Positions 1 through 64,000 of a stretch of DNA of 64,000 nucleotides are shown here, piece after piece. The translations under genes and the position numbers were made by a program. The DNA lies in NCBI RefSeq assembly GCF_000744705.1, contig NZ_JQML01000001.1:9744017-9808016 (forward strand), written 5' to 3'. The notes beneath the pieces were generated by a model, which did no database searches, was not told the DNA's origin, and saw only the letters and a list, made by a program, of their open reading frames with translations. The DNA is from Streptacidiphilus albus JL83. Its GTDB lineage: Bacteria; Actinomycetota; Actinomycetes; Streptomycetales; Streptomycetaceae. Position 1 is the stretch's first letter. Each line of letters begins with the position of its first letter.

Positions 1-1
1 A

Positions 2-1321
2 GCCGTCCAGCTGACCGACGAGGCCGGCAGCGTGCAGGCCGCCAGCCTGTCGCCCGACGGCCGCACGCTCGCCTACGCCAGCTACGACAGCTCCGTCGCG
101 AACCAGGTCATCAAGACCCTCGCGCTCGGCAGCGCCGGCGCCACGCCGGTCACGGTCGCCCAGGGCACCGACCCGGTCTGGCAGCCGTCGCAGACACCGA
201 AGAACTCGGTGTTCGACATCTACGGCACCGGCGGCCTGGGCACCGACGACGCCGCCTCCCGCTGGGACTACAACACCGTCGGCACCAGCAGGTACGGCCT
301 GGTCACCGCCTACAACGCGGTCCTGGTCAACCGCTCGGACTCCGGCGACGCCCCGGCGGCCGTCGCCCTCGCCGCCGAGAAGCAGGCCCCACTGCTGATG
401 ACCTCCGGCGGCTCCCTGGACGCCGCCACCGCCAACGAGCTGAAGCGCTCGCTGCACAAGGGCTGGACGGTCTACCTGGAGGGCGGCACCTCCGAGCTGT
501 CCGCCAAGGTCGCCCGCCAGGTCCAGGCGCTCGGCTACAAGGTGGACCGGATCGGCGCGGGCAACCCCACCGACGAGTCGGTCGCCACCGCCCGGGCCAC
601 CACCTCCGCGCCGACCTGGATCATCGTCGCCGACGACATGGACTACCGCACCGCGCTGTCCGCAGCCGCGGTGGCCGGAAGCGGCGGCTACCACGGCCGC
701 TTCGTCGTCCTCCTCAACGGCAGTTGGGGCCTGCCCGCCTCGATCGCGTCCTACCTGAACGCCGTCAACCCCTCCGCCACCCACCTGGTGGCGGTCGGCG
801 GACGCAGCATCTACGCGCTGGAGCACACCACCGAGCTGCGCAAGTACTGGCGCTTCTGGACGATCGACAACAGCAGCAACGGCGAGGGGCTCTCCCTGGG
901 CCTCGCCGACTTCTGGTGGGGCGGGGAGGAGGAGGCCACCGTCGTCAACAACACCAGCTGGCAGGACGGCGCGGCCGCGGCCTCGGCGGCTGCGACCTAC
1001 GGTCCGCTGGTGTGGACCTCGCCGAAGTACCTGTCGCCGGACACCGCCGCCTTCCTGGAGCACGAGTCGGCGTCGATCAACGTCGTCCAGCTCTTCGGGA
1101 CCGCCGGCTACCCGGGCAACACCCTGTACGAGATCCAGACTGCCGTCGCGGCCGACGCCGCCGGAACCGAACTGGTCAAGGTGCCCAACGGCCAGCCCCC
1201 GGCCCTGACCGCCGTCCACTCGGCCGCGGTCGTCCCCGGCTACCAGCCGGTCGCGACCCGCGCCGCCGGCACGCCGCAGCCCCGGCTGAGCGACCCGCAG
1301 AGCACCACCGCCAACGGCTGA
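2..1321 (+). CDS. Cell-wall-binding repeat 2 / TolB-like secreted protein (5' partial)
   Basis: The reading frame is already open at the window edge and gives 439 residues to the TGA at 1319-1321, so the start and any signal peptide lie upstream. The first visible residues contain LSPDGRTLAYAS, the strand motif of WD40-like/TolB beta-propellers (PD40). From about residue 105 the sequence fits the cell-wall-binding repeat 2 family (CW_binding_2): a conserved NRSDSGDAP block, a TSGGSLDAATANELKR block, then a YLEGGTSELS block. That module is normally repeated at the ends of secreted surface or wall-associated proteins, so an extracytoplasmic wall-linked role is likely. No catalytic motif is visible in this part. 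A very strong hairpin follows directly. The domain assignment rests on motif reading; substrate and partner are unknown. Confidence 0.75.
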   Translation, partial: AVQLTDEAGSVQAASLSPDGRTLAYASYDSSVANQVIKTLALGSAGATPVTVAQGTDPVWQPSQTPKNSVFDIYGTGGLGTDDAASRWDYNTVGTSRYGLVTAYNAVLVNRSDSGDAPAAVALAAEKQAPLLMTSGGSLDAATANELKRSLHKGWTVYLEGGTSELSAKVARQVQALGYKVDRIGAGNPTDESVATARATTSAPTWIIVADDMDYRTALSAAAVAGSGGYHGRFVVLLNGSWGLPASIASYLNAVNPSATHLVAVGGRSIYALEHTTELRKYWRFWTIDNSSNGEGLSLGLADFWWGGEEEATVVNNTSWQDGAAAASAAATYGPLVWTSPKYLSPDTAAFLEHESASINVVQLFGTAGYPGNTLYEIQTAVAADAAGTELVKVPNGQPPALTAVHSAAVVPGYQPVATRAAGTPQPRLSDPQSTTANG

Positions 1322-1336
1322 CCCCGGCTCAACGGC

Positions 1337-1377
1337 AGGACGGCGCCCCGAGCCACCACGGCCCGGGGCGCCGTCCT
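1337..1377. terminator. Strong GC hairpin terminator
   Basis: A perfect 14-bp inverted repeat (1337-1350 with 1364-1377, 13-nt loop) lies 15 bp after the stop of the cell-wall-binding protein. It ends the upstream unit and could also stop transcription entering from the minus strand. There is no long U-tract, as usual in actinomycetes. Confidence 0.85.
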
Positions 1378-1410
1378 GTTCCTGCGGTGCTGCGCGCGGC
1401 CGGTCGTGCC

Positions 1411-1511
1411 GGGTCGCTGTCCAGCTCGATCAGCAGGTCCGCGTCGTCGGCGGTGAAGCGGCGCAGAGCCAGCCGTTCGGTCTCCAGGTAGGTGTCCATG
1501 GACTGGATCAT
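1411..1511 (-). pseudogene. Truncated GNAT acetyltransferase remnant (N-terminus only)
   Basis: Reading the minus strand from 1499 (or 1511) gives about 30 residues with the N-terminal signature of RimJ/RimL-type GNAT acetyltransferases: MDTYLETERLALRRFTADD followed by ADLLIELDSDP. After that the frame runs into sequence without resemblance, the terminator of the neighbouring gene. The acetyl-CoA-binding core, normally another 120-140 residues, is absent. The piece is best read as a gene start cut off by a deletion or rearrangement near 1411. Confidence 0.6.
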
Positions 1512-1645
1512 GCCTGAAGCGGATCGGGCAGCTCAACGGCTCGGCCCGGACACGGTCGGCGAACCGGCGCTGCGCCCCGCCGGGCGATCGGCGGGGCAGC
1601 GAAAATCGAGTGGTGCGCGGCGAACGGGGGCGCTAGCGTGCCCGA

Positions 1646-2647
1646 GTGAATCTTGAACCGGGAAAGACCGTGCCTGCCGTGCCTGTTCCACTCGACGCCG
1701 AACTGCAGGTCGCCTATGACGCCTACCTGGCGCAGGAGCCGGATTTGGCGCCGATGAGCGTCGAGATGCTGTCGCAGATCCGCGCGGAGGTCGAGGCCGA
1801 GGTGGCGGCGCTCGGTGACCTCAGCGGCGGCGGCCGTTTCACCGTCTCCGAGCCCTCGGTGCCCGGTCTGGACGGCGAGCCCGAGATCCCGCTGCTGATC
1901 TGCACGCCCGCCGACGCGTCCGCATCGCGGCCGGTGCTCTACTTCATCCACGGCGGCGGCTTCTTCTGCAACGATCACCGCACCGGGCTCGACCAGGTGC
2001 GTGAGACGGCCGAGCGGTTCGGGGCCACGCTGATCTCGGTGGGCTACCGGCTCGCGCCCGAGCACCCCTACCCCGCCCAGATCAACGACGCCTACGCCGG
2101 GTTGCTGTGGACCGTCGAGCACGCGGACGAACTCGGCGTCGACCCGGACCGCATCATCGTCACGGGCGTCAGCGCCGGCGGCGGCCTCAGCGCCGCGCTC
2201 GCCCTGACCGTGCGCGACAAGGGCGGTCCCCGCCTGCTCGGTCAACTGCTGTTGTGCCCCATGCTCGACGACCGCAACGACAGCGCCTCGGCCGTGCAGA
2301 TGGATGGAACCGACTTCTGGAACCGCAGCTTCAACGGGTTCGGCTGGAGCTCGCTGCTCGGCGCCCTCCGGGGCGGGGCGGACGTCCCGCAGTACGCTGC
2401 GCCCGCCCGCGCCACCGATCTGACCGGCCTGCCGCCCGCGTTCCTCGACGGCGGCTCCGCCGAGTGCCTTCGCGACGAGATCGTCGCCTACGCCGGCCGG
2501 ATCTGGCAGGCGGGTGGCGAGGCCGAGCTGCACGTGTGGCCCGGTGGCACTCACGGCTTCGACCAGGAAGTCCCCGAGGCACGGATCAGCAAGGCCGCCG
2601 TCGCGGCACGCGACAACTGGTTGGAGCGGCTCCTGGCCACCGACTGA
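1646..2647 (+). CDS. Alpha/beta hydrolase, hormone-sensitive-lipase (HSL) type esterase
   Basis: A 333-residue cytoplasmic protein with the full pattern of the alpha/beta-hydrolase fold-3 (HSL/esterase) family. The oxyanion-hole motif HGGGF is near residue 102, the nucleophile elbow GVSAGGG places Ser at about 176, and the C-terminal GGTHGFD supplies the catalytic His. The acidic residue normally found as Asp in the DPLRDE motif is Glu here (SAECLRDE), a known variant. It should hydrolyse short-chain carboxylic esters; the natural substrate cannot be read from sequence. The start is a GTG at 1646; the Shine-Dalgarno is weak, so a start a few codons inside is possible. No signal peptide is seen. 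It stands alone between the GNAT remnant and the HEAT-repeat gene. Confidence 0.9.
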   Translation: MNLEPGKTVPAVPVPLDAELQVAYDAYLAQEPDLAPMSVEMLSQIRAEVEAEVAALGDLSGGGRFTVSEPSVPGLDGEPEIPLLICTPADASASRPVLYFIHGGGFFCNDHRTGLDQVRETAERFGATLISVGYRLAPEHPYPAQINDAYAGLLWTVEHADELGVDPDRIIVTGVSAGGGLSAALALTVRDKGGPRLLGQLLLCPMLDDRNDSASAVQMDGTDFWNRSFNGFGWSSLLGALRGGADVPQYAAPARATDLTGLPPAFLDGGSAECLRDEIVAYAGRIWQAGGEAELHVWPGGTHGFDQEVPEARISKAAVAARDNWLERLLATD

Positions 2648-2809
2648 CGGCCCCTCCGGCAGCGGCCGGTGCCGGGACGGTCGACGGGCTCGGCCCGCCC
2701 CTGCGCGTGATGCCGCAGCCGGGTCCGGGGCCCGGACGGACGGCTTCGTGGCCGGGCTCATGCCGGCAGCGCGCGACAGGACGGCGGGCTTCCTGGACGA
2801 TGGCGACCG

Positions 2810-4921
2810 ATGACGAAGCAGGACGACGTGGCAGTGGTGAACGGGGCGACGGTGACGGGAATGTCGTTGGAGGCATTGGACTCTGTGGCGTGGGACGACC
2901 TGGAGACGGCGCATCCGCACGATCCGGTCCAGAAGGTTCCGCAGACGCTGCGTCTGCTCGCCCTGGCGGGGGCGGAGGCGACGGAGGACAGTTGCGATCC
3001 GCTCTACTCCCTCGTCACGAGGGACGGGGGACGGACACCGTCCGCTGCAGCGGCCGCCTTGCCGTTCGTCGTCGCACTCGCCGCCGACCCGGCCCTGGGC
3101 GCGCGGGTCGCCTTGGTCGAACTGCTGGTCGCCATGCAGGCACCGGCCCTGGCCGATGAGGACTGGACGGGAGCGTGGGCGCTGCTCGCGGATCCGGAGC
3201 CGGCGGTGCGGCGGGCGGCGATACCCCTGGCAGCCGGGGTCCCAGCGCTGCTGGAGCGGTGGCAGGTGGAGACGGACCCGACGGTACGGATTCCGCTCCT
3301 GCTCGCCTTCGGCGGGGCCGGGGCCGGGGCCGGAACCGGAGCGGTGGCCGATGGGACCGGCGACCCTGCCGAGGACGTTCGGGCAGTGCTGGCACAGGTG
3401 CTCGGCGGAGATGATCCGGTGCAGTGGGTCGCGGCCGTGCACGGTTCGGCCGGACTCGACCGGGAGCTGCCGGTCCGGCAGCTGGACCGTTTGATCGAGG
3501 TGTTCTCCGACCTCGCGCTGCGTCCACGGTTCGAAGAGGTCTGGTTCACCCCGGCTGTCGACGATCCCTGGGACCGTGAGGACCTGGTCCGCTCGACGGC
3601 CGGGCTGCTCGCGCACGACCCCGAGGCTGAACTCTCCTTCGCCGTCCGGCTGGTCGAGGCGGCGGACCGCACCGGGGACGACGCCCTCTGCCGGGAAGCA
3701 CTGGACCTGGCATGGCGACTCCTCACCGAGCGGCGTTCGGTGGAAGCCGCCTTGCTGCCGCTGGCGGGCCGACTGCTGACCGATCCGCATGCCGACATCC
3801 GGCTGCGGGCGGCAAACATCCTTGCGGTGCTCGGCCCGGCGTCGGCCCCGTATGCCGACGGGCTCGCCGAACTGCTCGACGACGACGGGACCGACGCATG
3901 CCTCGACGGAGCGGTCGGCGAGATCGCCCGTTGGGCACTGGCCCGAATCGGCGATCCGCGTGCCCTGCCGGGCCTGATCGATCAGCTCCGGGCGCAGGAG
4001 GAGGAGCCGGGCCGCTGCTACGTCGTCGATGAGCCGAGGCGACCGGACACCAAGGACGTGCTGATCCCGCTGCGAGCGCACGCGGACGTGCTGCTGCCCG
4101 CGATGCGGGAGGCGATCCGGACGGGCGGTGCCCGAGGCGGCGCGACCCGTGGGTTCCTCGACGTACTGGAAGCATGGGGCGAGGACGCGCTGTCGGCCCT
4201 GCCCGACCTCCTGCCGTTGCTCGCCCACACGTGGACCTCGATCCATGTGCTCAGGGTGCTGCGAGCATTGGGCCCGGCCGCCGCCTCAGCCGCACCGGCC
4301 CTCCGCACCTGCCAGGTGCTCGACCATCCGGGCAACCACCGGGCGGTCGCCGCAGCCGCCGTGCACATCGGCGGAGACCGTGCGGCGGCGCTCCGGTTCT
4401 TCGGCAACGAGGTGCTGGCTGCCGGCACCCCCGGGTACGGGCCGATCAGCGACCTGGCCGCCTTCGGCCTCGACGCGGCGCCCTACGCGGACCGGGTCCG
4501 GCTCGCCATGGAGAGCAGCACCCACTGGCCACGGCTCAACGCCGCGATCACCCTCCGGTCGATCACGGGGCAGGCCGAACCGGCCGGGCATGTCCTGGAG
4601 GAGTTCGTGCTGCCGATCGCCGACGGCGGTGACGGTTTCGCGTTCTTCCGTGTCGCGCTCCAGGCCCTGATCCGCATGGGCGAGATCAGCCCGGCGATCC
4701 GGACCGCACTGCTGACGGTCCGGCAGTCGGACCGTCGGCTGTCCACGGACGGGGGATATCCGATGATTCTCCAGGACGAGGAACTGCGCGCCCTGGTCGA
4801 CCAGGCCCTCGCGTGCGCGGGTCCCCGGTCCGGCGAGACCGGGAAGGCAGCTGCCGCATTCATGATCAACAGTCCCGGGGAAAAGCGCTATGACGACATG
4901 TCAATAAAGCAATGCCCGTGA
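2810..4921 (+). CDS. HEAT-repeat protein of unknown function
   Basis: A 703-residue protein rich in Ala, Leu, Asp and Arg, built almost entirely of two-helix repeats of the HEAT/PBS-lyase type. An example is the stretch near residue 330, LTDPHADIRLRAANILAVLG. No enzymatic motif, signal peptide or membrane segment is apparent, so a cytoplasmic scaffold or protein-binding role is the safest reading. Streptomycetes carry many such proteins near SMI1/KNR4-type and polymorphic-toxin genes, but nothing adjacent here fixes a partner. The ATG at 2810 lacks a clear ribosome-binding site; the conserved-looking part begins at about residue 20. It converges with the regulator gene on the other strand, about 100 bp beyond its stop. 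Confidence 0.8.
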   Translation: MTKQDDVAVVNGATVTGMSLEALDSVAWDDLETAHPHDPVQKVPQTLRLLALAGAEATEDSCDPLYSLVTRDGGRTPSAAAAALPFVVALAADPALGARVALVELLVAMQAPALADEDWTGAWALLADPEPAVRRAAIPLAAGVPALLERWQVETDPTVRIPLLLAFGGAGAGAGTGAVADGTGDPAEDVRAVLAQVLGGDDPVQWVAAVHGSAGLDRELPVRQLDRLIEVFSDLALRPRFEEVWFTPAVDDPWDREDLVRSTAGLLAHDPEAELSFAVRLVEAADRTGDDALCREALDLAWRLLTERRSVEAALLPLAGRLLTDPHADIRLRAANILAVLGPASAPYADGLAELLDDDGTDACLDGAVGEIARWALARIGDPRALPGLIDQLRAQEEEPGRCYVVDEPRRPDTKDVLIPLRAHADVLLPAMREAIRTGGARGGATRGFLDVLEAWGEDALSALPDLLPLLAHTWTSIHVLRVLRALGPAAASAAPALRTCQVLDHPGNHRAVAAAAVHIGGDRAAALRFFGNEVLAAGTPGYGPISDLAAFGLDAAPYADRVRLAMESSTHWPRLNAAITLRSITGQAEPAGHVLEEFVLPIADGGDGFAFFRVALQALIRMGEISPAIRTALLTVRQSDRRLSTDGGYPMILQDEELRALVDQALACAGPRSGETGKAAAAFMINSPGEKRYDDMSIKQCP

Positions 4922-5021
4922 ACCTGCGGTCCAGTACGCGGGTCCCGCCGACAGGCGCATCGCCGGGCCCGGACCGGCCAGGCCACCCGGCACCGGTGAG
5001 CCGGATCCGCCGGCGTCGCTG

Positions 5022-6371
5022 TCAGGGGTCGTTGGGATCCGGGTCGGTGGTCCAGCCGCTGCCGCCGAGGGGGTAGACGTAGCGGGGGTCGCCGGCTCGA
5101 CCGACGGTGCGGAACGGGTTGCCGTTGTCGTCGATGACGGCGGTGCCCTGGCGGCTGCCGCTGCTCCAGACCAGCTCCAGACTCCAGTAGACGTCCTGGT
5201 CGGTGGTGGTCGCGTCGATGTCCAGGACCTCGGGCTGGCTGGGGGAGACCAGGTAGGGGAAGGCCGGTGCCGGGACGGTGCTGTCGCCCTGGGCGCCGGT
5301 GGTCGGGACCGCCAGCGGTTCCGCCGAGTCCAGGTCGACGGTGAAGGCGGCCGGGACGACACCCCCTCCGCAGCCGACGCCCATGTTGTAGGCGGACCAG
5401 TGCGGGGCGGGGCCCGAGTGCCGGGCGTGCACGTAGAGGTGGTGCAGGATGACGGGCTGGCCGCCGGTCCCCTGCACGGTGATCTCCAGGCGCAGGTGTC
5501 CGGCGGGGAGCGCACCCAGCGTGGCGGCCCAGTTCTGGCTCTGGTCGGGGTCCGGAGGCGGGGGCACAGCGGCAGGTGATTTCGGGGCGAGGTACCAGCG
5601 ACCGCAGGGGTCGTCCCAGTTGTTGTCGAGGACGCTGATCTGCAACGGCGCTGCGGTGGCGGCCTGGCTGCCCGCCGCGCGGGAGGAGGCCCCGGACGCC
5701 GAAGCCGTCGCGGGAGCCGTCGCCGAGGCCGACACGGACGTCGTCGCGGACGCCGTGGCGGTGCTGCTCGACCCGGGACCGGACGGGGTCCCCCGGGGAA
5801 GTCCCGAAGTAGCGCCGGTGGCGGACCTCGTGTCGGAAGTCGCGGCTGCCACCGGGTGCTGTGGCCGACCCGGTGTCAGGAGCGGGAGGCACAGGGCCGC
5901 CATGGCTCCCAGGGCTGCGGTGCCGACCATCCAGGGACGGGGTTGCCGGCGGCGGGAACCACCGGCCACCGGTCCGGGGCCGAAGGCCGCGACCAGCGTC
6001 TCCTGCCGCAGGCCTGCTCCGCTCGCGGGCGCCGGGCCGGACGGACAGGAGGGGAGGTCGTCGGGGGAGCCGACAGGGGAGTCGTCAGGCTCGGCCGCCG
6101 CTCCGGCGGACCTCCGGGCCTCTCGGCGGCGCGAGGCGTCGGCCAGGAGCCAGCTGCGGTGCAGGTCCAGCAACTCCTCCGGCGCCGCTCCGCACAGCCT
6201 GGCGAAGCGCTCCACCGGGCCGTACTCGGCCGGCACCGCCGTGCCGTGGCAGTACCGGTGCAGGGTGGAGGTGCTGACGTGCAGCCGGCCGGCGAGCCGG
6301 CCGTAGCTCTTGCCCGAACGCTCCTTCAGCATCCGCAGCAGAGCCGCGAACTCCTCTGTCTCGGCCGTCAT
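5022..6371 (-). CDS. Membrane-anchored helix-turn-helix protein with extracytoplasmic C-terminal domain
   Basis: 449 residues if started at the ATG at 6371, preferred because a GGGGA box lies about 7 nt upstream; a longer frame to 6545 lacks one. Residues about 8-65 form an XRE-like helix-turn-helix (GRLAGRLHVSTSTLHRYCHG). A charged, Pro/Gly-rich linker follows, then one hydrophobic segment at about 147-165, a Ser/Thr/Ala-rich spacer, and a 200-residue C-terminal domain with several Trp and Cys residues and no recognised motif. The layout resembles a one-component transmembrane regulator: cytoplasmic DNA-binding end, external sensing end. It is transcribed divergently from the secreted DUF4232 protein at 6575, about 200 bp away, which is a candidate target; this is inference from position only. 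Confidence 0.8.
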   Translation of the reverse strand: MTAETEEFAALLRMLKERSGKSYGRLAGRLHVSTSTLHRYCHGTAVPAEYGPVERFARLCGAAPEELLDLHRSWLLADASRRREARRSAGAAAEPDDSPVGSPDDLPSCPSGPAPASGAGLRQETLVAAFGPGPVAGGSRRRQPRPWMVGTAALGAMAALCLPLLTPGRPQHPVAAATSDTRSATGATSGLPRGTPSGPGSSSTATASATTSVSASATAPATASASGASSRAAGSQAATAAPLQISVLDNNWDDPCGRWYLAPKSPAAVPPPPDPDQSQNWAATLGALPAGHLRLEITVQGTGGQPVILHHLYVHARHSGPAPHWSAYNMGVGCGGGVVPAAFTVDLDSAEPLAVPTTGAQGDSTVPAPAFPYLVSPSQPEVLDIDATTTDQDVYWSLELVWSSGSRQGTAVIDDNGNPFRTVGRAGDPRYVYPLGGSGWTTDPDPNDP

Positions 6372-6574
6372 CGACTGTCCCCGCATTCCGCTCCCGCGTT
6401 CCAGGCTCGGGCATCCCCGCAGTTCACAGCCGCTGGGATCGTTCCAGCGTCCCGTACCCGAAGCAGGAGACGCTCCTGGGACGGGAACCGTTGCAGGGTG
6501 GTCGCAGCGCAGCCCGAAGTGCCCGAGGGCCGGCTGCGCAGCCAACCGTCGTCACACCTGTCCCAGGAGCCACC

Positions 6575-7138
6575 ATGCGTTTTCCGCACCGCGCCGTCGC
6601 CCGCGCCACCGTCCGCACCGCTGCCGCGGCCGCAACCCTTGTCGCCTCCCTGGGAGCCTCGGTGGCCCTGGCCGCGCCCTCCGGCGCGGCGGTCGTCCAG
6701 CACCCGGCGAAGCCGGTCACGTCCCTGGCGAGCTGCACCGGAGCCACCGTCAAGGTCACCGTCCGCACCGAGCCCGGACAGCGACTCCTGCTCACCGCCA
6801 CCAACACCGGCAGGGGCACCTGCCTCGCCTACGGATATCCGTACCTGGGCTTCGGGGACCCCCAGGCCCCGGCCGGCTTCATCGCGGCGAGCATCCCCCA
6901 GGCAGTGGTCACCCTCTCGCCCGGCGAGGCGGCCTACGCCCTCGTGCACACCACCAGCACGGGTGGCCAGTACCCCTACACCGCCCACACCCTCAGCATC
7001 GACTTCGCCAACCGCGACCAGCGCGGCTCGGTCGGCCCGACCGCCCACGCCGCTCTCCCCGCAGCGGGGGTCCGGGTCGACGACACGGTCCGCACCACCT
7101 ACTGGCAGTCCACCGCCGCCCTGGCTCTGCGCTGGTAG
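6575..7138 (+). CDS. Secreted DUF4232 domain protein
   Basis: 187 residues beginning with a clear Sec signal peptide: Arg-rich start, hydrophobic Ala/Val/Leu core, and AXA-type cleavage around residues 28-35. The mature part starts with a Cys in SLASCTG and contains a second Cys in GTCLAYGYPYLGF, the hallmark of DUF4232 proteins, which are small exported beta-sandwich proteins common in actinomycetes and usually held by one disulfide. Function is unknown for the family. I chose the ATG at 6575 because the longer frame from 6491 would place an unstructured extension before the signal peptide. The divergent membrane-bound regulator at 6371 may control it. A hairpin follows the gene. Confidence 0.85.
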   Translation: MRFPHRAVARATVRTAAAAATLVASLGASVALAAPSGAAVVQHPAKPVTSLASCTGATVKVTVRTEPGQRLLLTATNTGRGTCLAYGYPYLGFGDPQAPAGFIAASIPQAVVTLSPGEAAYALVHTTSTGGQYPYTAHTLSIDFANRDQRGSVGPTAHAALPAAGVRVDDTVRTTYWQSTAALALRW

Positions 7139-7165
7139 CCACCTCCCGCCCGCGCGCTCCAAACG

Positions 7166-7206
7166 GTCGGGCCGCACGCGCCGTTCCAGGACGCGGGCGG
7201 CCCGAC
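7166..7206 (+). terminator. Hairpin terminator after the DUF4232 gene
   Basis: A perfect 10-bp inverted repeat (7166-7175 with 7197-7206), extended inward by further GC pairing, lies 28 bp after the stop codon at 7138. Confidence 0.6.
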
Positions 7207-7657
7207 TGCGATGCGGACCGGCAACTCCGGGCCTGCCCACCATTCAGTCCGCCCCCAGGGTTAGTGGGAGCGGCAAGGGGGTGCCGCAGTGGTATCCGGC
7301 GGCGGCCATGCACGGCGACCACCGGGCGAAGAGGACCAGGACACGGGGTCCGCCTGAGGGCCCTGGTAGGCGTTGTCCTGGACGTCACCGATCAGCGTCC
7401 CGGACCGCTGCCACCGGAGCCATGGGTCTGGCTGCCGATCCCCGCCTCGGACAGCCGGCCGGATGCCATGGCCCGGCAGCCGCCGGGCGGCACCGCTTTG
7501 TGGTCGTAGGAGGAGACTGCTCCGACGAGTACGCCCCCGCCGACCATAGGCATTTTGGCCGGCGCCGTCATGCCCGGAAGCCAGTGCGCAGACTTCGCTC
7601 AGGTCAGTCCCGAGGCTCCCCCTGTATAGGAAAGCCTTAACCGGGCAGGCGCGGACT
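7207..7657. other. Intergenic stretch without a convincing gene
   Basis: About 450 bases. On the minus strand 7392-7553 an ATG-initiated frame of 53 residues (start MPMVGGGVLVGAVSSYDHK, then Gly/Ser-rich) is the best candidate, but it has no ribosome-binding site and no family I recognise. The longer frames here are compositional. Nothing else is supported. Confidence 0.4.
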
Positions 7658-7801
7658 ATGGCAACCACACCCCGAACGGACCGCTCCGCCGCCGCTGTTC
7701 AGCCAGCCCAACGTTGGGGAACCGGAATGTTCCTCGCCGCCTTGTGGGTCGTCGTACTCGTCGGGAGCGCGTACCTGGTCTGGTTGGTGGCAGGGCGGTA
7801 G
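7658..7801 (+). CDS. Small single-pass membrane protein (47 aa)
   Basis: A short frame from the ATG at 7658 to the TAG at 7799-7801. The first 22 residues are polar (MATTPRTDRSAAAVQPAQRW). They are followed by one strongly hydrophobic helix of about 20 residues (FLAALWVVVLVGSAYLVWLV) and a very short basic end. That split between a polar N-terminus and one clean transmembrane helix is unlikely for a random frame. It resembles the many unannotated one-helix membrane peptides of actinomycetes, but I do not recognise a named family. No strong Shine-Dalgarno is visible. It would sit in the cytoplasmic membrane, N-terminus probably inside. Confidence 0.6.
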   Translation: MATTPRTDRSAAAVQPAQRWGTGMFLAALWVVVLVGSAYLVWLVAGR

Positions 7802-8388
7802 GTCCCACGGGATTCGGTCGGCGCCGCACCGCCGAGCCCTCACGGGCCGCCAGGGCGGCCGGTACGGCTCCTGCGGATCTCGACGAGGCCGGGCTGCCTT
7901 CGTGGCGGCGGTCACCCCCAGCCCAAGGCAGTTGGGCCAACGGCGAGGACGCCTGGACCCCCATTCGCGCCGTCCGTGCCGACGTGCCGCCGGCAGTCCC
8001 CAGCCTCCGGCCGACCTGACCGAGGCCGTCCGGACCTACGGGCTGCGGCGCTCGTTCGTGCAGAGTTACAACAGGTCTGCTCCGCCGTCACCAGACCCTG
8101 GTTGGCTACGTGTTCTCCTGCCGCTGGGAGAGCTGGTTCGCCCGGCCACCGGCACCAGAGCCCGCGGTCGACCCCTGGACCGCCCACCAAAGCCACCGCA
8201 AACGGAGACCGCCTGCTGTCGCGGCGGCTTCGGCGGGCCTGTCGCCCTGTGGAGGGGAGTTCGAGGCTTGAGTCGCGCGGGCGGTGCGCGACACGGTCCG
8301 GGAGCAGCCACGGCCGGCGTCGGTCGACGGCGCTCAACTGCCGTCAGGGCCGGGGCGATATCTGCCATGCTGGGGCCGATATGTTTGT
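7802..8388. other. Intergenic stretch, possible decayed coding sequence
   Basis: About 590 bases before the serine hydrolase. One plus-strand frame around 8060-8272 reads like the C-terminal half of a small protein (TLVGYVFSCRWESWF followed by a Pro-rich, basic tail) and ends at a TGA near 8270, but no start codon precedes it. The other long frames are Arg/Pro/Gly-rich shadows. I see no confident gene. Confidence 0.35.
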
Positions 8389-9675
8389 ATGAGCACGATG
8401 GTTGAACTGGAGATGTACGTGTACCGACGTCGTACCCGCACCGCCCGGGGGGCCCTGGTCGGAGCAGTGCTGGCCGGCACCCTCGCCTCGGTCCTGGCGA
8501 CCGGGGCCCCGGCCGACGCGGCCGTGGTCAAGAAGCCCGCAGCCCCGGCGCCGACCCCGGCTCCCAACCTCACCGCGTTGCGCACGGCGCTGCAGGGTGT
8601 CGTCAACTCCGGTGCGCCGGGCGTCTTCGCCCAGGTGCAGGACGGATTCGGGAAGAAGAGCTACACCGTCAGCGTGGGCTCCGGCGACATCGCGACCAAG
8701 GCCGCGGTCAACCCGAGCGGCGAGTTCCGTGTCGGCAGCATCACCAAGGACTTCACTGCGGTGCTGGTCCTCCAGCTGGTCGCGCAGAAGAAGGTCAACC
8801 TCGACGCGGTGGCCAGCGAGTACCTCCCGGCCGGTCTGCTGCCGAAGGGCTCGCCGATCACCGTCCGGGAGCTGCTGAACCACACCAGCGGCCTCTACGA
8901 CTACACCAACGACCTGCTGGTCGGCGACACAGTCACCGGATACGAGGGCTTCCGCTACAAGACCTACCAGCCGACCGCGCTGGTCGCGGACGCGGTCGGG
9001 CACGGCCAGCAGTTCACGCCCGGCAGCGAGTACAGCTACTCCAACACCAACTTCGTGGTTCTCGGCCTGCTGGTCGAGCACGTGACCGGGCTTCCCTACG
9101 CCACGGTGCTGAAGCAGCGCATCCTCACCCCGCTGCACCTGAACCACACCTACTTCGTGGTGCCGCAGGTCAGCATCCCGGGTACGCACTCCATCGGCTA
9201 CCTGACCCAGGACGACGCCACCAAGCCGCTGTTTGACGCGACCAACCAGACCGCGTCCTGGCTCTGGACCGCCGGGGCGCTGATCTCCACCACGTCGGAC
9301 CTCGACACCTACCTGCGCGCCCTCACCACCGGGCAGCTGCTCCCGGCGGCCGAGCTGGCCCAGATGGAGAACACCGAGTTCGTCAACTCGACCACCCGCT
9401 ACGGCCTCGGCCTGCGCGAGTACGAACTCCCCTGCGGGGTCGACGTGTACGGCCACGACGGGATCATCGAGGGCTACCAGACCTACGCCTACTCCACCAA
9501 GAACGGCTCGCGTCAGGTCACCATCTCGGCGAACGCGTCCAACAACATGAACATCTACGCCGCCGAACTGCTGGCTCTCACGCCGGTGTTCTGCGGGACT
9601 CCGGCCACCCCCGCCGCGAAGAAGCTGGCAGTCGCCAACGCGGTGAAGGTCGCCAAGGAGGAGAACGCCGGTTAG
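8389..9675 (+). CDS. Secreted serine hydrolase, class C beta-lactamase / D-Ala-D-Ala carboxypeptidase fold
   Basis: 428 residues with an N-terminal signal peptide (basic YRRRTRTAR, hydrophobic core, Ala-rich cleavage region near residue 45). The three active-site boxes of serine beta-lactamase/DD-peptidase-like enzymes are in order: SxxK as SITK near residue 116, YxN as YSN near 217, and HDG near 356 in place of the KTG triad. It is expected outside the membrane, where relatives trim peptidoglycan peptides or hydrolyse esters and amides. A role in beta-lactam resistance is not implied. The C-terminal 25 residues are a loose Ala/Lys tail. Starts at 8389, 8398 and 8413 are all possible; none has an ideal ribosome-binding site. 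A perfect 21-bp hairpin ends the unit. Confidence 0.85.
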   Translation: MSTMVELEMYVYRRRTRTARGALVGAVLAGTLASVLATGAPADAAVVKKPAAPAPTPAPNLTALRTALQGVVNSGAPGVFAQVQDGFGKKSYTVSVGSGDIATKAAVNPSGEFRVGSITKDFTAVLVLQLVAQKKVNLDAVASEYLPAGLLPKGSPITVRELLNHTSGLYDYTNDLLVGDTVTGYEGFRYKTYQPTALVADAVGHGQQFTPGSEYSYSNTNFVVLGLLVEHVTGLPYATVLKQRILTPLHLNHTYFVVPQVSIPGTHSIGYLTQDDATKPLFDATNQTASWLWTAGALISTTSDLDTYLRALTTGQLLPAAELAQMENTEFVNSTTRYGLGLREYELPCGVDVYGHDGIIEGYQTYAYSTKNGSRQVTISANASNNMNIYAAELLALTPVFCGTPATPAAKKLAVANAVKVAKEENAG

Positions 9676-9681
9676 CCGTAC

Positions 9682-9726
9682 CCGGCACCGGCTGCCCGTC
9701 CGTTGCGGACGGGCAGCCGGTGCCGG
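9682..9726. terminator. Perfect 21-bp hairpin terminator
   Basis: The inverted repeat 9682-9702 with 9706-9726 is perfect over 21 bp with a 3-nt loop, starting 7 bp after the stop of the serine hydrolase. It is one of the strongest hairpins in the window and has no U-tract. Confidence 0.9.
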
Positions 9727-9836
9727 TCGCCGTCAGCTCGCGGCGCCCGCCGAGCCGGTAGACCGGTGCCGCGAAGTGATGACGGCACCGGGCCGGAACT
9801 ACGCCGGCGAGCACGAGTACCGAAGGACTCGGTCAG

Positions 9837-10239
9837 GGACCGGAGCCCAGCCTCTTTCGGATCGCGCTCCATCCCGACGGGCTGGCGGGGCGCAGCAGCA
9901 ACGTCGCCGACTGGTCGCCCTACCTGCTGCGCAACCTTGAGCTGACCGCCGCGCGCACCGACGACGCCGCACTTCGGCGGCTGGCTGACGAGGCGCGGGC
10001 CTGGCCCGGACTGCCGCCCCACACCTCATGGTCCCTGCTCCCGGACGGCGATCCCGTCCAGCCGGTCGTCACGTGGAAGGCGACCACGGGAGGCCGCGAA
10101 CTCGCCTTCTTCACGATGATGAGCACGTTCGGCACGCCTCTCGACACCACGCTCTTCGAGCTCACCGTCGAGATGTTCTTCCCGGCCGACGCGGCGACCA
10201 GGAAGGTACTCCAGGAGTGGGCCGGCACCGGAGCCTGAG
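9837..10239 (+). pseudogene. Truncated XRE-family regulator: MmyB-like ligand-binding domain only
   Basis: A plus-strand frame ending at the TGA 10237-10239 reads as the C-terminal half of MmyB-type regulators. It starts with LFRIALHPDGLAGRSSNVADW, then a helical NLELTAARTDDAALRRLADE block, then the ELAFFTMMSTFGTPLDTTL and FELTVEMFFPADAAT blocks typical of the family's ligand-binding domain. The N-terminal XRE helix-turn-helix (about 90 residues) and roughly half the sensor domain are missing, and no start codon precedes the homologous part. It is a 5'-truncated remnant starting close after the 9.7-kb terminator. Confidence 0.7.
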
Positions 10240-10375
10240 CCGGCTCCGGAGGCCCCGCTGCCAGAGCACCCACCGCGTGGCGTCAGTTCGGCAGACAGCG
10301 ACGAGGCCGCTTCGGGGGACCCGCCGACCGGGAAGGCGATAGCCCGCCCCAACCCCAGCCAGAAGCCCGGGACAG

Positions 10376-10399
10376 CAGGTCGGCAGGTCGGCAGGTCGG
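10376..10399. repeat. Triple 8-bp tandem repeat
   Basis: Three exact head-to-tail copies of CAGGTCGG in noncoding DNA between the regulator remnant and the gene on the minus strand. Confidence 0.9.
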
Positions 10400-10450
10400 C
10401 CCCGCTGCGGCTGCCGACGGGCCGTGCACCGATCCGACCAGGGGCCAGCG

Positions 10451-10888
10451 CTAACCCTGCCCCAGGAAATCTCGCATGTCGGCCGCCACGGCTGTCATCT
10501 CCTCGCCGCCCTCGACGACGGTCGACACGGTCGCCTCCCACCCGTTGCCGAAAACGTCCGAGCGCAGGGTCCAGCCCAGGCAGACATACCCACCCGAGCC
10601 GAAAGTTGCCGTCACGACCAGGTGGTTGTTCGTCCAGACCCGCGTGCCCTCCCAACCGCGGAAGTCCCGCGCGAGGCCGTCGAAGAACTCACCCATGCTG
10701 TCCCAGACGGTGACGAATACGGAGTCGAGCAGGGCGTGCAGTCCGCCATCCATGACCTCGACACTGAAGGCGAGCTCGTACCCGTCGGACCGGGCCCAGT
10801 TGAACAAGCGGACGGAAGCAGCCGAGGAACCCCCAGCCGCCCGAACCACCAGCTCGACCTGCCCATCAACTACCTCAATCAGGCTCAC
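10451..10888 (-). CDS. Small hypothetical protein, DUF6228-like
   Basis: A 145-residue soluble protein without signal peptide or membrane segment. It alternates strands with aromatic positions: a central DSMGEFFDGLARDFRGWEG helix, then VWTNNHLVVTATFGSGGYVCL. The pattern of a Trp/Gly-rich core and a C-terminal helix (AVAADMRDFLGQ) resembles the DUF6228 proteins of streptomycetes. This is recognition by eye and not certain. No function is known for that group; many are found among small accessory proteins. The start at 10888 is preceded on the minus strand by an AT-richer stretch shared with the promoter region of the divergent CPBP protease gene. Confidence 0.65.
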   Translation of the reverse strand: MSLIEVVDGQVELVVRAAGGSSAASVRLFNWARSDGYELAFSVEVMDGGLHALLDSVFVTVWDSMGEFFDGLARDFRGWEGTRVWTNNHLVVTATFGSGGYVCLGWTLRSDVFGNGWEATVSTVVEGGEEMTAVAADMRDFLGQG

Positions 10889-11018
10889 CCCCGAAGCCTA
10901 CGGGCGAGGCAAGGGCCAGTCACGACCCTGCCCTCGCCCAGCGCGAGAGCCGGTGGCACGACCGGTTGAACCGTCCGTTGCCGGATGGTTCCGGTAGGAA
11001 CTGTTCATAAGAAGGCAT

Positions 11019-11049
11019 TGGTAATGAAAGGGTAAGAGCTGTATATAAT
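11019..11049 (+). promoter_or_regulatory. Candidate promoter upstream of the CPBP protease
   Basis: A perfect TATAAT (11044-11049) sits in an unusually AT-rich pocket for this DNA. A TTGG-type -35-like box lies about 20 bp upstream, longer than ideal spacing. It lies about 70 bp before the likely start codon at 11118. Confidence 0.5.
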
Positions 11050-11117
11050 GCGCACCTTGGATGCTGTCGAGCGGCGCTGAGGGCCCGGTGTCGGGCATGG
11101 ACGGGAGAGGCGGCGGC

Positions 11118-11984
11118 ATGAGTGCGACGGTGAACGAGGACGCGTCCGGGACACCATGCGAGGCCTCGAACGAAGGCGCAACCCCGGCACGGGACCATTC
11201 ACCTGAGACCGGCGGCGGCCGACGGCTGGGCTGGGTCGGGTACGCGTTGGTCGTCGTCGCCTATCTGGCCATCATCCAGGGGCTCGGCGCAGCCATCCAC
11301 GTCGGCAACGGGGGATCCAAGAGTCAGTTTCCGACGACGGACTCGATGGTCCACAATGCGCTTATCCCCATCGGTGCCTCGATCGTGTTCGTCATCGCGG
11401 TGATCACCTGGCTCAGGTGGTGGCCCGATGTCTTCCGCTACCGTGCGCCCGTGCAGCGCTGGGTGCGCCTGGTACCGATCTCCATGCTCGTGGTGGCGGT
11501 CGCGGGAATCAACTACGGGCACCTCGCCCACCAGCAGACCTCACTGGTGCTGTGCCTGATCGTGCTCGGGATCTTCGTCGGGGTCGGCGAGGAGCTGATG
11601 TTCCGCGGCATCGGCGTCCAGGTCTTCCGCAAGGCCGGCATCAGCGAGACCAGGACTGCGCTCTTCTCCTCGATCATCTTCGGGCTGGTTCATGTCAGCA
11701 ACGCGATCAGCGCCGGACCCCAGGCCATCCTCCAAGCCATGATCGTGGCGACCTCCGGCTTCTTCTTCTACCTGTGCCTGCGCGTCGGGGGAGTGATCCT
11801 GCTGCCGATGCTCGTCCACGGGTTGTGGGACACCAGCCTGATCTCCAACCTCGTCGGCCCCACGCCCGGCGTCTCGCTCGGCATGGTGCTGCTCATCCTG
11901 CTCCAGGTCGTCCTCATCGTCGTCCTGTTGGTCCGCCGCCACCGGATCAACCCCGCCAACCGGCTCCAGGCCACCCCGCAGTAG
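11118..11984 (+). CDS. CPBP family intramembrane metalloprotease (CAAX protease-like)
   Basis: 288 residues with a polar N-terminus of about 40 residues and roughly seven hydrophobic helices. The diagnostic motifs of the CPBP (Abi, Rce1-like) family are present: EELMFR near residues 158-163, FGLVH near 188-192, and HGLWDTS near 234. They form the glutamate/histidine active site within the membrane. Known relatives cleave prenylated or other membrane substrates, and some protect against self-made bacteriocins; neither target can be inferred here. The start at 11118 is chosen for the GGAGAGG box about 7 nt upstream; in-frame starts at 11061 and 11097 lack one. Transcribed alone, with a TATAAT upstream and a hairpin downstream. 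Confidence 0.9.
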   Translation: MSATVNEDASGTPCEASNEGATPARDHSPETGGGRRLGWVGYALVVVAYLAIIQGLGAAIHVGNGGSKSQFPTTDSMVHNALIPIGASIVFVIAVITWLRWWPDVFRYRAPVQRWVRLVPISMLVVAVAGINYGHLAHQQTSLVLCLIVLGIFVGVGEELMFRGIGVQVFRKAGISETRTALFSSIIFGLVHVSNAISAGPQAILQAMIVATSGFFFYLCLRVGGVILLPMLVHGLWDTSLISNLVGPTPGVSLGMVLLILLQVVLIVVLLVRRHRINPANRLQATPQ

Positions 11985-12032
11985 AAGGTCCAGACTGCGT
12001 TGGGCGGCTCAGCTCGATCCCCGGCCGACAGA

Positions 12033-12059
12033 TGGGCGGCGGCGACGTTCCGCCGCCCA
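12033..12059 (+). terminator. Hairpin terminator after the CPBP protease gene
   Basis: A 10-bp perfect inverted repeat (12033-12042 with 12050-12059, 7-nt loop) about 50 bp after the stop codon. Confidence 0.65.
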
Positions 12060-12199
12060 CGTCAAGGAGCGCGAATCGTCGCTGACCCGCAGGACCGGTG
12101 CACCCGCAACTCGCCGTGGACGGGGCCGCCGCAACGCCGACCCGCGCCACCACCCAGTGCCCTGCCTTCAGGTATGGCTGACTTGTTGCCAACCACTGA

Positions 12200-12472
12200 T
12201 CAGCGATTCCGGCTCGCGGTCGTCCTGCCAGTGATGTTGCCTCCGAGTCGCTCCACCCTCCGGATGCCCTGGTTCTCCGACGGGGCGAGTTCGGCGATGA
12301 AGTCCTCGTCCTCCTCGCTCTGGTCGTCGACGTCCTGCGGATCCTCGCTCCACAGCAGGTGCAGGTGCCTGTCACCGGCCACCTGCTGGAAGTCCGCAGT
12401 CGCCGTCTGGCACCACGTCTCTCCTTCCAGTGGCTCGTAGGCGCCCTCGGCAAGCCCGCTGCGGACGAAGAA
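12200..12472 (-). pseudogene. Acidic hypothetical protein, probably 5'-truncated
   Basis: The minus-strand frame ending at 12200 gives a natural-looking acidic sequence: FFVRSGLAEGAYEPLEGETW, then HLHLLWSEDPQDVDDQSEEDEDF, ending in a Lys-free basic tail. It stays open upstream toward the reductase gene without an ATG; a GTG at 12382 would give only 60 residues. The strong amino-acid bias (Asp/Glu clusters) is unlike the Arg/Pro shadows around it, which argues for genuine coding ancestry. I do not recognise the family. It looks like the end of a gene whose start was lost. Confidence 0.4.
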
Positions 12473-12559
12473 GGACTGCCTTCGGCACGCGAGCGAGGCT
12501 CCTCCTCCACCTTTGGCCCGGTGGCTGCGCCGTGGGGTCGTCCCCGTGGACGAAGCCGG

Positions 12560-13207
12560 TCAGCGGGCGACGGAGACGGCGAAGGGCTGGAAGCCGTGCC
12601 TGCGCAGGATGTGGGGGACCAGCAGGATCATGGCCTCGGTGGCGCGGGCGGTCGTGATGCCGCCGAGGTCCTCGATCCAGGCGGATTGCCAGCCCAGGTC
12701 GCCGAGCAGGTCGACGACCGTCTTCTTGGCGTTCTCGTCGTTGCCGGAGAGGTAGGCGGTCGGCGGGGTGGCCAGGGACCCGGGGGCCGTCATGACCGTG
12801 AACAGCATGGTGTTGAGGGTCTTCACCACACGGGTGCCGGGCAGGGCGGCCTGGAGTTGTTCGGCGAGGCTGCTGCCCGGGTAGCACAACTCGCCGGGCA
12901 GTCCGTCGTCAGCGTCGCGAGTCGCGTTGGAGACGTCGACGAGGATCTTTCCGGTGAGCTGGGCGTGCAGGTCGGTGAGGCGTCCGAGGGCGGTGCGGCC
13001 GGGCGTCGCGTTGATCACGATGTCCGAGGTGCCGGCAGTGGTGCGCTGGTCGGCGAAGCGGATGCGGGGGTCGATTCCGGCGGCGCGGGCGGCGGTCTCC
13101 TCCTCCGGGCGCTGGTAGCTGAGGGTGACGTGGTGTCCGGTCGCGGCGAGCTTGCGGGCGAGGTTGCCGCCGACGCGGCCGGCGCCGAGGATTCCGATGC
13201 TGGTCAT
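12560..13207 (-). CDS. NADPH-dependent F420 reductase-like / NAD(P)-binding protein
   Basis: A 215-residue protein starting with a textbook dinucleotide-binding loop (GILGAGRVGGNLARKL) and continuing as a single Rossmann domain. It has DIVINATPGRTAL after strand 4 and KILVDVSNATRD, then VVKTLNT, the pattern of the NpdG/F420H2:NADP oxidoreductase-like family (COG2085). Such proteins transfer hydride between NADPH and a deazaflavin or small ketone; the substrate is not predictable. It is 57 bp downstream of the IMPase-like gene on the same strand, so both are probably one transcript controlled by the divergent LysR gene. The length is normal for the family. Confidence 0.85.
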   Translation of the reverse strand: MTSIGILGAGRVGGNLARKLAATGHHVTLSYQRPEEETAARAAGIDPRIRFADQRTTAGTSDIVINATPGRTALGRLTDLHAQLTGKILVDVSNATRDADDGLPGELCYPGSSLAEQLQAALPGTRVVKTLNTMLFTVMTAPGSLATPPTAYLSGNDENAKKTVVDLLGDLGWQSAWIEDLGGITTARATEAMILLVPHILRRHGFQPFAVSVAR

Positions 13208-13264
13208 GCTGATGCTCCTTGGGTTCTCGTGCGGGATGAGCAGGTGCGGAGGGCCGGAATCCGG

Positions 13265-14077
13265 TCAGGCGATCGGGGACAGGACCTTCAGAGCGGCGCG
13301 GTGGATGCCGGGGGCGGCGGCCAGGAAGTTCCGGCCGGCCAGGCTCCACGGTTCGCCGTCCAGGTCGGTGACGACACCCCCGGCCTCGGCGACCAGGAGG
13401 GCGCCGGCGACCAGTCCGGAGCGCACGTCGGAGAACTGCCAGAACGCCTCCATGCGCCCGGCTGCGACGTGGATGAGTTGCAACGTGGCGGGGACCGAGA
13501 CGCGTACGACGAGGCCGTTGACGAGCATGGCGGTGACCGAGTCGCCGATCCGGCGCAAGGTGCGCCCGTCCTCGCCGGGCCTGGCCTGGCCGGTGCCGAT
13601 CAGGGCGGCTCCCAGGTCGGTCTTGGCGGACACGTTGAGGCGCCGTCCGTTGAGACGGGCGCCGCCTCCGGCGGTCGCGGTGTAGGTGTCGCCGGTCAGC
13701 GGCAGGTGGACGACGGTGAGGACGGGCCGGTTGTCCCGGACCAGCGTGGCGGTGACGGCCCAGTCCGGCATGGCGTGGACGTGGTTGATGTTGCCCTCGG
13801 CCGGGTCGACGACCCACCATTCCCCCTGCGGGAGCGCGCCGCCGGCCAACTCGTCCTCGGCCCACATCGATCCGGGCCGGGCCCGCAGCAGGGGTTCGCG
13901 CAGCACGGCCAGGACGGCGTCGTCGTTGGCGTGGATCTCCTCGACGACCTCGCTCAGCTCCACGCCCCGGGCGTGCTGGGTGTAGCGGTCGAGCAGCGTC
14001 GCGCCGGCGGCCGTCACCGCGGCGGCCACCTCGGGCATGAGCGTGGATTCAGCGGCGAAGGACATGGCTGAGGACAT
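13265..14077 (-). CDS. Inositol monophosphatase family protein with altered metal-binding motif
   Basis: A 270-residue protein with the overall layout of the IMPase/CysQ/fructose-bisphosphatase superfamily: an N-terminal helix, the WWVVDPAEGNINHV segment replacing the canonical WxVDPIDGT loop, and the late SDVRSGLVAGALLVAEAGG segment replacing WDxAAGxLLVxEAGG. In the first motif the second metal-binding Asp is Glu and the Thr is Asn. In the second the WD is SD. Activity on phosphate monoesters may therefore be weakened or changed. It is the first gene of a two-gene unit with the F420-reductase-like protein, read away from the LysR gene across a 113-bp gap that holds a perfect palindrome. Start ATG at 14077. 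Confidence 0.8.
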   Translation of the reverse strand: MSSAMSFAAESTLMPEVAAAVTAAGATLLDRYTQHARGVELSEVVEEIHANDDAVLAVLREPLLRARPGSMWAEDELAGGALPQGEWWVVDPAEGNINHVHAMPDWAVTATLVRDNRPVLTVVHLPLTGDTYTATAGGGARLNGRRLNVSAKTDLGAALIGTGQARPGEDGRTLRRIGDSVTAMLVNGLVVRVSVPATLQLIHVAAGRMEAFWQFSDVRSGLVAGALLVAEAGGVVTDLDGEPWSLAGRNFLAAAPGIHRAALKVLSPIA

Positions 14078-14156
14078 GGTCGGCTCCCTGGATCAGATCG
14101 ATGCGGGGGGTTGTCCGCGCCCGCACCTCGACGGTAGGCAGGCTGACGATTAACAG

Positions 14157-14177
14157 CAAGTGCATGCTTTGCACTTG
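14157..14177. promoter_or_regulatory. Palindromic operator between lysR and the IMPase operon
   Basis: A perfect 8-bp inverted repeat, CAAGTGCA (14157-14164) and TGCACTTG (14170-14177), with a 5-bp spacer. It is centred 24 bp upstream of the LysR start and 90 bp upstream of the IMPase-like start. Its spacing and position fit a LysR-type binding site controlling both directions. Confidence 0.7.
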
Positions 14178-14190
14178 TAGAGTTACTGCC

Positions 14191-15093
14191 ATGCAACTGG
14201 ATTTGAACCTGCTCACGGCCCTGGATGCGCTGCTGGAAGAGGGCAGCGTGGCCGGTGCAGCGGCCCGCCTCCATGTCACCGCGCCGGCGATGAGCCGCTC
14301 ACTGGGCCGCATCCGCAAGGCCACCGGAGACCAGATCCTGGTCCGCACCGGCCGCAGCATGGTCCCCACCGCGCACGCCCAGGCGATCCGGGCACAGGTC
14401 CACGACCTCGTCCAGCAGGCGCAGCAACTGCTGTCCCCGGAGCAGGACGTGGACCTGGCCACACTGGAGCGGGTGTTCACGGTGCGCTGGCACGACGCCC
14501 TCACGGCGGCCTGCGGCCCGGCCCTGATCACCGCCGTCCACCGTCAGGCCCCCGGCGTCCGGCTCCGCCTCCCCGCCGAGCCCGGATCGGACACCCCGGA
14601 ACTGCGCCGGGGCGAGGTCGACCTCGAATCCAGCTCCACCCGGCCGACGCTGCCCGGTATCCGTTGCCGCCTCGTCGGCGAGGACAGGCTGGTCGTCGCC
14701 GTCCGACCCGGCCACCCGCTTGCCGACGGTCCTGTGAGCGCCGACCGTTACGCGGCCGCGGAACACGTCACCGTCTCGCGGCGCGGACGCCTGCGCGACC
14801 CGGTCGACGACGTGCTGGCCGGGCACGGCCTCGACCGCCGCGTGGTCGCCGCCGGCCTGACCACCGACACCGCGCTCCAACTCGCCCTCCACTCAGACCT
14901 GGTGGTGTCCCTGCCGGACGCGGTGACCCGCGCGGCCAGGGACCGACTGGGCCTGCTCACACTGCCACTGCCGGTGCAGATGCCCGCCATCCCGCTCCAC
15001 CTGGTGTGGCACCAGCGGTACGACAACGACCACGCCCACACCTGGCTGCGCGAGCTGGCCACCCAGACCGTCCAGGCGCTCTTCCGGCCGTGA
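14191..15093 (+). CDS. LysR-family transcriptional regulator
   Basis: 300 residues. The first 60 form the LysR winged helix (LNLLTALDALLEEGSVAGAA, HVTAPAMSRSLGRIR). The rest is the periplasmic-binding-protein-like effector domain with the usual LVVAVRPGHPLADGPVS segment. I start at the ATG 14191, which begins the conserved MQLDLNLL motif; the longer frame to 14101 would run through the operator palindrome. Divergent to the IMPase-like/reductase operon, its likely target. The effector is unknown; the neighbouring redox and phosphatase-like enzymes suggest a small metabolite. Confidence 0.9.
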   Translation: MQLDLNLLTALDALLEEGSVAGAAARLHVTAPAMSRSLGRIRKATGDQILVRTGRSMVPTAHAQAIRAQVHDLVQQAQQLLSPEQDVDLATLERVFTVRWHDALTAACGPALITAVHRQAPGVRLRLPAEPGSDTPELRRGEVDLESSSTRPTLPGIRCRLVGEDRLVVAVRPGHPLADGPVSADRYAAAEHVTVSRRGRLRDPVDDVLAGHGLDRRVVAAGLTTDTALQLALHSDLVVSLPDAVTRAARDRLGLLTLPLPVQMPAIPLHLVWHQRYDNDHAHTWLRELATQTVQALFRP

Positions 15094-15179
15094 GAACCCC
15101 GACGCTGCCTCACTCCTGCGGATTGAGCGTCCAACGCCTCCCCTTGGGCCCTTGCCCGGCCGGTCGGCCGGTCAGCGGG

Positions 15180-15721
15180 TCAGCGGGTCTTCGCGGGCTT
15201 GGGCAGGTGTCCGGTGAGCACTGTTCGGCGTTGGCGCGACCGGTGCCGGCGAAACGCAAGGCGCAGGACGAGGGACCACAGGGTCAGCGCGAGTCCGAGG
15301 GTTCCTGCTGCGAGAAGGGCGAGTGACTCGATCCAGTCGTCCCCGCCGCCCACCGGGTCGACGGTGTTCGGCGCTCCTGCGCCCCGGTGTCCACGGCGGG
15401 GAGGCGGGTGCCGACGGTCACCTCGGAGTCTGCGCCGTCGTCCTTGACGTCCCGTTTGGCGGTGCCGGCAGCGGTCGGGGTGAAGGTGTCGACCCAGTCG
15501 CAGGTCCTGGCGCAGTTGTTGCCCGTCGCTGTCCAGGTGCCTCGGGTGCCGTGGCCTTCGTGCGCGGCCCAGGCAGGTGCGATGTCGACTCCGCCGAGAA
15601 CGAAGCACAGGATGCAGCCGAGGAGCGCGGTGACGGCTGCGCCGAGGTGGTCGCCGAAGGAGTACGGGCTGGATGCAGCGGGTGCTGCCGAAGGCCGCCT
15701 GCGTCTGCGCTTCCGGCCCAT
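15180..15721 (-). pseudogene. Two-helix membrane protein with a single-base frameshift
   Basis: Two minus-strand frames join into one protein. The upstream part (from the ATG at 15721) runs from an Arg-rich start through a membrane helix (AVTALLGCILCFVLGGV) to an external segment with TWTATGNNC and ARTCDWVDTF ending at PAVDTGA. The downstream frame continues APNTVDPVGGGDDW, then a second helix (LALLAAGTLGLALTLWSLVL) and a basic tail. The join is at a run of four G on the coding strand (15382-15385 in window numbering). One additional G would restore a continuous frame of about 180 residues. The pattern of two Cys and a membrane-flanked outer domain matches a streptomycete membrane family without known function. 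It is either a true frameshift or an assembly error. Confidence 0.75.
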
Positions 15722-15843
15722 CGCTTCTGCCTGCACCTTCTGGGGCACCGAACGGCCGGCACGAGCGAGCCGACTGGGCATCATGACACAGCCGCTCACG
15801 GCGACAGCGCCGTCGCGAAGGGCTGGTCCGTCCGTCGGGTTGG

Positions 15844-16443
15844 TCAGGTGGAGGCGAGCATGACGGCGAGGACCAGGAAGGCCAGGCTGACGGTGATGCC
15901 GTAGGTGAGGGTGCCGAGGGTGCTCAGGGCCGACCGCCACCACGGCAGCGTTCCGGTGTCCAGGATCCGGCGGGTACGTCGGGTGATACGGGGGGCGGGT
16001 GTCTCGGGGTTCCTCGCCTGGCGTTTGAGCGCTGTCTTCACGAAGGGGTGGTCGTGGGGGTCGGTCAGGCCGAGCCTGACGCCGTGGCGGTCTTTGACGA
16101 CCAGGACCTCGACAGGCGCTTTGCACCACTGGGGGATGCGGAAGCTGGAGACGCGTCTGATCTGGTGCAGGTCGATGGTGCGTTCGCCGGTGGAGGTCCG
16201 GGCTGTGATCCGGCCGGCGGCGGTGTGCCGGATCGGTCCGGTGGCCTTGCAGCGCGCGGGGAAGGCGGCGGCGAGTAGCCCGGCGAAGATCGACACCGGG
16301 CCGATCAGAACCGGAGGGTTCGGGTCGGGCCGCACGATGAGCGCGATCCCGAACTCGGCCGCCAGCAGCCCGACCGCCCACGCGGCCCCGCTGCGGCGCG
16401 AACGCCGAAGTGCCACCTCAGCCGGTATGCCCTGGTCTTCCAT
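15844..16443 (-). CDS. Hypothetical three- to four-helix membrane protein
   Basis: 199 residues from the ATG at 16443. There are two hydrophobic segments near the N-terminus (AAWAVGLLAAEFGIALIV and IGPVSIFAGLLAAAF), a soluble middle of about 100 residues with beta-rich, basic character (LHQIRRVSSFRIPQW), and a C-terminal hydrophobic segment (TYGITVSLAFLVLAVM). The arrangement resembles small bacterial PH-domain-like membrane proteins, but the similarity is too weak to name. The start is preferred over 16509 because the extension is Pro/Arg-rich. It lies 120 bp upstream of the frameshifted membrane protein on the same strand, so the two may be cotranscribed. Confidence 0.65.
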   Translation of the reverse strand: MEDQGIPAEVALRRSRRSGAAWAVGLLAAEFGIALIVRPDPNPPVLIGPVSIFAGLLAAAFPARCKATGPIRHTAAGRITARTSTGERTIDLHQIRRVSSFRIPQWCKAPVEVLVVKDRHGVRLGLTDPHDHPFVKTALKRQARNPETPAPRITRRTRRILDTGTLPWWRSALSTLGTLTYGITVSLAFLVLAVMLAST

Positions 16444-16553
16444 GCCGCGTGAGCCTAGCGAAGTGACAAGCCGCCCTCCGCATCGGGGGGACGGAACGGG
16501 CAGGAGCACCGACGGTGGAGCGGACCCGCCCGTGGCCGCCTAGGATCGTGGTC

Positions 16554-17030
16554 ATGCCACAGAGCACGGGGCAGGACGGTCAGTCCGCAGGAGCGATGTA
16601 CGAGCGCGGATGGGGGCTGGTCTGGCACAGTCCCCGTTCGGACGAGGCCGGCCGGCTGGTGCTGGACAACCCGGTGCGTCAAGGGCTGGACCTGGTGCGC
16701 CGAGCAGCGGAACTGGGCCATCGCGAGGCCCTCGACGACTACGCCGACTTCCTCTGGCACCGGCTGCGCCACGACGCGCGCACCGACCTCGCCGAGGAGT
16801 GCGTCGCCTGGCTCCGGGACCTGCCTGACCGTCAGCCGGAGCTCCGGGCCCCGGCGTGGTTCTGGCTGGCCGAGTTCGCCTTCGCCATGGGCGACCCGAC
16901 GGGCGCGCGTCGGCTCTACCACGCCGCGGCCGATCGGGGCGACCAACGAGCCCGTACCCACCTGGACGAACTGCTCGCCGATGGCCGACCGGCCTGCTTC
17001 GCTCCGGACGCGTTCACGCAGGAGAGGTAG
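16554..17030 (+). CDS. Sel1/TPR-like repeat protein
   Basis: 158 soluble residues. Two or three short helical pairs carry the Sel1-like spacing: a central LVRRAAELGHREALDDYADF unit, and later FWLAEFAFAMGDPTGARRLY followed by HAAADRGDQRARTHLDELL. Such repeats mediate protein-protein contacts. No catalytic residues are seen. The ATG at 16554 begins the likely protein; a GTG-less extension to 16515 is Pro/Arg-rich and poor. It diverges from the membrane protein gene at 16443 by 110 bp. Confidence 0.7.
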   Translation: MPQSTGQDGQSAGAMYERGWGLVWHSPRSDEAGRLVLDNPVRQGLDLVRRAAELGHREALDDYADFLWHRLRHDARTDLAEECVAWLRDLPDRQPELRAPAWFWLAEFAFAMGDPTGARRLYHAAADRGDQRARTHLDELLADGRPACFAPDAFTQER

Positions 17031-17098
17031 CTGGGCCTGGGCGCAGGAGAGGACACGAGCGCAGTTCTTCGACGTCCACAGCAGAGTCGAGAAGTGGG

Positions 17099-17285
17099 TG
17101 GTGCGGAGGGCGTTGGCCGGGGCGGGGGAGAACTGCAGGGCCCGGCTCGCAGGCGGACCCAGGTCGCCCATCGGTGCCTCGCCGTTGTCCCAGAGCGCGT
17201 CCGAACCGCCCTTGGCCTGCGGGTACCAGCGCATGACCAGGTGGTTCCAGGGGCCACCCCGGATGTGCCAGCAGGTGACCGACAC
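17099..17285 (-). pseudogene. N-terminal fragment of a short hypothetical protein
   Basis: From 17285 the minus strand reads MSVTCWHIRGGPWNHLV followed by MRWYPQAKGGSDALWDNGE and APMGDLGPP. This is Trp-rich and well ordered, reminiscent of small streptomycete proteins with a LWDxxG-xxDLGLP motif near the start of a helical tail. After about 50 residues the frame turns into antisense of the Sel1-like gene. I read it as a gene start lacking its C-terminal half, with low certainty. Confidence 0.3.
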
Positions 17286-17329
17286 ACAGGTCTACCGCTC
17301 GCGGGGAGCCCCGGTCCAGCCGCGCAGCC

Positions 17330-18076
17330 TCACATCCGGGCTCTCAGTACGTCGACCTCACAGCCCGGCGCGAACGGGTCGAAGCCGTGCTCGATCAGCC
17401 AGCGAACTGCCAGCAGGCTCCGCAACGACCACCACGCGTGGATCACGTCGAGGTCGATGGCGGTGCCGTAGCCGGCGATGACGTCTCCGAGATGTTCCTC
17501 GTGTCCGAGCGTGAAGGTGGCGAGGTCGTACAGGGCGTCGCCCTGGCCCGCCTCGGACCAGTCGATGATGCCGGTGACCTCGTCGCCGTCGACGAAGACG
17601 TGTGCGATCTGCAGGTCGCCGTGTGTGAACGCCGGAGTCCACGGCCGGAGCGCGGCCTCCGCGACCTGGCGGTTGCGGGTGACCAGGTCAGCGGGCAGGA
17701 CACCGTTCGTCACGAGCAGGGCGCACTCGTCGTCGAGTTCCGCCGCCAGCGCGACGGTGCTCCGCCCGGCCCGGCCCAGGCGGGGCGGCAGCGGTGCTTC
17801 GTGCAGCTTCCGGATCGCGGCGCCCGCTGCGGCCCAGGCCGCCGGCGACCCGGTCGACGGCCCGCCGAGGCGCCCAAGCGTCGTACCCGGGAGCGCGGCG
17901 ATCGCGAGCACCGGCGGCTTGCGCCACAGGACCTTCGGGGTGGGGACCGGCGCCAGGGACATCGCCTCGACCTCGACGTCGATGCGCGCCTGATCGGCGT
18001 CCACCTTCAGGAACACGTCACCGACGCACAGAGTCGCGCGCTCGGAATGGGCGACGACGATTTTGACCTCATCCAT
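17330..18076 (-). CDS. Aminoglycoside-phosphotransferase-fold kinase (APH family)
   Basis: 248 residues. The protein-kinase-like APH fold is marked by the Brenner loop HGDLQIAHVFV near residues 150-160 and the metal-binding IIDWSEAGQGDALYDLA near 168-184. The Asn that normally closes the HGDxxxxN loop is His (HGDLQIAH), which is unusual. An N-terminal strand pair with FLKVDA supplies the ATP lysine. Family members phosphorylate aminoglycosides, choline, homoserine and other small alcohols; nothing here points to antibiotic resistance. The protein is shorter than classical APH enzymes (about 260-300). Single gene, start ATG at 18076. Confidence 0.8.
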   Translation of the reverse strand: MDEVKIVVAHSERATLCVGDVFLKVDADQARIDVEVEAMSLAPVPTPKVLWRKPPVLAIAALPGTTLGRLGGPSTGSPAAWAAAGAAIRKLHEAPLPPRLGRAGRSTVALAAELDDECALLVTNGVLPADLVTRNRQVAEAALRPWTPAFTHGDLQIAHVFVDGDEVTGIIDWSEAGQGDALYDLATFTLGHEEHLGDVIAGYGTAIDLDVIHAWWSLRSLLAVRWLIEHGFDPFAPGCEVDVLRARM

Positions 18077-18327
18077 GGGCGACCAGTATCCCGGGGACGA
18101 ACGCCGACGTCGCCCGGTTTGTCACCTGCGATTGCGCGGCTGACCACGTCCCGCTTCCCGGTGGCCTCCTGTGTCTCCGAGCGCCGTCGTCGTCACCCCG
18201 GACGCCTGCGCGTTCCGGACCGGGCGGCGCTCGCGGGCCGATCTGCAGGGGATCTGTGATTTCCACTCCGATCGGAAGTCCGTGATGCCGCCCCGGAGCG
18301 TTGTCGGAGTCGGGGTAGCGTGCTGCG

Positions 18328-18843
18328 GTGACCGAGCTCTACTTCGTTGACCTGGCTTTCGTGAACTTCCGGGACCATCCGTTCCCCGAGGGAGGCGGCC
18401 ACAGCTGTCGCTGGATCGACTTGAAGTCCTTTCGCTTCGCGCAAGGCAGTCGGGATGTCGACTTGCTGGTCGCTGTCGTTGCCCACGAGCAGTTCCGTGA
18501 TGACTACGCAGGAGGTGGCGTCGATCGCGGCGGTACTCGCCACGGCCCCTACTGGCTCCGCACCGTCAGCTCCAACGCCTACCAACCAGTCACGCACACA
18601 GAGGCTGCGCAGGTGCTGAGGCGGTGGGCGAACCAGCACGGTGACCTTCCGGACTCGCTGGAGACCGCACTCGAAGCCTCACTCTTCACGACGGTGACCT
18701 CGGCCAGTCGTCTCTACCGTCTCCGGGACCTGGGCACTGCCGCCTTCCATGATTGGGGCGGGATTCACATCGACTTCCACGAGTTCGTCGCCATCGACGA
18801 CGATCGGCAGACCCTGACTCTCCTCGTCGCGGCCGACGACTGA
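18328..18843 (+). CDS. Hypothetical protein (171 aa)
   Basis: A soluble, well-balanced sequence starting at a GTG: TELYFVDLAFVNFRDHPFPE, then a His/Asp-containing middle (VVAHEQFRDDYAGG, GPYWLRTVSSNAYQ), and a long acidic C-terminus. It has fewer Arg/Pro runs than the shadow frames and a normal codon bias. No domain is recognised, and no signal peptide or membrane segment. It stands alone between the APH-type kinase (divergent) and a glyoxalase remnant. Confidence 0.6.
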   Translation: MTELYFVDLAFVNFRDHPFPEGGGHSCRWIDLKSFRFAQGSRDVDLLVAVVAHEQFRDDYAGGGVDRGGTRHGPYWLRTVSSNAYQPVTHTEAAQVLRRWANQHGDLPDSLETALEASLFTTVTSASRLYRLRDLGTAAFHDWGGIHIDFHEFVAIDDDRQTLTLLVAADD

Positions 18844-19051
18844 TCAGGTGACCGTCCGACAACTCAAGGAGGTGTGAGGATGCGGATCCGGAGGAGCCGG
18901 AACGAGACCCTGCCGAACATGTCCGCATGAGCATCTCGGCCCTGTTGACGTGGCCCTCGACCCTTCCGGAGCTCCATTCCAGAGTGCGGGGCGAGGGAGG
19001 CCGGCAGCGACCTGAGCCGGGACGGACCCCGGTTTCAGCAGGTGTTCGGAA

Positions 19052-19258
19052 CTACGCCGGCTTGCCCTCTTCGTCCATGACCGGGCAGAAGGGATGCCCA
19101 GCGGGATCAGTGAGGACCCGCCACCACTTGCCCTCTCCCGGCTGGTGATCAGGCTTGCGTGCGCCCAGCGCCAGCAACTGGGCCTCGGCCTCGTCGAAGT
19201 CCGGCACCACGAAGTCGAGGTGGAACTGCTGCGGAACTGTCTGGTCGGGCCATTGGGG
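19052..19258 (-). pseudogene. Truncated VOC (glyoxalase-like) protein, C-terminal half
   Basis: The minus strand reads QFHLDFVVPDFDEAEAQLL, then ALGARKPDHQPGEGKWWRV, then DPAGHPFCPVMDEEGKPA before the stop at 19052-19054. This is the second beta-alpha-beta-beta-beta module of VOC-fold proteins. The first module (about 60 residues with the start) is missing; upstream of the RPQWPDQTVP block the frame loses resemblance and has no start codon. It closely echoes the intact VOC protein at 59104. Confidence 0.7.
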
Positions 19259-19260
19259 GC

Positions 19261-20184
19261 GCCCGGTACTGCGGCTACCGCGCCGTCCGTACCCTCGGCC
19301 GGCAACCGGGTGACACCGCGATCACCTCGAATCCCGGCCCTGCGCCGGTCACCTCCGCGCCGTACTCGGCAACCGTGATCCTCCCGCGGCGCGCCGACTG
19401 ACGGCCTCAGGCACGCACCGCACGGCAGCGATGCCCGCCTCGGTGTTGCGACGTTGCGGCCGGGGTCGGGGCGCTGCTCCGTGGTCGTGGCGTCACGGCT
19501 CGACACGAGAAAATCTATCGTGGCTGGAGTAGACATTCGTGGATCCATGCGGTTAGGGTTTCTCTCGTAGCCAAGGAAGTCAGTGGGGCGCGGCAGACAC
19601 GAACTGCCGCGCGAGGTGTACGGAACGGCAGGGGAGTCACGGGGCCGATGTCTTCGTCGGTGGTCCCGGGGCTGGCTGCCGGGCCGGGCGGCCCAGGGCC
19701 GCAGTAGTACGCATGTGCTGGAAGCAGTATCCGTAGGGCCCCTTATGTCGCATGACAACGATCAACGGAAAGGAGCGCCATCGGGACCGCCCGCACGGCC
19801 CTCCGGGTCGGGCAGGCACTGGACGCCGACTGAAGGACCGCAGGTCCCAGGTCACGCAGCGGCGAGTCCCGCACCCCTCTCAATCCCCCGTGTTGAGGTG
19901 CGGACAGGTAGGGCCGGTGAAGGTTTGCCGGTTGATGGTGTGTCTTATCCCCATTGGGGCCCTGGAGCCGGTAGGCGCCAGGGCCCCTCGACGCGTGTTC
20001 CAAGACAACGAGGTGACGTGGTACCGAACGCACTCGAAGAAGCCCTACGGCTCAACGAAGAGCTCCGGGCAGTGCGGCAGGATCAGGGGCCACGTCCCTA
20101 GCCAGACTGGCACTGCATCATGACCTGACCCGGTCGAGAAGCCACGGAAGCCAGCGGATCCCGGCCGCTGGACCGCTGGCTTTG
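19261..20184. other. Long gene-poor stretch with leader-like, structured segments
   Basis: About 920 bases without a confident protein gene. From 19500 to 19620 the DNA is less GC-rich and looks like a promoter and leader: an AT-richer GTGGCTGGAGTAGACATTCG element, then an inverted repeat 19588-19595 with 19605-19612. A hairpin at 19956-19987 closes the segment. Plus-strand frames (for example 19745-20101) end in a plausible helical VPNALEEALRLNEELRAVRQ, but their starts are poor. It may be an untranslated RNA or a decayed gene. Confidence 0.4.
19956..19987 (+). terminator. Hairpin terminator inside the gene-poor stretch
   Basis: GGGGCCCTGG (19956-19965) pairs perfectly with CCAGGGCCCC (19978-19987). 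The helix continues inward past one mismatch, giving about 13 pairs. It implies a transcript entering from the left that has no confident protein product. Confidence 0.65.
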
Positions 20185-20360
20185 CGAGGAACCGCCCAGA
20201 GGGTGAGGGCAGCCGGACCGCGTCGCGTCCGGCTGACCGACGTGGACCTCGACCGCTATGCCCGAGCCTGGTTGGGGGCCATCGCCAAGGAGCGCCGCAA
20301 GCTCGAACGTCCCACGCGTGCAGGCGATCCCTGGAAACTTGCCCTCTTCCCCAGTCATGA
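20182..20360 (+). other. Possible coding remnant
   Basis: A plus-strand frame reads DVDLDRYARAWLGAIAKERR followed by KLERPTRAGDPWKLALFPSH, an ordered basic-helical sequence unlike a random shadow. It then runs into the antisense of the methyltransferase gene. No start with a ribosome-binding site is visible and no family is recognised. It may be the remains of a small DNA-binding or plasmid-type protein. Confidence 0.3.
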
Positions 20361-20987
20361 CTCATTTCGCCCGTCGGTGGGCTTGTCCCAGATGAGCGAA
20401 TAGCGCCACAGCAGATGGCGACGGAAGTGGCAGCCGGGCAGCAGTCGCTTCGCCTCTTCGTGAACCTCGCCCCAGGCCATGGTCGGCATCCGGACGGGCA
20501 TGCCGTCCGGGTCGGTCTTGCCCCCGTGGCGGCGGGCGTTGAACCGCGCGGCCGGGACTCCCGCGCCGCTGATGATCCAGTCCTGCGGCGTCCGGTTGCG
20601 GGCCAAGCCGATGATCACCAGACGTCCGCCAGGCGCGAGCAGTTGAATCATGGCCTCGACCGCCCGTTCGAACTCGACGTGATGAACTACCGCCACGGCG
20701 CAGACGAAGTCATATGCACCTGCGGCAAGCGGACCGCACGAAGCTCCGCCGAGGAAGTCCGCCTCCAGGAAGGTCACTCCGCTCAGACCTGCGCTGCGTT
20801 CACGGGCCAGCCGGATCATCTCGCCGGAGCTGTCCACACCGGTCACTGACTGGGCTTGCCGGGCCAGCTTGCGCACCAGCAGTCCCTCGCCGCATCCCAC
20901 GTCCAATGCTGTACGGCAACCGTCCGGCACGGCGTCCAGCACGAGCGGGTGGTAGTGAACGTTGTGGTTCCAGTAGCCCGAGGTCAT
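20355..20987 (-). CDS. Class I SAM-dependent methyltransferase
   Basis: 210 residues from the ATG at 20987 (MTSGYWNHNVHYHPLVL). Motif I is ALDVGCGEGLLVRKLA, the acidic end of strand 2 is VTGVDSSGEM, and motif III/post-I segments FVCAVAVVHHVEF and LLAPGGRLVIIGLARN follow in the right order. This is the Methyltransf_11/25 type that methylates small molecules. The C-terminal LLWRYSLIWDKP ending is common among streptomycete members, whose substrate is unknown. The longer frame to 21092 is Arg-rich and lacks a ribosome-binding site. Divergent from the secreted lectin gene. Confidence 0.85.
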   Translation of the reverse strand: MTSGYWNHNVHYHPLVLDAVPDGCRTALDVGCGEGLLVRKLARQAQSVTGVDSSGEMIRLARERSAGLSGVTFLEADFLGGASCGPLAAGAYDFVCAVAVVHHVEFERAVEAMIQLLAPGGRLVIIGLARNRTPQDWIISGAGVPAARFNARRHGGKTDPDGMPVRMPTMAWGEVHEEAKRLLPGCHFRRHLLWRYSLIWDKPTDGRNES

Positions 20988-21115
20988 CGCTCCACCGTAT
21001 GTCGTACAGCGTCGGCGTCGGTTTCGAGGGCGACGGTCCGAAAGTCGGATGCAACCCGTCGCGGAGCTCAGGCGTATAGGTCTCGAATGCACAACTCGTC
21101 CTGGACATCAGTGAA

Positions 21116-21631
21116 ATGAGGATCATGAAGCTGGCACGCACCACCGGACTCGCCGTCGCCATGGCGGCCGCCGCTGCGGCTGCTTTCGCCCTGCCGGCGA
21201 CGGCCGACGCATCCACGATGCGCCCCGATGGCTTTCCGTTCCCGTACCCGTGCGGTGTGAACACGTCGGACTTCAAGTACGCCCCCGGCACCACCTATGG
21301 CTCGGGTACCGCGGACTGCGTGGGGAACTACGCGTACGAGTTGGTCAATCAGGGCGACGGCAATCTCGTCATCTACTCGGACGTCAACGGCGCCAATCCC
21401 ACCCAGGCGATCTGGGCAAGCAACACCGACGTGGGCGCCGCCGCGTACGACGTCATGCAGACCGACGGGAACTTCGTCGTCTACCGGCAGAGCAACCAGA
21501 CACCGCTGTGGTCCACGAAGACGAACGGGCACTCCGGCGCCTACCTGTGCTTCCAGCTCGACGGTAATCTGGTTGTCTACGCGGCCGGTGGCAACTGCTC
21601 GGGCACGGCCCTGTGGTCCAGCCGGACCTGA
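21116..21631 (+). CDS. Secreted bulb-type (D-mannose-binding) lectin domain protein
   Basis: 171 residues: a signal peptide (basic start, Ala-rich core, cleavage after about residue 31) and one bulb-lectin domain. The three QxDxNxVxY sugar-binding signatures are all present as QGDGNLVIY, QTDGNFVVY and QLDGNLVVY, each in one lobe of the beta-prism. Paired Cys residues in the mature part suggest disulfides. Expected outside the cell, binding mannose-type glycans; streptomycetes use such domains in secreted adhesins and small antagonists. Starts at 21116 and 21125 (9 nt apart) are both possible. It is a stand-alone domain without the peptidase or hydrolase partner often fused to it. Confidence 0.85.
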   Translation: MRIMKLARTTGLAVAMAAAAAAAFALPATADASTMRPDGFPFPYPCGVNTSDFKYAPGTTYGSGTADCVGNYAYELVNQGDGNLVIYSDVNGANPTQAIWASNTDVGAAAYDVMQTDGNFVVYRQSNQTPLWSTKTNGHSGAYLCFQLDGNLVVYAAGGNCSGTALWSSRT

Positions 21632-22195
21632 CGGGACCAACGCTGCGGCCCCGGTCGTAGACGGCCTGTTGCCGGGGCTGTCGGCTGGGGACCGCAGTGC
21701 TCCGGGCGGGGCGCATTCCGACGTGGGTGCGGCGCGGTGCGGTGCGGTGCGGTGCGTTGCGTTGCGGTTCGGTGAGGGCGGCGTTTACGGCGGCACGGAT
21801 ACATCAAGTGCGGTCCCTCCCGCCGAAGCCGAAGCCGAAGGCGGGGCCGGGGCTGGCGACTTCCGCGCCGTCCTGGCCGTCGTGGTCGGCAGCCCCTGTG
21901 CGCCTCGTAGCGATGGTCGTCGTCGCCGACCGGCTCGGGCTGCGTCGGTGCAATCGGAGCGGTGACTGTCACCCGACGCGTGAGCCCGGTTGCGCGGTCG
22001 GCCTCGTGACAGGCGGGCTGGTGCTGATGGAACCCGACTCGCCACAACGGCGGGTCCTCCGGACCCGCCGTGTGGCTCAGGCGCGGCAGCAACCGTGATG
22101 CTCGGACGGCATCACAGGCGCCGGAACAGGTCTTGGACGCCGGCACCGGCGCCGGCGCAGGCTGAAAGCGAACCCGAAACGAGAGGAACAACGTC
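21632..22195. other. Intergenic region before the epimerase gene
   Basis: About 560 bases with no confident gene. It contains the pentanucleotide repeat, a short GAAGCC repeat near 21822-21840, and a GC-rich CCGGCACCGGCGCCGG palindromic run near 22140. The frames crossing it are repeat-driven. An AACGAGAGGAACAACGTC leader with a GAGAGGA box lies just before the ATG at 22196. Confidence 0.5.
21734..21773. repeat. Pentanucleotide tandem repeat, eight units
   Basis: Eight head-to-tail 5-bp units, five of them GCGGT and the others one base different (GCGTT twice, TCGGT once), in the 560-bp space between the lectin gene and the epimerase gene. The number of units is a likely source of strain-to-strain length variation. 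Confidence 0.9.
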
Positions 22196-23053
22196 ATGAG
22201 GGTCTTTGTCACCGGCGGCTCCGGCTACATCGGCAAGGCGACCATCGGCGCGCTGACACGGCACGGCCACAGCGTGCGCGCCCTGGCCCGCAACGAGCAC
22301 GCTGCCCGGACCGTACGGACGCACGGGGCGGATCCGGTCACGGGCAGCCTGGCTGACCTGGACGTGCTCAATGAGGCGGCAGCGCAGGCCGAAGCCGTCA
22401 TTCACCTCGCCCAGGCGGCCACCGGCGCGGAGGATCTCGCCGCCGCCGACGCGATGCAGGACGGTATCGGCGCCGGCCCCTATGTGCACACCGGCGGTAC
22501 CTGGGTCTACGGCGACACCGACGGCGTCGTCGACGAGGACGCCCCGTGGAATCCACCGGCCCTCGTCGCCTGGCGCCGCCCCGTCGAGGATGCCGTCCTC
22601 GCCCGCGCCGCGCGCGGAGGTCGTCCTGTCGTGGTCCGGCCCGGCCTGCTGTACGGCGGCGAGAACCGGCTCATCGATGCCTTCTTCACCCGTCCGGGCA
22701 TGGTGGCGGGCGTCATCGCCTACATCGGAGACGGTTCGCAGCACTGGGCTCTGGTCCACGTCGACGACCTCGCGGAACTGTACGTGGCCGCGCTGCGGGC
22801 CCGGCCCGGCGCCGTCTACGCCGGCGTCGGGGGAGTCGATCCCACGGCCCGGGAGTGCGCTGAAGCCATCAGCCGGGGAGCGGGTCTCGGCGGCAAGACC
22901 GTCTCCATCACTCTGGAGGAGGCACGCGCGGCCATGGGCGCCGTCGCCGACGCCTTCGCCCTGGACCAGCAGTTCACTCCGGCCCGCGCGCGCGATCAGC
23001 TCGGCTGGACCCCGACGCACACCGACCCCCTGTCCCTCCTCGCCCAGGGCTGA
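22196..23053 (+). CDS. NAD-dependent epimerase/dehydratase family protein (extended SDR)
   Basis: 285 residues beginning MRVFVTGGSGYIGKATIGAL, the GxxGxxG nucleotide-binding loop of extended short-chain dehydrogenases. VIHLAQAAT follows strand 4. The family's Ser-Tyr-Lys centre is altered: the position of YxxxK reads VAWRRPVEDAV, so only part of the usual catalytic residues is visible, as in atypical SDRs. It ends in the typical C-terminal GWTPTHTDPLSLL. Substrates of relatives range from nucleotide sugars to aldehydes. Followed 131 bp later in the same direction by a LysR gene that may regulate it. GAGAGGA lies 13 nt before the ATG. Confidence 0.8.
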   Translation: MRVFVTGGSGYIGKATIGALTRHGHSVRALARNEHAARTVRTHGADPVTGSLADLDVLNEAAAQAEAVIHLAQAATGAEDLAAADAMQDGIGAGPYVHTGGTWVYGDTDGVVDEDAPWNPPALVAWRRPVEDAVLARAARGGRPVVVRPGLLYGGENRLIDAFFTRPGMVAGVIAYIGDGSQHWALVHVDDLAELYVAALRARPGAVYAGVGGVDPTARECAEAISRGAGLGGKTVSITLEEARAAMGAVADAFALDQQFTPARARDQLGWTPTHTDPLSLLAQG

Positions 23054-23184
23054 ACCGCGCCCCCGGTGGCCGTTCCCCTCGCCGACCGGGCGAGCTTCCG
23101 CCGGGAGCGGCACCCCACGGGATCCCATGGGGTATCACGGGGGGTACGGACACCGATCAGGACAGGACGGGACACGGCAACGGT

Positions 23185-24063
23185 ATGGACATCGACCTGC
23201 GCAAACTGCGGTACTTCGCGGCGGTCGCCGAGGAACTGCACTTCGGCCGCGCCGCCGAGCGACTGCACATCGCCCAGCCGGCCCTCTCCCGCCAAGTGCG
23301 CGCGTTGGAAAGCGACCTGGGCGTTACTCTCTTGCGCCGCGACCGCAGGGGCACCGTCCTCACGCCCGCCGGAGCCCAGCTCCTCGACGACGTGGGCCCG
23401 CTCCTCTCGGCGGCCGAGGCCGTGGTCCGCCGGGTCACCGCCGCAGCCGCCGCCGCACGGGTCTTCACCGTCGGCTTCATGCCCGGCATCACCGTCACCC
23501 CCGGCGTGCGGGCGCTCACCGCCCGCCATCCCGGACTCGACGTGCGGCTGCTGCGCACCGGCTGGGAGGACCAGGTCGAGGTCCTGCGCGACGGACGGGC
23601 CGACGTCAGCATCGTGCGTCTGCCGATCGATCAGAAGGGGCTGCGCGTACTGCCACTGTTCAGCGAACCGCGCGTCGTGGTGCTGCCGACGGACCATCCG
23701 TTGGCCGACAAGCCGGCCCTCACCGTCGCCGACCTCGCGGGCGAGCACCTCCTCCAGGACCCGGACGCCGTACCGGAGTGGCGCGACATCGCGCAGGAAC
23801 TGCGCACCGGCGAACGCTCCGACATTCCCCCTATCCACAGCGTCGAGGAAAAGCTCGAACTGGTTGCCGTCGGCGCGGGCATCTGCGTGATCCCGCTGTC
23901 CACCGCGACCTTCTACACACGCGCCGACGTCGTTGCCCGGCCGGTCGAGGGCCTCGGCCCGGGGCAGGTCTGCCTGGCCTGGTCCGCCACCCGCGATTCC
24001 GGGCTCATCCGCGAATTCGCCGACATGGCACAAGCCCTGGCACCACCGCCCACCGCATCATGA
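23185..24063 (+). CDS. LysR-family transcriptional regulator (aromatic-catabolism type)
   Basis: 292 residues with the canonical LysR winged helix (LRKLRYFAAVAEELHFGRAA, LHIAQPALSRQVRALESDLG) and a PBP2-fold effector domain (FTVGFMPGITVTPGVRAL, VVVLPTDHPLADKPALTV). The N-terminal half resembles the BenM/CatR/HcaR branch, which senses aromatic acids, but the effector cannot be assigned. Same strand as the epimerase upstream; a hairpin terminator follows 30 bp after the stop. Confidence 0.9.
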   Translation: MDIDLRKLRYFAAVAEELHFGRAAERLHIAQPALSRQVRALESDLGVTLLRRDRRGTVLTPAGAQLLDDVGPLLSAAEAVVRRVTAAAAAARVFTVGFMPGITVTPGVRALTARHPGLDVRLLRTGWEDQVEVLRDGRADVSIVRLPIDQKGLRVLPLFSEPRVVVLPTDHPLADKPALTVADLAGEHLLQDPDAVPEWRDIAQELRTGERSDIPPIHSVEEKLELVAVGAGICVIPLSTATFYTRADVVARPVEGLGPGQVCLAWSATRDSGLIREFADMAQALAPPPTAS

Positions 24064-24092
24064 TTGCCCACCCGACACGGACGTGCCGCCAT

Positions 24093-24114
24093 CGCCGCCC
24101 GCTGAGGGGCGGCG
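24093..24114 (+). terminator. Hairpin terminator after the LysR gene
   Basis: Perfect 8-bp inverted repeat (24093-24100 with 24107-24114, 6-nt loop), 30 bp beyond the stop codon. Confidence 0.6.
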
Positions 24115-24346
24115 GGTGGGGTGCTCCGGCCGGCAACGGCGAGACTGATCCCGCCCGTCACCCCGGACTCATCGTTCGGCGCCGAGCCCCTGGACGCGGT
24201 TGAGGTGGGTGTGCACGAGGTGCTGCAACGAGTCCTCCGCCGGGACGGAGAAGCTGCTGGATGAAGAGGGTCTGCCAGTAGCTCACTCGAGTCATGCTCC
24301 GAACCGGCTGCCGGTGGTCTGCCGGTGGTTCAGTAAGATCCACTGC

Positions 24347-25639
24347 ATGCCTTGGATACGACGGCGTGCTCGCGACGCCGAACCGCCTTCGGACCGTCTG
24401 CCCGACCTTGAGTTCCTCGCCCTGGTGAAGGCGAGCCTTGAGGAGCATGCACCTGGTGTGACACAGGGCGCGGAGCTCAAGGGCAGTTCACTGATCAGCC
24501 CGAGCGGGTGGGTGGTGGCCGTGGCCCCGCCCCATCACGGAGGCGGCCACCACTACGACCTCGTCGCGTTGCCTGACGTGAGCCTCCAGCCGGACGTGCC
24601 CTGCTTCCTGGACTGCGTCGTGGCGATGGCCGAGGACCCCCGCAGGGCGGCCGACAGCTGGGTGCAGACGACCGGGGCCTGCCTGCTTGAGCTCCTCGAC
24701 CGGCGCGAGCGCTTCGCGGACCATGCCGGCCCCGACGACAGGCGCGGCGTCCCCGGCTGGCACTCGATCACCTCCGGCGCAGTCGGCCTGGGGCTCGACG
24801 CCGCCGAGAGCCGTCGCCTGCAGACCGCACTGGTCGACGCGAACGTGCTCCACCGCATCGCGGGCACCTTTACCGCGGACCTGGAATCGCCGTTCTTCAA
24901 CGGGGTCAAGGTCTTCTACGGCGGGAGCCCGGGCGCGATGCAGGCCGAGGTCCGGGTCAATGGAGAACGTCACGAAGCCGCCTCTGCCGCGATGGCGGCG
25001 CTGAAACTCCCCGAACCCACAGCGTTCACCACCGTTCGCTACTACGCGCTCCTGCTGCCGGTGCCGACGGGCGGCGGGGAGCCGGGCTATCCGTCCACTC
25101 GCCTCGACCTCGTCGACACCCCTCACACCCACGATGCGGCTTGTGGCTGCGGCGGGCACCTGGACCCGGAGCACCCCGGCTTCGATTTTCCCCTGCCCCA
25201 CCTGGTCGCCGAACTCTCCGAGGAGGAACGCGCCAAGCGCGTCAAGGTCGACACGGGAGCGATCATGATCACGGATGGAGTCGGCAACTTCCTCAAGGTG
25301 CGCCTCCCCGTCCGACTCGACGACGGACGCACCGTGGTCTACCTCGCCTGGGTCTACCTTCAAGCCGAGGTGATCGACGAATTCACCGCGAGGGTCCGCA
25401 ACGAGACCCTGACCGGCTACCGCTTCGAGGGCCTGTTGTGCAATGCCGTGGGTCCCTGGGGCGAGGAACTGCTGCGCGCGCCGGTCGTCCTCGGGGGCCA
25501 GCAATCCAACGGGGACGGATCGATCCGCCGCAGCGAGGTGATCGCATCCAGCCACCCGCTACTGGGCAAGGTCCTGCGGGAGCCCTGGCCATCGGAGTTC
25601 GTGCTCGGCGATCGCGATCCTCGCCTGCGCACGGGCTGA
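24347..25639 (+). CDS. DUF6348/DUF2199-like protein
   Basis: 430 residues from the ATG at 24347; the frame upstream of it is poor. The N-terminal half resembles DUF6348 proteins (SGWVVAVAPPHHGGGHHYDL, then FLDCVVAMAEDPRRAADSW). The C-terminal 150 residues begin with a possible metal-binding CGCGGHLDPEH and continue LSEEERAKRVKVDTGAIMI, LKVRLPVRLDDGRTVVY, a pattern like DUF2199. Both are soluble families of unknown function seen in immunity-like or accessory settings. If the reading is right this is a natural fusion of the two. No signal peptide or membrane segment. Single gene. Confidence 0.6.
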   Translation: MPWIRRRARDAEPPSDRLPDLEFLALVKASLEEHAPGVTQGAELKGSSLISPSGWVVAVAPPHHGGGHHYDLVALPDVSLQPDVPCFLDCVVAMAEDPRRAADSWVQTTGACLLELLDRRERFADHAGPDDRRGVPGWHSITSGAVGLGLDAAESRRLQTALVDANVLHRIAGTFTADLESPFFNGVKVFYGGSPGAMQAEVRVNGERHEAASAAMAALKLPEPTAFTTVRYYALLLPVPTGGGEPGYPSTRLDLVDTPHTHDAACGCGGHLDPEHPGFDFPLPHLVAELSEEERAKRVKVDTGAIMITDGVGNFLKVRLPVRLDDGRTVVYLAWVYLQAEVIDEFTARVRNETLTGYRFEGLLCNAVGPWGEELLRAPVVLGGQQSNGDGSIRRSEVIASSHPLLGKVLREPWPSEFVLGDRDPRLRTG

Positions 25640-25941
25640 CTGGCTGCGTCACTCAACGCGGGAGTCGTTCCGACGTGACTTCGGCAGCCAGCCAGTCAGC
25701 TAGCCACAACAACGGCTGACCTGGGCGCTCGCCGAAGGTCCCGGCCGGCGCTGGCGCTGGGGCGGTGCAGAGGTCGGTGGGCGGGGCCGACGGAACCGGG
25801 TAACGTCTTTGTGGTATTTCTTCCAGGCGCCGATTCACGAGTGAGAGCGTGATGGGCCCCTGCCGGCGTCCTTTCGACGTCGCTGCCCGTCCCCCCACCG
25901 ATGAATCCGTAGACCACTTCACATCATTACCGGGAGAGCCC
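25640..25941. other. Intergenic region before the DUF6243-like gene
   Basis: About 300 bases without a supported gene. A GGGAGAG ribosome-binding site lies just before the GTG at 25942. No clear operator or terminator seen. Confidence 0.5.
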
Positions 25942-26157
25942 GTGACCGACAGCAAGAACATCAACAACCCCGTGGGTATGGGCGGCGGCCAGCGGAAGAG
26001 GCTGTCCCGCGCCGAACGGCAGAACAATGGTCCGCACCGCAATCTCGACCGCCAGGGTGCGGCCGACCAGAAGGCGGAGCTGTTGCGCAAGATGCGCGAG
26101 AAGGCAGGCACGGCTGAGGGCACCGGGCAGGCGGGCGACGACACTGCACAGAGCTGA
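25942..26157 (+). CDS. Small DUF6243-like protein (71 aa)
   Basis: Starts at a GTG with GGGAGAG 5 nt upstream. The sequence begins MTDSKNINNPVGMGGGQRKR and goes on LSRAERQNNGPHRNLDRQGA, then a charged helix KAELLRKMREKAG. The start up to the charged helix is the strongly conserved signature of a short streptomycete-only family (DUF6243). It is soluble, Lys/Arg-rich at the start and acidic at the end. Function unknown. The longer frame from 25849 is not supported by a ribosome-binding site. Confidence 0.85.
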   Translation: MTDSKNINNPVGMGGGQRKRLSRAERQNNGPHRNLDRQGAADQKAELLRKMREKAGTAEGTGQAGDDTAQS

Positions 26158-26318
26158 CGCACCGCCGCCGAAGGGCGACACTGCACGGGGCGGGCCCTGC
26201 TGCCGTACCGGGCGCGGCCAGCCCCGCCCGCCTTCTCGGCCGACCATCCGGGGCAGCTACAGATTCGGCGGCCGGCGGCACGGCGCGGGGCGGAGCCGGG
26301 AGCAAAGCGGCAGCTGAA

Positions 26319-26642
26319 TTGTCCCCGCCCAGCCATGTGGACGCCACTCTCAACCAGGGCGACACCGGGCGGCCCGGAGTCGCCGAGCAAATGCTCGCCG
26401 ATGCCGGTCTGGAATACGTCGACCGGGGAACCGCGAAAGTCGTCAACGAGTGGCCGGACCTGGACCTGGCCGTGCGGGCGCTCGCGTCGGCGGGGCCGTC
26501 CTGGCCCGCCCTGCAGGAGGCCGGCCACGAGCGATTCGCCGACGCGGTGCGCGAGGCGGTCCGCCCCCTCTACGCCGATGGTCTCGGTGTCCGGATCGTC
26601 TCCGAGTTCGGCTGGATCGTGGGGAGGGTTGCAGGCGAGTGA
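26319..26642 (+). pseudogene. Methyltransferase C-terminal remnant
   Basis: The last 85 residues of this frame (VAEQMLADAGLEYVDRGTAK, NEWPDLDLAVRALASAGPSW, then GVRIVSEFGWIVGRVAG) match the C-terminal part of small class I SAM methyltransferases: the helix after motif III and the last two strands. The SAM-binding motif I and everything before is absent, and the ATG at 26319 is inside unrelated sequence. It is a 5'-truncated relic about 300 bp before the arsenic genes. Confidence 0.65.
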
Positions 26643-26960
26643 AACGGCGCACGACCCGGCCGAGCCGCGTCGAACGCCCGAGGCTCCGGGGAGGGCTCGG
26701 GCACAAGCCGCAGAGTGTGCGACTCGATTGAGCGACGGCTCAAGGCGTGGGTCATTGCCTCGTGCGGGGGTCGGGCTGTCGGTCTCGGCTTCGGGAGGTC
26801 ATGGAGCTCCGCCCCGCCGTGAGGCGTGCGCCGGCGCGGACCGGGGGCACCAGGTGGGCGCGCCGGTGATCGCGGGCCATCGCGCCCGGGCGGACCCGAC
26901 GAGGGTGAACACCATCGCGAGCGCGGCAGTGGGGCTGCCCACACCCCGGATGACCGTGAG
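26643..26960. other. Intergenic stretch, nothing recognised
   Basis: About 320 bases between the methyltransferase remnant and the end of arsC. No frame on either strand carries a recognisable domain; no hairpin of note was found. Confidence 0.5.
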
Positions 26961-27407
26961 TCAACGTGGGGAGTGCGTGTGCTCGGCAGTCCGCGGCTCG
27001 GTCGAGGTCAGTTCATCGATCAGGACGCGGACGCGGAGCTGGATGGCGTCGCGGATGGGTCGGACGGCCTCGATGCCCTGGCCGGCGGGGTCGGCGAGCT
27101 GCCAGTCGAGATAGCGCTTGCCGGGGAAGACCGGGCAGGCGTCGCCGCAGCCCATGGTGATGACCACATCGCTGGACTGCACTGCTTCGGTGGTCAGGAC
27201 CTTGGGGGTCTCGGCGGACAGGTCGATGCCGACTTCGCGCATCGCCTCCACCACGGCGGGGTTGACCCGGTCGGCGGGCACGGAGCCGGCGGAGCGGGCC
27301 TGGACGCGGCCTGCGGCGAGGTGGGTCAGGAAGGCGGCGGCCATCTGGGACCGGCCGGCGTTGTGAACGCAGACGAACAGCACGGACGGGACAGCGGGCG
27401 TGCTCAC
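26961..27407 (-). CDS. arsC: Arsenate reductase ArsC, low-molecular-weight phosphatase type
   Basis: 148 residues from the GTG at 27407. It has the phosphatase loop CVHNAGRSQ (Cys13, Arg19), then a TMGCGDACPVFPG segment giving Cys87 and Cys91, and DWQLADP carrying the general-acid Asp. This set of three Cys is that of the thioredoxin- or mycoredoxin-coupled ArsC class of Gram-positives: Cys13 attacks arsenate, and Cys87/Cys91 pass the disulfide on. It reduces As(V) to As(III). Last gene of the arsR-aquaporin-arsC unit, 46 bp after the channel gene. Confidence 0.95.
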   Translation of the reverse strand: MSTPAVPSVLFVCVHNAGRSQMAAAFLTHLAAGRVQARSAGSVPADRVNPAVVEAMREVGIDLSAETPKVLTTEAVQSSDVVITMGCGDACPVFPGKRYLDWQLADPAGQGIEAVRPIRDAIQLRVRVLIDELTSTEPRTAEHTHSPR

Positions 27408-27453
27408 GGCGAGTGGTTTCCCTCGGGGTCGGTCGGGATCGGTCGGGGCCGGC

Positions 27454-28203
27454 TCAGCGGCCGGGAGCGGTGGCGACGAGCTCCGGCTCGCCATCCGGCA
27501 CGACGACGTCCTCACCTGCGGCGGGACGCCCGAACAGGGCAGCGACCAGGCCCACGCCGATGGCGGCGCCGAGCAGTTGGGCGGCGATGAAGGGCAGGAC
27601 GGAGGCGGGGGCGATGCCGGCGAAGGTGTCGGTGAAGGCGCGGCCGATGGTGACGGCCGGGTTGGCGAAGCTGGTGGAGGAGGTGAACCAGTACGCCGCC
27701 CCGATCCAGGACGCGACCGCGACCGGCGCGAAGTGCGCGCGGCCGGTCCGCGCCAGCCCGAAGACCAGCAGTACCAGTCCGGCGGTTGCCACGACCTCGC
27801 CGAGCCACAGGTGGCCGGCGAAGCGGTCATGAGTCGACCACTTCGCCAGCGGTTCGGCGAACATGGCGTCGGCCAGGATCGAGCCGCCGACAGCACCGGC
27901 GATCTGGGCCGGGACATAGGCGGCGACCTCACGCAGGTCCGGGCCCTCGCCCGTCCCGCGGCCGGTCCACCAGGCGGAGAGGGTGACCGCGGGGTTGAGG
28001 TGGGCGCCGGATATCGGGCTGAGCAGGGCGATGAGCACACCCAGCCCGAAGACGGAGGCCAGGGAGTTGGCCAGCAACTGCACGCCGACGTCGGAGGAGA
28101 GCTTGGTGGCCTGGATACCGGAGCCGACCACGACGGCGACCAGCACGGCCGTCCCGACCGCCTCGGCCGCGGAGCGGCGGCCGAGCGGGGCCGGGGCGTT
28201 CAT
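27454..28203 (-). CDS. Aquaporin/MIP channel of the arsenic operon (AqpS-like)
   Basis: 249 residues with six membrane helices and both half-helix signatures of the major intrinsic protein family: HLNPAVT near residue 67 and FANPAVT near residue 180. Located between arsR and arsC, where arsB or acr3 would normally be. In Sinorhizobium meliloti an aquaglyceroporin in that position (AqpS) lets arsenite made by ArsC leave the cell down its gradient; the same role is likely here. Its start ATG overlaps the arsR stop by 4 bp, showing translational coupling. The last 30 residues are a polar tail. Confidence 0.9.
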   Translation of the reverse strand: MNAPAPLGRRSAAEAVGTAVLVAVVVGSGIQATKLSSDVGVQLLANSLASVFGLGVLIALLSPISGAHLNPAVTLSAWWTGRGTGEGPDLREVAAYVPAQIAGAVGGSILADAMFAEPLAKWSTHDRFAGHLWLGEVVATAGLVLLVFGLARTGRAHFAPVAVASWIGAAYWFTSSTSFANPAVTIGRAFTDTFAGIAPASVLPFIAAQLLGAAIGVGLVAALFGRPAAGEDVVVPDGEPELVATAPGR

Positions 28204-28577
28204 CTCGCGCCTCCGGCGGCGGAGACGGCTTCGGGGGCCTGGAGGAGGCCGGAGAGCTTGGCCAGGGCCGGGGGCAGGACCCAGTAGTAAACCCAGGTCC
28301 CGCGTCGCTCGGAGCCGACCAAGCCGGCCTCGCGCAGCACTTTGAGGTGGTGGGAGATCGTCGGCTGGGACACGTCGAACGGGCCGGTCAGGTCGCAGAC
28401 GCAGGCCTCGCCCCCTTCGTGGGAGGCGATCAGGGACAGCAGCCGCAGCCGCACCGGGTCCGACAGCGCCTTGAACATCTTCGCCAGGTCCACGGCGGCC
28501 CCTTCACCCAGGGGCTCGCGGACCATCGGCGAACAGCAGGCCGTCCGGTCGAGCACCGGCCGTTCCAATTTCGACAT
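28200..28577 (-). CDS. arsR: ArsR-family metalloregulator
   Basis: 125 residues from the ATG at 28577. Winged-helix of the ArsR/SmtB family: LAKMFKALSDPVRLRLLSLI, then the CVCDLTGPF loop (Cys59, Cys61) at the start of the DNA-reading helix SQPTISHHLKVLREAGLV. An additional vicinal pair (Cys14, Cys15) lies at the N-terminus. These Cys residues are the expected As(III) site: binding releases the repressor from DNA. Its gene begins next to a palindrome shared with the divergent arsI and leads the operon. Confidence 0.95.
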   Translation of the reverse strand: MSKLERPVLDRTACCSPMVREPLGEGAAVDLAKMFKALSDPVRLRLLSLIASHEGGEACVCDLTGPFDVSQPTISHHLKVLREAGLVGSERRGTWVYYWVLPPALAKLSGLLQAPEAVSAAGGAR

Positions 28578-28580
28578 GCG

Positions 28581-28606
28581 TCTATGTTGACATCCATCTA
28601 CATAGA
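28581..28606. promoter_or_regulatory. ArsR operator between arsR and arsI
   Basis: TCTATGT (28581-28587) and ACATAGA (28600-28606) form a perfect inverted repeat around TTGACATCCATC. It lies directly before the arsR start and 58 bp before arsI. The TTGACA inside may be the -35 of one of the promoters, so bound ArsR would block both directions. Confidence 0.8.
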
Positions 28607-28663
28607 GGGCAACCATAACTGCATCGACAGCCGTCGATACAGCATCGGATCTGGGGAGACGCC

Positions 28664-29137
28664 ATGTCCCGCGTTCAGCTCGCCCTCAATGTCGCCGACC
28701 TCGAAGCCTCGGTCGCGTTCTACTCCAAGCTCTTCGGCACCGAGCCGGCGAAGCGCCGCCCCGGCTACGCGAACTTCGCCATCGCCGAGCCCCCGCTCAA
28801 GCTCGTCCTGATCGAGGGCGCCCCCGACCAGGAGACCCGCCTGGACCACCTCGGCGTCGAGGTCGAGACCACCGACCAGGTCACCGCCGCCACCGGCCGC
28901 CTCAAGGACGCCGGCCTGGCCACCTTCGAGGAGAACGACGCCTCCTGCTGCTACGCCCTCCAGGACAAGGTCTGGGTCACCGGCCCCGGCAAGGAGCCCT
29001 GGGAGGTCTACGTCGTCAAGGCCGACGCAGACCAGCTCGGCAAGGGCGCCGTCTCCGGTGGCGACGCCTGCTGCGGCAGTCGACCCGAAGCCGCGGCGCT
29101 CGCCGGGGCCGCCGCCGGATGCGCCTGCGGCAGCTGA
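28664..29137 (+). CDS. arsI: ArsI-type C-As lyase (VOC fold)
   Basis: 157 residues. VOC-fold dioxygenase with the traits of ArsI/CadI proteins: MSRVQLALNVADLEASVAFY start, the metal-binding His in LDHLGVEVE (His62), the paired cysteines of DASCCYALQDKVWV (Cys95-Cys96) that hold the organoarsenical, and PWEVYVV near the end. A Cys-rich C-terminal tail (DACCGS, GCACGS) is typical. Known ArsI enzymes use Fe(II) and O2 to cleave the carbon-arsenic bond of trivalent methyl- or aryl-arsenicals, giving arsenite for ArsR sensing and export. GGGGAGA lies before the ATG. Divergent from arsR. Confidence 0.9.
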   Translation: MSRVQLALNVADLEASVAFYSKLFGTEPAKRRPGYANFAIAEPPLKLVLIEGAPDQETRLDHLGVEVETTDQVTAATGRLKDAGLATFEENDASCCYALQDKVWVTGPGKEPWEVYVVKADADQLGKGAVSGGDACCGSRPEAAALAGAAAGCACGS

Positions 29138-29204
29138 GTTCCACACACAGAGTCACCCAGCGGCGAACCGGGTATCACCCGAGCGCCCGGATCCCGCTCC
29201 GGTG

Positions 29205-29228
29205 ATGCGGCCAAACCATTGGCCGCAT
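29205..29228 (+). terminator. Hairpin after arsI
   Basis: ATGCGGCCAA (29205-29214) pairs perfectly with TTGGCCGCAT (29219-29228), 4-nt loop, 68 bp after the arsI stop. It covers the ATG of the next small frame, so it could also influence that start. Confidence 0.6.
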
Positions 29229-29415
29229 GCCGATCGTGCAGGTGCGGATCGGCGGCCACTGGAGAATCGACGCGGTCCGGGAGCGATTCGACTACCCGGG
29301 CGGGACGGCCTACCAGGTCCTCCTCGACCCGGGCAGCGGGTATGTAGGCTCTCGTTTCCACTGTCCTTTTCTCATTGACGGTGGCCTTCGTCCGGCCCAA
29401 GGGACAGGGCGATGA
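29227..29415 (+). CDS. Small hypothetical protein (62 aa)
   Basis: Reads MPIVQVRIGGHWRIDAVRER followed by FDYPGGTAYQVLLDPGSGYV, a beta-rich sequence with natural composition, then a less ordered tail. It resembles short streptomycete proteins of unknown function; the abrupt tail suggests the original C-terminus may be lost. Its ATG is buried in the hairpin at 29205-29228. There is no Shine-Dalgarno outside the stem, so translation may be weak. Confidence 0.45.
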   Translation: MPIVQVRIGGHWRIDAVRERFDYPGGTAYQVLLDPGSGYVGSRFHCPFLIDGGLRPAQGTGR

Positions 29416-29484
29416 GACGAACGCTTGTCCTCTCGCATTGAAGCTGTCGGATTCTCACGGCTTCTCGTCCGCGCTGCCAGATTC

Positions 29485-30417
29485 TCATGCGGTGTGGAGC
29501 TCAAGGAAGGTGATGGATTCCGTGGGGTCGCGGTGGCAGGCGATGGATCCGATGCGGTGCTCGGGGACTTCGGCCAGGAGACAGCGCAGGTCTCCTTCGT
29601 TGCGGTGCAGAACGAACCAGTCCATCACCGCCTCCAGGTAGGCGGTGTCACGGAAGTAGGTCAGGTGCGGAATCAGCAGCCGTCCGCCGGGTGCGAGAGA
29701 GGTGACCAGCGCCCGGGTAAGCGGCATCGCGGTTCGATCGCTGAGGTAGTCGTACAGGCCCGCGCAGGAAATGAAGTGAACCGTCTCCGGCAGGCGGCCA
29801 GCACGCATGATGTCCCGCACACCCATGGGCACACCGATCACTCCGTACTGGCTGTACTCGTGCTCGGCGACCTTCAGGGACTCGCGGTCCTGATCGACGG
29901 CAAGGTAGCGCGGAAAACTGCCGTTACGGATGGAGACGGACTCGTTGACCTCGCGCAGGTGCCCCGCACCTACAGCAGCGCCCGTGCCGCCGAAGTGGAC
30001 GGCTGCGGCGGCGTCGGCCCGCTCGCCGCAGTGCACACGCCGGTAGCGGGCAGCGGCAAAGACCGGCAGACGGTAGGTAAAGGAGTACACAGCTCCGGCA
30101 AGGCCGTCCGTGGGCACGTTGTCGTGCATGCCGTACAGGAGGTCCATGGTCACGGCGTCGCCCGGGTAGCCGCGGGGCTTACTGAAGGCCCGGTCCGTGA
30201 GCGGGCACAGCGTACGTAGCTTGAGGGACAGTGGATGGTGCAGGGTGTATTCGCGCAGGTCTTCCCACTGGGCTGGGGTCAGGAAGCGCCTCTGGTCGCG
30301 TAGCCAGTCGCGCACTTGAAACAGGGCAGCATCAAGTTCTTCCTGAGTGATCCCCTCGCGCAGGAGGGCATGTGTGGCGTCGAGGATATCTGTCCTCACA
30401 GGGATGCCTGTGGTCAC
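29485..30417 (-). CDS. Class I SAM methyltransferase-like protein with degenerate motif I
   Basis: 310 residues. The first 130 form a helical N-terminal domain with the block FSKPRGYPGDAVTMDLLYG. The Rossmann part has YLAVDQDRESLKVAEHEY, HFISCAGLYDYLSDR and LVTSLAPGGRLLIPHLTYFR in the order expected for SAM methyltransferases. The glycine-rich motif I, usually VGCGHLRE in this family, reads VGAGHLRE after an unusual Ala/Gly run (AAAAVHFGGTGAAVG), so SAM binding may be altered or a pair of compensating frameshifts may have occurred there. Relatives sit beside polyketide, siderophore or quorum-type clusters. Codon use is less GC-extreme than neighbours. Start ATG at 30417. Confidence 0.75.
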   Translation of the reverse strand: MTTGIPVRTDILDATHALLREGITQEELDAALFQVRDWLRDQRRFLTPAQWEDLREYTLHHPLSLKLRTLCPLTDRAFSKPRGYPGDAVTMDLLYGMHDNVPTDGLAGAVYSFTYRLPVFAAARYRRVHCGERADAAAAVHFGGTGAAVGAGHLREVNESVSIRNGSFPRYLAVDQDRESLKVAEHEYSQYGVIGVPMGVRDIMRAGRLPETVHFISCAGLYDYLSDRTAMPLTRALVTSLAPGGRLLIPHLTYFRDTAYLEAVMDWFVLHRNEGDLRCLLAEVPEHRIGSIACHRDPTESITFLELHTA

Positions 30418-30759
30418 TGGCTGCTCCGAACGCTCTGGCGGGAGACTCTTGCAACTGACCGCGTCATATGTGCGGCATGGTCGTCTACAAACGATGGATC
30501 ATCCGAATTGGTTGCCAACAGCTGAATTCCGGACAGATTGCAACGGGGTCCCGGTGGTCGCAAGGCGTTTTCTTTGTGTGCTCGTGACTGTGGGGCAGGT
30601 GGGATGATCTCCGATCATGGCTCGTGGGATTGGTTGAGACTTCTGATCCTCCTATTCCCGGTGGGCCGCATGTGAGGGTGGCTGATTGAGGCGGGCGAGA
30701 CTACCGCCAGCGCCTACCTTGGCAGCGACGCCCTCCCTTCTCACGTGCGGTGCTTCACG
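30418..30759. other. AT-richer intergenic region
   Basis: About 340 bases between the divergent methyltransferase and thioesterase genes. It is clearly lower in GC than the surroundings, with long T- and A-containing runs near 30560-30660. No gene or strong palindrome recognised. It probably holds the promoters of both genes. Confidence 0.45.
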
Positions 30760-31269
30760 ATGACGAGAATCAGTTTCAGTGATGACGGTTACGGCGACTA
30801 CTGGGATGCCGTGATTGAATCTACGGAGAAGCTCGATCTGCGCTCCAAGGAATCCGTATATGCGGAAGTCAGCTTCTATCACGCCGTCCAGAGGTACGAC
30901 ATCGACGCATCTGGGATGTGCAGCCCGGCCGCCTTATGGCGCTGGTTCGAGGAAGCTGAAGGTGCCCTTTTGGAAAGGGTGGGACTGGAGCCAGGCTTCT
31001 GTTTCCGGCTCCTGGCCGTGCACCAGGAAATGGACTACCGTCGCCGACTCCGCCACGCGGATGAGGTGGAGATCCGTCTGGCAATCGCCGGCGTGGGACG
31101 CTCTACCGTCTGCTACCGACTGCGGGCCGAGCACGATGGTCAGATATGTATGTCCGGCCGGACCGTACGCGTGCTCGTCGATCCGGCAACAGGCGGCTGC
31201 CAGCCGTGGCCGGACATGGTGCGCACTCTTCTCACGCGGTCGCCGGACAGCGATGATCGCGCACGGTAG
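30760..31269 (+). CDS. Hotdog-fold acyl-CoA thioesterase family protein
   Basis: 169 residues from the ATG at 30760. It shows the layout of the 4HBT/YbgC/acyl-ACP thioesterase group: VSFYHAVQRYDIDASGMCSP, a catalytic-helix region AALWRWFEEAEGALLERVGL, then strands RLLAVHQEMDYRRRLRHADE and VCYRLRAEHDGQICMSGRTV. The Asp in YDIDASG corresponds to the usual active-site acid. It should hydrolyse a thioester or act as a dehydratase-like accessory in acyl chemistry. It diverges from a methyltransferase-like gene, and the two share reduced GC, suggesting joint acquisition of a small biosynthetic fragment. This is inference. Confidence 0.75.
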   Translation: MTRISFSDDGYGDYWDAVIESTEKLDLRSKESVYAEVSFYHAVQRYDIDASGMCSPAALWRWFEEAEGALLERVGLEPGFCFRLLAVHQEMDYRRRLRHADEVEIRLAIAGVGRSTVCYRLRAEHDGQICMSGRTVRVLVDPATGGCQPWPDMVRTLLTRSPDSDDRAR

Positions 31270-31613
31270 TGGAAGCCATGTCCGTTGGCCGTGTACCACC
31301 TGGAGCGCGGGCTTCGTTCCCGCTGATGACATCGCCCCGCCCCGCCCCGGATTCCACAGAAGCCAGATGCAATGGGAATCCCGAGCCGAGTGTTCTCATC
31401 CGACCTGGCAACCCCGCAGCTCAGCACAAGATCCACAGACAGGCCCAACGCGACCGGACAAACGCTGTTGAGCGTTCACCCGGCGCGGATCAGATCCTGG
31501 GAGTGGGCCGGATGGATTCTGTGGCGTTCCAGCCGGCGAGGAGGTTGAGCGCCTCAGCGTCGCGGCTGCCGGGTGCGACACCGCACACGATCAGGGACAG
31601 GCCCCCCACCGGC

Positions 31614-31877
31614 GTTCTCGATCTCGGGGGTGTACGGGCTGTCGCGGTGTCCGGCCCTGCTGGCGACGACCAGGCCGGCTCCGCCGGGGGCGATGACGCG
31701 GGCGAAGGCGTCCAGGACCATCGCGGTGCCCAGCAGGTCGACCTGAAGGATCCGTTCGATGGATGCCTGGGTCGGGGAGACCCCGGCGGTGTGGACGACC
31801 TGGGTGACCGGGCCCAGGGCGGCTGCGGCATCGGCCAGGGCTTCGACGGCGTCGTGGTCGCTGACGTCGGTGATGCC
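31614..31877 (-). pseudogene. Short-chain dehydrogenase fragment
   Basis: The minus strand reads ITDVSDHDAVEALADAAAAL, then QVVHTAGVSPTQASIERILQ and VDLLGTAMVLDAFARVIAPG, the middle of a classical SDR: NAG-like motif as HTAG, helix 4, helix 5. The N-terminal TGxxxGIG loop and the C-terminal YxxxK region are both absent. At 31877 it abuts, base to base, a plus-strand coding-like piece of another gene. A clear rearrangement relic. Confidence 0.7.
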
Positions 31878-31995
31878 AGGGCATGGGCCTGGAGAGCACC
31901 CCCGGCCAAGGCATGGGAATCTACGTCGCCGAACCCGGCGCCCCGGACCACGATGCCATGCTCCTGCTCGACATGACCGCGCCCCAGCAGGCAAC
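31878..31995 (+). pseudogene. Coding-like fragment of an unidentified gene
   Basis: A plus-strand frame reads GLESTPGQGMGIYVAEPGAP followed by DHDAMLLLDMTAPQQATA. It looks like the C-terminal end of a soluble protein, and nothing matching precedes it because it joins the SDR fragment. Family not recognised. Confidence 0.35.
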
Positions 31996-32127
31996 CGCCA
32001 CCCAGCCCGAGCAGAGAGAGCCCCCGGGCGGATTCGGATCTTCGCGGCTCCAGCCTGGCGCCGTAGGAGTTCCGTCGATGAGATTGCGGCAGTTGTACCG
32101 TGTACCCGTCGACGAAGGGAGCACATC

Positions 32128-32733
32128 ATGCGCAAGATCATCCTTTGCACGTTCCTGACGCTTGATGGCGTCATGCAGGCGCCGGGCGGCCCGGACGAGG
32201 ACGCTGGGGGCGGCTTCAAGCACGGCGGCTGGCAGAAGCCGGTGTCCGACGACGAGGTCGGCACGGCCATCGCCGGATGGTACGAGGGCTCCGACGCGAT
32301 GCTGCTCGGCCGCAAGACGTACGAGATCTTCGCGTCGTACTGGCCAACCGCCGATCCCGACAACCCGTTCACCGATCGGATGAACAGCATGCACAAGTAC
32401 GTGGCGTCTCGGACCCTGACGTCCGTCGAGTGGCAGAACTCCACGCTGGTGGAGGGCGACATCGTCGATGCAGTACGCAGGCTGAAGGCGTCCGACGGCG
32501 GCAACATCAACGTCGTCGGCAGCGGCGACCTCGCCCAGACCCTCATGCGTCACGGACTCGTCGACGAGTACCGACTGACCATCCACCCGGTGATTGTCGG
32601 CACCGGCAAGCGGCTGTTCGCCGACGGAGCCGTCCCCACTGCGCTTGAGACGGTCAGCGTCTCGACGACGAAGGGCGGCACTCTCGTCGGCGTCTACCGG
32701 CCGAACGGCAAGCCCAGCTACGACAGTTACTAG
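32128..32733 (+). CDS. RibD C-terminal / dihydrofolate-reductase family protein
   Basis: 201 residues from the ATG at 32128 (GAAGGGA about 7 nt upstream). The DHFR-like fold of the RibD_C family is shown by the start KIILCTFLTLDGVMQAPGGP, DAMLLGRKTYEIFASYWP, NINVVGSGDLAQTLMRHGLV, and DEYRLTIHPVIVGTGKRLF. These small proteins (YyaP-like) bind NADPH and reduce an unknown pterin- or pyrimidine-like substrate; they are not the essential DHFR. Complete length, single gene. Confidence 0.9.
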   Translation: MRKIILCTFLTLDGVMQAPGGPDEDAGGGFKHGGWQKPVSDDEVGTAIAGWYEGSDAMLLGRKTYEIFASYWPTADPDNPFTDRMNSMHKYVASRTLTSVEWQNSTLVEGDIVDAVRRLKASDGGNINVVGSGDLAQTLMRHGLVDEYRLTIHPVIVGTGKRLFADGAVPTALETVSVSTTKGGTLVGVYRPNGKPSYDSY

Positions 32734-32928
32734 CACTGTCCAAGACCGTGAACCGTTCGACTCGGCCCCGCGGGTCCCGGCGACGTTCACCGGTCGCCTC
32801 GCCGATGCGCTTGTCGTTCACGCGCGGGGCAGCGACCCCCACGGCCCCGGCGGCCTCCGCCTCCAGCGCGGCGGCGGGCTTCCGCCTCGCAGGGAACGCT
32901 GTCGGCGGCGCCCCCTACCCTGGTCTCC

Positions 32929-33444
32929 ATGACTGCGTGGGGCGACGACGAGATCATTGCCAAGATCCGTGAGTTCGCTGAGGCCAACCGGTTGCCCCCG
33001 CCTGCGCCGGTCGAGGCCGCCGTCGAGCTTGAAACTGCGGTCGGGCACTCCATGCCACCGTTGCTTCGCAGGCTCTACTGCGAGGTGGCGAACGGCGGCT
33101 TCGGGATCGACGGCGATGTCGTCTCACTCAGCGACTCCGGCAGATGGTTCAGCGAGGAGGAATCGCTCATCGACATCCATCGGAACTGGTCGGCGCCTCA
33201 CGAGCAGATGGACCTCTACCCGAACCATGTCCTGCCGCTCGCGACCATGGGCTGCGCGATCTGGTGGTGCATCGACCTGAGCACGCCGGCAGGCAATATG
33301 TGGGGCTGGGACCCGAATGCGCTCTGCGAGCGCCATCGCCTCTTCCCGGAGAGACTCACGCTCGCCGAGTGGCTCACCGACTGGCTCCAAGGCCACCGGA
33401 CGTTCCCGAACGTCCCCGATGTGCAGGATTGCCCAGACTGCTGA
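32929..33444 (+). CDS. SMI1/KNR4 (SUKH) family protein
   Basis: 171 residues. Recognised by LETAVGHSMPPLLRRLYCEV, ANGGFGIDGDVVSL, then a Trp-rich core (MGCAIWWCIDLSTPAGNMWG) and a C-terminal LTLAEWLTDWLQG. This is the SUKH/SMI1-KNR4 fold. Many bacterial members are immunity proteins to polymorphic or contact-dependent toxins. No adjacent toxin gene is visible, so it may be an orphan. No signal peptide; cytoplasmic. Confidence 0.85.
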   Translation: MTAWGDDEIIAKIREFAEANRLPPPAPVEAAVELETAVGHSMPPLLRRLYCEVANGGFGIDGDVVSLSDSGRWFSEEESLIDIHRNWSAPHEQMDLYPNHVLPLATMGCAIWWCIDLSTPAGNMWGWDPNALCERHRLFPERLTLAEWLTDWLQGHRTFPNVPDVQDCPDC

Positions 33445-33589
33445 ACGCAGCCGGCACGAACTGAACGCGGATCCGGATCCCGTCCTGCCGGGGTATCGTA
33501 TCGGGGCCCAGCGGCGTGAACTGGTCCTCGGCGCGACACGGTGTCCACGGTCATGGGGATGCCCGGACGCGCGGTCGATGCCGTGCGGC

Positions 33590-34122
33590 CTATCCGGCCC
33601 AGGGATTCGGGCCTTGCCTGAGGACGACGAGCCCGCGGGCCTCGTCGGTGGGCCAGAGGTCGACTTGGTAGAGGAAGGGTCGCCCAGGCCACCGTTCGTG
33701 TTGACGACCGGTGGCTCGGACGGGATGTAGGAGACCCGGGCGCGCAGCAGCCCTGCGGGAACGGTCATGCTCGGGCCATCGTCCGGGTGGACTCCTGGGC
33801 TGGACATGGCGAGTTGGCCTGTCGGGGCGGCCAGATCGGCCTCGGCGATGTGCTCGACCTTCGGCTGTGTCTTCGGTGCCGACGGGTGGATGGTGATCAG
33901 CGACTCGACCATGTCGTCCCTGGCGGTGCCGACAGAAATCGAGTGGGGTTCCACTCCGATGCGATGAACGTGAACTGCTTCCTCGGTCCAGCCGGCCGGC
34001 GGCAGGTCGGGGTCCATTGCGTGTTCGGCCATCCAGGCGTCGTAGGGCTCAAGGTCTTGGACATAGAACTGCCCGTGATCGGCATCGATCAGGAACTTCA
34101 TCGAAGCATCATCATCGGTCAC
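33590..34122 (-). pseudogene. Hypothetical protein with a single-base frameshift
   Basis: From the GTG at 34122 the first frame gives a natural sequence, MTDDDASMKFLIDADHGQFY to NTNGGLGD. At 33677-33679 (GGG in window numbering, CCC on the coding strand) the good sequence moves to another frame: PFLYQVDLWPTDEARGLVVL, then RQGPNPWAG and the stop at 33590-33592. Adding one C in that run restores a continuous 177-residue protein. No family is recognised; the sequence alternates strands with short helices and is soluble. Either a real frameshift or an assembly error in a homopolymer. Confidence 0.7.
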
Positions 34123-34491
34123 GGCGGCAGGCTATAGGAGCGCGAGGCACCCGCACGCTCGCCGAGCTGCCGGCGGTCGGCGCCCTGCGCGGGCGGGGCG
34201 GACATGCGATCGATGACCAGCGCGCGCCCGCAGCTCGACTTACCCCTCCCCGCGCGGAGGTGGCTTTCGAGTCCCCTTCCGTACTGTGCCGTCACCGCTC
34301 CGCGAAGTGAAGCTGCGATCAGTGGATGCGTCGCGGTTCGCGAGGCGGGCCAGGCGTGAGGAGACGCCGGATGTCACTCGCCGGAGGTCACTGTTCGTGA
34401 CTGGCACCCGCAGCCCGGGCGCGCACCTGGCCGCCGACGGGGACCGTGAGTGAGGAACCGCCGGCCCGTAACCACCCGGCTGCGGCGTCGG
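34123..34491. other. Intergenic region, nothing recognised
   Basis: About 370 bases between the start of the frameshifted gene and the end of the FUSC gene. A short frame (TRTLAELPAVGALRGRGGHA) near 34150 may be debris. No hairpin or operator stands out. Confidence 0.45.
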
Positions 34492-36804
34492 TCAGGGGCA
34501 GGCCCTGACCGCTGGTCGGTCGCTCGGAGCCCTCGGCCTCGCCGCTGCCACCAGGCTGGGTTGGAGGCGGCGGGCGACGTCGATGTGGTCGCCGGTCCAG
34601 ATGATGCGGACCGCGGTGGCTGTGGCCTGTCCCCGTTCGTCGCTCAGTTCGTGGCGGACCGACTCGACCAGGCGTGCCGTGGCAGCGGGATCAGGTTGGA
34701 CCGGGTCGGGCATGCCTGTCCCCAGGTTGAGGCCGGCGGCCAGATCCCGGTACCAGTTGGCCACGCGGGTTGTCGCACCCAGGATCTCCAGCCGGGCATC
34801 GGTCCGCTCCACCTCGGTCCGCTCCTGCCCGGAGTTCCGCCACAGGGAGACGACCGCGTCCGCCGCCAGGCGCAGGCCGACGACGCCGGTCACCAGGGCG
34901 GTCATGTTCGCCAGCGGCAGGGGCTTGGAGCCGCGTTCGGCGAGGTAGCTGCGGAAGGCGTCGTCGAGTCTGCGGGCCGAGGCGGCGGCTTCGTGGCCCT
35001 CCTGCAGTGGCGGGGAGGCGGGCTCCGGGCTCGCGGTACAGCAGCCGACGGCGTACTCCACAGCGCCGGCCAGGTAGCGGGCGCTGTCGTTGTACGCGTC
35101 CGCAAGCGCCCGGTCGACGGCGGTATCGGCGCCGCGCGGCCAGAAGAACAGGGCTACCAGTACGCTCACCCCGCAGCCGAGGGCGATGTCCTGGATGCGC
35201 AGCAGCACGATGTGCCAGTCCGGGTTGTGGCCGATGTTGAACAGCACGACCAGGGTGACGGTGAAGGCTGCCTGGCCGGCGGTGAACGAGATTGCGGCGG
35301 GGGCGATGCCGGCCAGCAGGATGGCCAGCGGCAGCAGGAACCACAGGAGGGTTCCGTGATGGCCGATCAGTAGCAGCAGCCCGGCTCCCACGATCGAGCC
35401 GACGACGGTGCCGAGCACGGCGCGCATGGCGTTCTGGCCGGTGCTGAGGGCATTGGAGCGCAGCACCGACAGGGTGCCCAGCACGATCCAGAAGGAGTGC
35501 TGAACGCCGGTCACATCGGCCAGGGTGACGGCGATTCCGAGGCCGACCGCGCCCCGCAGGCTGTTGTGCAGCCACACCGAGTGCGGCTCCAGGTGGGCCT
35601 TGGCCCGTTCCCGGGCCGCGACCAGGGGGTCGGTCAGGGCGCCGGGCTCGCGGCCGAGCAGCCGTTCGGGCCAGCTGCGCCGTTCGGCGGCTGCAGCAAG
35701 GTGCACGTTGCCCGCGATCTGGAGCACGGCGAAGCCCAGTTCCTGGGCCCGGAAGGAGAGGTCCAGGGCGGCGACGAACGCCTGGACCTCCGGTTGAGTG
35801 CCTCCCGTGGGACGTTGAACGGGCAGCAGGTCGGTGGAGCTGTGCTCCATGTCGGTCATGGCCACACGCAGTGCGGCGGAGGCAAGCCGGAGCCGGCCGG
35901 GGTCGGTGCGCAGGTTGTCGAGCAGTTCGGCCGCGCGGTCCAGGACTTCGGCGAGGGCACTGCGCACGGCACGGGCAGCGGGATCGCAGACCGGAGGGTC
36001 GTCCGTGTATGACGGGGCGTCGGCCAGGATGCCGGCCAGCCAGGTCAGCTCGTCGACCAGGCGGACCAGGGCACGCGATGTGGTCGACAGTCCGGTGGGT
36101 CGGTAGGGGGTGGCGTCGAAGGCCTGCCGCAGGTCGGCCGCCGCGCTCGCGGCCCGCTCCGCAGCGGCCCGGCACTGGCTCGTGGCCGGGGTGTCCCTCC
36201 CGCGGGCCAGTCGGGCGGTCTCGGCGCGCAGTTGGGTCGCGGCGGCACGGCAGACCCGGGCCGCCGGCCTGCTGAGCGGGTCGGCGGAAGGCCGGGGCCA
36301 CAGCAGGGAGACCGCGAGCAGCGCCGCGGCTGCGGCAAGGGCCGCGCCCGCCAGCCGGTCCGGCAGTTGCGACAGCGGCACCGGGTTGGTCACCGGAAGC
36401 ACGAATGCCAGTAGCAGCGAGGTCGCCGAGCCGGCGAGGACGGAACTGACCACACCGGAGAAGAGCACCAGGAAGCTCACCACGACGGTGACGGAGACGG
36501 CGAGCCAGGTCCGGTGGCTCACCAGCGTGCCGAGGCAGATCAGCACGGCCCAGGCCGCTGCCAGGCCCAGGTGGGCCCGTAGTCGCTGCACCATGGTGCC
36601 GGTGAACTCCACCAGCAGCAGCATGGCGAAGGATCCGAACGCTGCGAAGCTCGCCATCGCGGGCGAGTGGAACACCTCGGAGCACAGGGCGAACAGAGCC
36701 GGCATCACCAGCGCCGTGCGACCGGCCCGACGTGTCGCGGCCAGCCCCGGGTCATGCCCACGCAGCCACGCCAGCACCCCTGCGTTCCGGTTCGGTACCG
36801 GCAT
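34492..36804 (-). CDS. FUSC-family membrane protein (fusaric-acid-resistance / aromatic acid exporter type)
   Basis: 770 residues with the two-halved layout of the FUSC/YccS family. The first membrane block of about six helices starts at residue 25 (TALVMPALFALCSEVFHSPA). A cytoplasmic domain of about 200 residues follows, then a second six-helix block containing the family signature SLRGAVGLGIAVTLADVTG and FWIVLGTLSVLRSNALSTGQ with NAMRAVLGTVVG. A C-terminal cytoplasmic domain ends the protein. Family members export aromatic acids or similar toxic compounds with a partner protein. The start at ATG 36804 is preferred for its GGAGG box; a GTG start at 36828 is also open. Single gene. Confidence 0.85.
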   Translation of the reverse strand: MPVPNRNAGVLAWLRGHDPGLAATRRAGRTALVMPALFALCSEVFHSPAMASFAAFGSFAMLLLVEFTGTMVQRLRAHLGLAAAWAVLICLGTLVSHRTWLAVSVTVVVSFLVLFSGVVSSVLAGSATSLLLAFVLPVTNPVPLSQLPDRLAGAALAAAAALLAVSLLWPRPSADPLSRPAARVCRAAATQLRAETARLARGRDTPATSQCRAAAERAASAAADLRQAFDATPYRPTGLSTTSRALVRLVDELTWLAGILADAPSYTDDPPVCDPAARAVRSALAEVLDRAAELLDNLRTDPGRLRLASAALRVAMTDMEHSSTDLLPVQRPTGGTQPEVQAFVAALDLSFRAQELGFAVLQIAGNVHLAAAAERRSWPERLLGREPGALTDPLVAARERAKAHLEPHSVWLHNSLRGAVGLGIAVTLADVTGVQHSFWIVLGTLSVLRSNALSTGQNAMRAVLGTVVGSIVGAGLLLLIGHHGTLLWFLLPLAILLAGIAPAAISFTAGQAAFTVTLVVLFNIGHNPDWHIVLLRIQDIALGCGVSVLVALFFWPRGADTAVDRALADAYNDSARYLAGAVEYAVGCCTASPEPASPPLQEGHEAAASARRLDDAFRSYLAERGSKPLPLANMTALVTGVVGLRLAADAVVSLWRNSGQERTEVERTDARLEILGATTRVANWYRDLAAGLNLGTGMPDPVQPDPAATARLVESVRHELSDERGQATATAVRIIWTGDHIDVARRLQPSLVAAARPRAPSDRPAVRACP

Positions 36805-37193
36805 GGATCCGCACACCTCCGTCAGCACGGCGGCCGCGCGCCCCGTTCAGGAAGGGTATTCGCTGTGCCGCAGCTCAGGACCTGCTGCCGCACGGTCAGC
36901 CCACGGCGTGTCGGGGGCGGCTCACGGCGGCGATGCCGCCGGTGGTGATCAGGCCGTGGACGGCCGGGGCGACGATCGAACAACTCTGAGCAGGGGCCGG
37001 ACCCGTGTCCCTCTTGTCGCAGCACTCCGAGTGCTGCCCCGAACAGCTCCTGGTAGCGCTTGGTCAGATGTCTTGGGCAGTGGCGTGTCTCGATGTGCCG
37101 GGTTGCGTTCTGGTGACGCGGTGAGTGCCTGCGTCCTGCCGCGTCGCCCCGGTCGGGTGTCTCCTAGGATGGGCACCTCGACAAGGGGGCGCA
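36805..37193. other. Intergenic region upstream of the FUSC gene
   Basis: About 390 bases shared by two divergent genes. A small frame near 36900 is an Arg-rich shadow. No clear palindrome; the ribosome-binding sites of both genes lie at its ends. Confidence 0.4.
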
Positions 37194-37652
37194 GTGGATC
37201 TCGGAGCACCGGTACCGCCTCGCAGGCTTGGGCCGTTCGCACTGACCGATGACGGCATCGCGGCGCTGTTGGCACGCTACGAGTTCCACGACTCCGGCAT
37301 CCGCCGGGTGATCGTTGACCAGGATTTCGGACCGAGCCCGCAGAGGCGGGCCGTGAGGCTGGTGATCGACGCGTGGGTGGTGGACGAGGCTCTGCGGTGG
37401 GAGCCCGTGTGCCTGGACCTGGTCGACGTGAGGCGATTTCGGATCGATGAGAGCGGCGCGGGGGCTCCTGCGGGGGTGCTCTTCGATCCCCCGCAGTTCA
37501 CCCGGTTCGACGGACTGATGCAGGTCGACCTGTGTGCTGAACGCTTCGGCAGCCTTCGTCCCAGCAACGGGCGGGAGGTCTTCGAGGACTCGGAGTGGGT
37601 CTTCGAGGCAGTCGAGGGCACGTGGAGTGTCCTGGAGGCGTGGAGCGTGTGA
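37194..37652 (+). CDS. Hypothetical protein (152 aa)
   Basis: Starts at a GTG preceded by AAGGGGG. A soluble protein with strand/helix alternation: ALLARYEFHDSGIRRVIVDQ, AVRLVIDAWVVDEALRWEP, FDGLMQVDLCAERFGSLRPS, ending EDSEWVFEAVEGTWSVLEAW. The Trp/acid-rich end is like small immunity-type proteins of the Imm family, but not strong enough to name. Divergent to the FUSC gene, about 390 bp away. Confidence 0.6.
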   Translation: MDLGAPVPPRRLGPFALTDDGIAALLARYEFHDSGIRRVIVDQDFGPSPQRRAVRLVIDAWVVDEALRWEPVCLDLVDVRRFRIDESGAGAPAGVLFDPPQFTRFDGLMQVDLCAERFGSLRPSNGREVFEDSEWVFEAVEGTWSVLEAWSV

Positions 37653-37714
37653 CGCTCGCGCCCGCCTACGGAGCCTGGCTTGGGTGGACGGGCCCGCGGA
37701 CCCCTCGGTAGGAA

Positions 37715-38106
37715 ACCAGTGAGCGGCGGAGAGGCCGGCGGGGCCGAGGTAGCCGATGTACGGGGCCCCTCGCTGTCGTCGGCGCGCTCCAGCAGTGCCC
37801 AGGCGACCTACAGGTCCCGTTGGGCGACGCGGGCGTCGCCCAGTGCGGCGTGGTCGTGGGCGCGGACCGCGTGCACCCAGGACCGGACGGCGGGTTGGGC
37901 CCTGGTGCCGGTCCGCTGCAGGGCGCCGTCGGCCAGGTCCCGTGCGTCGCGGAAGTGCTCCGATCGGCCTGGACCCGGCTCATCTGCCCGACCCGGTTCC
38001 AGCTGGACGACAGGTCGCCGGCCTGCTGGGCGTGGGCGGCGGCTTCGCCAGTGTGCGGCAGTACCTCGGACTGACCGACGGCGTAGGTCAGGAAGCCGAC
38101 GAAAGG
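37715..38106 (-). pseudogene. Decayed TPR-type transcriptional regulator end
   Basis: Several minus-strand frames each give a piece of the TPR-containing C-terminus of a large streptomycete regulator: FLTYAVGQSEVLPHTGEAAA and DLSSSWNRVGQMS in one, ARDLADGALQRTGTRAQPAV and AHDHAALGDARVAQRDL in another, then VAWALLERADDSEGP and YIGYLGPAGLSAAHW after a stop codon and a shift. At least two frame changes and one in-frame stop are needed to join them, so this is a genuine pseudogene, not a single sequencing slip. The DNA-binding part is gone. Confidence 0.6.
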
Positions 38107-38126
38107 GCGCGATCCGAGGCGAGGGA

Positions 38127-38582
38127 CTACCAGCTCGGGCGCCGGTCCCGCAGCTCTTCCGGGGTCTGCTCGGGCAGGATGTGGCCTTGGTCCGTCCGCA
38201 GCAGGTATCCCGGGTCGGGCGGGAAGTCCTCGTTGCGTGGGGCGGGCTGGTGGAACCGCTGGGTATGCGGGAGGGCGATCTCCACCAGCTTGCTGTCGTG
38301 GAGCATCCACAGGCCGAAGCACTCGTCGTCCTGATCGTGGATCAGCACCTGCACGCTTCCGGGGTGCGGCCAGGGCAGGGACTCCAGATGCTCCAGCAGG
38401 CCGGCGCGCGAACGCATCTTCTCGAACTCCGTGGCCCATCCGAAGCCGAAGGAGCCAACCCACTGGCTCTGAATCGGCACGAACCGGCCCCTCCAAGTGC
38501 GGTCTCCGTCATCGTGGGTGAGTGGCTCCATGACCTCGTCTGCATACAGCGCCAGCACGATGACCTCAGCGTTTCTGCTCAT
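38127..38582 (-). CDS. Hypothetical protein (151 aa)
   Basis: A soluble sequence with natural composition and aromatic positions: MSRNAEVIVLALYADEVMEP, GRFVPIQSQWVGSFGFGW, VQVLIHDQDDECFGLWMLHD, and a C-terminal PGYLLRTDQGHILPEQTPEE. The pattern of short strands and a Trp/Met-rich segment is like small immunity or DUF proteins of streptomycetes. No domain is named with confidence. It follows the decayed regulator, about 20 bp away. Confidence 0.6.
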   Translation of the reverse strand: MSRNAEVIVLALYADEVMEPLTHDDGDRTWRGRFVPIQSQWVGSFGFGWATEFEKMRSRAGLLEHLESLPWPHPGSVQVLIHDQDDECFGLWMLHDSKLVEIALPHTQRFHQPAPRNEDFPPDPGYLLRTDQGHILPEQTPEELRDRRPSW

Positions 38583-38969
38583 GGGGGCAGTATTGTCACA
38601 GGCCCGGATCTCCCGGCAACCGATTTCGGTCGCACCGTCCGCCCTCGGACAGCCTTTCCCCCGGGCCAGGTGGAGAGCCTTCAGCAGCGTGGGAGAGGCG
38701 GTCTCGGTGCACGGGTGGATCGGTCCCGATCAGGGCCGCTCGCTGCCTCTCTGACTGGGGTTCAGTTCAGGAGAGCCGGTTGTGCGGGGGTTGTAGTTGG
38801 GCGTGCAGTCCGGAGGCCGCCGCTGTTGAGGCCGGCCTCGGAGGGCAACTCGCAACGAAAGCCGGCCTCAATCCGGCCCCTGACGCGTCGGCCGCCAGTG
38901 CTCATGGAAATATGCCCAGGGCGGGGTGGTGCTGACCTCCTCGGACGGACCAGGCGAAGGGTTGCCCAC
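38583..38969. other. Intergenic region, nothing recognised
   Basis: About 390 bases between two divergent hypothetical genes. GAGGCCGGCCTC-type palindromic sequence occurs near 38828-38842, and a similar GAAAGCCGGCCTCAATCCGG near 38857. No protein gene is supported. Confidence 0.45.
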
Positions 38970-39782
38970 ATGGGGGACATATCGGCCGAGCGGCGTCGCA
39001 TCCTGCAGTCGCCTCCGCCCGAGCTTGTCGCGGAGGCGGCAGCCAACCCGGGCGGATCGGTTGCGGCGATCGACCCCGACCTCATCGCTGACCCCAACGG
39101 CTACGTCCCGGGGGAAGCCGTCCTGGGCGTCTGGCGGGTCGGCGAGGACGGGAAGCTCACCGGTGAGTTCGTGGAGAACCCAAACTACGGGCCGCCCAAG
39201 GACGACTTCGTCAAGCTCACAGACTCCAAGCACTGGCTGGACTGGCTCGGCCCACAACCCGCCGGCGCAGTGCGTGACTCCATCGCGGGGATCCTGGACG
39301 AACAGGTTTCCGGCGCGACCCTAGAGTGGATCAAGGTCACCGACGTCCCGCGCTACCTCACCGGAGGCCGTCCGCAACCGGACGACGAAGGCCGCATCAT
39401 CGTCACACGGGCCGGCATCGCCCTGCCCTTCGCGCTCTCCGTCATCAGCCCCGGACACAAGCGGGAGATCCTCCAGGGCGCTTTCTCCTGGATCGCTGTG
39501 CGACTCGACCAGCTCGGCAACCGCAAGGACCAGGTCTGGCTCGACCTACGAGCCGATCTGGACTGGGCCGCGACTGAACTTCGTAGCCGGATCTATCGTC
39601 GTGTGGAAGGTCATCGCACTGGATCAGTGCGTCGAGTTCAAGTCCGTGTGTTTGGTCTCTTCAGTTCCCGCCCATGCGGGCCAGCCCGGCGGCATCGAGT
39701 AGTTCATGCAGGCGTTCGACTGACAGCCGTGGGTTGGAGGCTGCTGCCTCGGCGGTCTCGGGGTCTTGGAGGAGGGCTGTGA
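38970..39782 (+). CDS. Hypothetical protein with antisense-overlapping C-terminus
   Basis: 270 residues from the ATG at 38970 (GAAGGG 9 nt upstream). The first 205 residues look authentic: LVAEAAANPGGSVAAIDPDL, IADPNGYVPGEAVLGVWRVG, LTGEFVENPNYGPPKDDF, WIAVRLDQLGNRKDQVWLD. The NGYVPxEAxxGxW-xxxGxxTGEF block recalls a streptomycete family seen near polymorphic-toxin loci. After about 39600 the composition becomes Arg/Leu-rich and the frame overlaps the end of the convergent LRV gene by 122 bp, so the original C-terminus was probably replaced. Function unknown. Confidence 0.55.
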   Translation: MGDISAERRRILQSPPPELVAEAAANPGGSVAAIDPDLIADPNGYVPGEAVLGVWRVGEDGKLTGEFVENPNYGPPKDDFVKLTDSKHWLDWLGPQPAGAVRDSIAGILDEQVSGATLEWIKVTDVPRYLTGGRPQPDDEGRIIVTRAGIALPFALSVISPGHKREILQGAFSWIAVRLDQLGNRKDQVWLDLRADLDWAATELRSRIYRRVEGHRTGSVRRVQVRVFGLFSSRPCGPARRHRVVHAGVRLTAVGWRLLPRRSRGLGGGL

Positions 39783-41178
39783 TCAGGTCGATGGGAAGGA
39801 GCGGGTTGGCGGCTGCGGCGTAGCGGACGTGTGCGTCGGGGTCGGCGAGGAGCTGGAGGGGCGGCTGGGGCAGGGTGGCGTCGGCGGCGGCCAGGGCGCG
39901 AACGTCGGGGTCGTGGTGGCCGAGCAGGTGCTGCAGTCCGGTGCGGGGCATTTGCGACAGGGTAAGCAGGTGTGTGCGCTGTCGCGGTGTGGCGATGAAG
40001 GTGTCCAGGAGAAGTGCGGGCGGCGCGAGCGGATGGTGGTAAGCGAGTAGGTGACGCACGTCGGCGTCCGGGTCGCCGGCCAGGCGGAGCACCAGTTCCT
40101 CGGGCAGGTGGGGACAGGTCGCGGCGACGCGGCGTAGCAGGGGGTGCTCGGAGACGGCGCACTGCTCGTACCAGGGTGTCTGCGGCTCGGTGAGCATTTC
40201 GTGGAGCGGCCCGATGCTTTCAGCCGGGTGCCCGACGACCCGGTCGATGGCGACACCCTGGGGCCAGGTGCGTGGCAGCAGGAGGAGCAGGGCCCTGGTC
40301 CGCACGACGGGGTCCGGGTCGCGGCTCAGTTCCGACAACTGTTCCGGTTCCAGGTCGGCCCGGCTCGCCACGCGCTCGCGCACCCTGGGGTCCGTGTCGT
40401 GTGCCAGGCGCGCGACGACGTCTGCCGGTGTGTGGGGGTTGTTGGCCAGGGCCCACAGGTCGCGTCCCTCGGCGAGGCATCGCTCGACCACGGTGCGGGA
40501 AACGGCGTAGTGCATCAGCAGGAGCGACCGTCTGTGGCAGTCCGGTTCGGGGAGGTCGGCCTCCATGGCCGCCGGGTCCAGGATCCGGTCCGCAACCCTC
40601 GCGGCCTCGCGCACCTCGGGATCGGCATCGGCCAGCAGGGCGTCCCGCTGGCCTGGGGTGAGCCACAGCCACAGGTCGGCCGCCCGAACCCGCAGGGCGG
40701 GGTTGGGGTGGCCAGGCATGCGGTGGCGGAATGCCTGCGAGATTTGCCCGGACCCCACCAGTTCCTGCCGGATCTCGTCCGCGGTGACCAATTCGTCCCG
40801 ACTGCTGTCGTCCTGCGCGGTCAACAGGATCTCCAGGACCTGGTCCGGCAGGGCCTCACGCGTGCCCGGGTACCGGTGCCACGCAGGGCCCCCGGCCAGC
40901 CCTGCGCGCACGATTGCATTGGGATCGCTGACCAGTCGGCCGCGCTGCTCGGCAGTGACGTGCCAGTTGCGGGCCAGACCCCGGCGCACTGTCCGCTCCG
41001 GATGTGCAACCACCGCGTCGATCACGTCCGTGGGCAGGGCCCGGTCCTCGCAGACGATTTTCCACGCTGTTCGGGCAGGTGGAGCGAGCAGCCGCAGCAG
41101 CACCTCGGACGGTGCTGCCGGGTTGGCAGCGACGCCCCGCATCCACGGTTCGGCAAGGACAGAGGCAGGAGCGGTCAT
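39661..41178 (-). CDS. Leucine-rich-repeat-variant (LRV) / HEAT-like repeat protein
   Basis: 505 residues built of short tandem repeats of about 24-26 residues with the LRV consensus (LARLAxDPDPxVRxxVA): examples are VVARLAHDTDPRVRERVASR, LSELSRDPDPVVRTRALLLL and HPLLRRVAATCPHLPEELVL. This is an all-helical curved scaffold for protein contact. No enzymatic motif, signal peptide or membrane helix. The repeat runs to the very end, so the length is natural. The start at 41178 is chosen over 41238 because the conserved repeats begin soon after it. Confidence 0.8.
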   Translation of the reverse strand: MTAPASVLAEPWMRGVAANPAAPSEVLLRLLAPPARTAWKIVCEDRALPTDVIDAVVAHPERTVRRGLARNWHVTAEQRGRLVSDPNAIVRAGLAGGPAWHRYPGTREALPDQVLEILLTAQDDSSRDELVTADEIRQELVGSGQISQAFRHRMPGHPNPALRVRAADLWLWLTPGQRDALLADADPEVREAARVADRILDPAAMEADLPEPDCHRRSLLLMHYAVSRTVVERCLAEGRDLWALANNPHTPADVVARLAHDTDPRVRERVASRADLEPEQLSELSRDPDPVVRTRALLLLLPRTWPQGVAIDRVVGHPAESIGPLHEMLTEPQTPWYEQCAVSEHPLLRRVAATCPHLPEELVLRLAGDPDADVRHLLAYHHPLAPPALLLDTFIATPRQRTHLLTLSQMPRTGLQHLLGHHDPDVRALAAADATLPQPPLQLLADPDAHVRYAAAANPLLPIDLITALLQDPETAEAAASNPRLSVERLHELLDAAGLARMGGN

Positions 41179-41395
41179 CGGGACATCGTGCCAATGATCA
41201 AGGCCATACGTCGATGCCTGCGGACAGACGTGCCCCAATCCTCCGAATGGAGATCATTGACGGAATCGCGGGCAATCGTTCCTGAGCTACGTAACTCAAG
41301 AACAGCCGGCGTTGGCGGTCGGGGGCATCTCATCCAGGCCACGGATGGGTCAGGGATCGCGGCGTGGGTGTGCACCGGCTCCCACAAGCTAGCCA

Positions 41396-41420
41396 GTGGT
41401 ATCAGGTAGTAGCTATGGTG
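41396..41420 (+). promoter_or_regulatory. Candidate operator/promoter of the toxin-antitoxin pair
   Basis: GTGGTATCAGGTAGTAGCTA sits 10-30 bp before the antitoxin start. It is AT-rich for the region and has the short symmetric elements usual for RHH-antitoxin autoregulation. No strong dyad can be claimed by eye. Confidence 0.35.
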
Positions 41421-41426
41421 GTGGTC

Positions 41427-41690
41427 ATGGGTAAGCAGACCAACATCCGGCTGGACGAGGCTGTCCGCGCCGCAGCCGAAGAGCGGGCCAAGCGCCGCGG
41501 CCTGAGCCTCCAGGGCTACGTCGCCGATTTGATCGAGCAGGACGTGAATGAGTCGCGCGCCGCGTTCATGGCCGGCGCCTCGGCGTTCCTGGCGTCCTAC
41601 GCCGACCGGTTCGAGGCGGAATTCGGGGAGGACCGGTACCCGGGCCTCCCGGACGGGCTGGCGCAGGACGCGCCGAGGGACGCCGCGTGA
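41427..41690 (+). CDS. Ribbon-helix-helix antitoxin
   Basis: 87 residues beginning MGKQTNIRLDEAVRAAAEER, then AKRRGLSLQGYVADLIEQDV: the strand, helix A, turn and helix B of a CopG/ParD-like ribbon-helix-helix DNA-binding fold. The C-terminal helix (FMAGASAFLASYADRFEAEF) would bind the toxin. The stop overlaps the start of the next gene by 4 bp (GTGA), so antitoxin and toxin are translationally coupled. The start at 41427 is the one that begins the conserved fold; 41415 is possible. Confidence 0.85.
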   Translation: MGKQTNIRLDEAVRAAAEERAKRRGLSLQGYVADLIEQDVNESRAAFMAGASAFLASYADRFEAEFGEDRYPGLPDGLAQDAPRDAA

Positions 41691-42052
41691 ACCTGAAGGT
41701 CGATCTCGCGTGGATTCTGGCGGTGGCCCAGCAGATCCCGGGGGACCCCCAGATTGTCGACTACGGCGTGCCGATCGCCGCTGAAGCACGGCACCGTGCG
41801 GAGATCCTGGACCACGAGGTCTATCCCGAGCCGCATCACAAGGCTGCGGCCTTGTTGTGTGAACTGGCGCGGAATCCGAGCCTGGAGGTTCGGAACCTGC
41901 TGTTCGCGGCCACCGTGGCCGCGGCGTACCTGGCCGCGTGCGGCCTTCCGGTCGCTCCCGGCCTGGACACCGTGCTGCCGCTCGTCCGTGCGGCGCGCGA
42001 CGGGCTCCCGGTGCGCGAGGTCGCGGCCCAGCTCAAGGCCTGGACGACCTGA
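41687..42052 (+). CDS. Fic/Doc-like toxin (short actinobacterial type)
   Basis: 121 residues: LKVDLAWILAVAQQIPGDPQ, VDYGVPIAAEARHRAEILDH, HHKAAALLCELARNPSLEVR, FAATVAAAYLAACGLPV. This is the pattern of the short 'Fic family, toxin component' proteins of streptomycetes. The classical Fic/Doc motif HxFxDGNKR, needed for nucleotidyl or phosphate transfer, is here LARNPSLEVRNLLFAA, with neither the catalytic His nor the GNKR. Activity by that chemistry is therefore doubtful. It may act otherwise or be inactive. Coupled to the RHH antitoxin upstream by GTGA overlap. Confidence 0.75.
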   Translation: MNLKVDLAWILAVAQQIPGDPQIVDYGVPIAAEARHRAEILDHEVYPEPHHKAAALLCELARNPSLEVRNLLFAATVAAAYLAACGLPVAPGLDTVLPLVRAARDGLPVREVAAQLKAWTT

Positions 42053-42129
42053 ACGGGCGCTCCGCCAAGTTTGCGGCGCACCGCACCGCACCGCAGCGAC
42101 GCGCCGGGGACAATGAACGGCTGCGTGCT

Positions 42130-42262
42130 AACTGATTCCTCGTCGAGGGTGCTGGCCCCCAGTGCTTGCATCCCTGCCCATGCCCGCAGCTCAGTCAACA
42201 GACGGACGAACTCGGCCAGATCCTCGGCCCCGTCCGGATCCGGCAGAGAGACAACAGGCCGA
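42130..42262 (-). pseudogene. N-terminal scrap of a helix-turn-helix regulator
   Basis: On the minus strand PVVSLPDPDGAEDLAEFVRL, then LTELRAWAGM, reads as the opening of streptomycete XRE-type regulators (D-x-A-x-x-L-x-E-F-V-x-x-L-R-x-L-R-x-W-A-G). The match stops right after the AWAGM helix, where the sequence turns into unrelated DNA, so the helix-turn-helix itself is lost. Confidence 0.5.
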
Positions 42263-42319
42263 CGTACAAGTCGGTATCCCGAAAGTGGCGGAACTCCCCG
42301 ACGGGACCGGTCCCCGACC

Positions 42320-42682
42320 TTGATCGCCTCGGCCTCCAGGTGTCCTGGGCGGAGTACGGCTCCACCGCCTCGGCGAGCTCGTCGGCGGCCCGGCAGGCGG
42401 CTTCCAGCTGCCGCAGGAGGGCGAGCATCTGCTTGCCCAGTGCGTCCTCGACCGGCTGCGGCCGGTGCGCGTACTGGCCTCGCGGGACCTCGTGCAGTCG
42501 CTCGGCCTCGGCTTCGATCAGGCGCTTGCGGCCGGACCGCCGGACCGCCGCAGCGCGGCGGCGAGCAGGGCGCGGGTGAGCCTGGCGGCCCGGGTCGAGG
42601 TCGGTGCCGTCCTGAGCAGCTCGCGGGCCTCGGCGCGGCACAGGGCAGTGGCGAGTTGCTCGAAGCTGGTGATGGCGCCCAC
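42320..42682 (-). pseudogene. IS110-family transposase remnant
   Basis: Two minus-strand frames combine to the central part of an IS110 transposase: LLRTAPTSTRAARLTRALLA, then AALRRSGRKRLIEAEAERLH, and KQMLALLRQLEAACRAADEL. This matches the linker between the RuvC-like DEDD half and the transposase_20 half. The catalytic halves on both sides are missing and a frameshift separates the two pieces. It is a decayed insertion, not a mobile copy. Confidence 0.6.
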
Positions 42683-42796
42683 CCTTCCGCCCCACACCCT
42701 GTGACCTGCAGATTTCAGGACGGAGGTCCCCCAGTAGGCTGAATCGCTGAAGTCAATGGGAGCTGCTTGCCTGAGGGCGTGTTAGATCTATGTGAC

Positions 42797-44917
42797 ATGC
42801 GATCATGTGGTGCATTGAGACGCTCCGTCAGAGTGCCGGGCCTGCTGGCCGTGGTGCTTGTCGCGGCTGTGGCGGTGCCGTCGGCGGTGTCTCCGGGCTG
42901 GGCAGCGACCGCGCGCCGTGCGCGGGTAGGGACGGCCGCGTCCGGCTCCGCGGCGGTGCGCTCCGCGAACGGGCAGCGCCTGGCGTTGCGGTCGGCCGAC
43001 GTGCCCTGGGACTTTCGGGCGCTCGGGTCGCTGCTGTGCGATCGGGAGCAGGCTGCGGAGGCGAGTCCTGGCACCAAGCTGGAGTTGTTCCCCGATGTCG
43101 CGGTCGATGTGGCCGGGGGGAAGGTACAGCCGGGGCCTTCAGGCGCGGTCGACTGGTCGGCAGAGGTGGTGGGCGGCCAGGACGGCACCGCGGACTTCCA
43201 CTTCGACGGCCTGTGCACGGGCCCGGGCGGGACTTCCGACACGGACTCGGCTTCAGCGCGGGTGGCTGCGGAGATCTCCACCGACGGCCACAACTACGCA
43301 GTGGCCTCGACGTCGCCCGGCATGGTGCACGTGGATGAGCTCAACCCGTCGGTGAGCGAGTACACACCGGGCCAGGTGGACAACCCGGTGCTGCCGGACG
43401 AGCCGGAGGTGACGGCGGCCCCGGCAAGGGCAGCCCGCACCAAGGGCACCCGGGCAAAGGCGGGTGTCCCGCAGGGCGACGAGTCGTCCGGCTGCCAGGG
43501 CGCGAAAGACGTGCACACCATCGACATGGCCGTCTTCTACACCAAGGAGGCCGCGGACAAGGTTGGTGGCGAAGACGAGGCCAGAGCCCAGGCGAAACTC
43601 GGCGTGGACCTTGCGAACCGGGGCTTCATCAACAGCAGACTCCCAGTACGCGTCCGACTGGTGTACACCGGTCCGGCCGCCGAGGAGGCGGGACTCCCGG
43701 AGGAGCAGGACGACCTCGGGGTGTACCGGCAATGGGCATCGGACAATGAGCTGTGGAAGAAGTACTCGGTCGACGACATCGCGGTGTTCCAGAGCATCGG
43801 GACCGGCGTCGGGTCCTTCGTCCAGAACCCGAAGCCGTCCAGCGGCAAACGCATGATTCTGACGATGAACGTCTCCTACGTGCCGAATCTCACGCTTGGG
43901 CACGAACTGGGCCACAATCTGGGGCTGGACCATGACTGGGTGACGGAGCCGGCTCCGACCGATTACCCGTACGCTCACGGCTGGATCGCGCCGAGCAAGA
44001 AATGGCGCACGATCATGGCGTATCCCGGCGGCTGCGCCGGCTGCGAGCGGATCAACCGCTACTCCGACGCCAACGCGACCTATGAGGGTGAGCCCCTGGG
44101 CGCGCCGGACTCCGCACCCCAGCCCTCGGACGCGGTGCGGATGATCCGCAAGAACGCGCCGATCGTAGCGGCGATGCAGCCGGAGCAGAGCCCGGCCGTC
44201 TACTGCCGCTTGATGGTGAAGTCAACGCCGGACAACGGCGGCAGCGCCATGGTGGACGTGCCCGGGCCGTACACCATGGGGACCGTGGTCCAGGCCAGTG
44301 CCACAGCGAACCCGAACTTCCGGCTGATCGGCTGGTCGCTCAACGGCAAGCCCCTGGACTCGGCGATGACGGACAGTTCGGTGAGCGTCCCGATCGACAC
44401 CGACTCCACCCTGGAGGCTCACTACGCGCCGATCAACTGCACGCTCGCCCTGCATGCGCGGCCGAGCGTCGGGGGAACGGTCGCGGCGGACCGCCGGCCA
44501 CCTTATGAGTGCGGCTCCACCGTGACTGTGACGGCCACCGCAGCACCGGACTGGCACTTCGTCGGCTGGAGCAGCGTGAACGGCCCGATGACGCGCGATG
44601 CTCACCCGGCGACACCGGTGTATCGATTCGCGCTCGACCACGACACGGTGATGACCGCGAACTTCGAGAGGACGTCCGTGGCCCCGCCCAAGCCTCCCGT
44701 CCCGCCCAAGCCCCCGGTTCCGCACCCGCCGGTTCCGCCCAAGCCCCCGGTTCCCAACCCGCCGGGCCCGCCGAAGCCCCCGGTTCCGCACCCGGGGCCA
44801 CCGCTGCCCGACACCGGCAGCCACGTTCCGCTCGTCGAGATCTCCCTGCTCGGGGGCCTGGCCATCGCCGTCGGCGCTGCGCTCATCGTTCGACTGCGGC
44901 GCAAGGCCCGCGCGTAG
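42797..44917 (+). CDS. Sortase-anchored metzincin-type zinc metalloprotease
   Basis: 706 residues from the ATG at 42797, preceded by a signal peptide (RRSVRVPGLLAVVLVAAV). A propeptide-like region of about 220 residues leads to a zinc protease domain with HELGHNLGLDHD near residue 369 (three zinc His plus the following Asp, metzincin type) and the Met-turn IMAYPG near 405. Two InlB/Listeria-type beta-repeat modules follow (FRLIGWSLNGKPLDSA and WHFVGWSSVNGPMTRD), then a Pro-rich PPKPPVP spacer. The end is a sorting signal: LPDTG at about 670, a hydrophobic helix and a basic tail. It should be linked to the cell wall by a sortase and cleave external proteins. A bidirectional hairpin follows. 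Confidence 0.9.
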   Translation: MRSCGALRRSVRVPGLLAVVLVAAVAVPSAVSPGWAATARRARVGTAASGSAAVRSANGQRLALRSADVPWDFRALGSLLCDREQAAEASPGTKLELFPDVAVDVAGGKVQPGPSGAVDWSAEVVGGQDGTADFHFDGLCTGPGGTSDTDSASARVAAEISTDGHNYAVASTSPGMVHVDELNPSVSEYTPGQVDNPVLPDEPEVTAAPARAARTKGTRAKAGVPQGDESSGCQGAKDVHTIDMAVFYTKEAADKVGGEDEARAQAKLGVDLANRGFINSRLPVRVRLVYTGPAAEEAGLPEEQDDLGVYRQWASDNELWKKYSVDDIAVFQSIGTGVGSFVQNPKPSSGKRMILTMNVSYVPNLTLGHELGHNLGLDHDWVTEPAPTDYPYAHGWIAPSKKWRTIMAYPGGCAGCERINRYSDANATYEGEPLGAPDSAPQPSDAVRMIRKNAPIVAAMQPEQSPAVYCRLMVKSTPDNGGSAMVDVPGPYTMGTVVQASATANPNFRLIGWSLNGKPLDSAMTDSSVSVPIDTDSTLEAHYAPINCTLALHARPSVGGTVAADRRPPYECGSTVTVTATAAPDWHFVGWSSVNGPMTRDAHPATPVYRFALDHDTVMTANFERTSVAPPKPPVPPKPPVPHPPVPPKPPVPNPPGPPKPPVPHPGPPLPDTGSHVPLVEISLLGGLAIAVGAALIVRLRRKARA

Positions 44918-44972
44918 GACCGGCGCGCCCGGGACCGCCCTCTCGCTCTGCCTGACTCGCTGCCAGTCCAAC

Positions 44973-45022
44973 GCGACCAGACCCGCACCTCCTGCTCGGG
45001 CACGAGGTGCGGGTCCGGTCGC
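44973..45022. terminator. Bidirectional hairpin terminator
   Basis: 19-bp inverted repeat (44973-44991 with 45004-45022) with one mismatch and a 12-nt loop, between two convergent genes (metalloprotease stop at 44917, VOC stop at 45079). Serves both. Confidence 0.8.
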
Positions 45023-45078
45023 GTGGTCGGCCAGACCTCGAAGCGCAAGCGCGGTGCGCAGTTGCGAGACGCCTGGCC

Positions 45079-45453
45079 CTACTCCAGGATCCGGTCTCTC
45101 AGTTCTGGCTTCCACTGGACGTACTCGGCTTCGGCGCCGTCGATGTGACGGGCGAACAGGTAGGAGCCGGTCGGACCCTCGGCCGGCCCGAAGGTGATCT
45201 CGGCACCGTGCGTGCGGAGCAGCGCCTGTGTCTGTGCGAGATCGCTCACGATGACGGTGGCGGTCGCCCTGGGGAGTTCGGCTGCGGCTTGCTCGGTGCC
45301 CGCGATCACCAGGAAGTCCCCGACGGCGGCTATCTCCACCGAAGCGAACGTGAAGCGGAGATCGCATTCCGCGCCCACCAGTTCGACCAGTGGCGGGAGT
45401 GCCTGGTCCAGGTCCGTGCTCCACAGCCGGGCGTAGGTCTTGAGGACGGCCAT
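45079..45453 (-). CDS. VOC (glyoxalase-like) family protein
   Basis: 124 residues from the ATG at 45453. Typical single-module VOC pattern: VLKTYARLWSTDLDQALPPL, then FTFASVEIAAVGDFLVIAGT, ATATVIVSDLAQTQALLRTH, and GSYLFARHIDGAEAEYVQW. The usual metal His/Glu positions are only partly present, so enzymatic activity is unsure; many such proteins bind small molecules. The gene diverges from an HxlR regulator at 45560, a common pairing in streptomycetes, so it is probably that regulator's target. Confidence 0.8.
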   Translation of the reverse strand: MAVLKTYARLWSTDLDQALPPLVELVGAECDLRFTFASVEIAAVGDFLVIAGTEQAAAELPRATATVIVSDLAQTQALLRTHGAEITFGPAEGPTGSYLFARHIDGAEAEYVQWKPELRDRILE

Positions 45454-45559
45454 GCTGCTCTCCTTCGCTGTTCTGACTCTCCAACAGTTACCTGTGCACC
45501 GTAGGAGAGCTAGGCTTGACCGGCAAGAACGTACTTTTCGGTGCGCGAGGAACCCAGAG
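45454..45559. promoter_or_regulatory. Divergent promoter region of the VOC and hxlR genes
   Basis: 106 bp holding both promoters. GTTACCTGTG and GTACTTTTCGG elements around 45486-45542 are the AT-containing blocks where an HxlR dimer would be expected to bind; no perfect palindrome is visible. Confidence 0.45.
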
Positions 45560-45928
45560 GTGACCGTGGAGAGCGACACCACAGGACGGATCGGCTCCCT
45601 GGCCAACGAGGTCTTCACTGGTATCGCCACCAAGTGGGCGCTGCTGATCATCGACGCCCTCGGTGCGGAGACTCTGCGTTTCAACCAGTTGCGCGCGCAG
45701 GTCGAGGGCATCAGCCACAAGATGCTGGCCCAGACCCTCCGCACCCTGGAGCGGGACGGCATCGTCGACCGCACCGCGTACGCCACCGTGCCCCCTCGGG
45801 TGGACTACAACCTCACCGCAGCGGGCCGGGAACTACAGGCCACCATCCACGGCATCTGCCAATGGACGCACCACCACCTCGACCACATCCAGGCAGCACG
45901 CGACCGCTTCGACGGCCGGGTGCAATAG
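45560..45928 (+). CDS. HxlR-family transcriptional regulator
   Basis: 122 residues from the GTG at 45560 (GAGGAAC about 7 nt upstream). The winged helix reads ATKWALLIIDALGAETLRFN, then QLRAQVEGISHKMLAQTLRT and LERDGIVDRTAYATVPPRVD: the W-x-x-x-I/L and P-x-x-Y/D-Y marks of the HxlR family. HxlR members respond to aldehydes, quinones or disulfide stress, often through a Cys. No Cys is found in this N-terminal part, so the signal is open. Divergent from the VOC gene. Confidence 0.9.
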   Translation: MTVESDTTGRIGSLANEVFTGIATKWALLIIDALGAETLRFNQLRAQVEGISHKMLAQTLRTLERDGIVDRTAYATVPPRVDYNLTAAGRELQATIHGICQWTHHHLDHIQAARDRFDGRVQ

Positions 45929-45954
45929 CTCTGCCACCGCTTCCGATCCCACGT

Positions 45955-46090
45955 ACCGACCGCAAGGTGTGCCTGGGGCTGGAGGTGCGGGACACGACGC
46001 TGCTGGACGTGGCGGACACGCCCGAGAACGAGCGGGTCTTCGGCCGCCCGCCCGGCCGGCGTATCGACATCGTGCAGGCGCAGGCGCAGG
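45955..46090 (+). pseudogene. IS4-type transposase scrap
   Basis: About 40 residues (VCLGLEVRDTTLLDVADTPE, then NERVFGRPPGRR) match the DGTxxDVPDTxxN-xxFGRP block at the first catalytic Asp of IS4-family transposases. The Asp-Gly pair itself reads RDTT, so even this site is damaged. No further domain on either side. Confidence 0.5.
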
Positions 46091-46725
46091 CTCGGGCGCA
46101 GCGCGGTGCGTATGACGCGACAGCGGCGCGGTTGGCCGGACGGCCCACCAGTGAGCGACCCAACCGCAGCTACCCGCGCGAGCCCAGGCAGTCCTGGCCC
46201 TGCTACTCACCGCCCGGCAGCCTCGCGACCCCGGTCCGGCAAGCGTCATGGGATCAGCAGCAGACTTCGTCGGGTCCGCTTGGCGCTCGCCGGACGTGAT
46301 CGCCAGGCCGATCGCCCTGCTGGATCCTGGTGATTCCGGCCGGCGAAGGCCACAGCTCACGGCTGTGAGCGTGCTGTCCGCGATCTGCGCTATTCGGATG
46401 AACCTGGTTGCCGCGCCGGTGGCATGAGCGGAGGGCTCGATTTGCAGTGATGTATATCGTCGTATTAACGAATTCAGAGCTACGTGGGCGCGGACTGCCT
46501 GGTTACCGCAGCACTCCTCCGCGGCGACGCCGCCCCCGCCCTCCTCACCGAGGCCCGCGGTGCGCTCACCCCCGACGGGGCCCGTATTGAGCCGTGATCA
46601 CTGGATCGCTGACGCTTGACACGTTGACGTCTTTGATGGATGAAGGACTCATACGATGGTGGTACGGGGTCTGCGTGCGGCCGTTCGCCCGTAACGCGTG
46701 GCCCGCCGGGTGAATGGGGTGGCCG
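46091..46725. other. Gene-poor stretch after the transposase scrap
   Basis: About 630 bases without a supported gene. Frames at 46205-46425 have a mixed composition and may be debris. An AT-rich patch (46440-46470) and a TTGACA/TTGACG pair near 46616-46629 precede the next gene and may belong to its promoter. Confidence 0.4.
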
Positions 46726-47406
46726 ATGGCGAAGATGACGCCGGAACAGGATGCTGCCTACGCAATGAGGTTCGGCGTCGCGAGGAGCTCGCTGTCCGCC
46801 GAGGCGCAGATCGTCTACGACCGACTGGCGGAGCAGCAGAAGCGTTCACAGTTTCCGGCACCTCCCTCCACGGGGGACGCGCAGGCCGTCGGCAGCCGGG
46901 TGGCGATGCCCAGGTTGGCGAGTGCTGCGATCACAGTCCTGTCCTTTCCCATGGGTCCGGGTCTGGTGGTCGTGCTGCTGCCGTTCTTGATCACGCGATG
47001 GCATGAGGGTGCGTCCTACCCGCTGGTGGTGCGGGTCCTGGGAGTGGCCCTGATCGCGGTGGGCGGCTTGCTGATGGTCGCGGCTTTTGTGCGGTTTCCC
47101 GTCGAGGGTGAGGGCGTTCCGTTTCCTACTATCCCGCCCAGCTCGCAGCGGGTGATCGTCGGTGGCCCTTACCGGTATGTGCGCAACCCCATGTACGTGG
47201 CGTTCGGCGCGGCGATTGCAGGGCAGGCGCTGCTGCTCGGCCGCCCAGTGCTGCTGGTCTACGCGGCTGCGCTCCTTGCCGCCCTGGTTGCGTTCGTCCG
47301 CCTGTATGAGGAGCGCACGATGCTCGCCCGCTACGGCGAGTCGTACGAGGCGTACCGCAAGCGGGTCCCCGGCTGGTGGCCGCGCCTGCCGGGCCGAACG
47401 CCCTGA
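46726..47406 (+). CDS. Isoprenylcysteine carboxyl methyltransferase (ICMT)-like membrane protein
   Basis: 226 residues from the ATG at 46726. A soluble helical N-terminus of about 60 residues (KMTPEQDAAYAMRFGVARS) precedes four or five hydrophobic helices. The C-terminal signature of the ICMT/phospholipid methyltransferase group is present: GGPYRYVRNPMYVAFG near residues 146-160 and YEERTMLARYGESYEAYRK near 197-215. These residues bind S-adenosyl-methionine at the membrane. Bacterial members methylate isoprenoid, lipid or small substrates, mostly unknown. The N-terminal addition is not part of the core family. Confidence 0.85.
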   Translation: MAKMTPEQDAAYAMRFGVARSSLSAEAQIVYDRLAEQQKRSQFPAPPSTGDAQAVGSRVAMPRLASAAITVLSFPMGPGLVVVLLPFLITRWHEGASYPLVVRVLGVALIAVGGLLMVAAFVRFPVEGEGVPFPTIPPSSQRVIVGGPYRYVRNPMYVAFGAAIAGQALLLGRPVLLVYAAALLAALVAFVRLYEERTMLARYGESYEAYRKRVPGWWPRLPGRTP

Positions 47407-47850
<444 letters not shown>

Positions 47851-48012
47851 ATGGGTGCTGTTCTGCTTGTTCTTCTGCTCGCTCTGATCCTGGGTGGCGC
47901 GGGGTTCGCGATTCATATTCTGTGGTGGGTCGCGGTGATCGTGCTGGCCCTGTGGGTCATCGGGTTCTTCGCCCGTAGCAGCGGCGGAGGCGGTCGCTGG
48001 TACCGATGGTGA
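47851..48012 (+). CDS. Small hydrophobic membrane protein (53 aa)
   Basis: ATG at 47851 with GAAGGAGGA about 9 nt upstream. Reads MGAVLLVLLLALILGGAGFA, then IHILWWVAVIVLALWVIGFF, ARSSGGGGRWYRW: two hydrophobic helices joined by a Trp-rich turn and a Gly/Arg/Trp end. This is the widespread actinobacterial 'hydrophobic protein' family with the invariant RRWYRW-type tail. Relatives are often stress-induced; no function is known. Followed by a 15-bp hairpin. Its small size and codon bias differ from the surroundings only in being T-richer in the hydrophobic part. Confidence 0.9.
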   Translation: MGAVLLVLLLALILGGAGFAIHILWWVAVIVLALWVIGFFARSSGGGGRWYRW

Positions 48013-48040
48013 CCCGGCACACGCCGTAGCCGAAGCACAC

Positions 48041-48074
48041 GCCTGGGGGCGCACCGACCGGTGCGCCCCCAGGC
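48041..48074. terminator. Perfect 15-bp hairpin terminator
   Basis: 48041-48055 pairs without mismatch with 48060-48074 (loop of 4), 28 bp after the stop of the small hydrophobic protein. Confidence 0.9.
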
Positions 48075-48299
48075 ACGTGTCGTCCCGGCCGTATCGCCTG
48101 TTTCGTACGTCGCGTGCGCCTCGGCGGTCTTCCCGGGTAGGGGAGAGGGGAGGGGTCGGCGCCGGGCAGCCAGCGTGTGACCCGCACGTATCCTCCGGGC
48201 GCCCCGCCGACCCCTGCCCCCGGTACCCGGTTGTGTCCGGCCGGGACCCGCCACGGCCAAGAACGGTCCGTGCTCCGCGTACGGGAGGCAGCCACCGCC

Positions 48300-48400
48300 G
48301 GCGTCGTCGACCGGATCAACGCCTCGATCCCCCTCGGCCGCATGGCCGAACCCCACGAGGTCGCCGACGTGGCCGCGGCAGCGGCGGGCTTGAGCGGGGC
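48300..48400 (+). pseudogene. C-terminal scrap of a short-chain dehydrogenase
   Basis: VVDRINASIPLGRMAEPHEV followed by ADVAAAAAGL is the IPLGRMGEPEEVAxxVAFL block near the end of classical SDR enzymes. About 30 residues remain; the catalytic part is missing and the sequence on both sides is unrelated. Remnant only. Confidence 0.55.
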
Positions 48401-48603
48401 ACCGACCAGGGCGGCCTTGGGGCCGGAGACGGTGAGCTGGGTGTCTGCGGAGGCGCCGCGGCGGGCGTTCAGGACACCGCGGTTGCTGCTGCCGGACCGT
48501 CCGCGGGTGGGCGGCATGGCCAACGCCACCGTCCTGGAACGGGTGGCGGCCTGAAAGGGGCACCGCAGACGGCGGGAGCGCCGTCCTCGGTGCCCGGGAC
48601 GAA

Positions 48604-48933
48604 TCAGGTGGCCGACTCGGTGAGGGTCTCGGCGGGAGTGAAGACCATGCTGTGCATGGGAGCCATCTCCGCCATCCGGGCAGCGTCGGCGGAGGCGGCC
48701 TGGCCTTCGGGGGAGGCGAAGGCGGCGCGAAGGTCCTCCATCGAGTCCCACTCCAGCTGGGCGATCAGGTAGTACGGATCGCCGCCGCGCACCGGCGAGG
48801 CGTCGCGGGCGACGGTGTAGCTGCGCAGCAGCGGCAGGTGGTGGGCGAGCGGCAGGTGGACGTCGCGGTAGTACCGGTCGAACGCGACTGGGTCGGCGGG
48901 GGTCCCGTAGAGGACGATGAAGCGAGCCGTCAT
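48604..48933 (-). CDS. EthD-domain protein
   Basis: 109 residues from the ATG at 48933. Small ferredoxin-like alpha/beta barrel of the EthD family: FIVLYGTPADPVAFDRYYRD, VHLPLAHHLPLLRSYTVARD, YYLIAQLEWDSMEDLRAAFA, and SPEGQAASADAARMAEMA. Members often assist in oxidation or cyclisation of polyketide or ether substrates and act as dimers. No biosynthetic neighbours remain, only the dehydrogenase scrap facing it. Normal length. Confidence 0.85.
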   Translation of the reverse strand: MTARFIVLYGTPADPVAFDRYYRDVHLPLAHHLPLLRSYTVARDASPVRGGDPYYLIAQLEWDSMEDLRAAFASPEGQAASADAARMAEMAPMHSMVFTPAETLTESAT

Positions 48934-49061
48934 GGCGGTGCTCCTTTTCGAGATTGGTGACACTGGTACATACCGGCGAGGGCACCGTGACTCATCGCTC
49001 CTTTCGCGAGATTTCCGTAGGCGTTGATCGGGACTGCGGGGACGATGCGCGAAGCAGGCGG

Positions 49062-49307
49062 ATGGGTGCTCAAGCAGTGGTTCGTGCGCCGCAGGTGTCG
49101 GTACGACTGCCGGACGATCAGGTGCTGCGGGCTGCGCTGCGCGAGCGCCGCCAGGAGGCCGACGGATCCTGGTGGGCGCTGGTGGCCATTGCCTTGACCG
49201 TCCGGTTCCGGTCGGCCGACGGTCGCCTGATCGCGGAGCCGGGGCCGGCCCCGTCCTGGGCTCCGATGACACCGGGCGTGGTGACGCCGATCGAGGGCGA
49301 GGACTAA
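49062..49307 (+). CDS. Small hypothetical protein (81 aa)
   Basis: From the ATG at 49062: VVRAPQVSVRLPDDQVLRAA, then LRERRQEADGSWWALVAIAL and TVRFRSADGRLIAEPGPAPS. A natural-looking sequence with one helix and a WW-containing strand. The longer frame from 48954 starts in poor sequence. Family not recognised; soluble. Confidence 0.5.
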   Translation: MGAQAVVRAPQVSVRLPDDQVLRAALRERRQEADGSWWALVAIALTVRFRSADGRLIAEPGPAPSWAPMTPGVVTPIEGED

Positions 49308-49451
49308 CGCGAGGTGCCGACCGTCCGGCACCTGCGGTTGCCGCGCCGCCGGACCCGGACCCGGGCGCGGGCGGTGACCATCCAGCCCAGGGCCTGCTCT
49401 TCGACAGCGATGATCACGATCGGCTCGGTGCGTCCGTAGCCGCGCGAGCGT

Positions 49452-49802
49452 GTGTGGTGGCATTCCAGTTCGGCCGCGAACCAGGCGTGCGGCCCGCTCT
49501 CTTTCGAGTTCTCGCAGGACTGGGCTGCGGGTTCCGGTCCGGTGCTGAGGCCGTGCCTTCGGGTGGTGGACACCTCCAACGACATCCCGGTCGGGATGCT
49601 GGAGAGCGGCGACGCGGCCTTCCGCATCCTGGTGCGGGCCCGCGCGCGGAGCACGTTCGAGAAGGGGGTCGACGCCCGCGAGTTGACGGAGCTGTTCGAG
49701 GCCGCCCGCCTCCTGCCGCCGTGCGACCTGCCCGGCGGCGCAGCGGGGGTGCTGGAGGTGCTGCTGGCGGGAGCGGGCGACCGGACATCTCTGGGTCGCT
49801 GA
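49452..49802 (+). CDS. Uncertain hypothetical protein
   Basis: A plus-strand frame of 116 residues (DTSNDIPVGMLESGDAAFRI, LVRARARSTFEKGVDARELT) has moderate coding character. The antisense frame in the same place is also open and has a plausible end (IVIIAVEEQALGWMVTARAR to 49307). I cannot decide between them; only one is likely real. No family is recognised. Confidence 0.25.
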   Translation: MWWHSSSAANQACGPLSFEFSQDWAAGSGPVLRPCLRVVDTSNDIPVGMLESGDAAFRILVRARARSTFEKGVDARELTELFEAARLLPPCDLPGGAAGVLEVLLAGAGDRTSLGR

Positions 49803-49870
49803 CCGGCTCCTGCACGCCCCATGACGACGCCGACGCCGACGCCCACGCCGGGGCCGGGAGCCTGCCTTGA

Positions 49871-50638
49871 CCGACTCCGCCGCAGCGCCACGGTCGGGCT
49901 CGGCCGGGCGCTGCTGTCCCGGATGACCGGCGGTACCCCTGGGTCGCCCTCACCGTCAGCACGCACCGTCCACTGTTCTGGTTCCTCGGCCGCCCGGGCC
50001 TGCCCTCCCTGACCGACCTGACCGACCTGACCGACCTGACCGACCTGACCGACCTGGCCGGCCGACGGCTTGCGGTGCACGTCCCCCACACCGCACCCGG
50101 ATGCTTCGCCCGCATCGTGCTGCGCCGGGCCGGTCTCGACCCGGACCGCGACGTCCACTGCGTCGTCCGGCGTCCCGGCGACTACGGCATGGACCTGGGC
50201 CAACTGCAGGACAGCGGGATCGACGCGGCCTTTGTCGGCGGCACCATGGCGCCGGAGGCGGTGGCTGCCGAGCACGGCGGGCGGGTGCTGGCCCGGGTCG
50301 GCGACCACTTCCGGATCCCCACCGTGGGCGTGGCCGTCGATCCCACTCACATCGAGCCGGGCGACCCCGCTGTCCAGGCCGCCGTGCGAGCACACAGGCG
50401 CGCCCTGCGGGTGATCCGCAACGATCCCGACACCACGGTGCGGTACATCCGGACATTCCTCGGCCGACTTACCGAGGACGAGGCCCGAGCCCACTACGAG
50501 ACGTTCATCGCACCGTACTTCAGCCCCGACGGCCAGGCGGACCTCGTAGTCGGGACCACTGCCATTGCTGCGGTCGCCGCCGAACTCGGCTTGCCCGCGA
50601 CCGTCACCGCGGCCGAGTTCTACCGCACCGCACCCTGA
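49871..50638 (+). pseudogene. 5'-truncated ABC transporter substrate-binding protein (NMT1/SsuA type)
   Basis: The frame ending at 50638 has the C-terminal two thirds of an SsuA/THI5-like solute-binding protein: RPLFWFLGRPGLPSLTDL, then GRRLAVHVPHTAPGCFARIV, LRRAGLDPDRDVHCVVRRPG, and FLGRLTEDEARAHYETFIAP. The in-frame stop at 49866-49868 and the lack of a start or signal peptide show that the N-terminal lobe is lost. An in-frame 9-bp tandem repeat (50009-50053) adds five Leu-Thr-Asp units in the loop before the AGRRLAV block. Such proteins usually bind alkyl sulfonates, taurine or thiamine precursors. No permease or ATPase gene is adjacent. Confidence 0.65.
50009..50053. repeat. In-frame 9-bp tandem repeat, five units
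   Basis: Five exact copies of CTGACCGAC head to tail, giving (Leu-Thr-Asp)x5 in the remnant substrate-binding protein. The last unit is followed by CTGGCCGGC, its natural counterpart in that family, so the extra copies look like slippage expansion. Confidence 0.95.
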
Positions 50639-50857
50639 GAATCCCCGGGAGGCCGGGCGCCATCAGCACAGCACCGTTCCGGGCACTGGCGCCCGGCAGG
50701 ATGGCCGCGGCGGTGTTCGGCGCCGTGGCCCGGTGACCCTGCCCGCCGGCACAGCCCACTGCGGCGAGTTCCGGTCGTTCACCGACGACTCCCTGACCGG
50801 GAGCGGTGCCCGCTGCCAGGCTGGGCCGGTCCGCAGCGTTCGACGGAAGGCACGACG

Positions 50858-51106
50858 ATGAAGGCTCCGAAGTTCGCCGACCTGGCCGGCCCCGAGGAGT
50901 TGACCGAGGCGATCCGGCTGCTGGCCGACGTGGGCCGCACCCTCGCGGACCTGCAGGCAGTAGGCCCCGACCTGCTTGAGCTCCGACTGGAGCAGTACCG
51001 GTACGCGGCCGACCTGGCCCAGTGGATCTCCCGCGCGGCCTCCGCGCTGCACGCCGCCACGGACGCCGAGCTCGACCCGCCGCAGCCACGGCGGGCCACG
51101 CCGTGA
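50858..51106 (+). CDS. Small helical hypothetical protein (82 aa)
   Basis: ATG at 50858 with GGAAGG about 9 nt upstream. Two amphipathic helices: LAGPEELTEAIRLLADVGRT and LADLQAVGPDLLELRLEQYR, then YAADLAQWISRAASALHAAT. Acidic, Leu/Ala-rich, without Cys; it looks like a small coiled or dimeric protein. Family not recognised, function unknown. Confidence 0.6.
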   Translation: MKAPKFADLAGPEELTEAIRLLADVGRTLADLQAVGPDLLELRLEQYRYAADLAQWISRAASALHAATDAELDPPQPRRATP

Positions 51107-51633
51107 GCACCGGACCGGCCGTAGCCAGTCCTCTCTGAACATCCGTATCCGCGGGGCATCATGAGGAGCATGGACGCGCGCACCAACGCCCCACGCCCGA
51201 TCCGTACCCACCGGTCGCGAACGACTGCAGGATGGCGTATTCGTGGGTGGGCCAAGCGGCTCGTACCGCCTGGCGAGGCCGGACACTGGCACCACCCGAC
51301 ACAGGGCGTGCCGGGACCGGCTGCGACGCATCCGACTTCGAGTGGGACGAGAACGACTTCGACGTCCGCTGCCCCCGCATCTTGTGACTGAGCGCTAGAT
51401 GGTCGGCCAGCATGGTCGAGCGGATCGTGTTTGTCGGATCTCTCGGAGTCGGCCGCATCCTTACGGTCGTCGCGGATGCCAAGTACTCTCGGTTCGTGGC
51501 CAGTTGTTGTGGCGTCGAGAGCTTGGCGGGTCCGCCGTGATGTGTGGGACCGTCTGAGGGAAATGGCCTGTTCAGCGCGTTGCGCCGTTCAGTCGCGGTC
51601 CCGAGTCCGCGTCGACGGGGGGAGGAGCGGTGC
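51107..51633. other. Intergenic region before the three-gene unit
   Basis: About 530 bases. Frames on both strands are Arg/Ser/Pro-rich and mutually shadowing; none starts with a ribosome-binding site. The piece 51350-51540 is lower in GC and may include the promoter of the downstream unit. GGAGGAG at 51621-51627 is the ribosome-binding site of the first gene. Confidence 0.45.
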
Positions 51634-52101
51634 GTGCTCACTGAAGTTGCGGCGATCGGCTACGCGACGGTCGGGGCAGCCACGCTCCAAGGGCTGGTGT
51701 TCCTGGAGCGCCTGCGTCGATGGCAGGCCGCACGCCAGTCGGCGCGCGCCACTCTCGGGGCCGGGGCTGAGCTGCCTGCACTGTCCGCGTTCGTCGACGC
51801 TCCGGCGGACCTGGCCGTGGCCTGCGCCAGCACGGCGTTCGGTGCCCTCGGCGGCTGGCTGCTCGCCGGCGAGATCAGCGGCGTCCCGCTTGCACTGATC
51901 GCCGGGGCCGCCGCCCCCGAACTGCTCGCGCACGTTCTCCGGAGCACCTCGTTGATGAATCTGCTGCTCAGCCGTGCGGGGGCGGCCCAGGCCGAACCCG
52001 CGGCGCGCGCGGACGGCGCTCCACCCGATGCGGCCGGCACGCGCGACGCGCCTGAGGCAGCCGGCCCGGGCGCTGCGCCGATCGAACAGGGAACATCATG
52101 A
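51634..52101 (+). CDS. Small membrane protein, first gene of the S16-WD40 unit
   Basis: 155 residues from a GTG with GGAGGA 7 nt upstream. There are two or three hydrophobic segments: AAIGYATVGAATLQGLVFLE near the start, DLAVACASTAFGALGGWLL in the middle, and GVPLALIAGAAAPELLAHVL. They are followed by an Ala/Pro/Asp-rich, probably cytoplasmic tail of about 45 residues. It looks like an integral membrane subunit. The stop TGA is inside the start of the next gene (ATGA), so the two are translated together. I do not recognise a family. Conserved position beside a membrane-anchored WD40 protein would support a shared complex; that is inference. Confidence 0.7.
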   Translation: MLTEVAAIGYATVGAATLQGLVFLERLRRWQAARQSARATLGAGAELPALSAFVDAPADLAVACASTAFGALGGWLLAGEISGVPLALIAGAAAPELLAHVLRSTSLMNLLLSRAGAAQAEPAARADGAPPDAAGTRDAPEAAGPGAAPIEQGTS

Positions 52102-52892
52102 CCACGCGAGGCTCGGCGACCAGGAACGGATTCGGCGACCGCCTCCTCGCATCCTTCCTTGGAACCCTTGGAACCCCCGGAGACCTTGGAACCCCCAGAG
52201 ACCTTGGAACCCCCGGAGACCTTGGAGATCGAAGCGGGACGCGGGCGGCCGGGCACCGTCGACACGCAGGCTACGGGTTCGGCCGGCGTTTCCTCGCATC
52301 CTTCCTGAGGGTCGATCTACCGCATCAGACGCGGGCGGCCGGGATGCCCTGGGCGGCCCCACCCGCTGCGGTGCGGCGGCCGGGGTCGCCGTGGTTCTCC
52401 CTGCCCACGGTGCGCCCGGTGACGGCGAACACGGTGATGGCGGCCTCGGGCGAGCGGATCGCCGCCGCGCAGTCGCCGGACGGCTCGGTGGAGTTCTCCC
52501 TGTACCGCGAGGCCGGCGGCCCGGAACCGGACTACGCACTCGAAGTCGTGCTGCGCTCGGCGACCACGTTCCCGGCGCTCGTCCAGGTCAGGTATCCGGC
52601 CGAGGGGCAGGTCCGGCCGGCCGACCTGATCATCCCGGTCATCGCCGCACCACTGGGACTCCCGACAAGCCGGATCACCCTGCCGGGCTTCGTCCCAGGC
52701 CTGGCCTGGGAGAGCGCCGGGTTGATCACCCCGGATGCGGCGGCGACGCTCGGCCAGTGCGCTATCGAAGCCTCCATCGCCGCAGCCTCGACCAGAGCGA
52801 CGCTCGACGCATGGAAGCGGGTCTGCGCAGGCGGCGACGCCTTGGCCGCAGTGGCCGCCCTGGCCGCCTTGGCCGAGGGGATACAGGAGTGA
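52098..52892 (+). CDS. Unknown protein with internal duplication, second gene of the S16-WD40 unit
   Basis: 264 residues. Two copies of a GFGxRxLASFL motif (NGFGDRLLASFLG near residue 11 and YGFGRRFLASFLR near 59) flank a DNA-level repeat that codes for LGTPGD units. The C-terminal 150 residues are ordered and beta-rich: AAAQSPDGSVEFSLYREAGG, YALEVVLRSATTFPALVQVR, YPAEGQVRPADLIIPVIAAP, then two Ala-rich helices. No signal peptide or membrane segment. The start overlaps the previous stop by 4 bp and the end overlaps the next gene by 4 bp (GTGA). No family is recognised; it could be an adaptor or effector of the S16-WD40 protein. Confidence 0.7.
   Translation: MTTRGSATRNGFGDRLLASFLGTLGTPGDLGTPRDLGTPGDLGDRSGTRAAGHRRHAGYGFGRRFLASFLRVDLPHQTRAAGMPWAAPPAAVRRPGSPWFSLPTVRPVTANTVMAASGERIAAAQSPDGSVEFSLYREAGGPEPDYALEVVLRSATTFPALVQVRYPAEGQVRPADLIIPVIAAPLGLPTSRITLPGFVPGLAWESAGLITPDAAATLGQCAIEASIAAASTRATLDAWKRVCAGGDALAAVAALAALAEGIQE
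52159..52230. repeat. 18-bp tandem repeat, three full units
   Basis: Three 18-bp units TTGGAACCCCC(G/A)GAGACC at 52168-52221, preceded by a half unit at 52159-52167 and followed by a partial one. In frame, it codes for LGTPGD, LGTPRD and LGTPGD of the second gene. A length-variable linker is likely. Confidence 0.95.
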
Positions 52893-55800
52893 ACCTGGCA
52901 CGCACCGCTCGCCGTCAGAGCCGGTTCCGCGAACTCGCCGAGCGGCAGTTCGCCGCACTCGACGCCGGACAGACCACCCCAACGGCGTTGCACGCCCGGC
53001 TCACCGGCCCCGAGCAGCTCTGGTGGCACTGCTGCCAAGAGGCCGTGCACTACGACGGCAGCTGGCTGGAGCACCGCGCACCGCAGATCCTCGAATTCAT
53101 CAAGGCCCGCTCCCTACCCGGCGACGGTGCGACGCGGCGCGCGGAGGCCACATACGAGGCCGCACAAATCCTGTGCCCACCAACGACGGACCAGGCCACC
53201 CGTCGACTGGACAAGGTCGCGGAGTACTGGGCCGATGCACCTGCCGCCGGGGTGTACCAGGGGCCGCGACCACGCTTCGACCTGCCGGACCTACCCGCCG
53301 GCTGGTGGCCCGCACGCCCCGGACCACTCGCCGGGGCCACGGAGTACGTCGCCGAGGCAACGGGGCACGCCGCGCGGGTACTCGGTCTTCTGTCGCTGCT
53401 CCACCTGGCAGAGAAACCGCGACGCGGCGTCAGGCCGGTGCGCGTGGCGGTCGTGTTCGCCGCAGCGCCGGGGAGCGGTGGGCAGGGCCGCCTGGCGTAT
53501 CTGGAGCTGCGCGACGCGCACATCGGTATCGCAGGGATCTTCCCCGACCCGGCGGCCGGGCACCCGGCCACCGATCACGCGTTCGCCACCGCCGTCGCCC
53601 GCGCCTGGTCCACCGTCGCGCCGCGCCAACGCGACCTGTGCGTCCTTTGGAGGCTGGCGTTCGTCGACGAGTCCGCAGCGGGGGCGGCGCGAGTCGACGG
53701 CATCGACGGCGGATCGCTCGGTGCGGCCTTCGCGTTGGCATTGCGCGAACTGACTCGGTACCCGCGGGACGTGCGGCCCGCGCTGCGCGCCGTGCACCAC
53801 TACTTTCACGGCTTCCGCCTGCGGACGGCGGTGACCGGAGCGCTCGACGCCGAAGGCGGACTGTCCGCGGTCGAATCGCTGGACGCGAAGGCCGAAGAGG
53901 CCCGCAGGCACGGTTGGCGGCTGGTCGCCCCGGTGGCGAACGCCGCGACCGGCACCGTCCCGCGCAGCGGGGTAGCCCTCGCGCGCACCGTGGCCGACGC
54001 CGACCGGCTGTCCCGGTACTGGAACCGCCGGCACCTCCTCGTCAGCGTCCTGGTGGCGGCGGCGCTGACCATTCCACCCGGGATCGTCCTGCACGAGAGC
54101 GACCAGCGGCTCGATCAGGCACAGGCCGACTCGACAGTCGCGATCTCCGATCAACTGGCTGCCACCAGCCTGACCACCGATGTGACCACTCCCGCCTCGG
54201 CCCGGCAACTGGCCCTGGCCGCCTGGGCGGAGTCACCGACCTCGGCAGCCGACGCGTCCATGGCCAAGCTGCTGTCGGAACAACAGCAGGACGGCATGCA
54301 CATCGGCTCCACGGACGGTTCCAACGTCACCACCATCGCTTTCGCCCCCGACGGCCGCCTCCTGGCCTCCGGTGGCCTCGACGGCTCCGTGCGGTTGTGG
54401 AATCCGCAGACCGGCAGTGCCGTCGACCGATCGGTCAGCGCGGGTGAACACAACCCCATAGACGCACTCGCCTTCACCGCGCAGGGCACGGTGCTCTCCG
54501 CCGTCGCCTGGGACGGAATGCTGCGCCGCTGGGAGGTGTCCGACCAGCACGAGATCGGCACACCTGTGCTTGCCGCTCCGGCCCTGTCCGGAGGGGGCGC
54601 GTTCGCGCCCGTCTTCAGTCCGAACGGCACTGTGCTGGCCACGTCGTACCAGAACCGGACCGTGCGACTGTGGAACACCGTGGCAGGAAAGGCGCTGTGC
54701 ACGATTCCGCTGGCCGGCTCGTCGAACCAGGTGCGTAGTGTGGCCTTCGATCCGGTCGACTCGGTGCTGGCCACGGCCGAATCGGACGACGACATCCAGT
54801 TCTGGAATCCGGACGACTGCCGACCGGACGGAGCCGCGATCGACCAGGGAACCTACAACGACTCGATCGCCATCGCCTTCAACGCCCGCGGCACGATGCT
54901 GGCCGCCACCGGGCTCAGCGGGTCGGTCCTCCTGTGGAATCCGATCAGTGGCGCTCGGGTCGGCACCCTGAGCCAGGGCGCCGACAGCACGAACTTCGCA
55001 GAGACGCTGGCGTTCTCCCCGGACGGTCGGCAGTTGGCCACCGGGAACCGTGACGGGACCGTGCGGCTCTGGAACCTTACGACCTCTCAGCAGTTCGCAC
55101 AGCCGGACGACTCGGTTGAGGGCATGGTGGTAGCCCTCGCACCGAACGGCGCGTTTCAGCAGCTCGCACAGTTGTCCGGCTCGGTTCAGGGCATGGTGGA
55201 CCAGGTGGCCTTCGACCCGAACGGCGCGTTCCTGGCCAGCGGCGCGAACGACGGCACCGTCCGACTGTGGTCGCTGCCGTCGCGCTTGCCGGTCGGCTCC
55301 GAGTACCAGTTCCCCCCCACCACCGGCGGCGTCGACGCCACCGCCTTCGACCCGGTCTCCCCGCTGATGGCGACGGCCGGAGGCATGGGGACGTTCCAGC
55401 TGTGGAGTACGGCGGACCCGCCCGAACCGGTCGGCAACGCGATCGATGCCGGCTCCGGATCAGGCCTCGACGCAGTCGCTTTCAGCAGGGACGGTCGCTA
55501 CCTGGCCTCCGGCGACGCGCACGGGACGATCCGGCTGTGGGACACGGCCGACTGGCAGGAGGTCGGCCCTCCGCTTCGCGCGACTCCCGCCACAGCGTGC
55601 CGGTCCCTCGCGTTCACCTCGGACGGAAGCGTCCTGGCCGCCGGGTACGACGACGACAGCATGCGCCTGTGGAACCTCGCGCCCGGATCCGGCTTCGGCC
55701 GACTGATCAGAACGGACCTCTCCGCGGGCTCCGACGGAGGGTCCGGGCTGCTGGTCGACCCGTCCGCCGACATCGTCGTCACATTCTCCGACAACGGCAC

Positions 55801-56353
55801 GGAACTGCGACGCTGGAACGGAAGCACCGGGGCGCCGATCGGGGCGCCGTACCGTTTCCCCGCCGCGTCCGACATGATCGACGTAGCCGCCTTCGATCCG
55901 GCGACCGGCCTACTGGCGATCGCCGCCGGGCCATTTCAGGTGACCTGGTGGAACCCGCTGACCGGGCGGCAGTCGGGCACGCCGTTCACAGTGGCGTCGT
56001 ACACGATCGCACTCGCGATCAATCCGAGTGGATCGCTCGTGGCCGTACTGGGAAGTGACCGTTCCGCCCAGCTCTGGAATCCCACCACAGGTCGACCCGT
56101 CGGCGCACCGATCCCGGTGAACAACCTCGACGCCGAACAGGTCTTCACCTTCACGCCGGACGGCTCGTCGCTATTCGCCTACGGCGGCCTCACCGGCGCC
56201 AGCCAGTGGCCGACGGCGACGTGGTCCGACCCGTACCAAGCCTTGTGCGACGAGGTCGGACCTTTGCCGGCAGTGCTCTGGCACCGCTACGTGTCCAACG
56301 ACGCGGAGCCCGCGATGTGTACCGGCTCGTCGCCGCAGGAGGCCGCTCCCTGA
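52889..56353 (+). CDS. Lon-protease-like (S16) domain - transmembrane - WD40 repeat protein
   Basis: 1154 residues from the GTG 52889. Residues 1-170 are helical, with LTGPEQLWWHCCQEAV. Residues about 180-352 read like an S16 (Lon) proteolytic domain: FALALRELTRYPRDV behind GGSLG (Ser276, where Lon has GPSAG), then RTAVTGALDAEGGLSAVESL and DAKAEEARRHGWRLVAPVAN (Lys334, aligning with the Lon dyad Lys). The Ser-Lys distance is about 15 residues longer than in Lon, because of an insert. One membrane helix (LLVSVLVAAALTIPPGIVL, about 383-401) follows Arg-rich sequence, placing the N-terminus inside. After the helix comes the SARQLALAAWAESPT linker common to STAND-WD40 proteins, then about 14 WD40 units (PDGRLLASGGLDGSVRLW type) to the end. 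Likely a membrane-bound protease-like sensor; partners are the two coupled genes. Confidence 0.8.
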   Translation: MNLARTARRQSRFRELAERQFAALDAGQTTPTALHARLTGPEQLWWHCCQEAVHYDGSWLEHRAPQILEFIKARSLPGDGATRRAEATYEAAQILCPPTTDQATRRLDKVAEYWADAPAAGVYQGPRPRFDLPDLPAGWWPARPGPLAGATEYVAEATGHAARVLGLLSLLHLAEKPRRGVRPVRVAVVFAAAPGSGGQGRLAYLELRDAHIGIAGIFPDPAAGHPATDHAFATAVARAWSTVAPRQRDLCVLWRLAFVDESAAGAARVDGIDGGSLGAAFALALRELTRYPRDVRPALRAVHHYFHGFRLRTAVTGALDAEGGLSAVESLDAKAEEARRHGWRLVAPVANAATGTVPRSGVALARTVADADRLSRYWNRRHLLVSVLVAAALTIPPGIVLHESDQRLDQAQADSTVAISDQLAATSLTTDVTTPASARQLALAAWAESPTSAADASMAKLLSEQQQDGMHIGSTDGSNVTTIAFAPDGRLLASGGLDGSVRLWNPQTGSAVDRSVSAGEHNPIDALAFTAQGTVLSAVAWDGMLRRWEVSDQHEIGTPVLAAPALSGGGAFAPVFSPNGTVLATSYQNRTVRLWNTVAGKALCTIPLAGSSNQVRSVAFDPVDSVLATAESDDDIQFWNPDDCRPDGAAIDQGTYNDSIAIAFNARGTMLAATGLSGSVLLWNPISGARVGTLSQGADSTNFAETLAFSPDGRQLATGNRDGTVRLWNLTTSQQFAQPDDSVEGMVVALAPNGAFQQLAQLSGSVQGMVDQVAFDPNGAFLASGANDGTVRLWSLPSRLPVGSEYQFPPTTGGVDATAFDPVSPLMATAGGMGTFQLWSTADPPEPVGNAIDAGSGSGLDAVAFSRDGRYLASGDAHGTIRLWDTADWQEVGPPLRATPATACRSLAFTSDGSVLAAGYDDDSMRLWNLAPGSGFGRLIRTDLSAGSDGGSGLLVDPSADIVVTFSDNGTELRRWNGSTGAPIGAPYRFPAASDMIDVAAFDPATGLLAIAAGPFQVTWWNPLTGRQSGTPFTVASYTIALAINPSGSLVAVLGSDRSAQLWNPTTGRPVGAPIPVNNLDAEQVFTFTPDGSSLFAYGGLTGASQWPTATWSDPYQALCDEVGPLPAVLWHRYVSNDAEPAMCTGSSPQEAAP

Positions 56354-56511
56354 AGGCTTGCGGATGATGACCTGGCCCCTGACCGAGTGCCGTCCGCCGG
56401 CCTGACGGATCCTTGGCGCGTCGACCCGGCCATGACCCTCTCTGACAGTCTCGACTGACACGCCCGATATGTCGGGTTGGTCCAGATGGGCGAGACGAGG
56501 ATCATTCCGGC

Positions 56512-56895
56512 ATGGCCAGCACCACCGACCCCGAGCAGGACCCGGCGCCGCGTCCGAAGCGGCGGACGCTCCCGGCGGAGCACAAGCTGCCGATCGTTGC
56601 GGAGTACGACGCGGCCCCGAACGGGGAGAAGGGCGCGATCCTGCGCCGCGAGCGGCGGTACCAATCGCACATCATCGAATGGCGGGCCGCGCGGGACGCC
56701 GGCGCGATGGTCACCCTGGTCGACAGGCGCACGTCGCCCGCACGGCCGAAGAAGGCGGCCGAGCAGGCGGAGCTGGAGCGGCCGCGCAAGAAGGTCGCCC
56801 GGCTGGAGGCCGAGGCCGCGCGCAAGGACGCCGCACTGGAGCTCACGGGAAAGGCCAACGCGCTCTTGGAACTGCTCTCCAAGAGCGTGGACTGA
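56512..56895 (+). CDS. IS3-type transposase OrfA (helix-turn-helix subunit)
   Basis: 127 residues from the ATG at 56512: LPAEHKLPIVAEYDAAPNGE, then KGAILRRERRYQSHIIEWRA. This is the helix-turn-helix of transposase OrfA of the IS3 group, with a leucine-zipper-like C-terminal helix (ELERPRKKVARLEAEAARKD). The typical ending before the OrfB overlap (LLSES-type) is seen as LLELLSKSVD. OrfB (integrase core) is absent: about 90 bp later the sequence turns into an ISL3 transposase on the other strand. The element cannot move by itself. Confidence 0.75.
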   Translation: MASTTDPEQDPAPRPKRRTLPAEHKLPIVAEYDAAPNGEKGAILRRERRYQSHIIEWRAARDAGAMVTLVDRRTSPARPKKAAEQAELERPRKKVARLEAEAARKDAALELTGKANALLELLSKSVD

Positions 56896-56984
56896 AGCCT
56901 GCCGCGGACCAGGTCATCGACGACCTCTTCCCCGCGCTGGAGCAGGAGTTGACCACCACGGCCGCCTGGGCAGGCTATTGAGGC

Positions 56985-57753
56985 AGGCTCGGCGGTCCAT
57001 CACCGTGCGTTCGACGGCGCGGGTGAGGTTCTGCCACAAATGGAAGCGGTCCGCCGCCTGCTGGGCCTGGGGTGCGCCGGTGTCGCCGGCCTCCGCGTAG
57101 GCGCTGGCCCGGTCCCGGCAGATCACCTCGATCTGTGGGCGCGCGGCCAGCCAGGGGACGAGGGTGGCGCCGTCGCGTTCCGGGAGCAGATCCAGGACCC
57201 GGTGGGTGACCGCATCGGTGACCACCGTGCCGTAGATGTGGCCCTTGCGCAGAGCGAAGTCGTCGACCCCGACCGCTGCCGGGGCACCGACGGGACGGTC
57301 GGGCAGTTCCATCACGCGCCGCAGCAGAGTACTGCGGCTGCCGCCAATGCCCAGCAGCGCAGCCATCCGCGCACCGGCGCGGCCCGCGAGCGCCAACCCC
57401 AGCTCGGCGACCGCCGATCGTAGCCTTTCGGTGCTCTGCCCATGACGACGCGTCAGTCCGTTGATCTGCTCGACGAACGTGCGTCTTGGGCACGTCCCGT
57501 CCGGGCAGGCGAACCTGCGCACCCGTAGCGCGAGCACGATCTGCCGCCCCGCGGTCGGCAAATCGGCCGGGACGCGCAGGTAGGAACCGTGGACCCGCTC
57601 CGACCAGGCTCCACAGCCGGGGCAGACGGCACCGGCTGAAGTCGCCCCTGCCTGCACCCGCACCACGGGACTGCCCGCCTCAATGCAGACCACCGCCACC
57701 GCCGAGAGGGCTGGAAACAACAACTCGCGTATCAGGGACCAGGATTGCGTCAC
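56985..57753 (-). pseudogene. ISL3-family transposase, 3'-truncated
   Basis: From the start at 57753 the minus strand codes for about 256 residues of an ISL3 transposase: an N-terminal zinc ribbon ([20 protein letters not shown], then [16 protein letters not shown]), the helix-turn-helix, and the first part of the DDE domain ([59 protein letters not shown]). The remaining 150-250 residues, with the last catalytic Glu, are missing after about 56985, where IS3 DNA begins. Frame is intact up to that point. A terminal-repeat-like CAGACCCCACTTCGGACC near 57870 may be its outer end. Confidence 0.85.
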
Positions 57754-57994
57754 AGCCGCCGACTGTCGGCCTCACCTCGCGGCTTGCTGATGACTTTCGG
57801 ACGATCTCGGAGCCTGGCAGGACGCCAAGATCGCTCACCCAGCGTCACCGATCACAACTCCTGGGCCAGACCCCACTTCGGACCGTTGACGCCAGAGGTG
57901 TCCGAGGCGGCCCAGGGTGCGAGGGGTGGTGGTGGGTGGATCCGCCTGGGGAAATGAGCGGCAGGGGCTCCCTGGTATGCGGTACGGTGCGCCG

Positions 57995-58429
57995 ATGTCA
58001 GCGATCAGGAAGTTCCAAGTCACCTTTGACTGCGCAGAACCTGAGCGCCTCGCTCGTTTCTGGTGCGAAGTGTTGGGGTACGTCGTGCCGTCGCCACCGG
58101 AGGGGTTCACCACCTGGGACGATTTCAACCGCACCCTGCCTCCTGAGGAGCAGGGATCATGGTTCGCCTGCAGCGATCCCTCAGGCGTGGGCCCGCGCCT
58201 GTACTTCCAGCGCATCGCCGAAGGCAAGGTCGTCAAGAATCGGGTGCATCTCGATGTCCGGGCCGGCACCGGGCTCGTGGGGGACGAGCGCCTCGCCGTG
58301 CTTGAGGCCGAGTGCGCACGACTGGTGGCGCTCGGTGCGACCCACGTGCGAACACTGTATGCCGATGAGGAAAACGAGTCGTGCATCCCGATGCTGGACA
58401 TCGAGGGCAACGAGTTCTGTATCGACTGA
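57995..58429 (+). CDS. Glyoxalase-like VOC protein
   Basis: 144 residues from the ATG at 57995: IRKFQVTFDCAEPERLARFW, CEVLGYVVPSPPEGFTTW, RLYFQRIAEGKVVKNRVHLD, then LEAECARLVALGATHVRTL and a C-terminal DIEGNEFCID. These are the features of the glyoxalase-like-domain (PF18029) proteins. The metal His/Glu set is partly kept (VHLD, GNEFC). Substrate unknown. Single gene with GATGTCAGCG start context; it lies behind the ISL3 remnant end. Confidence 0.85.
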   Translation: MSAIRKFQVTFDCAEPERLARFWCEVLGYVVPSPPEGFTTWDDFNRTLPPEEQGSWFACSDPSGVGPRLYFQRIAEGKVVKNRVHLDVRAGTGLVGDERLAVLEAECARLVALGATHVRTLYADEENESCIPMLDIEGNEFCID

Positions 58430-58688
58430 GTACTCTCCGAGCAAACTTGGTTCAGTCAACGAGCCTCACGGGGTCTGGCCGCCCGAGACAACGCGGGCGA
58501 TTCCGCTGGCAGACTGCTCGGCGCCGTGGGCGGGTTACTGACCTTCAAAGGGCGATGTCGCAGCTCTGGCGCATGCGGTCGAAGCTCCCTTGGCGGTGCC
58601 GTCGATGTCCTCGTTACCTGGGGTTGTCAAGCGGCCTGGCTGGTGCGGCTGTTGCGTCAGCTCTGGACAAGTACGGCAAGTTGCCTGG

Positions 58689-59036
58689 CTAACCCCATCG
58701 GGAGCGAGCGGTGAGGGACGTCTGCTGGGTAACGGGATCGGTGTTGTCCAGGCGGCCGACCAGGATCGGCTGTGCGGCCGCCGGTTCGCCTTCTGGTGGG
58801 TGGTGGTGGCGTCCGAAGCGGAGCACGACCACACACACGGCGAGTATGGCGGCGAGGATGGTCCACGGGGGTGCGCCGGTCAGGGCCCAAGTCCCGGCGG
58901 CCAGGACCGCGACGGCGGCCGCACGGATCAGGTCGGGACGGAAGACGGTGGTGCAGTCGAACAGGAGCTGTCCGAGGAGACAGGCGGCCAGGCCGGCCAG
59001 CAGCAGTACGGCGGTGGTGTGGGGTAGCCTGCCGCG
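58689..59036 (-). pseudogene. 5'-truncated membrane protein
   Basis: A minus-strand frame closed by the stop at 58689-58691 has clear coding character: TTAVLLLAGLAACLLGQLLF, then LIRAAAVAVLAAGTWALTG and WTILAAILAVCVVVLRFGRH, three hydrophobic helices, and a polar His/Pro-rich tail. An in-frame TGA lies just upstream of the first helix and no ATG, GTG or TTG is available before it, so the start is lost. No family recognised. It diverges from the VOC gene at 59104. Confidence 0.5.
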
Positions 59037-59103
59037 TCACTGCACAACCGCCACGATGAGGTGGCGAACTTCGATACCGGTATACCGCTTTAAGGAGCAA
59101 CGC

Positions 59104-59475
59104 ATGGCCATCGCCACTCTGGGAGTGGTCGTCCTCGACTGCCCCGACCCGCAGGCGCTCGCCGGTTTCTACGCCCGCGTGCTCGGCGGTGAGGTCGTCA
59201 GCGACGCGGACGGGTCCGTCCTCAGGCAGGGCGACAGGATGCTGCTGGCCTTCCAGCACTCACCCGGGCATACGGCGCCCGAGTGGCCGCGGGCCGACCG
59301 CTCGCAGCAGTTCCACCTGGACCTGGAGCTGCCGCGGGAGGAGCTGGATGCCGCGCACGAGCAGGTCGTCGGCTGGGGTGCGAAGCTGCTGGACGACGGC
59401 GGCGGCGACCGCAGCTGGCGGGTCTTCGCGGACCCGGCGGGCCATCCGTTCTGCCTGTGCGGTGTGCGGAGCTGA
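59104..59475 (+). CDS. VOC (glyoxalase-like) family protein
   Basis: 123 residues; ATG at 59104 preceded by AAGGAGCAACGC. Pattern: ATLGVVVLDCPDPQALAGFY, ARVLGGEVVSDADGSVLRQG, QFHLDLELPREELDAAHEQV, VGWGAKLLDDGGGDRSWRVF, DPAGHPFCL. It is the intact counterpart of the half gene at 19052. Members bind small molecules, and some give resistance by sequestration; no metal ligands beyond the His in QFHLD and the C-terminal region are sure. An 18-bp hairpin ends the unit. Confidence 0.9.
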   Translation: MAIATLGVVVLDCPDPQALAGFYARVLGGEVVSDADGSVLRQGDRMLLAFQHSPGHTAPEWPRADRSQQFHLDLELPREELDAAHEQVVGWGAKLLDDGGGDRSWRVFADPAGHPFCLCGVRS

Positions 59476-59496
59476 CTGAGCTGGCAGGGCCGAAGG

Positions 59497-59540
59497 CAGC
59501 GCAAAGCCCCCGGTCCGCCGGAACCGGGGGCTTTGCGCTG
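59497..59540. terminator. Perfect 18-bp hairpin terminator
   Basis: 59497-59514 pairs without mismatch with 59523-59540 (8-nt loop), 22 bp after the VOC stop. It also ends the IS630 scrap read from the other strand. Confidence 0.9.
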
Positions 59541-59645
59541 TCAGGTCTCTTCGATCCGTTCGGTGATCGCGGCCTCGTCCCGTTCAATCGCCCGACGGGC
59601 CGGCCCCTGGTGTGACCAGCCGTGGCGACGCAGCAGGTAGTGGGA
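59541..59645 (-). pseudogene. IS630-type transposase scrap
   Basis: The last 34 residues before a stop at 59541 read SHYLLRRHGWSHQGPARRAI and ERDEAAITERIEET, matching the winged-helix end of the N-terminal IS630 transposase unit (HGWSxQxPxRRAxERDE). The DDE domain is absent. Confidence 0.6.
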
Positions 59646-60558
59646 GACAGGTGACCGTGACCGGCACGGATCGCGTCTCTTGGCGTGGTGTAGCCGATCA
59701 GGGTGGGGTGGTGCGCCGGGGGCGTGTGCCCGGGTAGCTTCCGCTCCCTGTCGACAGGGTGGGCCACCGTGCAACTCTCCGTTGTGAACGGGCGGTTCAA
59801 CGCGGGAGGTGCAGGGTGGCGCTGTCTGCATCACGGGACGGAAGCAAGTAGCTGGTGGCAGGCCCCGGTAACCGGCTCTGCCGCGACTCGCCTCGCCGGT
59901 CACCACCCGGCGGCAGCCTCACGGCTCCGTACCGGGAATCCGGCTCTGACCTGCACTGGTGACAGAGCTGGTGGCTCGACTGGTTGCTCGGTGACGACCA
60001 TCGGCGGCCTCCCCGGCTTGGCCGGGGCACTCGCCGACAGCCCCCGGGTCATGCCGACTGCCGCCGCAGGATCGGGCGGTGTACTGCCCCGCGCGGCCCG
60101 GTGAGGACCGGGCCGCGCGGGGGCAGCTGCCTCGTCGTCGGGCAGCGCCGGACGAGGTGCAGGCGCGTGAGGACGAAGGCGAGCACCGCCGGGACAACAG
60201 CAGTGACCAGGCCGCCGGCCCGTGGGCAAGGATCGCTCCCCGCGTGTTCGACGGGTCCCGACGACCACCGCGGCGGCGGGCAGGAGCGGCCGGGCGGCGG
60301 TTGCGCACTGTGCTGGACATGAGGCCTCCGAGGTTCAGCGGGATCGGAGCAGGGCCAGCCGGCCAGACCCTGCGCGGCCTGCGGTGCGAGGCGGCCCCCG
60401 CTGCGCCCGCCTCGTCAGGCGACCGGGAACGTGCATCCGCGGCCTGGCACCGGCACGGACGAACAGCCGATCAGACGTCCACCAGCACCCCGGTCTCGCA
60501 AGCTGCCGGGGGTGGTGGTCGTGTCGTGGTGGGGTGTCGGTTGGCTGGGTGAATGCGG
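59646..60558. other. Gene-free region before the surface-protein gene end
   Basis: About 910 bases in which no frame on either strand shows a domain, a plausible start or natural composition. It holds a perfect hairpin (60087-60122). Several frames are Arg/Gly/Pro-rich shadows. Confidence 0.5.
60087..60122. terminator. Isolated 16-bp hairpin
   Basis: 60087-60102 pairs perfectly with 60107-60122 around a 4-nt loop. It is not next to any recognised gene end, so it may mark the end of a lost gene or of an untranslated RNA. Confidence 0.5.
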
Positions 60559-60591
60559 GATCCCGCCCGATCGTGTGGATCGGGCGGGATC
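60559..60591 (-). terminator. 14-bp hairpin terminator of the surface protein gene
   Basis: 60559-60572 pairs without mismatch with 60578-60591 (loop of 5), about 80 bp beyond the minus-strand stop codon at 60671. Confidence 0.85.
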
Positions 60592-60670
60592 GTGTCCGCC
60601 GTTCAGGGGGTTTCCCGCGGGCGGTTCGTGCCGTGGTGCTCGTGCTGTTCTGTTGGCGTGTGCGCTCGTG

Positions 60671-63600
60671 TCACTGCCTGCGGCGGCGAGTGGCGATCGT
60701 GGTGGTCAGGACGCCGGTGCCGGTGAGCAGGGCGACGGCCAGGGCGGTCCGGCCAAGGGGCAGGTCGTTGCCGGTCTTGGCAAGGTCGGTGTCGGGTTTG
60801 GCCGGGGGGAGGATCTTGCCGTGGGTGCTGCACTCGGGGTCGGTGGAGCCCTTGGCGCAGTTGGAGCCGCCGGGGACCGTGACGGTGTTGTCCAGGCGGC
60901 GGTTGCCGTTGTCGGGCTTGCGGACGGTGACGGTGTAGGTGATCTTCGTGGTGGTGCCGGCGCGGACCGTGCCGGTCCAGTGCAGGGTCGGGGCCGTGTA
61001 GGTCGCGGTGCCGGTGGTGGCCTTCGCGTCCTGGTTGTAGGTGGCGTCGTCCAGGACCTTGGTCAGGTCGTCGGACAGGGTCAGGCCCGGGTAGTCGGCC
61101 TTGGAGTGGTTGGCCAGGGTGAGGGTGTAGGTGACGGTGCCGCCCTCCTTGGGGTTGGTCGGGGTCATGGTCTTGGAGACCTGGACGGTGGGCAGGGGGG
61201 CGTTGGTGTAGCAGTCCGGGTCGAGGGCGGCGGCGCGGCGGCTGCGCTGCATGGGCAGCGGGCAGTTGGAGGTGCTGGAGCCGGTGACCTGGTTGTGGAG
61301 GTTCTTGTTGCCCTTGGGCGGGATGGCGACGGTGACCGAGTAGGTGATGGTCGCGCTCTGGTGGGGTGCCAGGGTGCCGTGCCAGGTCAGGGTCGGGGCC
61401 TTGTAGGCGACGGTGCCGGCGGTGGTCTTCTGGTCGCCGTTCCAGGTGGCGTCGTCGATGACGCCGCTGAGGTTGTCGGTGAGCGAGCCGGTGTAGGGGG
61501 CGCTGCCGATGTTGGTGACGGTGACCGTGTAGCCGACCTTGCCGCCGGGCAGCGGCTTGGGGGTGTCGGTAGTCTTCTTGATCACCGGGTTGGGCATGCG
61601 TCCGCCGTCCGGGGTGCAGGCGGGGTCGGTGGAGCCGGGGGCGCAGTTGGAGTCGGGCGGGCCCACCACGGTGTTGCTCAGGACGGTGTCCCCGGTGACG
61701 GGGTTGTGGACGGTGACGGTGTAGACGGTGGTCGCGCTCTGGCCCGCGGCCAGGTCGCCGGTCCAGGACAGGGTCGGCGCCGTGTAGGCCGTGGTGCCGG
61801 CGGTGGCCTTCGCGTCCTGGTTGTAGGTGGCGTCGTCCAGGGCCTTGGTCAGGTCGTCGGTCCACGAGGCGCCCTTGTAGGGGGCCTTGCCGGTGTCGGT
61901 GGCGGTGATGGTGTACGTGACCGTGTCACCGGGCTTGGGCCCGCTGGGGCTCATGGTCTTGGTGAGCTTCAGTTCGGCCACGTTCGTGCCGGTGGTGCAG
62001 GCGGGGTCGGTGGAGCCGGGCGGGCAGTTCGAGTCCTCGGGGCCCACCACGGCGTTGGTCAGCAGGTGGTCGCCGGTGCCGGGGCTCCTGACGGTGACCG
62101 AGTAGGTGATCGTCACTGTCTGCCCCACCGCCACGTCACCGGTCCAGGTGAGCTTGGGCGCGGCGTAGGCCACCGTCCCCGAGGTCGCGGTGGCGTCGGC
62201 GTTGTAGGTGGCGTCGTCGATGACCTTGGTGAGGTCGTCGGTGAACGTGGCACCCGGGTAGTCGGCCTTGCCGGTGTTGGCGGCGGTGACCGTGTAGGTG
62301 ATCTTGTCGCCGGGCTTGGCCGGGGTCTTGGCGTCCGAGGTCTTGGTGAGCTTCAGTGCGGCCACGCTGCCGCTGGTGGTGCAGGCCGGGTCGGTGGAGC
62401 CGGGCGGGCAGTTCGAGTCCTCGGGCCCCACGACGGCGTTGGCCAGGGTGTGGTCGCCGGTGTCGGGGTTCTTGACGGTGACCGAGTAGGTGATCGTCAC
62501 GGTGTGGCCCGCGGCCACGTCACCGGTCCAGGTGAGCTTGGGCGCGGTGTAGGCCGCGGTGCCGGAGGTGGCGGTGGCGTCACTACCGTAGGCGGCGTCG
62601 TCCAGCACGCCGGTGAGGTCGTCGGTGAACGTGGCACCCGGGTAGTCGGCCTTGCCGGTGTTGGCGGCGGTGACCGTGTAGGTGATCTTGTCGCCGGGCT
62701 TGGCCGGGGCCTTGGCGTCCGAGGTCTTGGTGAGCTTCAGTTCGGCCACGTTCGTGCCGGTGGTGCAGGCGGGGTCGGTGGAGCCGGGCGGGCAGTTGGT
62801 GTTCGGCGGGCCCACGACAGTGTTGGTCAGCACGTGGTCGCCGGTGTCGGGGTTCTTGACGGTGACCGAGTAGGTGATCGTCACGGTGTGGCCCGCGGCC
62901 ACGTCACCGGTCCAGGTGAGCTTGGGCGCGGTGTAGGCCGCGGTGCCGGAGGTGGCGGTGGCGTCACTACCGTAGGCGGCGTCGTCCAAGACGCCGGTGA
63001 GGTCGTCGGTGAACGTGACCCCCGGGTAGTCGGCGCTGCCGGTGTTGGCGGCGGTGACCGTGTAGGTGATCTTGTCGCCGGGCTTGGCCGGGGTCTTGGC
63101 GTCCGAGGTCTTGGTGAACGTCAGGATCGGCACGCCGGCGATGTTGACCTTGGCGGAGGAGGGGTTGGAGGGGACGTCGGCGCCGCCGGGGTCCGTGGCG
63201 GTGGCGGTGGCGGTGTTGGTGAACGTCCCGTCCGGGCTGGTGTCGGCGGCGGTCAGGGTGTGGGTGCCGGTGCAGACCATCGAGGCGCCCGCGGTGCCCG
63301 CTGCGCCCAGGGTGGTGCGCGGGCAGGTGACGGGGGCCACGTGCGGGTCGGTGACGGCGGCGTTCGTCAACGGCTGGGCGCCGGAGTTGGTCAGCAGGAA
63401 CTGGTAGGGCACGCTCTGGCCGATGGCGTAGGAGGCAGGCTGGGGCTGGGTCTTGTCGACCTGCTTGACCAGGTTGAGGCGGGACAGCGGGGTGACGGTG
63501 CTGATCGCGACGTTGCGGATCAGGTGCACGTCGGTGAACTCGCCGGTGCCGGCGGCGAACCCGAACTTGTAGGTGGCCGGGACCGGGGTGGTCATGGTGT

Positions 63601-64000
63601 GCGACAGGATCGTCCGGTAGCCCCTGCCGTCGTTGAAGTCGATCTCGACGGTGACGGTGGGCAGGGTGTCGGGGCTGACGGTCACCCGGGTCCTGCGGAC
63701 CGCGTCGGCCACGGTGGTGCCGCGCAGCACCCCGGGCAGAGTGGAGGCGACGCCCTGGGCCGGAATGGTGCCGGCCAGGTAGCAGTAGCCGTTCCGTCCC
63801 TCCCCGGGGCCCCGGATCCCGACCGCGTTGATGACCTGGTTCTCGTTGGGGCGCGTGGGGCAGCCGCCGCCGAGGGCCGCGATGTTGTAGTTGCCGTAGG
63901 CGTCGAAGCCCACCCCCAGGTAGCCGGCGTGGACCCCGTCGGCGTACCCGTTGATGGCGGCGTAGCCCAGGGCGCCGCCGGGTGCGCCGGCCGTGGTCAG
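60671..64000 (-). CDS. Large sortase-anchored surface protein: L-type lectin domain and DUF11-like repeats (5' partial)
   Basis: The frame is open from the window end to the stop at 60671, giving 1109 residues; signal peptide and start lie beyond 64000. The first visible 170 residues contain GYADGVHAGYLGVGFDAYGN and YKFGFAAGTGEFTDVHLIRN, the conserved strands of L-type (legume-like) lectin domains. Then come seven DUF11/DUF7507-type beta-sandwich modules with KPGDKITYTVTAANTG, TFTDDLTGVLDDA and TWTGDVAAGHTVTITYSVTV, each closed by a GSTDPAC-type Cys pair. The last 45 residues hold LAKTG, a hydrophobic helix and an RRRRQ end: an LAxTG sorting signal like that used by class E sortases in streptomycetes. 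Likely role: adhesion or surface carbohydrate binding. Confidence 0.9.
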   Translation of the reverse strand: MTTAGAPGGALGYAAINGYADGVHAGYLGVGFDAYGNYNIAALGGGCPTRPNENQVINAVGIRGPGEGRNGYCYLAGTIPAQGVASTLPGVLRGTTVADAVRRTRVTVSPDTLPTVTVEIDFNDGRGYRTILSHTMTTPVPATYKFGFAAGTGEFTDVHLIRNVAISTVTPLSRLNLVKQVDKTQPQPASYAIGQSVPYQFLLTNSGAQPLTNAAVTDPHVAPVTCPRTTLGAAGTAGASMVCTGTHTLTAADTSPDGTFTNTATATATDPGGADVPSNPSSAKVNIAGVPILTFTKTSDAKTPAKPGDKITYTVTAANTGSADYPGVTFTDDLTGVLDDAAYGSDATATSGTAAYTAPKLTWTGDVAAGHTVTITYSVTVKNPDTGDHVLTNTVVGPPNTNCPPGSTDPACTTGTNVAELKLTKTSDAKAPAKPGDKITYTVTAANTGKADYPGATFTDDLTGVLDDAAYGSDATATSGTAAYTAPKLTWTGDVAAGHTVTITYSVTVKNPDTGDHTLANAVVGPEDSNCPPGSTDPACTTSGSVAALKLTKTSDAKTPAKPGDKITYTVTAANTGKADYPGATFTDDLTKVIDDATYNADATATSGTVAYAAPKLTWTGDVAVGQTVTITYSVTVRSPGTGDHLLTNAVVGPEDSNCPPGSTDPACTTGTNVAELKLTKTMSPSGPKPGDTVTYTITATDTGKAPYKGASWTDDLTKALDDATYNQDAKATAGTTAYTAPTLSWTGDLAAGQSATTVYTVTVHNPVTGDTVLSNTVVGPPDSNCAPGSTDPACTPDGGRMPNPVIKKTTDTPKPLPGGKVGYTVTVTNIGSAPYTGSLTDNLSGVIDDATWNGDQKTTAGTVAYKAPTLTWHGTLAPHQSATITYSVTVAIPPKGNKNLHNQVTGSSTSNCPLPMQRSRRAAALDPDCYTNAPLPTVQVSKTMTPTNPKEGGTVTYTLTLANHSKADYPGLTLSDDLTKVLDDATYNQDAKATTGTATYTAPTLHWTGTVRAGTTTKITYTVTVRKPDNGNRRLDNTVTVPGGSNCAKGSTDPECSTHGKILPPAKPDTDLAKTGNDLPLGRTALAVALLTGTGVLTTTIATRRRRQ
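61965..63117. repeat. 384-bp tandem repeat in the surface-protein gene
   Basis: Three successive units of exactly 384 bp (128 codons) are nearly identical over most of their length; the same positions recur at 62298, 62682 and 63066. They code for the central DUF11-like modules. The flanking modules (60.9-61.9 kb) are diverged, so the identical set is the young part of the array. Confidence 0.9.

Follow-up and report, generated by a model that had tools for sequence, protein, structure and literature searches.

A predicted Lon-transmembrane-propeller protein and its near-constant partner in Streptacidiphilus albus: core of a probable protease-triggered alarm system

Organization of the three-gene unit

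The 64,000-nucleotide stretch of the Streptacidiphilus albus JL83 genome analysed here (the window) is part of a single 9.9-Mb contig, at 107-171 kb from one of its ends, and contains three consecutive genes, referred to as g1, g2 and g3 (Table 1). The ATGA and GTGA junctions described for them in an initial annotation were recovered: all three reading frames are open at these places, and the -4 spacing is conserved among relatives. With genes at the loci called by a crude gene caller, both junctions measure exactly -4 in all 16 loci in which the three genes were located, so that the coupling is not a matter of chance. The same spacing recurs at L094, with GTGA at each junction, and L028, a three-gene locus recognised later, has overlaps of 4 (g1/g2) and 14 (g2/g3) nucleotides. 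When all locus types are pooled, a g2-type gene lies directly upstream of g3 on the same strand at 33 loci, and 30 of these have a -4 junction between the two, the exceptions being L028, L083 and L093. The surroundings of the unit include, just downstream, a transposase-like open reading frame recognised by eye (window 56917-57753, minus strand) and, upstream, a short simple tandem repeat (SVRSVRSVR) at about 50000-50060 on the minus strand, in a reading frame of doubtful coding capacity.

Table 1. Features of the g1-g2-g3 unit (window coordinates).
Feature	Position	Strand	Description	Basis
Shine-Dalgarno-like AGGAG	51623..51627	+	before g1	read directly
g1	51634..52101	+	GTG start, 155 aa	open frame read directly
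g1 stop / g2 start	52098..52101	+	ATGA overlap	read directly, alignment
g2	52098..52892	+	ATG start, 264 aa, partner of g3	open frame read directly
g2 residues 1-85	52098..52352	+	two short helical motifs (RLLASFLG; RRFLASFLRVDLP)	AF2 model, alignment, twin motif test
g2 residues 97-263	52386..52886	+	beta-sandwich and C-terminal helices, constant domain	AF2 model, HH links
g2 stop / g3 start	52889..52892	+	GTGA overlap	read directly, alignment
g3	52889..56353	+	GTG start, 1154 aa, Lon-TM-propeller protein	open frame read directly
g3 residues 1-160	52889..53368	+	helical N-terminal domain, no family assigned	AF2 model
g3 residues 182-378	53432..54022	+	S16/Lon proteolytic domain (predicted)	predicted fold, alignment
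g3 Ser276 (GGSLG)	53714..53716	+	predicted nucleophile	48/48 loci
g3 Lys334 (LDAKAEEA)	53888..53890	+	predicted general base	47/47 readable loci
g3 residues 383-401	54035..54091	+	predicted transmembrane helix	hydropathy 2.37
g3 residues 471 to about 1110	54299..56218	+	WD40 beta-propeller array	Pfam WD40 6.5e-59, 7 stretches

Domain architecture of g3

The layout proposed initially for g3, in which the domain carrying Ser276 and Lys334 is followed by one hydrophobic segment and a WD40 array, was confirmed. Pfam matches of g3 are to WD40 or propeller types in the 25 of 47 families listed, and the named relatives are annotated just as WD40 repeat or hypothetical proteins. The N-termini of the window protein and nine others yielded no convincing Pfam family; they contain no match to an AAA or NTPase domain, as had been anticipated, which sets g3 apart from the LonA/LonB type. 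Nor was a STAND NTPase found by model or Pfam, residues 1-380 being accounted for by the helical domain and the Lon fold. The same 10 N-termini have no match to a PDZ domain preceding the Lon domain (the AF2 model shows the helical domain there) and none to a caspase or cNMP cyclase, by fold match and Pfam. The Lon domain is followed by a short linker and the WD40 array, with no SAVED domain among the 25 of 47 Pfam families listed.

Behind the Lon domain, 46 of 48 loci encode a hydrophobic segment with a mean hydropathy above 1.6; at L008, the top-scoring one is placed farther along the protein than elsewhere, and the two loci without one, L018 and L100, hold broken or split copies of g3. The former copy (8001-8435) is truncated after the Ser motif and the latter is split near a contig end; such copies would fit an accessory, dispensable system. 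Lys and Arg are more common on the Lon side of the helix in 38 of the 46 loci (mean 4.8 vs 2.6), a bias that favours the prediction of a Lon domain inside the cell and a propeller outside. The window protein shares 55% identity with relative P0006 over residues 161-380 and 31% over the propeller; for P0005, the values are 94% and 86%. Faster divergence of the propeller would be expected of a sensor tracking changing ligands, and weaker constraint would also produce it.

Lon fold and catalytic dyad

The AF2 model of the Lon-like domain was matched by Foldseek to S16-like folds, most closely to MtaLonC (21-22% identity over 167 residues), and Ser276 and Lys334 align in register with the Ser and Lys of Lon. 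The Pfam model Lon_C has no match in the window protein: a search of the host genome with PF05362 at E<=1 returned six other places, and g3 was absent from the list. Within alignment A1, which took in 12 of 23 distinct sequences, Lon_C matches six of the 12 at the same threshold, with a best E-value of 8.5e-5. The resemblance of the window protein to Lon is real but below the reach of Pfam.

Both residues are invariant wherever they can be read (Table 1). Ser conservation is partly selected in the 28 loci of the initial scan, because one of its two patterns held the Ser motif; Lys was in neither pattern, and the HMM genome searches for g3 used no motif pattern. In a Lon-like protein taken for ComM in the same genome (L034), the Lys position appears by eye to be occupied by Arg. 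The S16-like fold and the conserved dyad suggested in the initial annotation have thus both held up, and the combination of an S16 fold with a conserved GxS Ser and a downstream Lys makes g3 a putative peptidase.

The partner protein g2

The AF2 model of g2 (pTM 0.64) has low confidence in residues 1-60 and intermediate confidence on to residue 85; the beta-sandwich of the constant domain is possibly TRAF-like. Between the two helical motifs, the window gene contains a short in-frame repeat (GTLGTPGDLGTPRDLGTPGDLG; 52150-52230), which is missing from 15 aligned window-type relatives and is perhaps a recent local expansion.

A gene of the g2 superfamily, defined by HMM matches and HH comparisons with some transitive links, lies near g3 in 47 of 48 loci, for the most part as the adjacent gene and at some loci separated by a few genes or encoded on the opposite strand; the sole locus without one is the broken L018. 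Neighbouring groups of the superfamily are connected by HH links of 99.5 (window type to group E), 97.7 (E to the CATASP-linked group), 93.7 (E to type D) and 91.3 (CATASP-linked to type D), whereas the direct links of the window type to the CATASP-linked group (48) and to type D (58) are weak. Single sequences add links of 96.4 (L025 to group E) and 97.9 (L028 to the CATASP-linked group). Given this near-universal presence and the -4 overlap in 30 of 33 loci, g2 and g3 are a near-constant pair. The expectation that both small genes stay alongside g3 is borne out at the 16 loci, L094 and L028, but just the g2-type gene is near-constant, g1 being found at 19 of the 48 g3 loci.

Distribution

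Matches to g3 were obtained in 15 of 394 genomes of the class at E<=1e-6, seven of them weak matches to small Lon-like proteins, in 13 of 297 genomes of the family, and in 5 of 35 and 11 of 250 genomes of two other families; the 13 further genomes listed for the genus gave no g3 in an HMM search. Absences in the large searches, as in the genus, are weak ones, since 7-13 candidates per genome were scored. The distribution of g3 is patchy. In another family of the class, seven loci (L044-L050) encode small Lon-like proteins in open frames of 251-274 aa, with GGPSGG and GGI-x-x-K motifs and chains too short for an AAA ATPase; two of the seven have a stop inside the match.

g1 as a shared membrane module

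The window g1 has three weakly hydrophobic segments and a variable tail, and its relatives have one to three such segments. Its Pfam scan gave nothing better than E 0.11, and none of 16 g1 members matches an EACC1-type family at E<=1 in Pfam, which presumably includes such a model. Among the same 297 family genomes, g1 occurs in 39 (E<=1e-5), g3 in 13 (E<=1e-10) and window-type g2 in 10 (E<=1e-5). Nine of these ten also have g3; in the tenth (G835), the match covers model positions 1-64 only (E 6.0e-9) and belongs to a NACHT protein encoded after g1.

Twenty g1 places without a Lon gene (L148-L167), part of those found, were fetched, and at 17 of them a partner gene could be called after g1, overlapping it by -4 in 16 cases and by -11 in one. 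At least two R-R-hydrophobic-S/A-hydrophobic-G motifs in the first 100 residues occur in 11 of these 17 followers and in 11 of 16 window-type g2 proteins, by an expression written after the sequences had been seen; shuffled controls gave means of 0.2-0.3, with a maximum of 3 over 500 shuffles. The expression finds one copy in the window g2, and the second (RRFLASFLRVDLP) was seen in the alignment. Ten followers scanned against Pfam comprise one NACHT protein (L156), one ParA-like ATPase (L158) and eight without a match. These patterns suggest that g1 and the twin motif are a docking pair rather than g1 being a Lon-specific gene; the g1 family may form an independent system for membrane docking.

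Exchangeable neighbours at the loci of relatives

Several of the accessory genes that accompany the core in relatives are known conflict-system modules. Using HMMs grown from three seeds each for the caspase, hydrolase and CATASP neighbours, the following arrangements were distinguished: (i) an alpha/beta-hydrolase with a caspase at 4 of 48 loci (L022, L024, L025, L029), where Peptidase_C14 was confirmed by Pfam in both caspases scanned (L022, L024) and the L022 hydrolase matches below Pfam cut-offs only (best E 0.0016); (ii) CATASP-type fusions of g2 at 5 of 48 loci (type C; L026, L077, L078, L080, L081), with Pfam CATASP confirmed in L039, a shorter copy of the L078 locus, a CATRA-N gene near g3 at all five (Pfam-confirmed in L077 and L080) and EAD1 in both CATRA proteins scanned (L077, L080); (iii) a PolyA_pol-head-like gene at 6 of 48 loci, assigned by Pfam in L090 and by shared cluster in the five others; (iv) S_4TM at 1 of 48 loci (L082); and (v) two further conserved genes at four loci (L103-L106), with the L103 copies unmatched in Pfam. 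Apart from these and the 19 loci with g1, eight loci lack any recognised module, and L018 is broken. The pairing of caspase and alpha/beta-hydrolase has been described in VMAP systems, according to the part of the source consulted (PMC7159879).

At L103-L106, the gene after g3 is conserved, 542-614 aa long and lipoprotein-like on inspection; the one after the g2-type gene encodes a protein of 195-244 aa with a resemblance, also judged by eye, to SLATT pore proteins. A hydrolase of the family in (i) also occurs at the g1-type locus L014, on the other strand and without a caspase. In 10 chosen genomes, 13 CATRA-N matches were found, five of them Lon-linked; by HMM search, the other eight places lack a Lon gene, and a caspase-like gene is present at two of them. 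Neither g1 nor g2 of the window matches CATRA in Pfam, and the search of its own genome returned none, a weak negative with no positive control signal. The unit does not stand alone: the caspase/alpha-beta-hydrolase, CATRA/CATASP/EAD1 and 4TM modules of its relatives tie it to the known conflict-system network.

Comparison with known systems

Lon domains are chiefly familiar from ATP-driven protein degradation, with CalpL, LonC and YlbL as exceptions. MtaLonC, the best fold match of the g3 domain, is an ATP-independent Lon-like protease and to our knowledge soluble, without a membrane helix, propeller or operon partner. The layout of g3 is like that of STAND/NACHT-WD40 systems, which consist of effector domain, linker and WD40 repeats, and in one genome g1 and the twin motif precede a NACHT protein; in contrast to those systems, the g3 N-termini have no NTPase match.

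In CalpL/CalpT/CalpS, as far as the consulted part of the source describes it, a Lon domain is likewise joined to a sensor and encoded with partner genes, the product of one of which is cleaved by the Lon protease, but the sensor is SAVED (cA4) instead of a propeller, the partners are anti-sigma and sigma factors, and the setting is type III CRISPR (PMC11417357). YlbL of Bacillus is, in the sections seen, a membrane-anchored Lon protein with a Ser-Lys dyad and without AAA+, whose putative catalytic residues are needed in vivo and for which a small membrane protein target has been proposed; it differs in that its protease domain is likely outside the cell, a PDZ domain stands in place of the propeller and its role is in cell division (PMC6051672). 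Caspase/EACC1 and CATRA systems share with the present loci a link to the membrane, multicellular bacterial hosts and a constant peptidase with variable effectors, and their CATRA-N/C, CATASP, EAD1 and caspase genes adjoin relatives of g3; however, the cores described in the portions consulted use caspase or trypsin-like peptidases, and Lon as a whole word is absent from the main texts of both papers (PMC7159879, PMC8195603). The window locus itself, unlike these systems, has neither caspase nor CATRA. A related idea with another peptidase, S8 with WD40 repeats beside a STAND system, appears in the part seen of PMC10907252. No description of the Lon-TM-propeller and g2 combination was recognised in the literature searched, so that novelty is provisional and an earlier mention of Lon in the CATRA-defining paper or in supplements is possible.

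Proposed mechanism and alternatives

Since relatives adjoin known bacterial conflict genes, the three-gene unit is probably a protease-triggered alarm system. The best explanation, to which we assign a probability of roughly 0.6, is that the receptor protease g3 and g2 form a core that triggers a conflict system with exchangeable effectors. Under this explanation, g3 would be a single-pass membrane receptor protease with a cytoplasmic, ATPase-less S16/Lon domain, one helix and a WD40 propeller outside. Binding of a ligand at the propeller would cluster or reposition the Lon domains and thereby start limited proteolysis, with g2 as its likely substrate. Two helical motifs in the flexible N-terminal part of g2 probably attach it to the membrane protein g1; cleavage in this part would separate the constant domain from the dock, so that g2 is released or g1 is freed for action on the membrane. 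The same core sits with other modules in relatives, and g2 and g3 would therefore be the trigger and the neighbours exchangeable effectors or adaptors, acting against invaders or in cell death.

The Lon-like domain could instead be a non-proteolytic scaffold in a system acting by binding and oligomerisation only, as RadA and ComM, whose Lon-like domains are such scaffolds, are also among the fold matches; the Ser and Lys, invariant over 48 and 47 divergent loci, and the Arg at the Lys position of the presumed ComM speak against this, and we consider it quite improbable. A WD40 array located in the cytoplasm or serving as an assembly platform for g1/g2, with intracellular sensing in either case, would accord with the 8 of 46 loci without more positive residues on the Lon side and with the fusion of the g2 domain in relatives to CATASP, presumably a cytoplasmic conflict protein, but the charge bias of the other 38 loci makes it improbable.

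Two further alternatives concern the output. With one to three hydrophobic segments and a place occupied in other locus types by S_4TM or caspase/hydrolase modules, g1 might be a membrane-damaging effector held in check by g2 and released by Lon cleavage of g2; yet g1 also precedes unrelated twin-motif proteins (NACHT NTPase, ParA-like ATPase) without a Lon gene, an arrangement at least as compatible with a shared membrane dock, and the effector role is somewhat unlikely. A receptor protease for development or envelope-stress signalling, which might for instance release g2 as a regulator in the course of growth, much as CalpL sets free a sigma-factor complex, appears rather unlikely: CalpL/CalpT/CalpS provides a precedent, in the part of the source consulted, in that a Lon protease with a linked sensor cuts an anti-sigma factor there (PMC11417357), and no recognised toxin was found by Pfam in the window g1-g2-g3, but neither g1 nor g2 matches a sigma or anti-sigma family in Pfam, and the patchy presence and linkage to caspase, CATRA/EAD1 and S_4TM fit conflict better.

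Implications

Whether the core defines a new class of conflict system appears evenly poised: an ATP-independent Lon-TM-propeller protein and a beta-sandwich g2 would pass a signal across the membrane by proteolysis and have recruited exchangeable effectors, which under this reading, and at the same even odds, would comprise the twin-motif-docked small membrane protein, caspase and alpha/beta-hydrolase, CATRA/EAD1, 4TM and nucleotidyltransferase-like modules. A new class of this kind would amount to the bacterial equivalent of receptor-protease-adaptor immune signalling. That the g1/twin-motif pair is shared by NACHT and ParA-like proteins hints at a membrane-docking code of general use in these networks. 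If the proposed mechanism is true, Lon, as a transmembrane receptor protease beside or instead of caspases in related loci, would be a new trigger enzyme in bacterial immunity.
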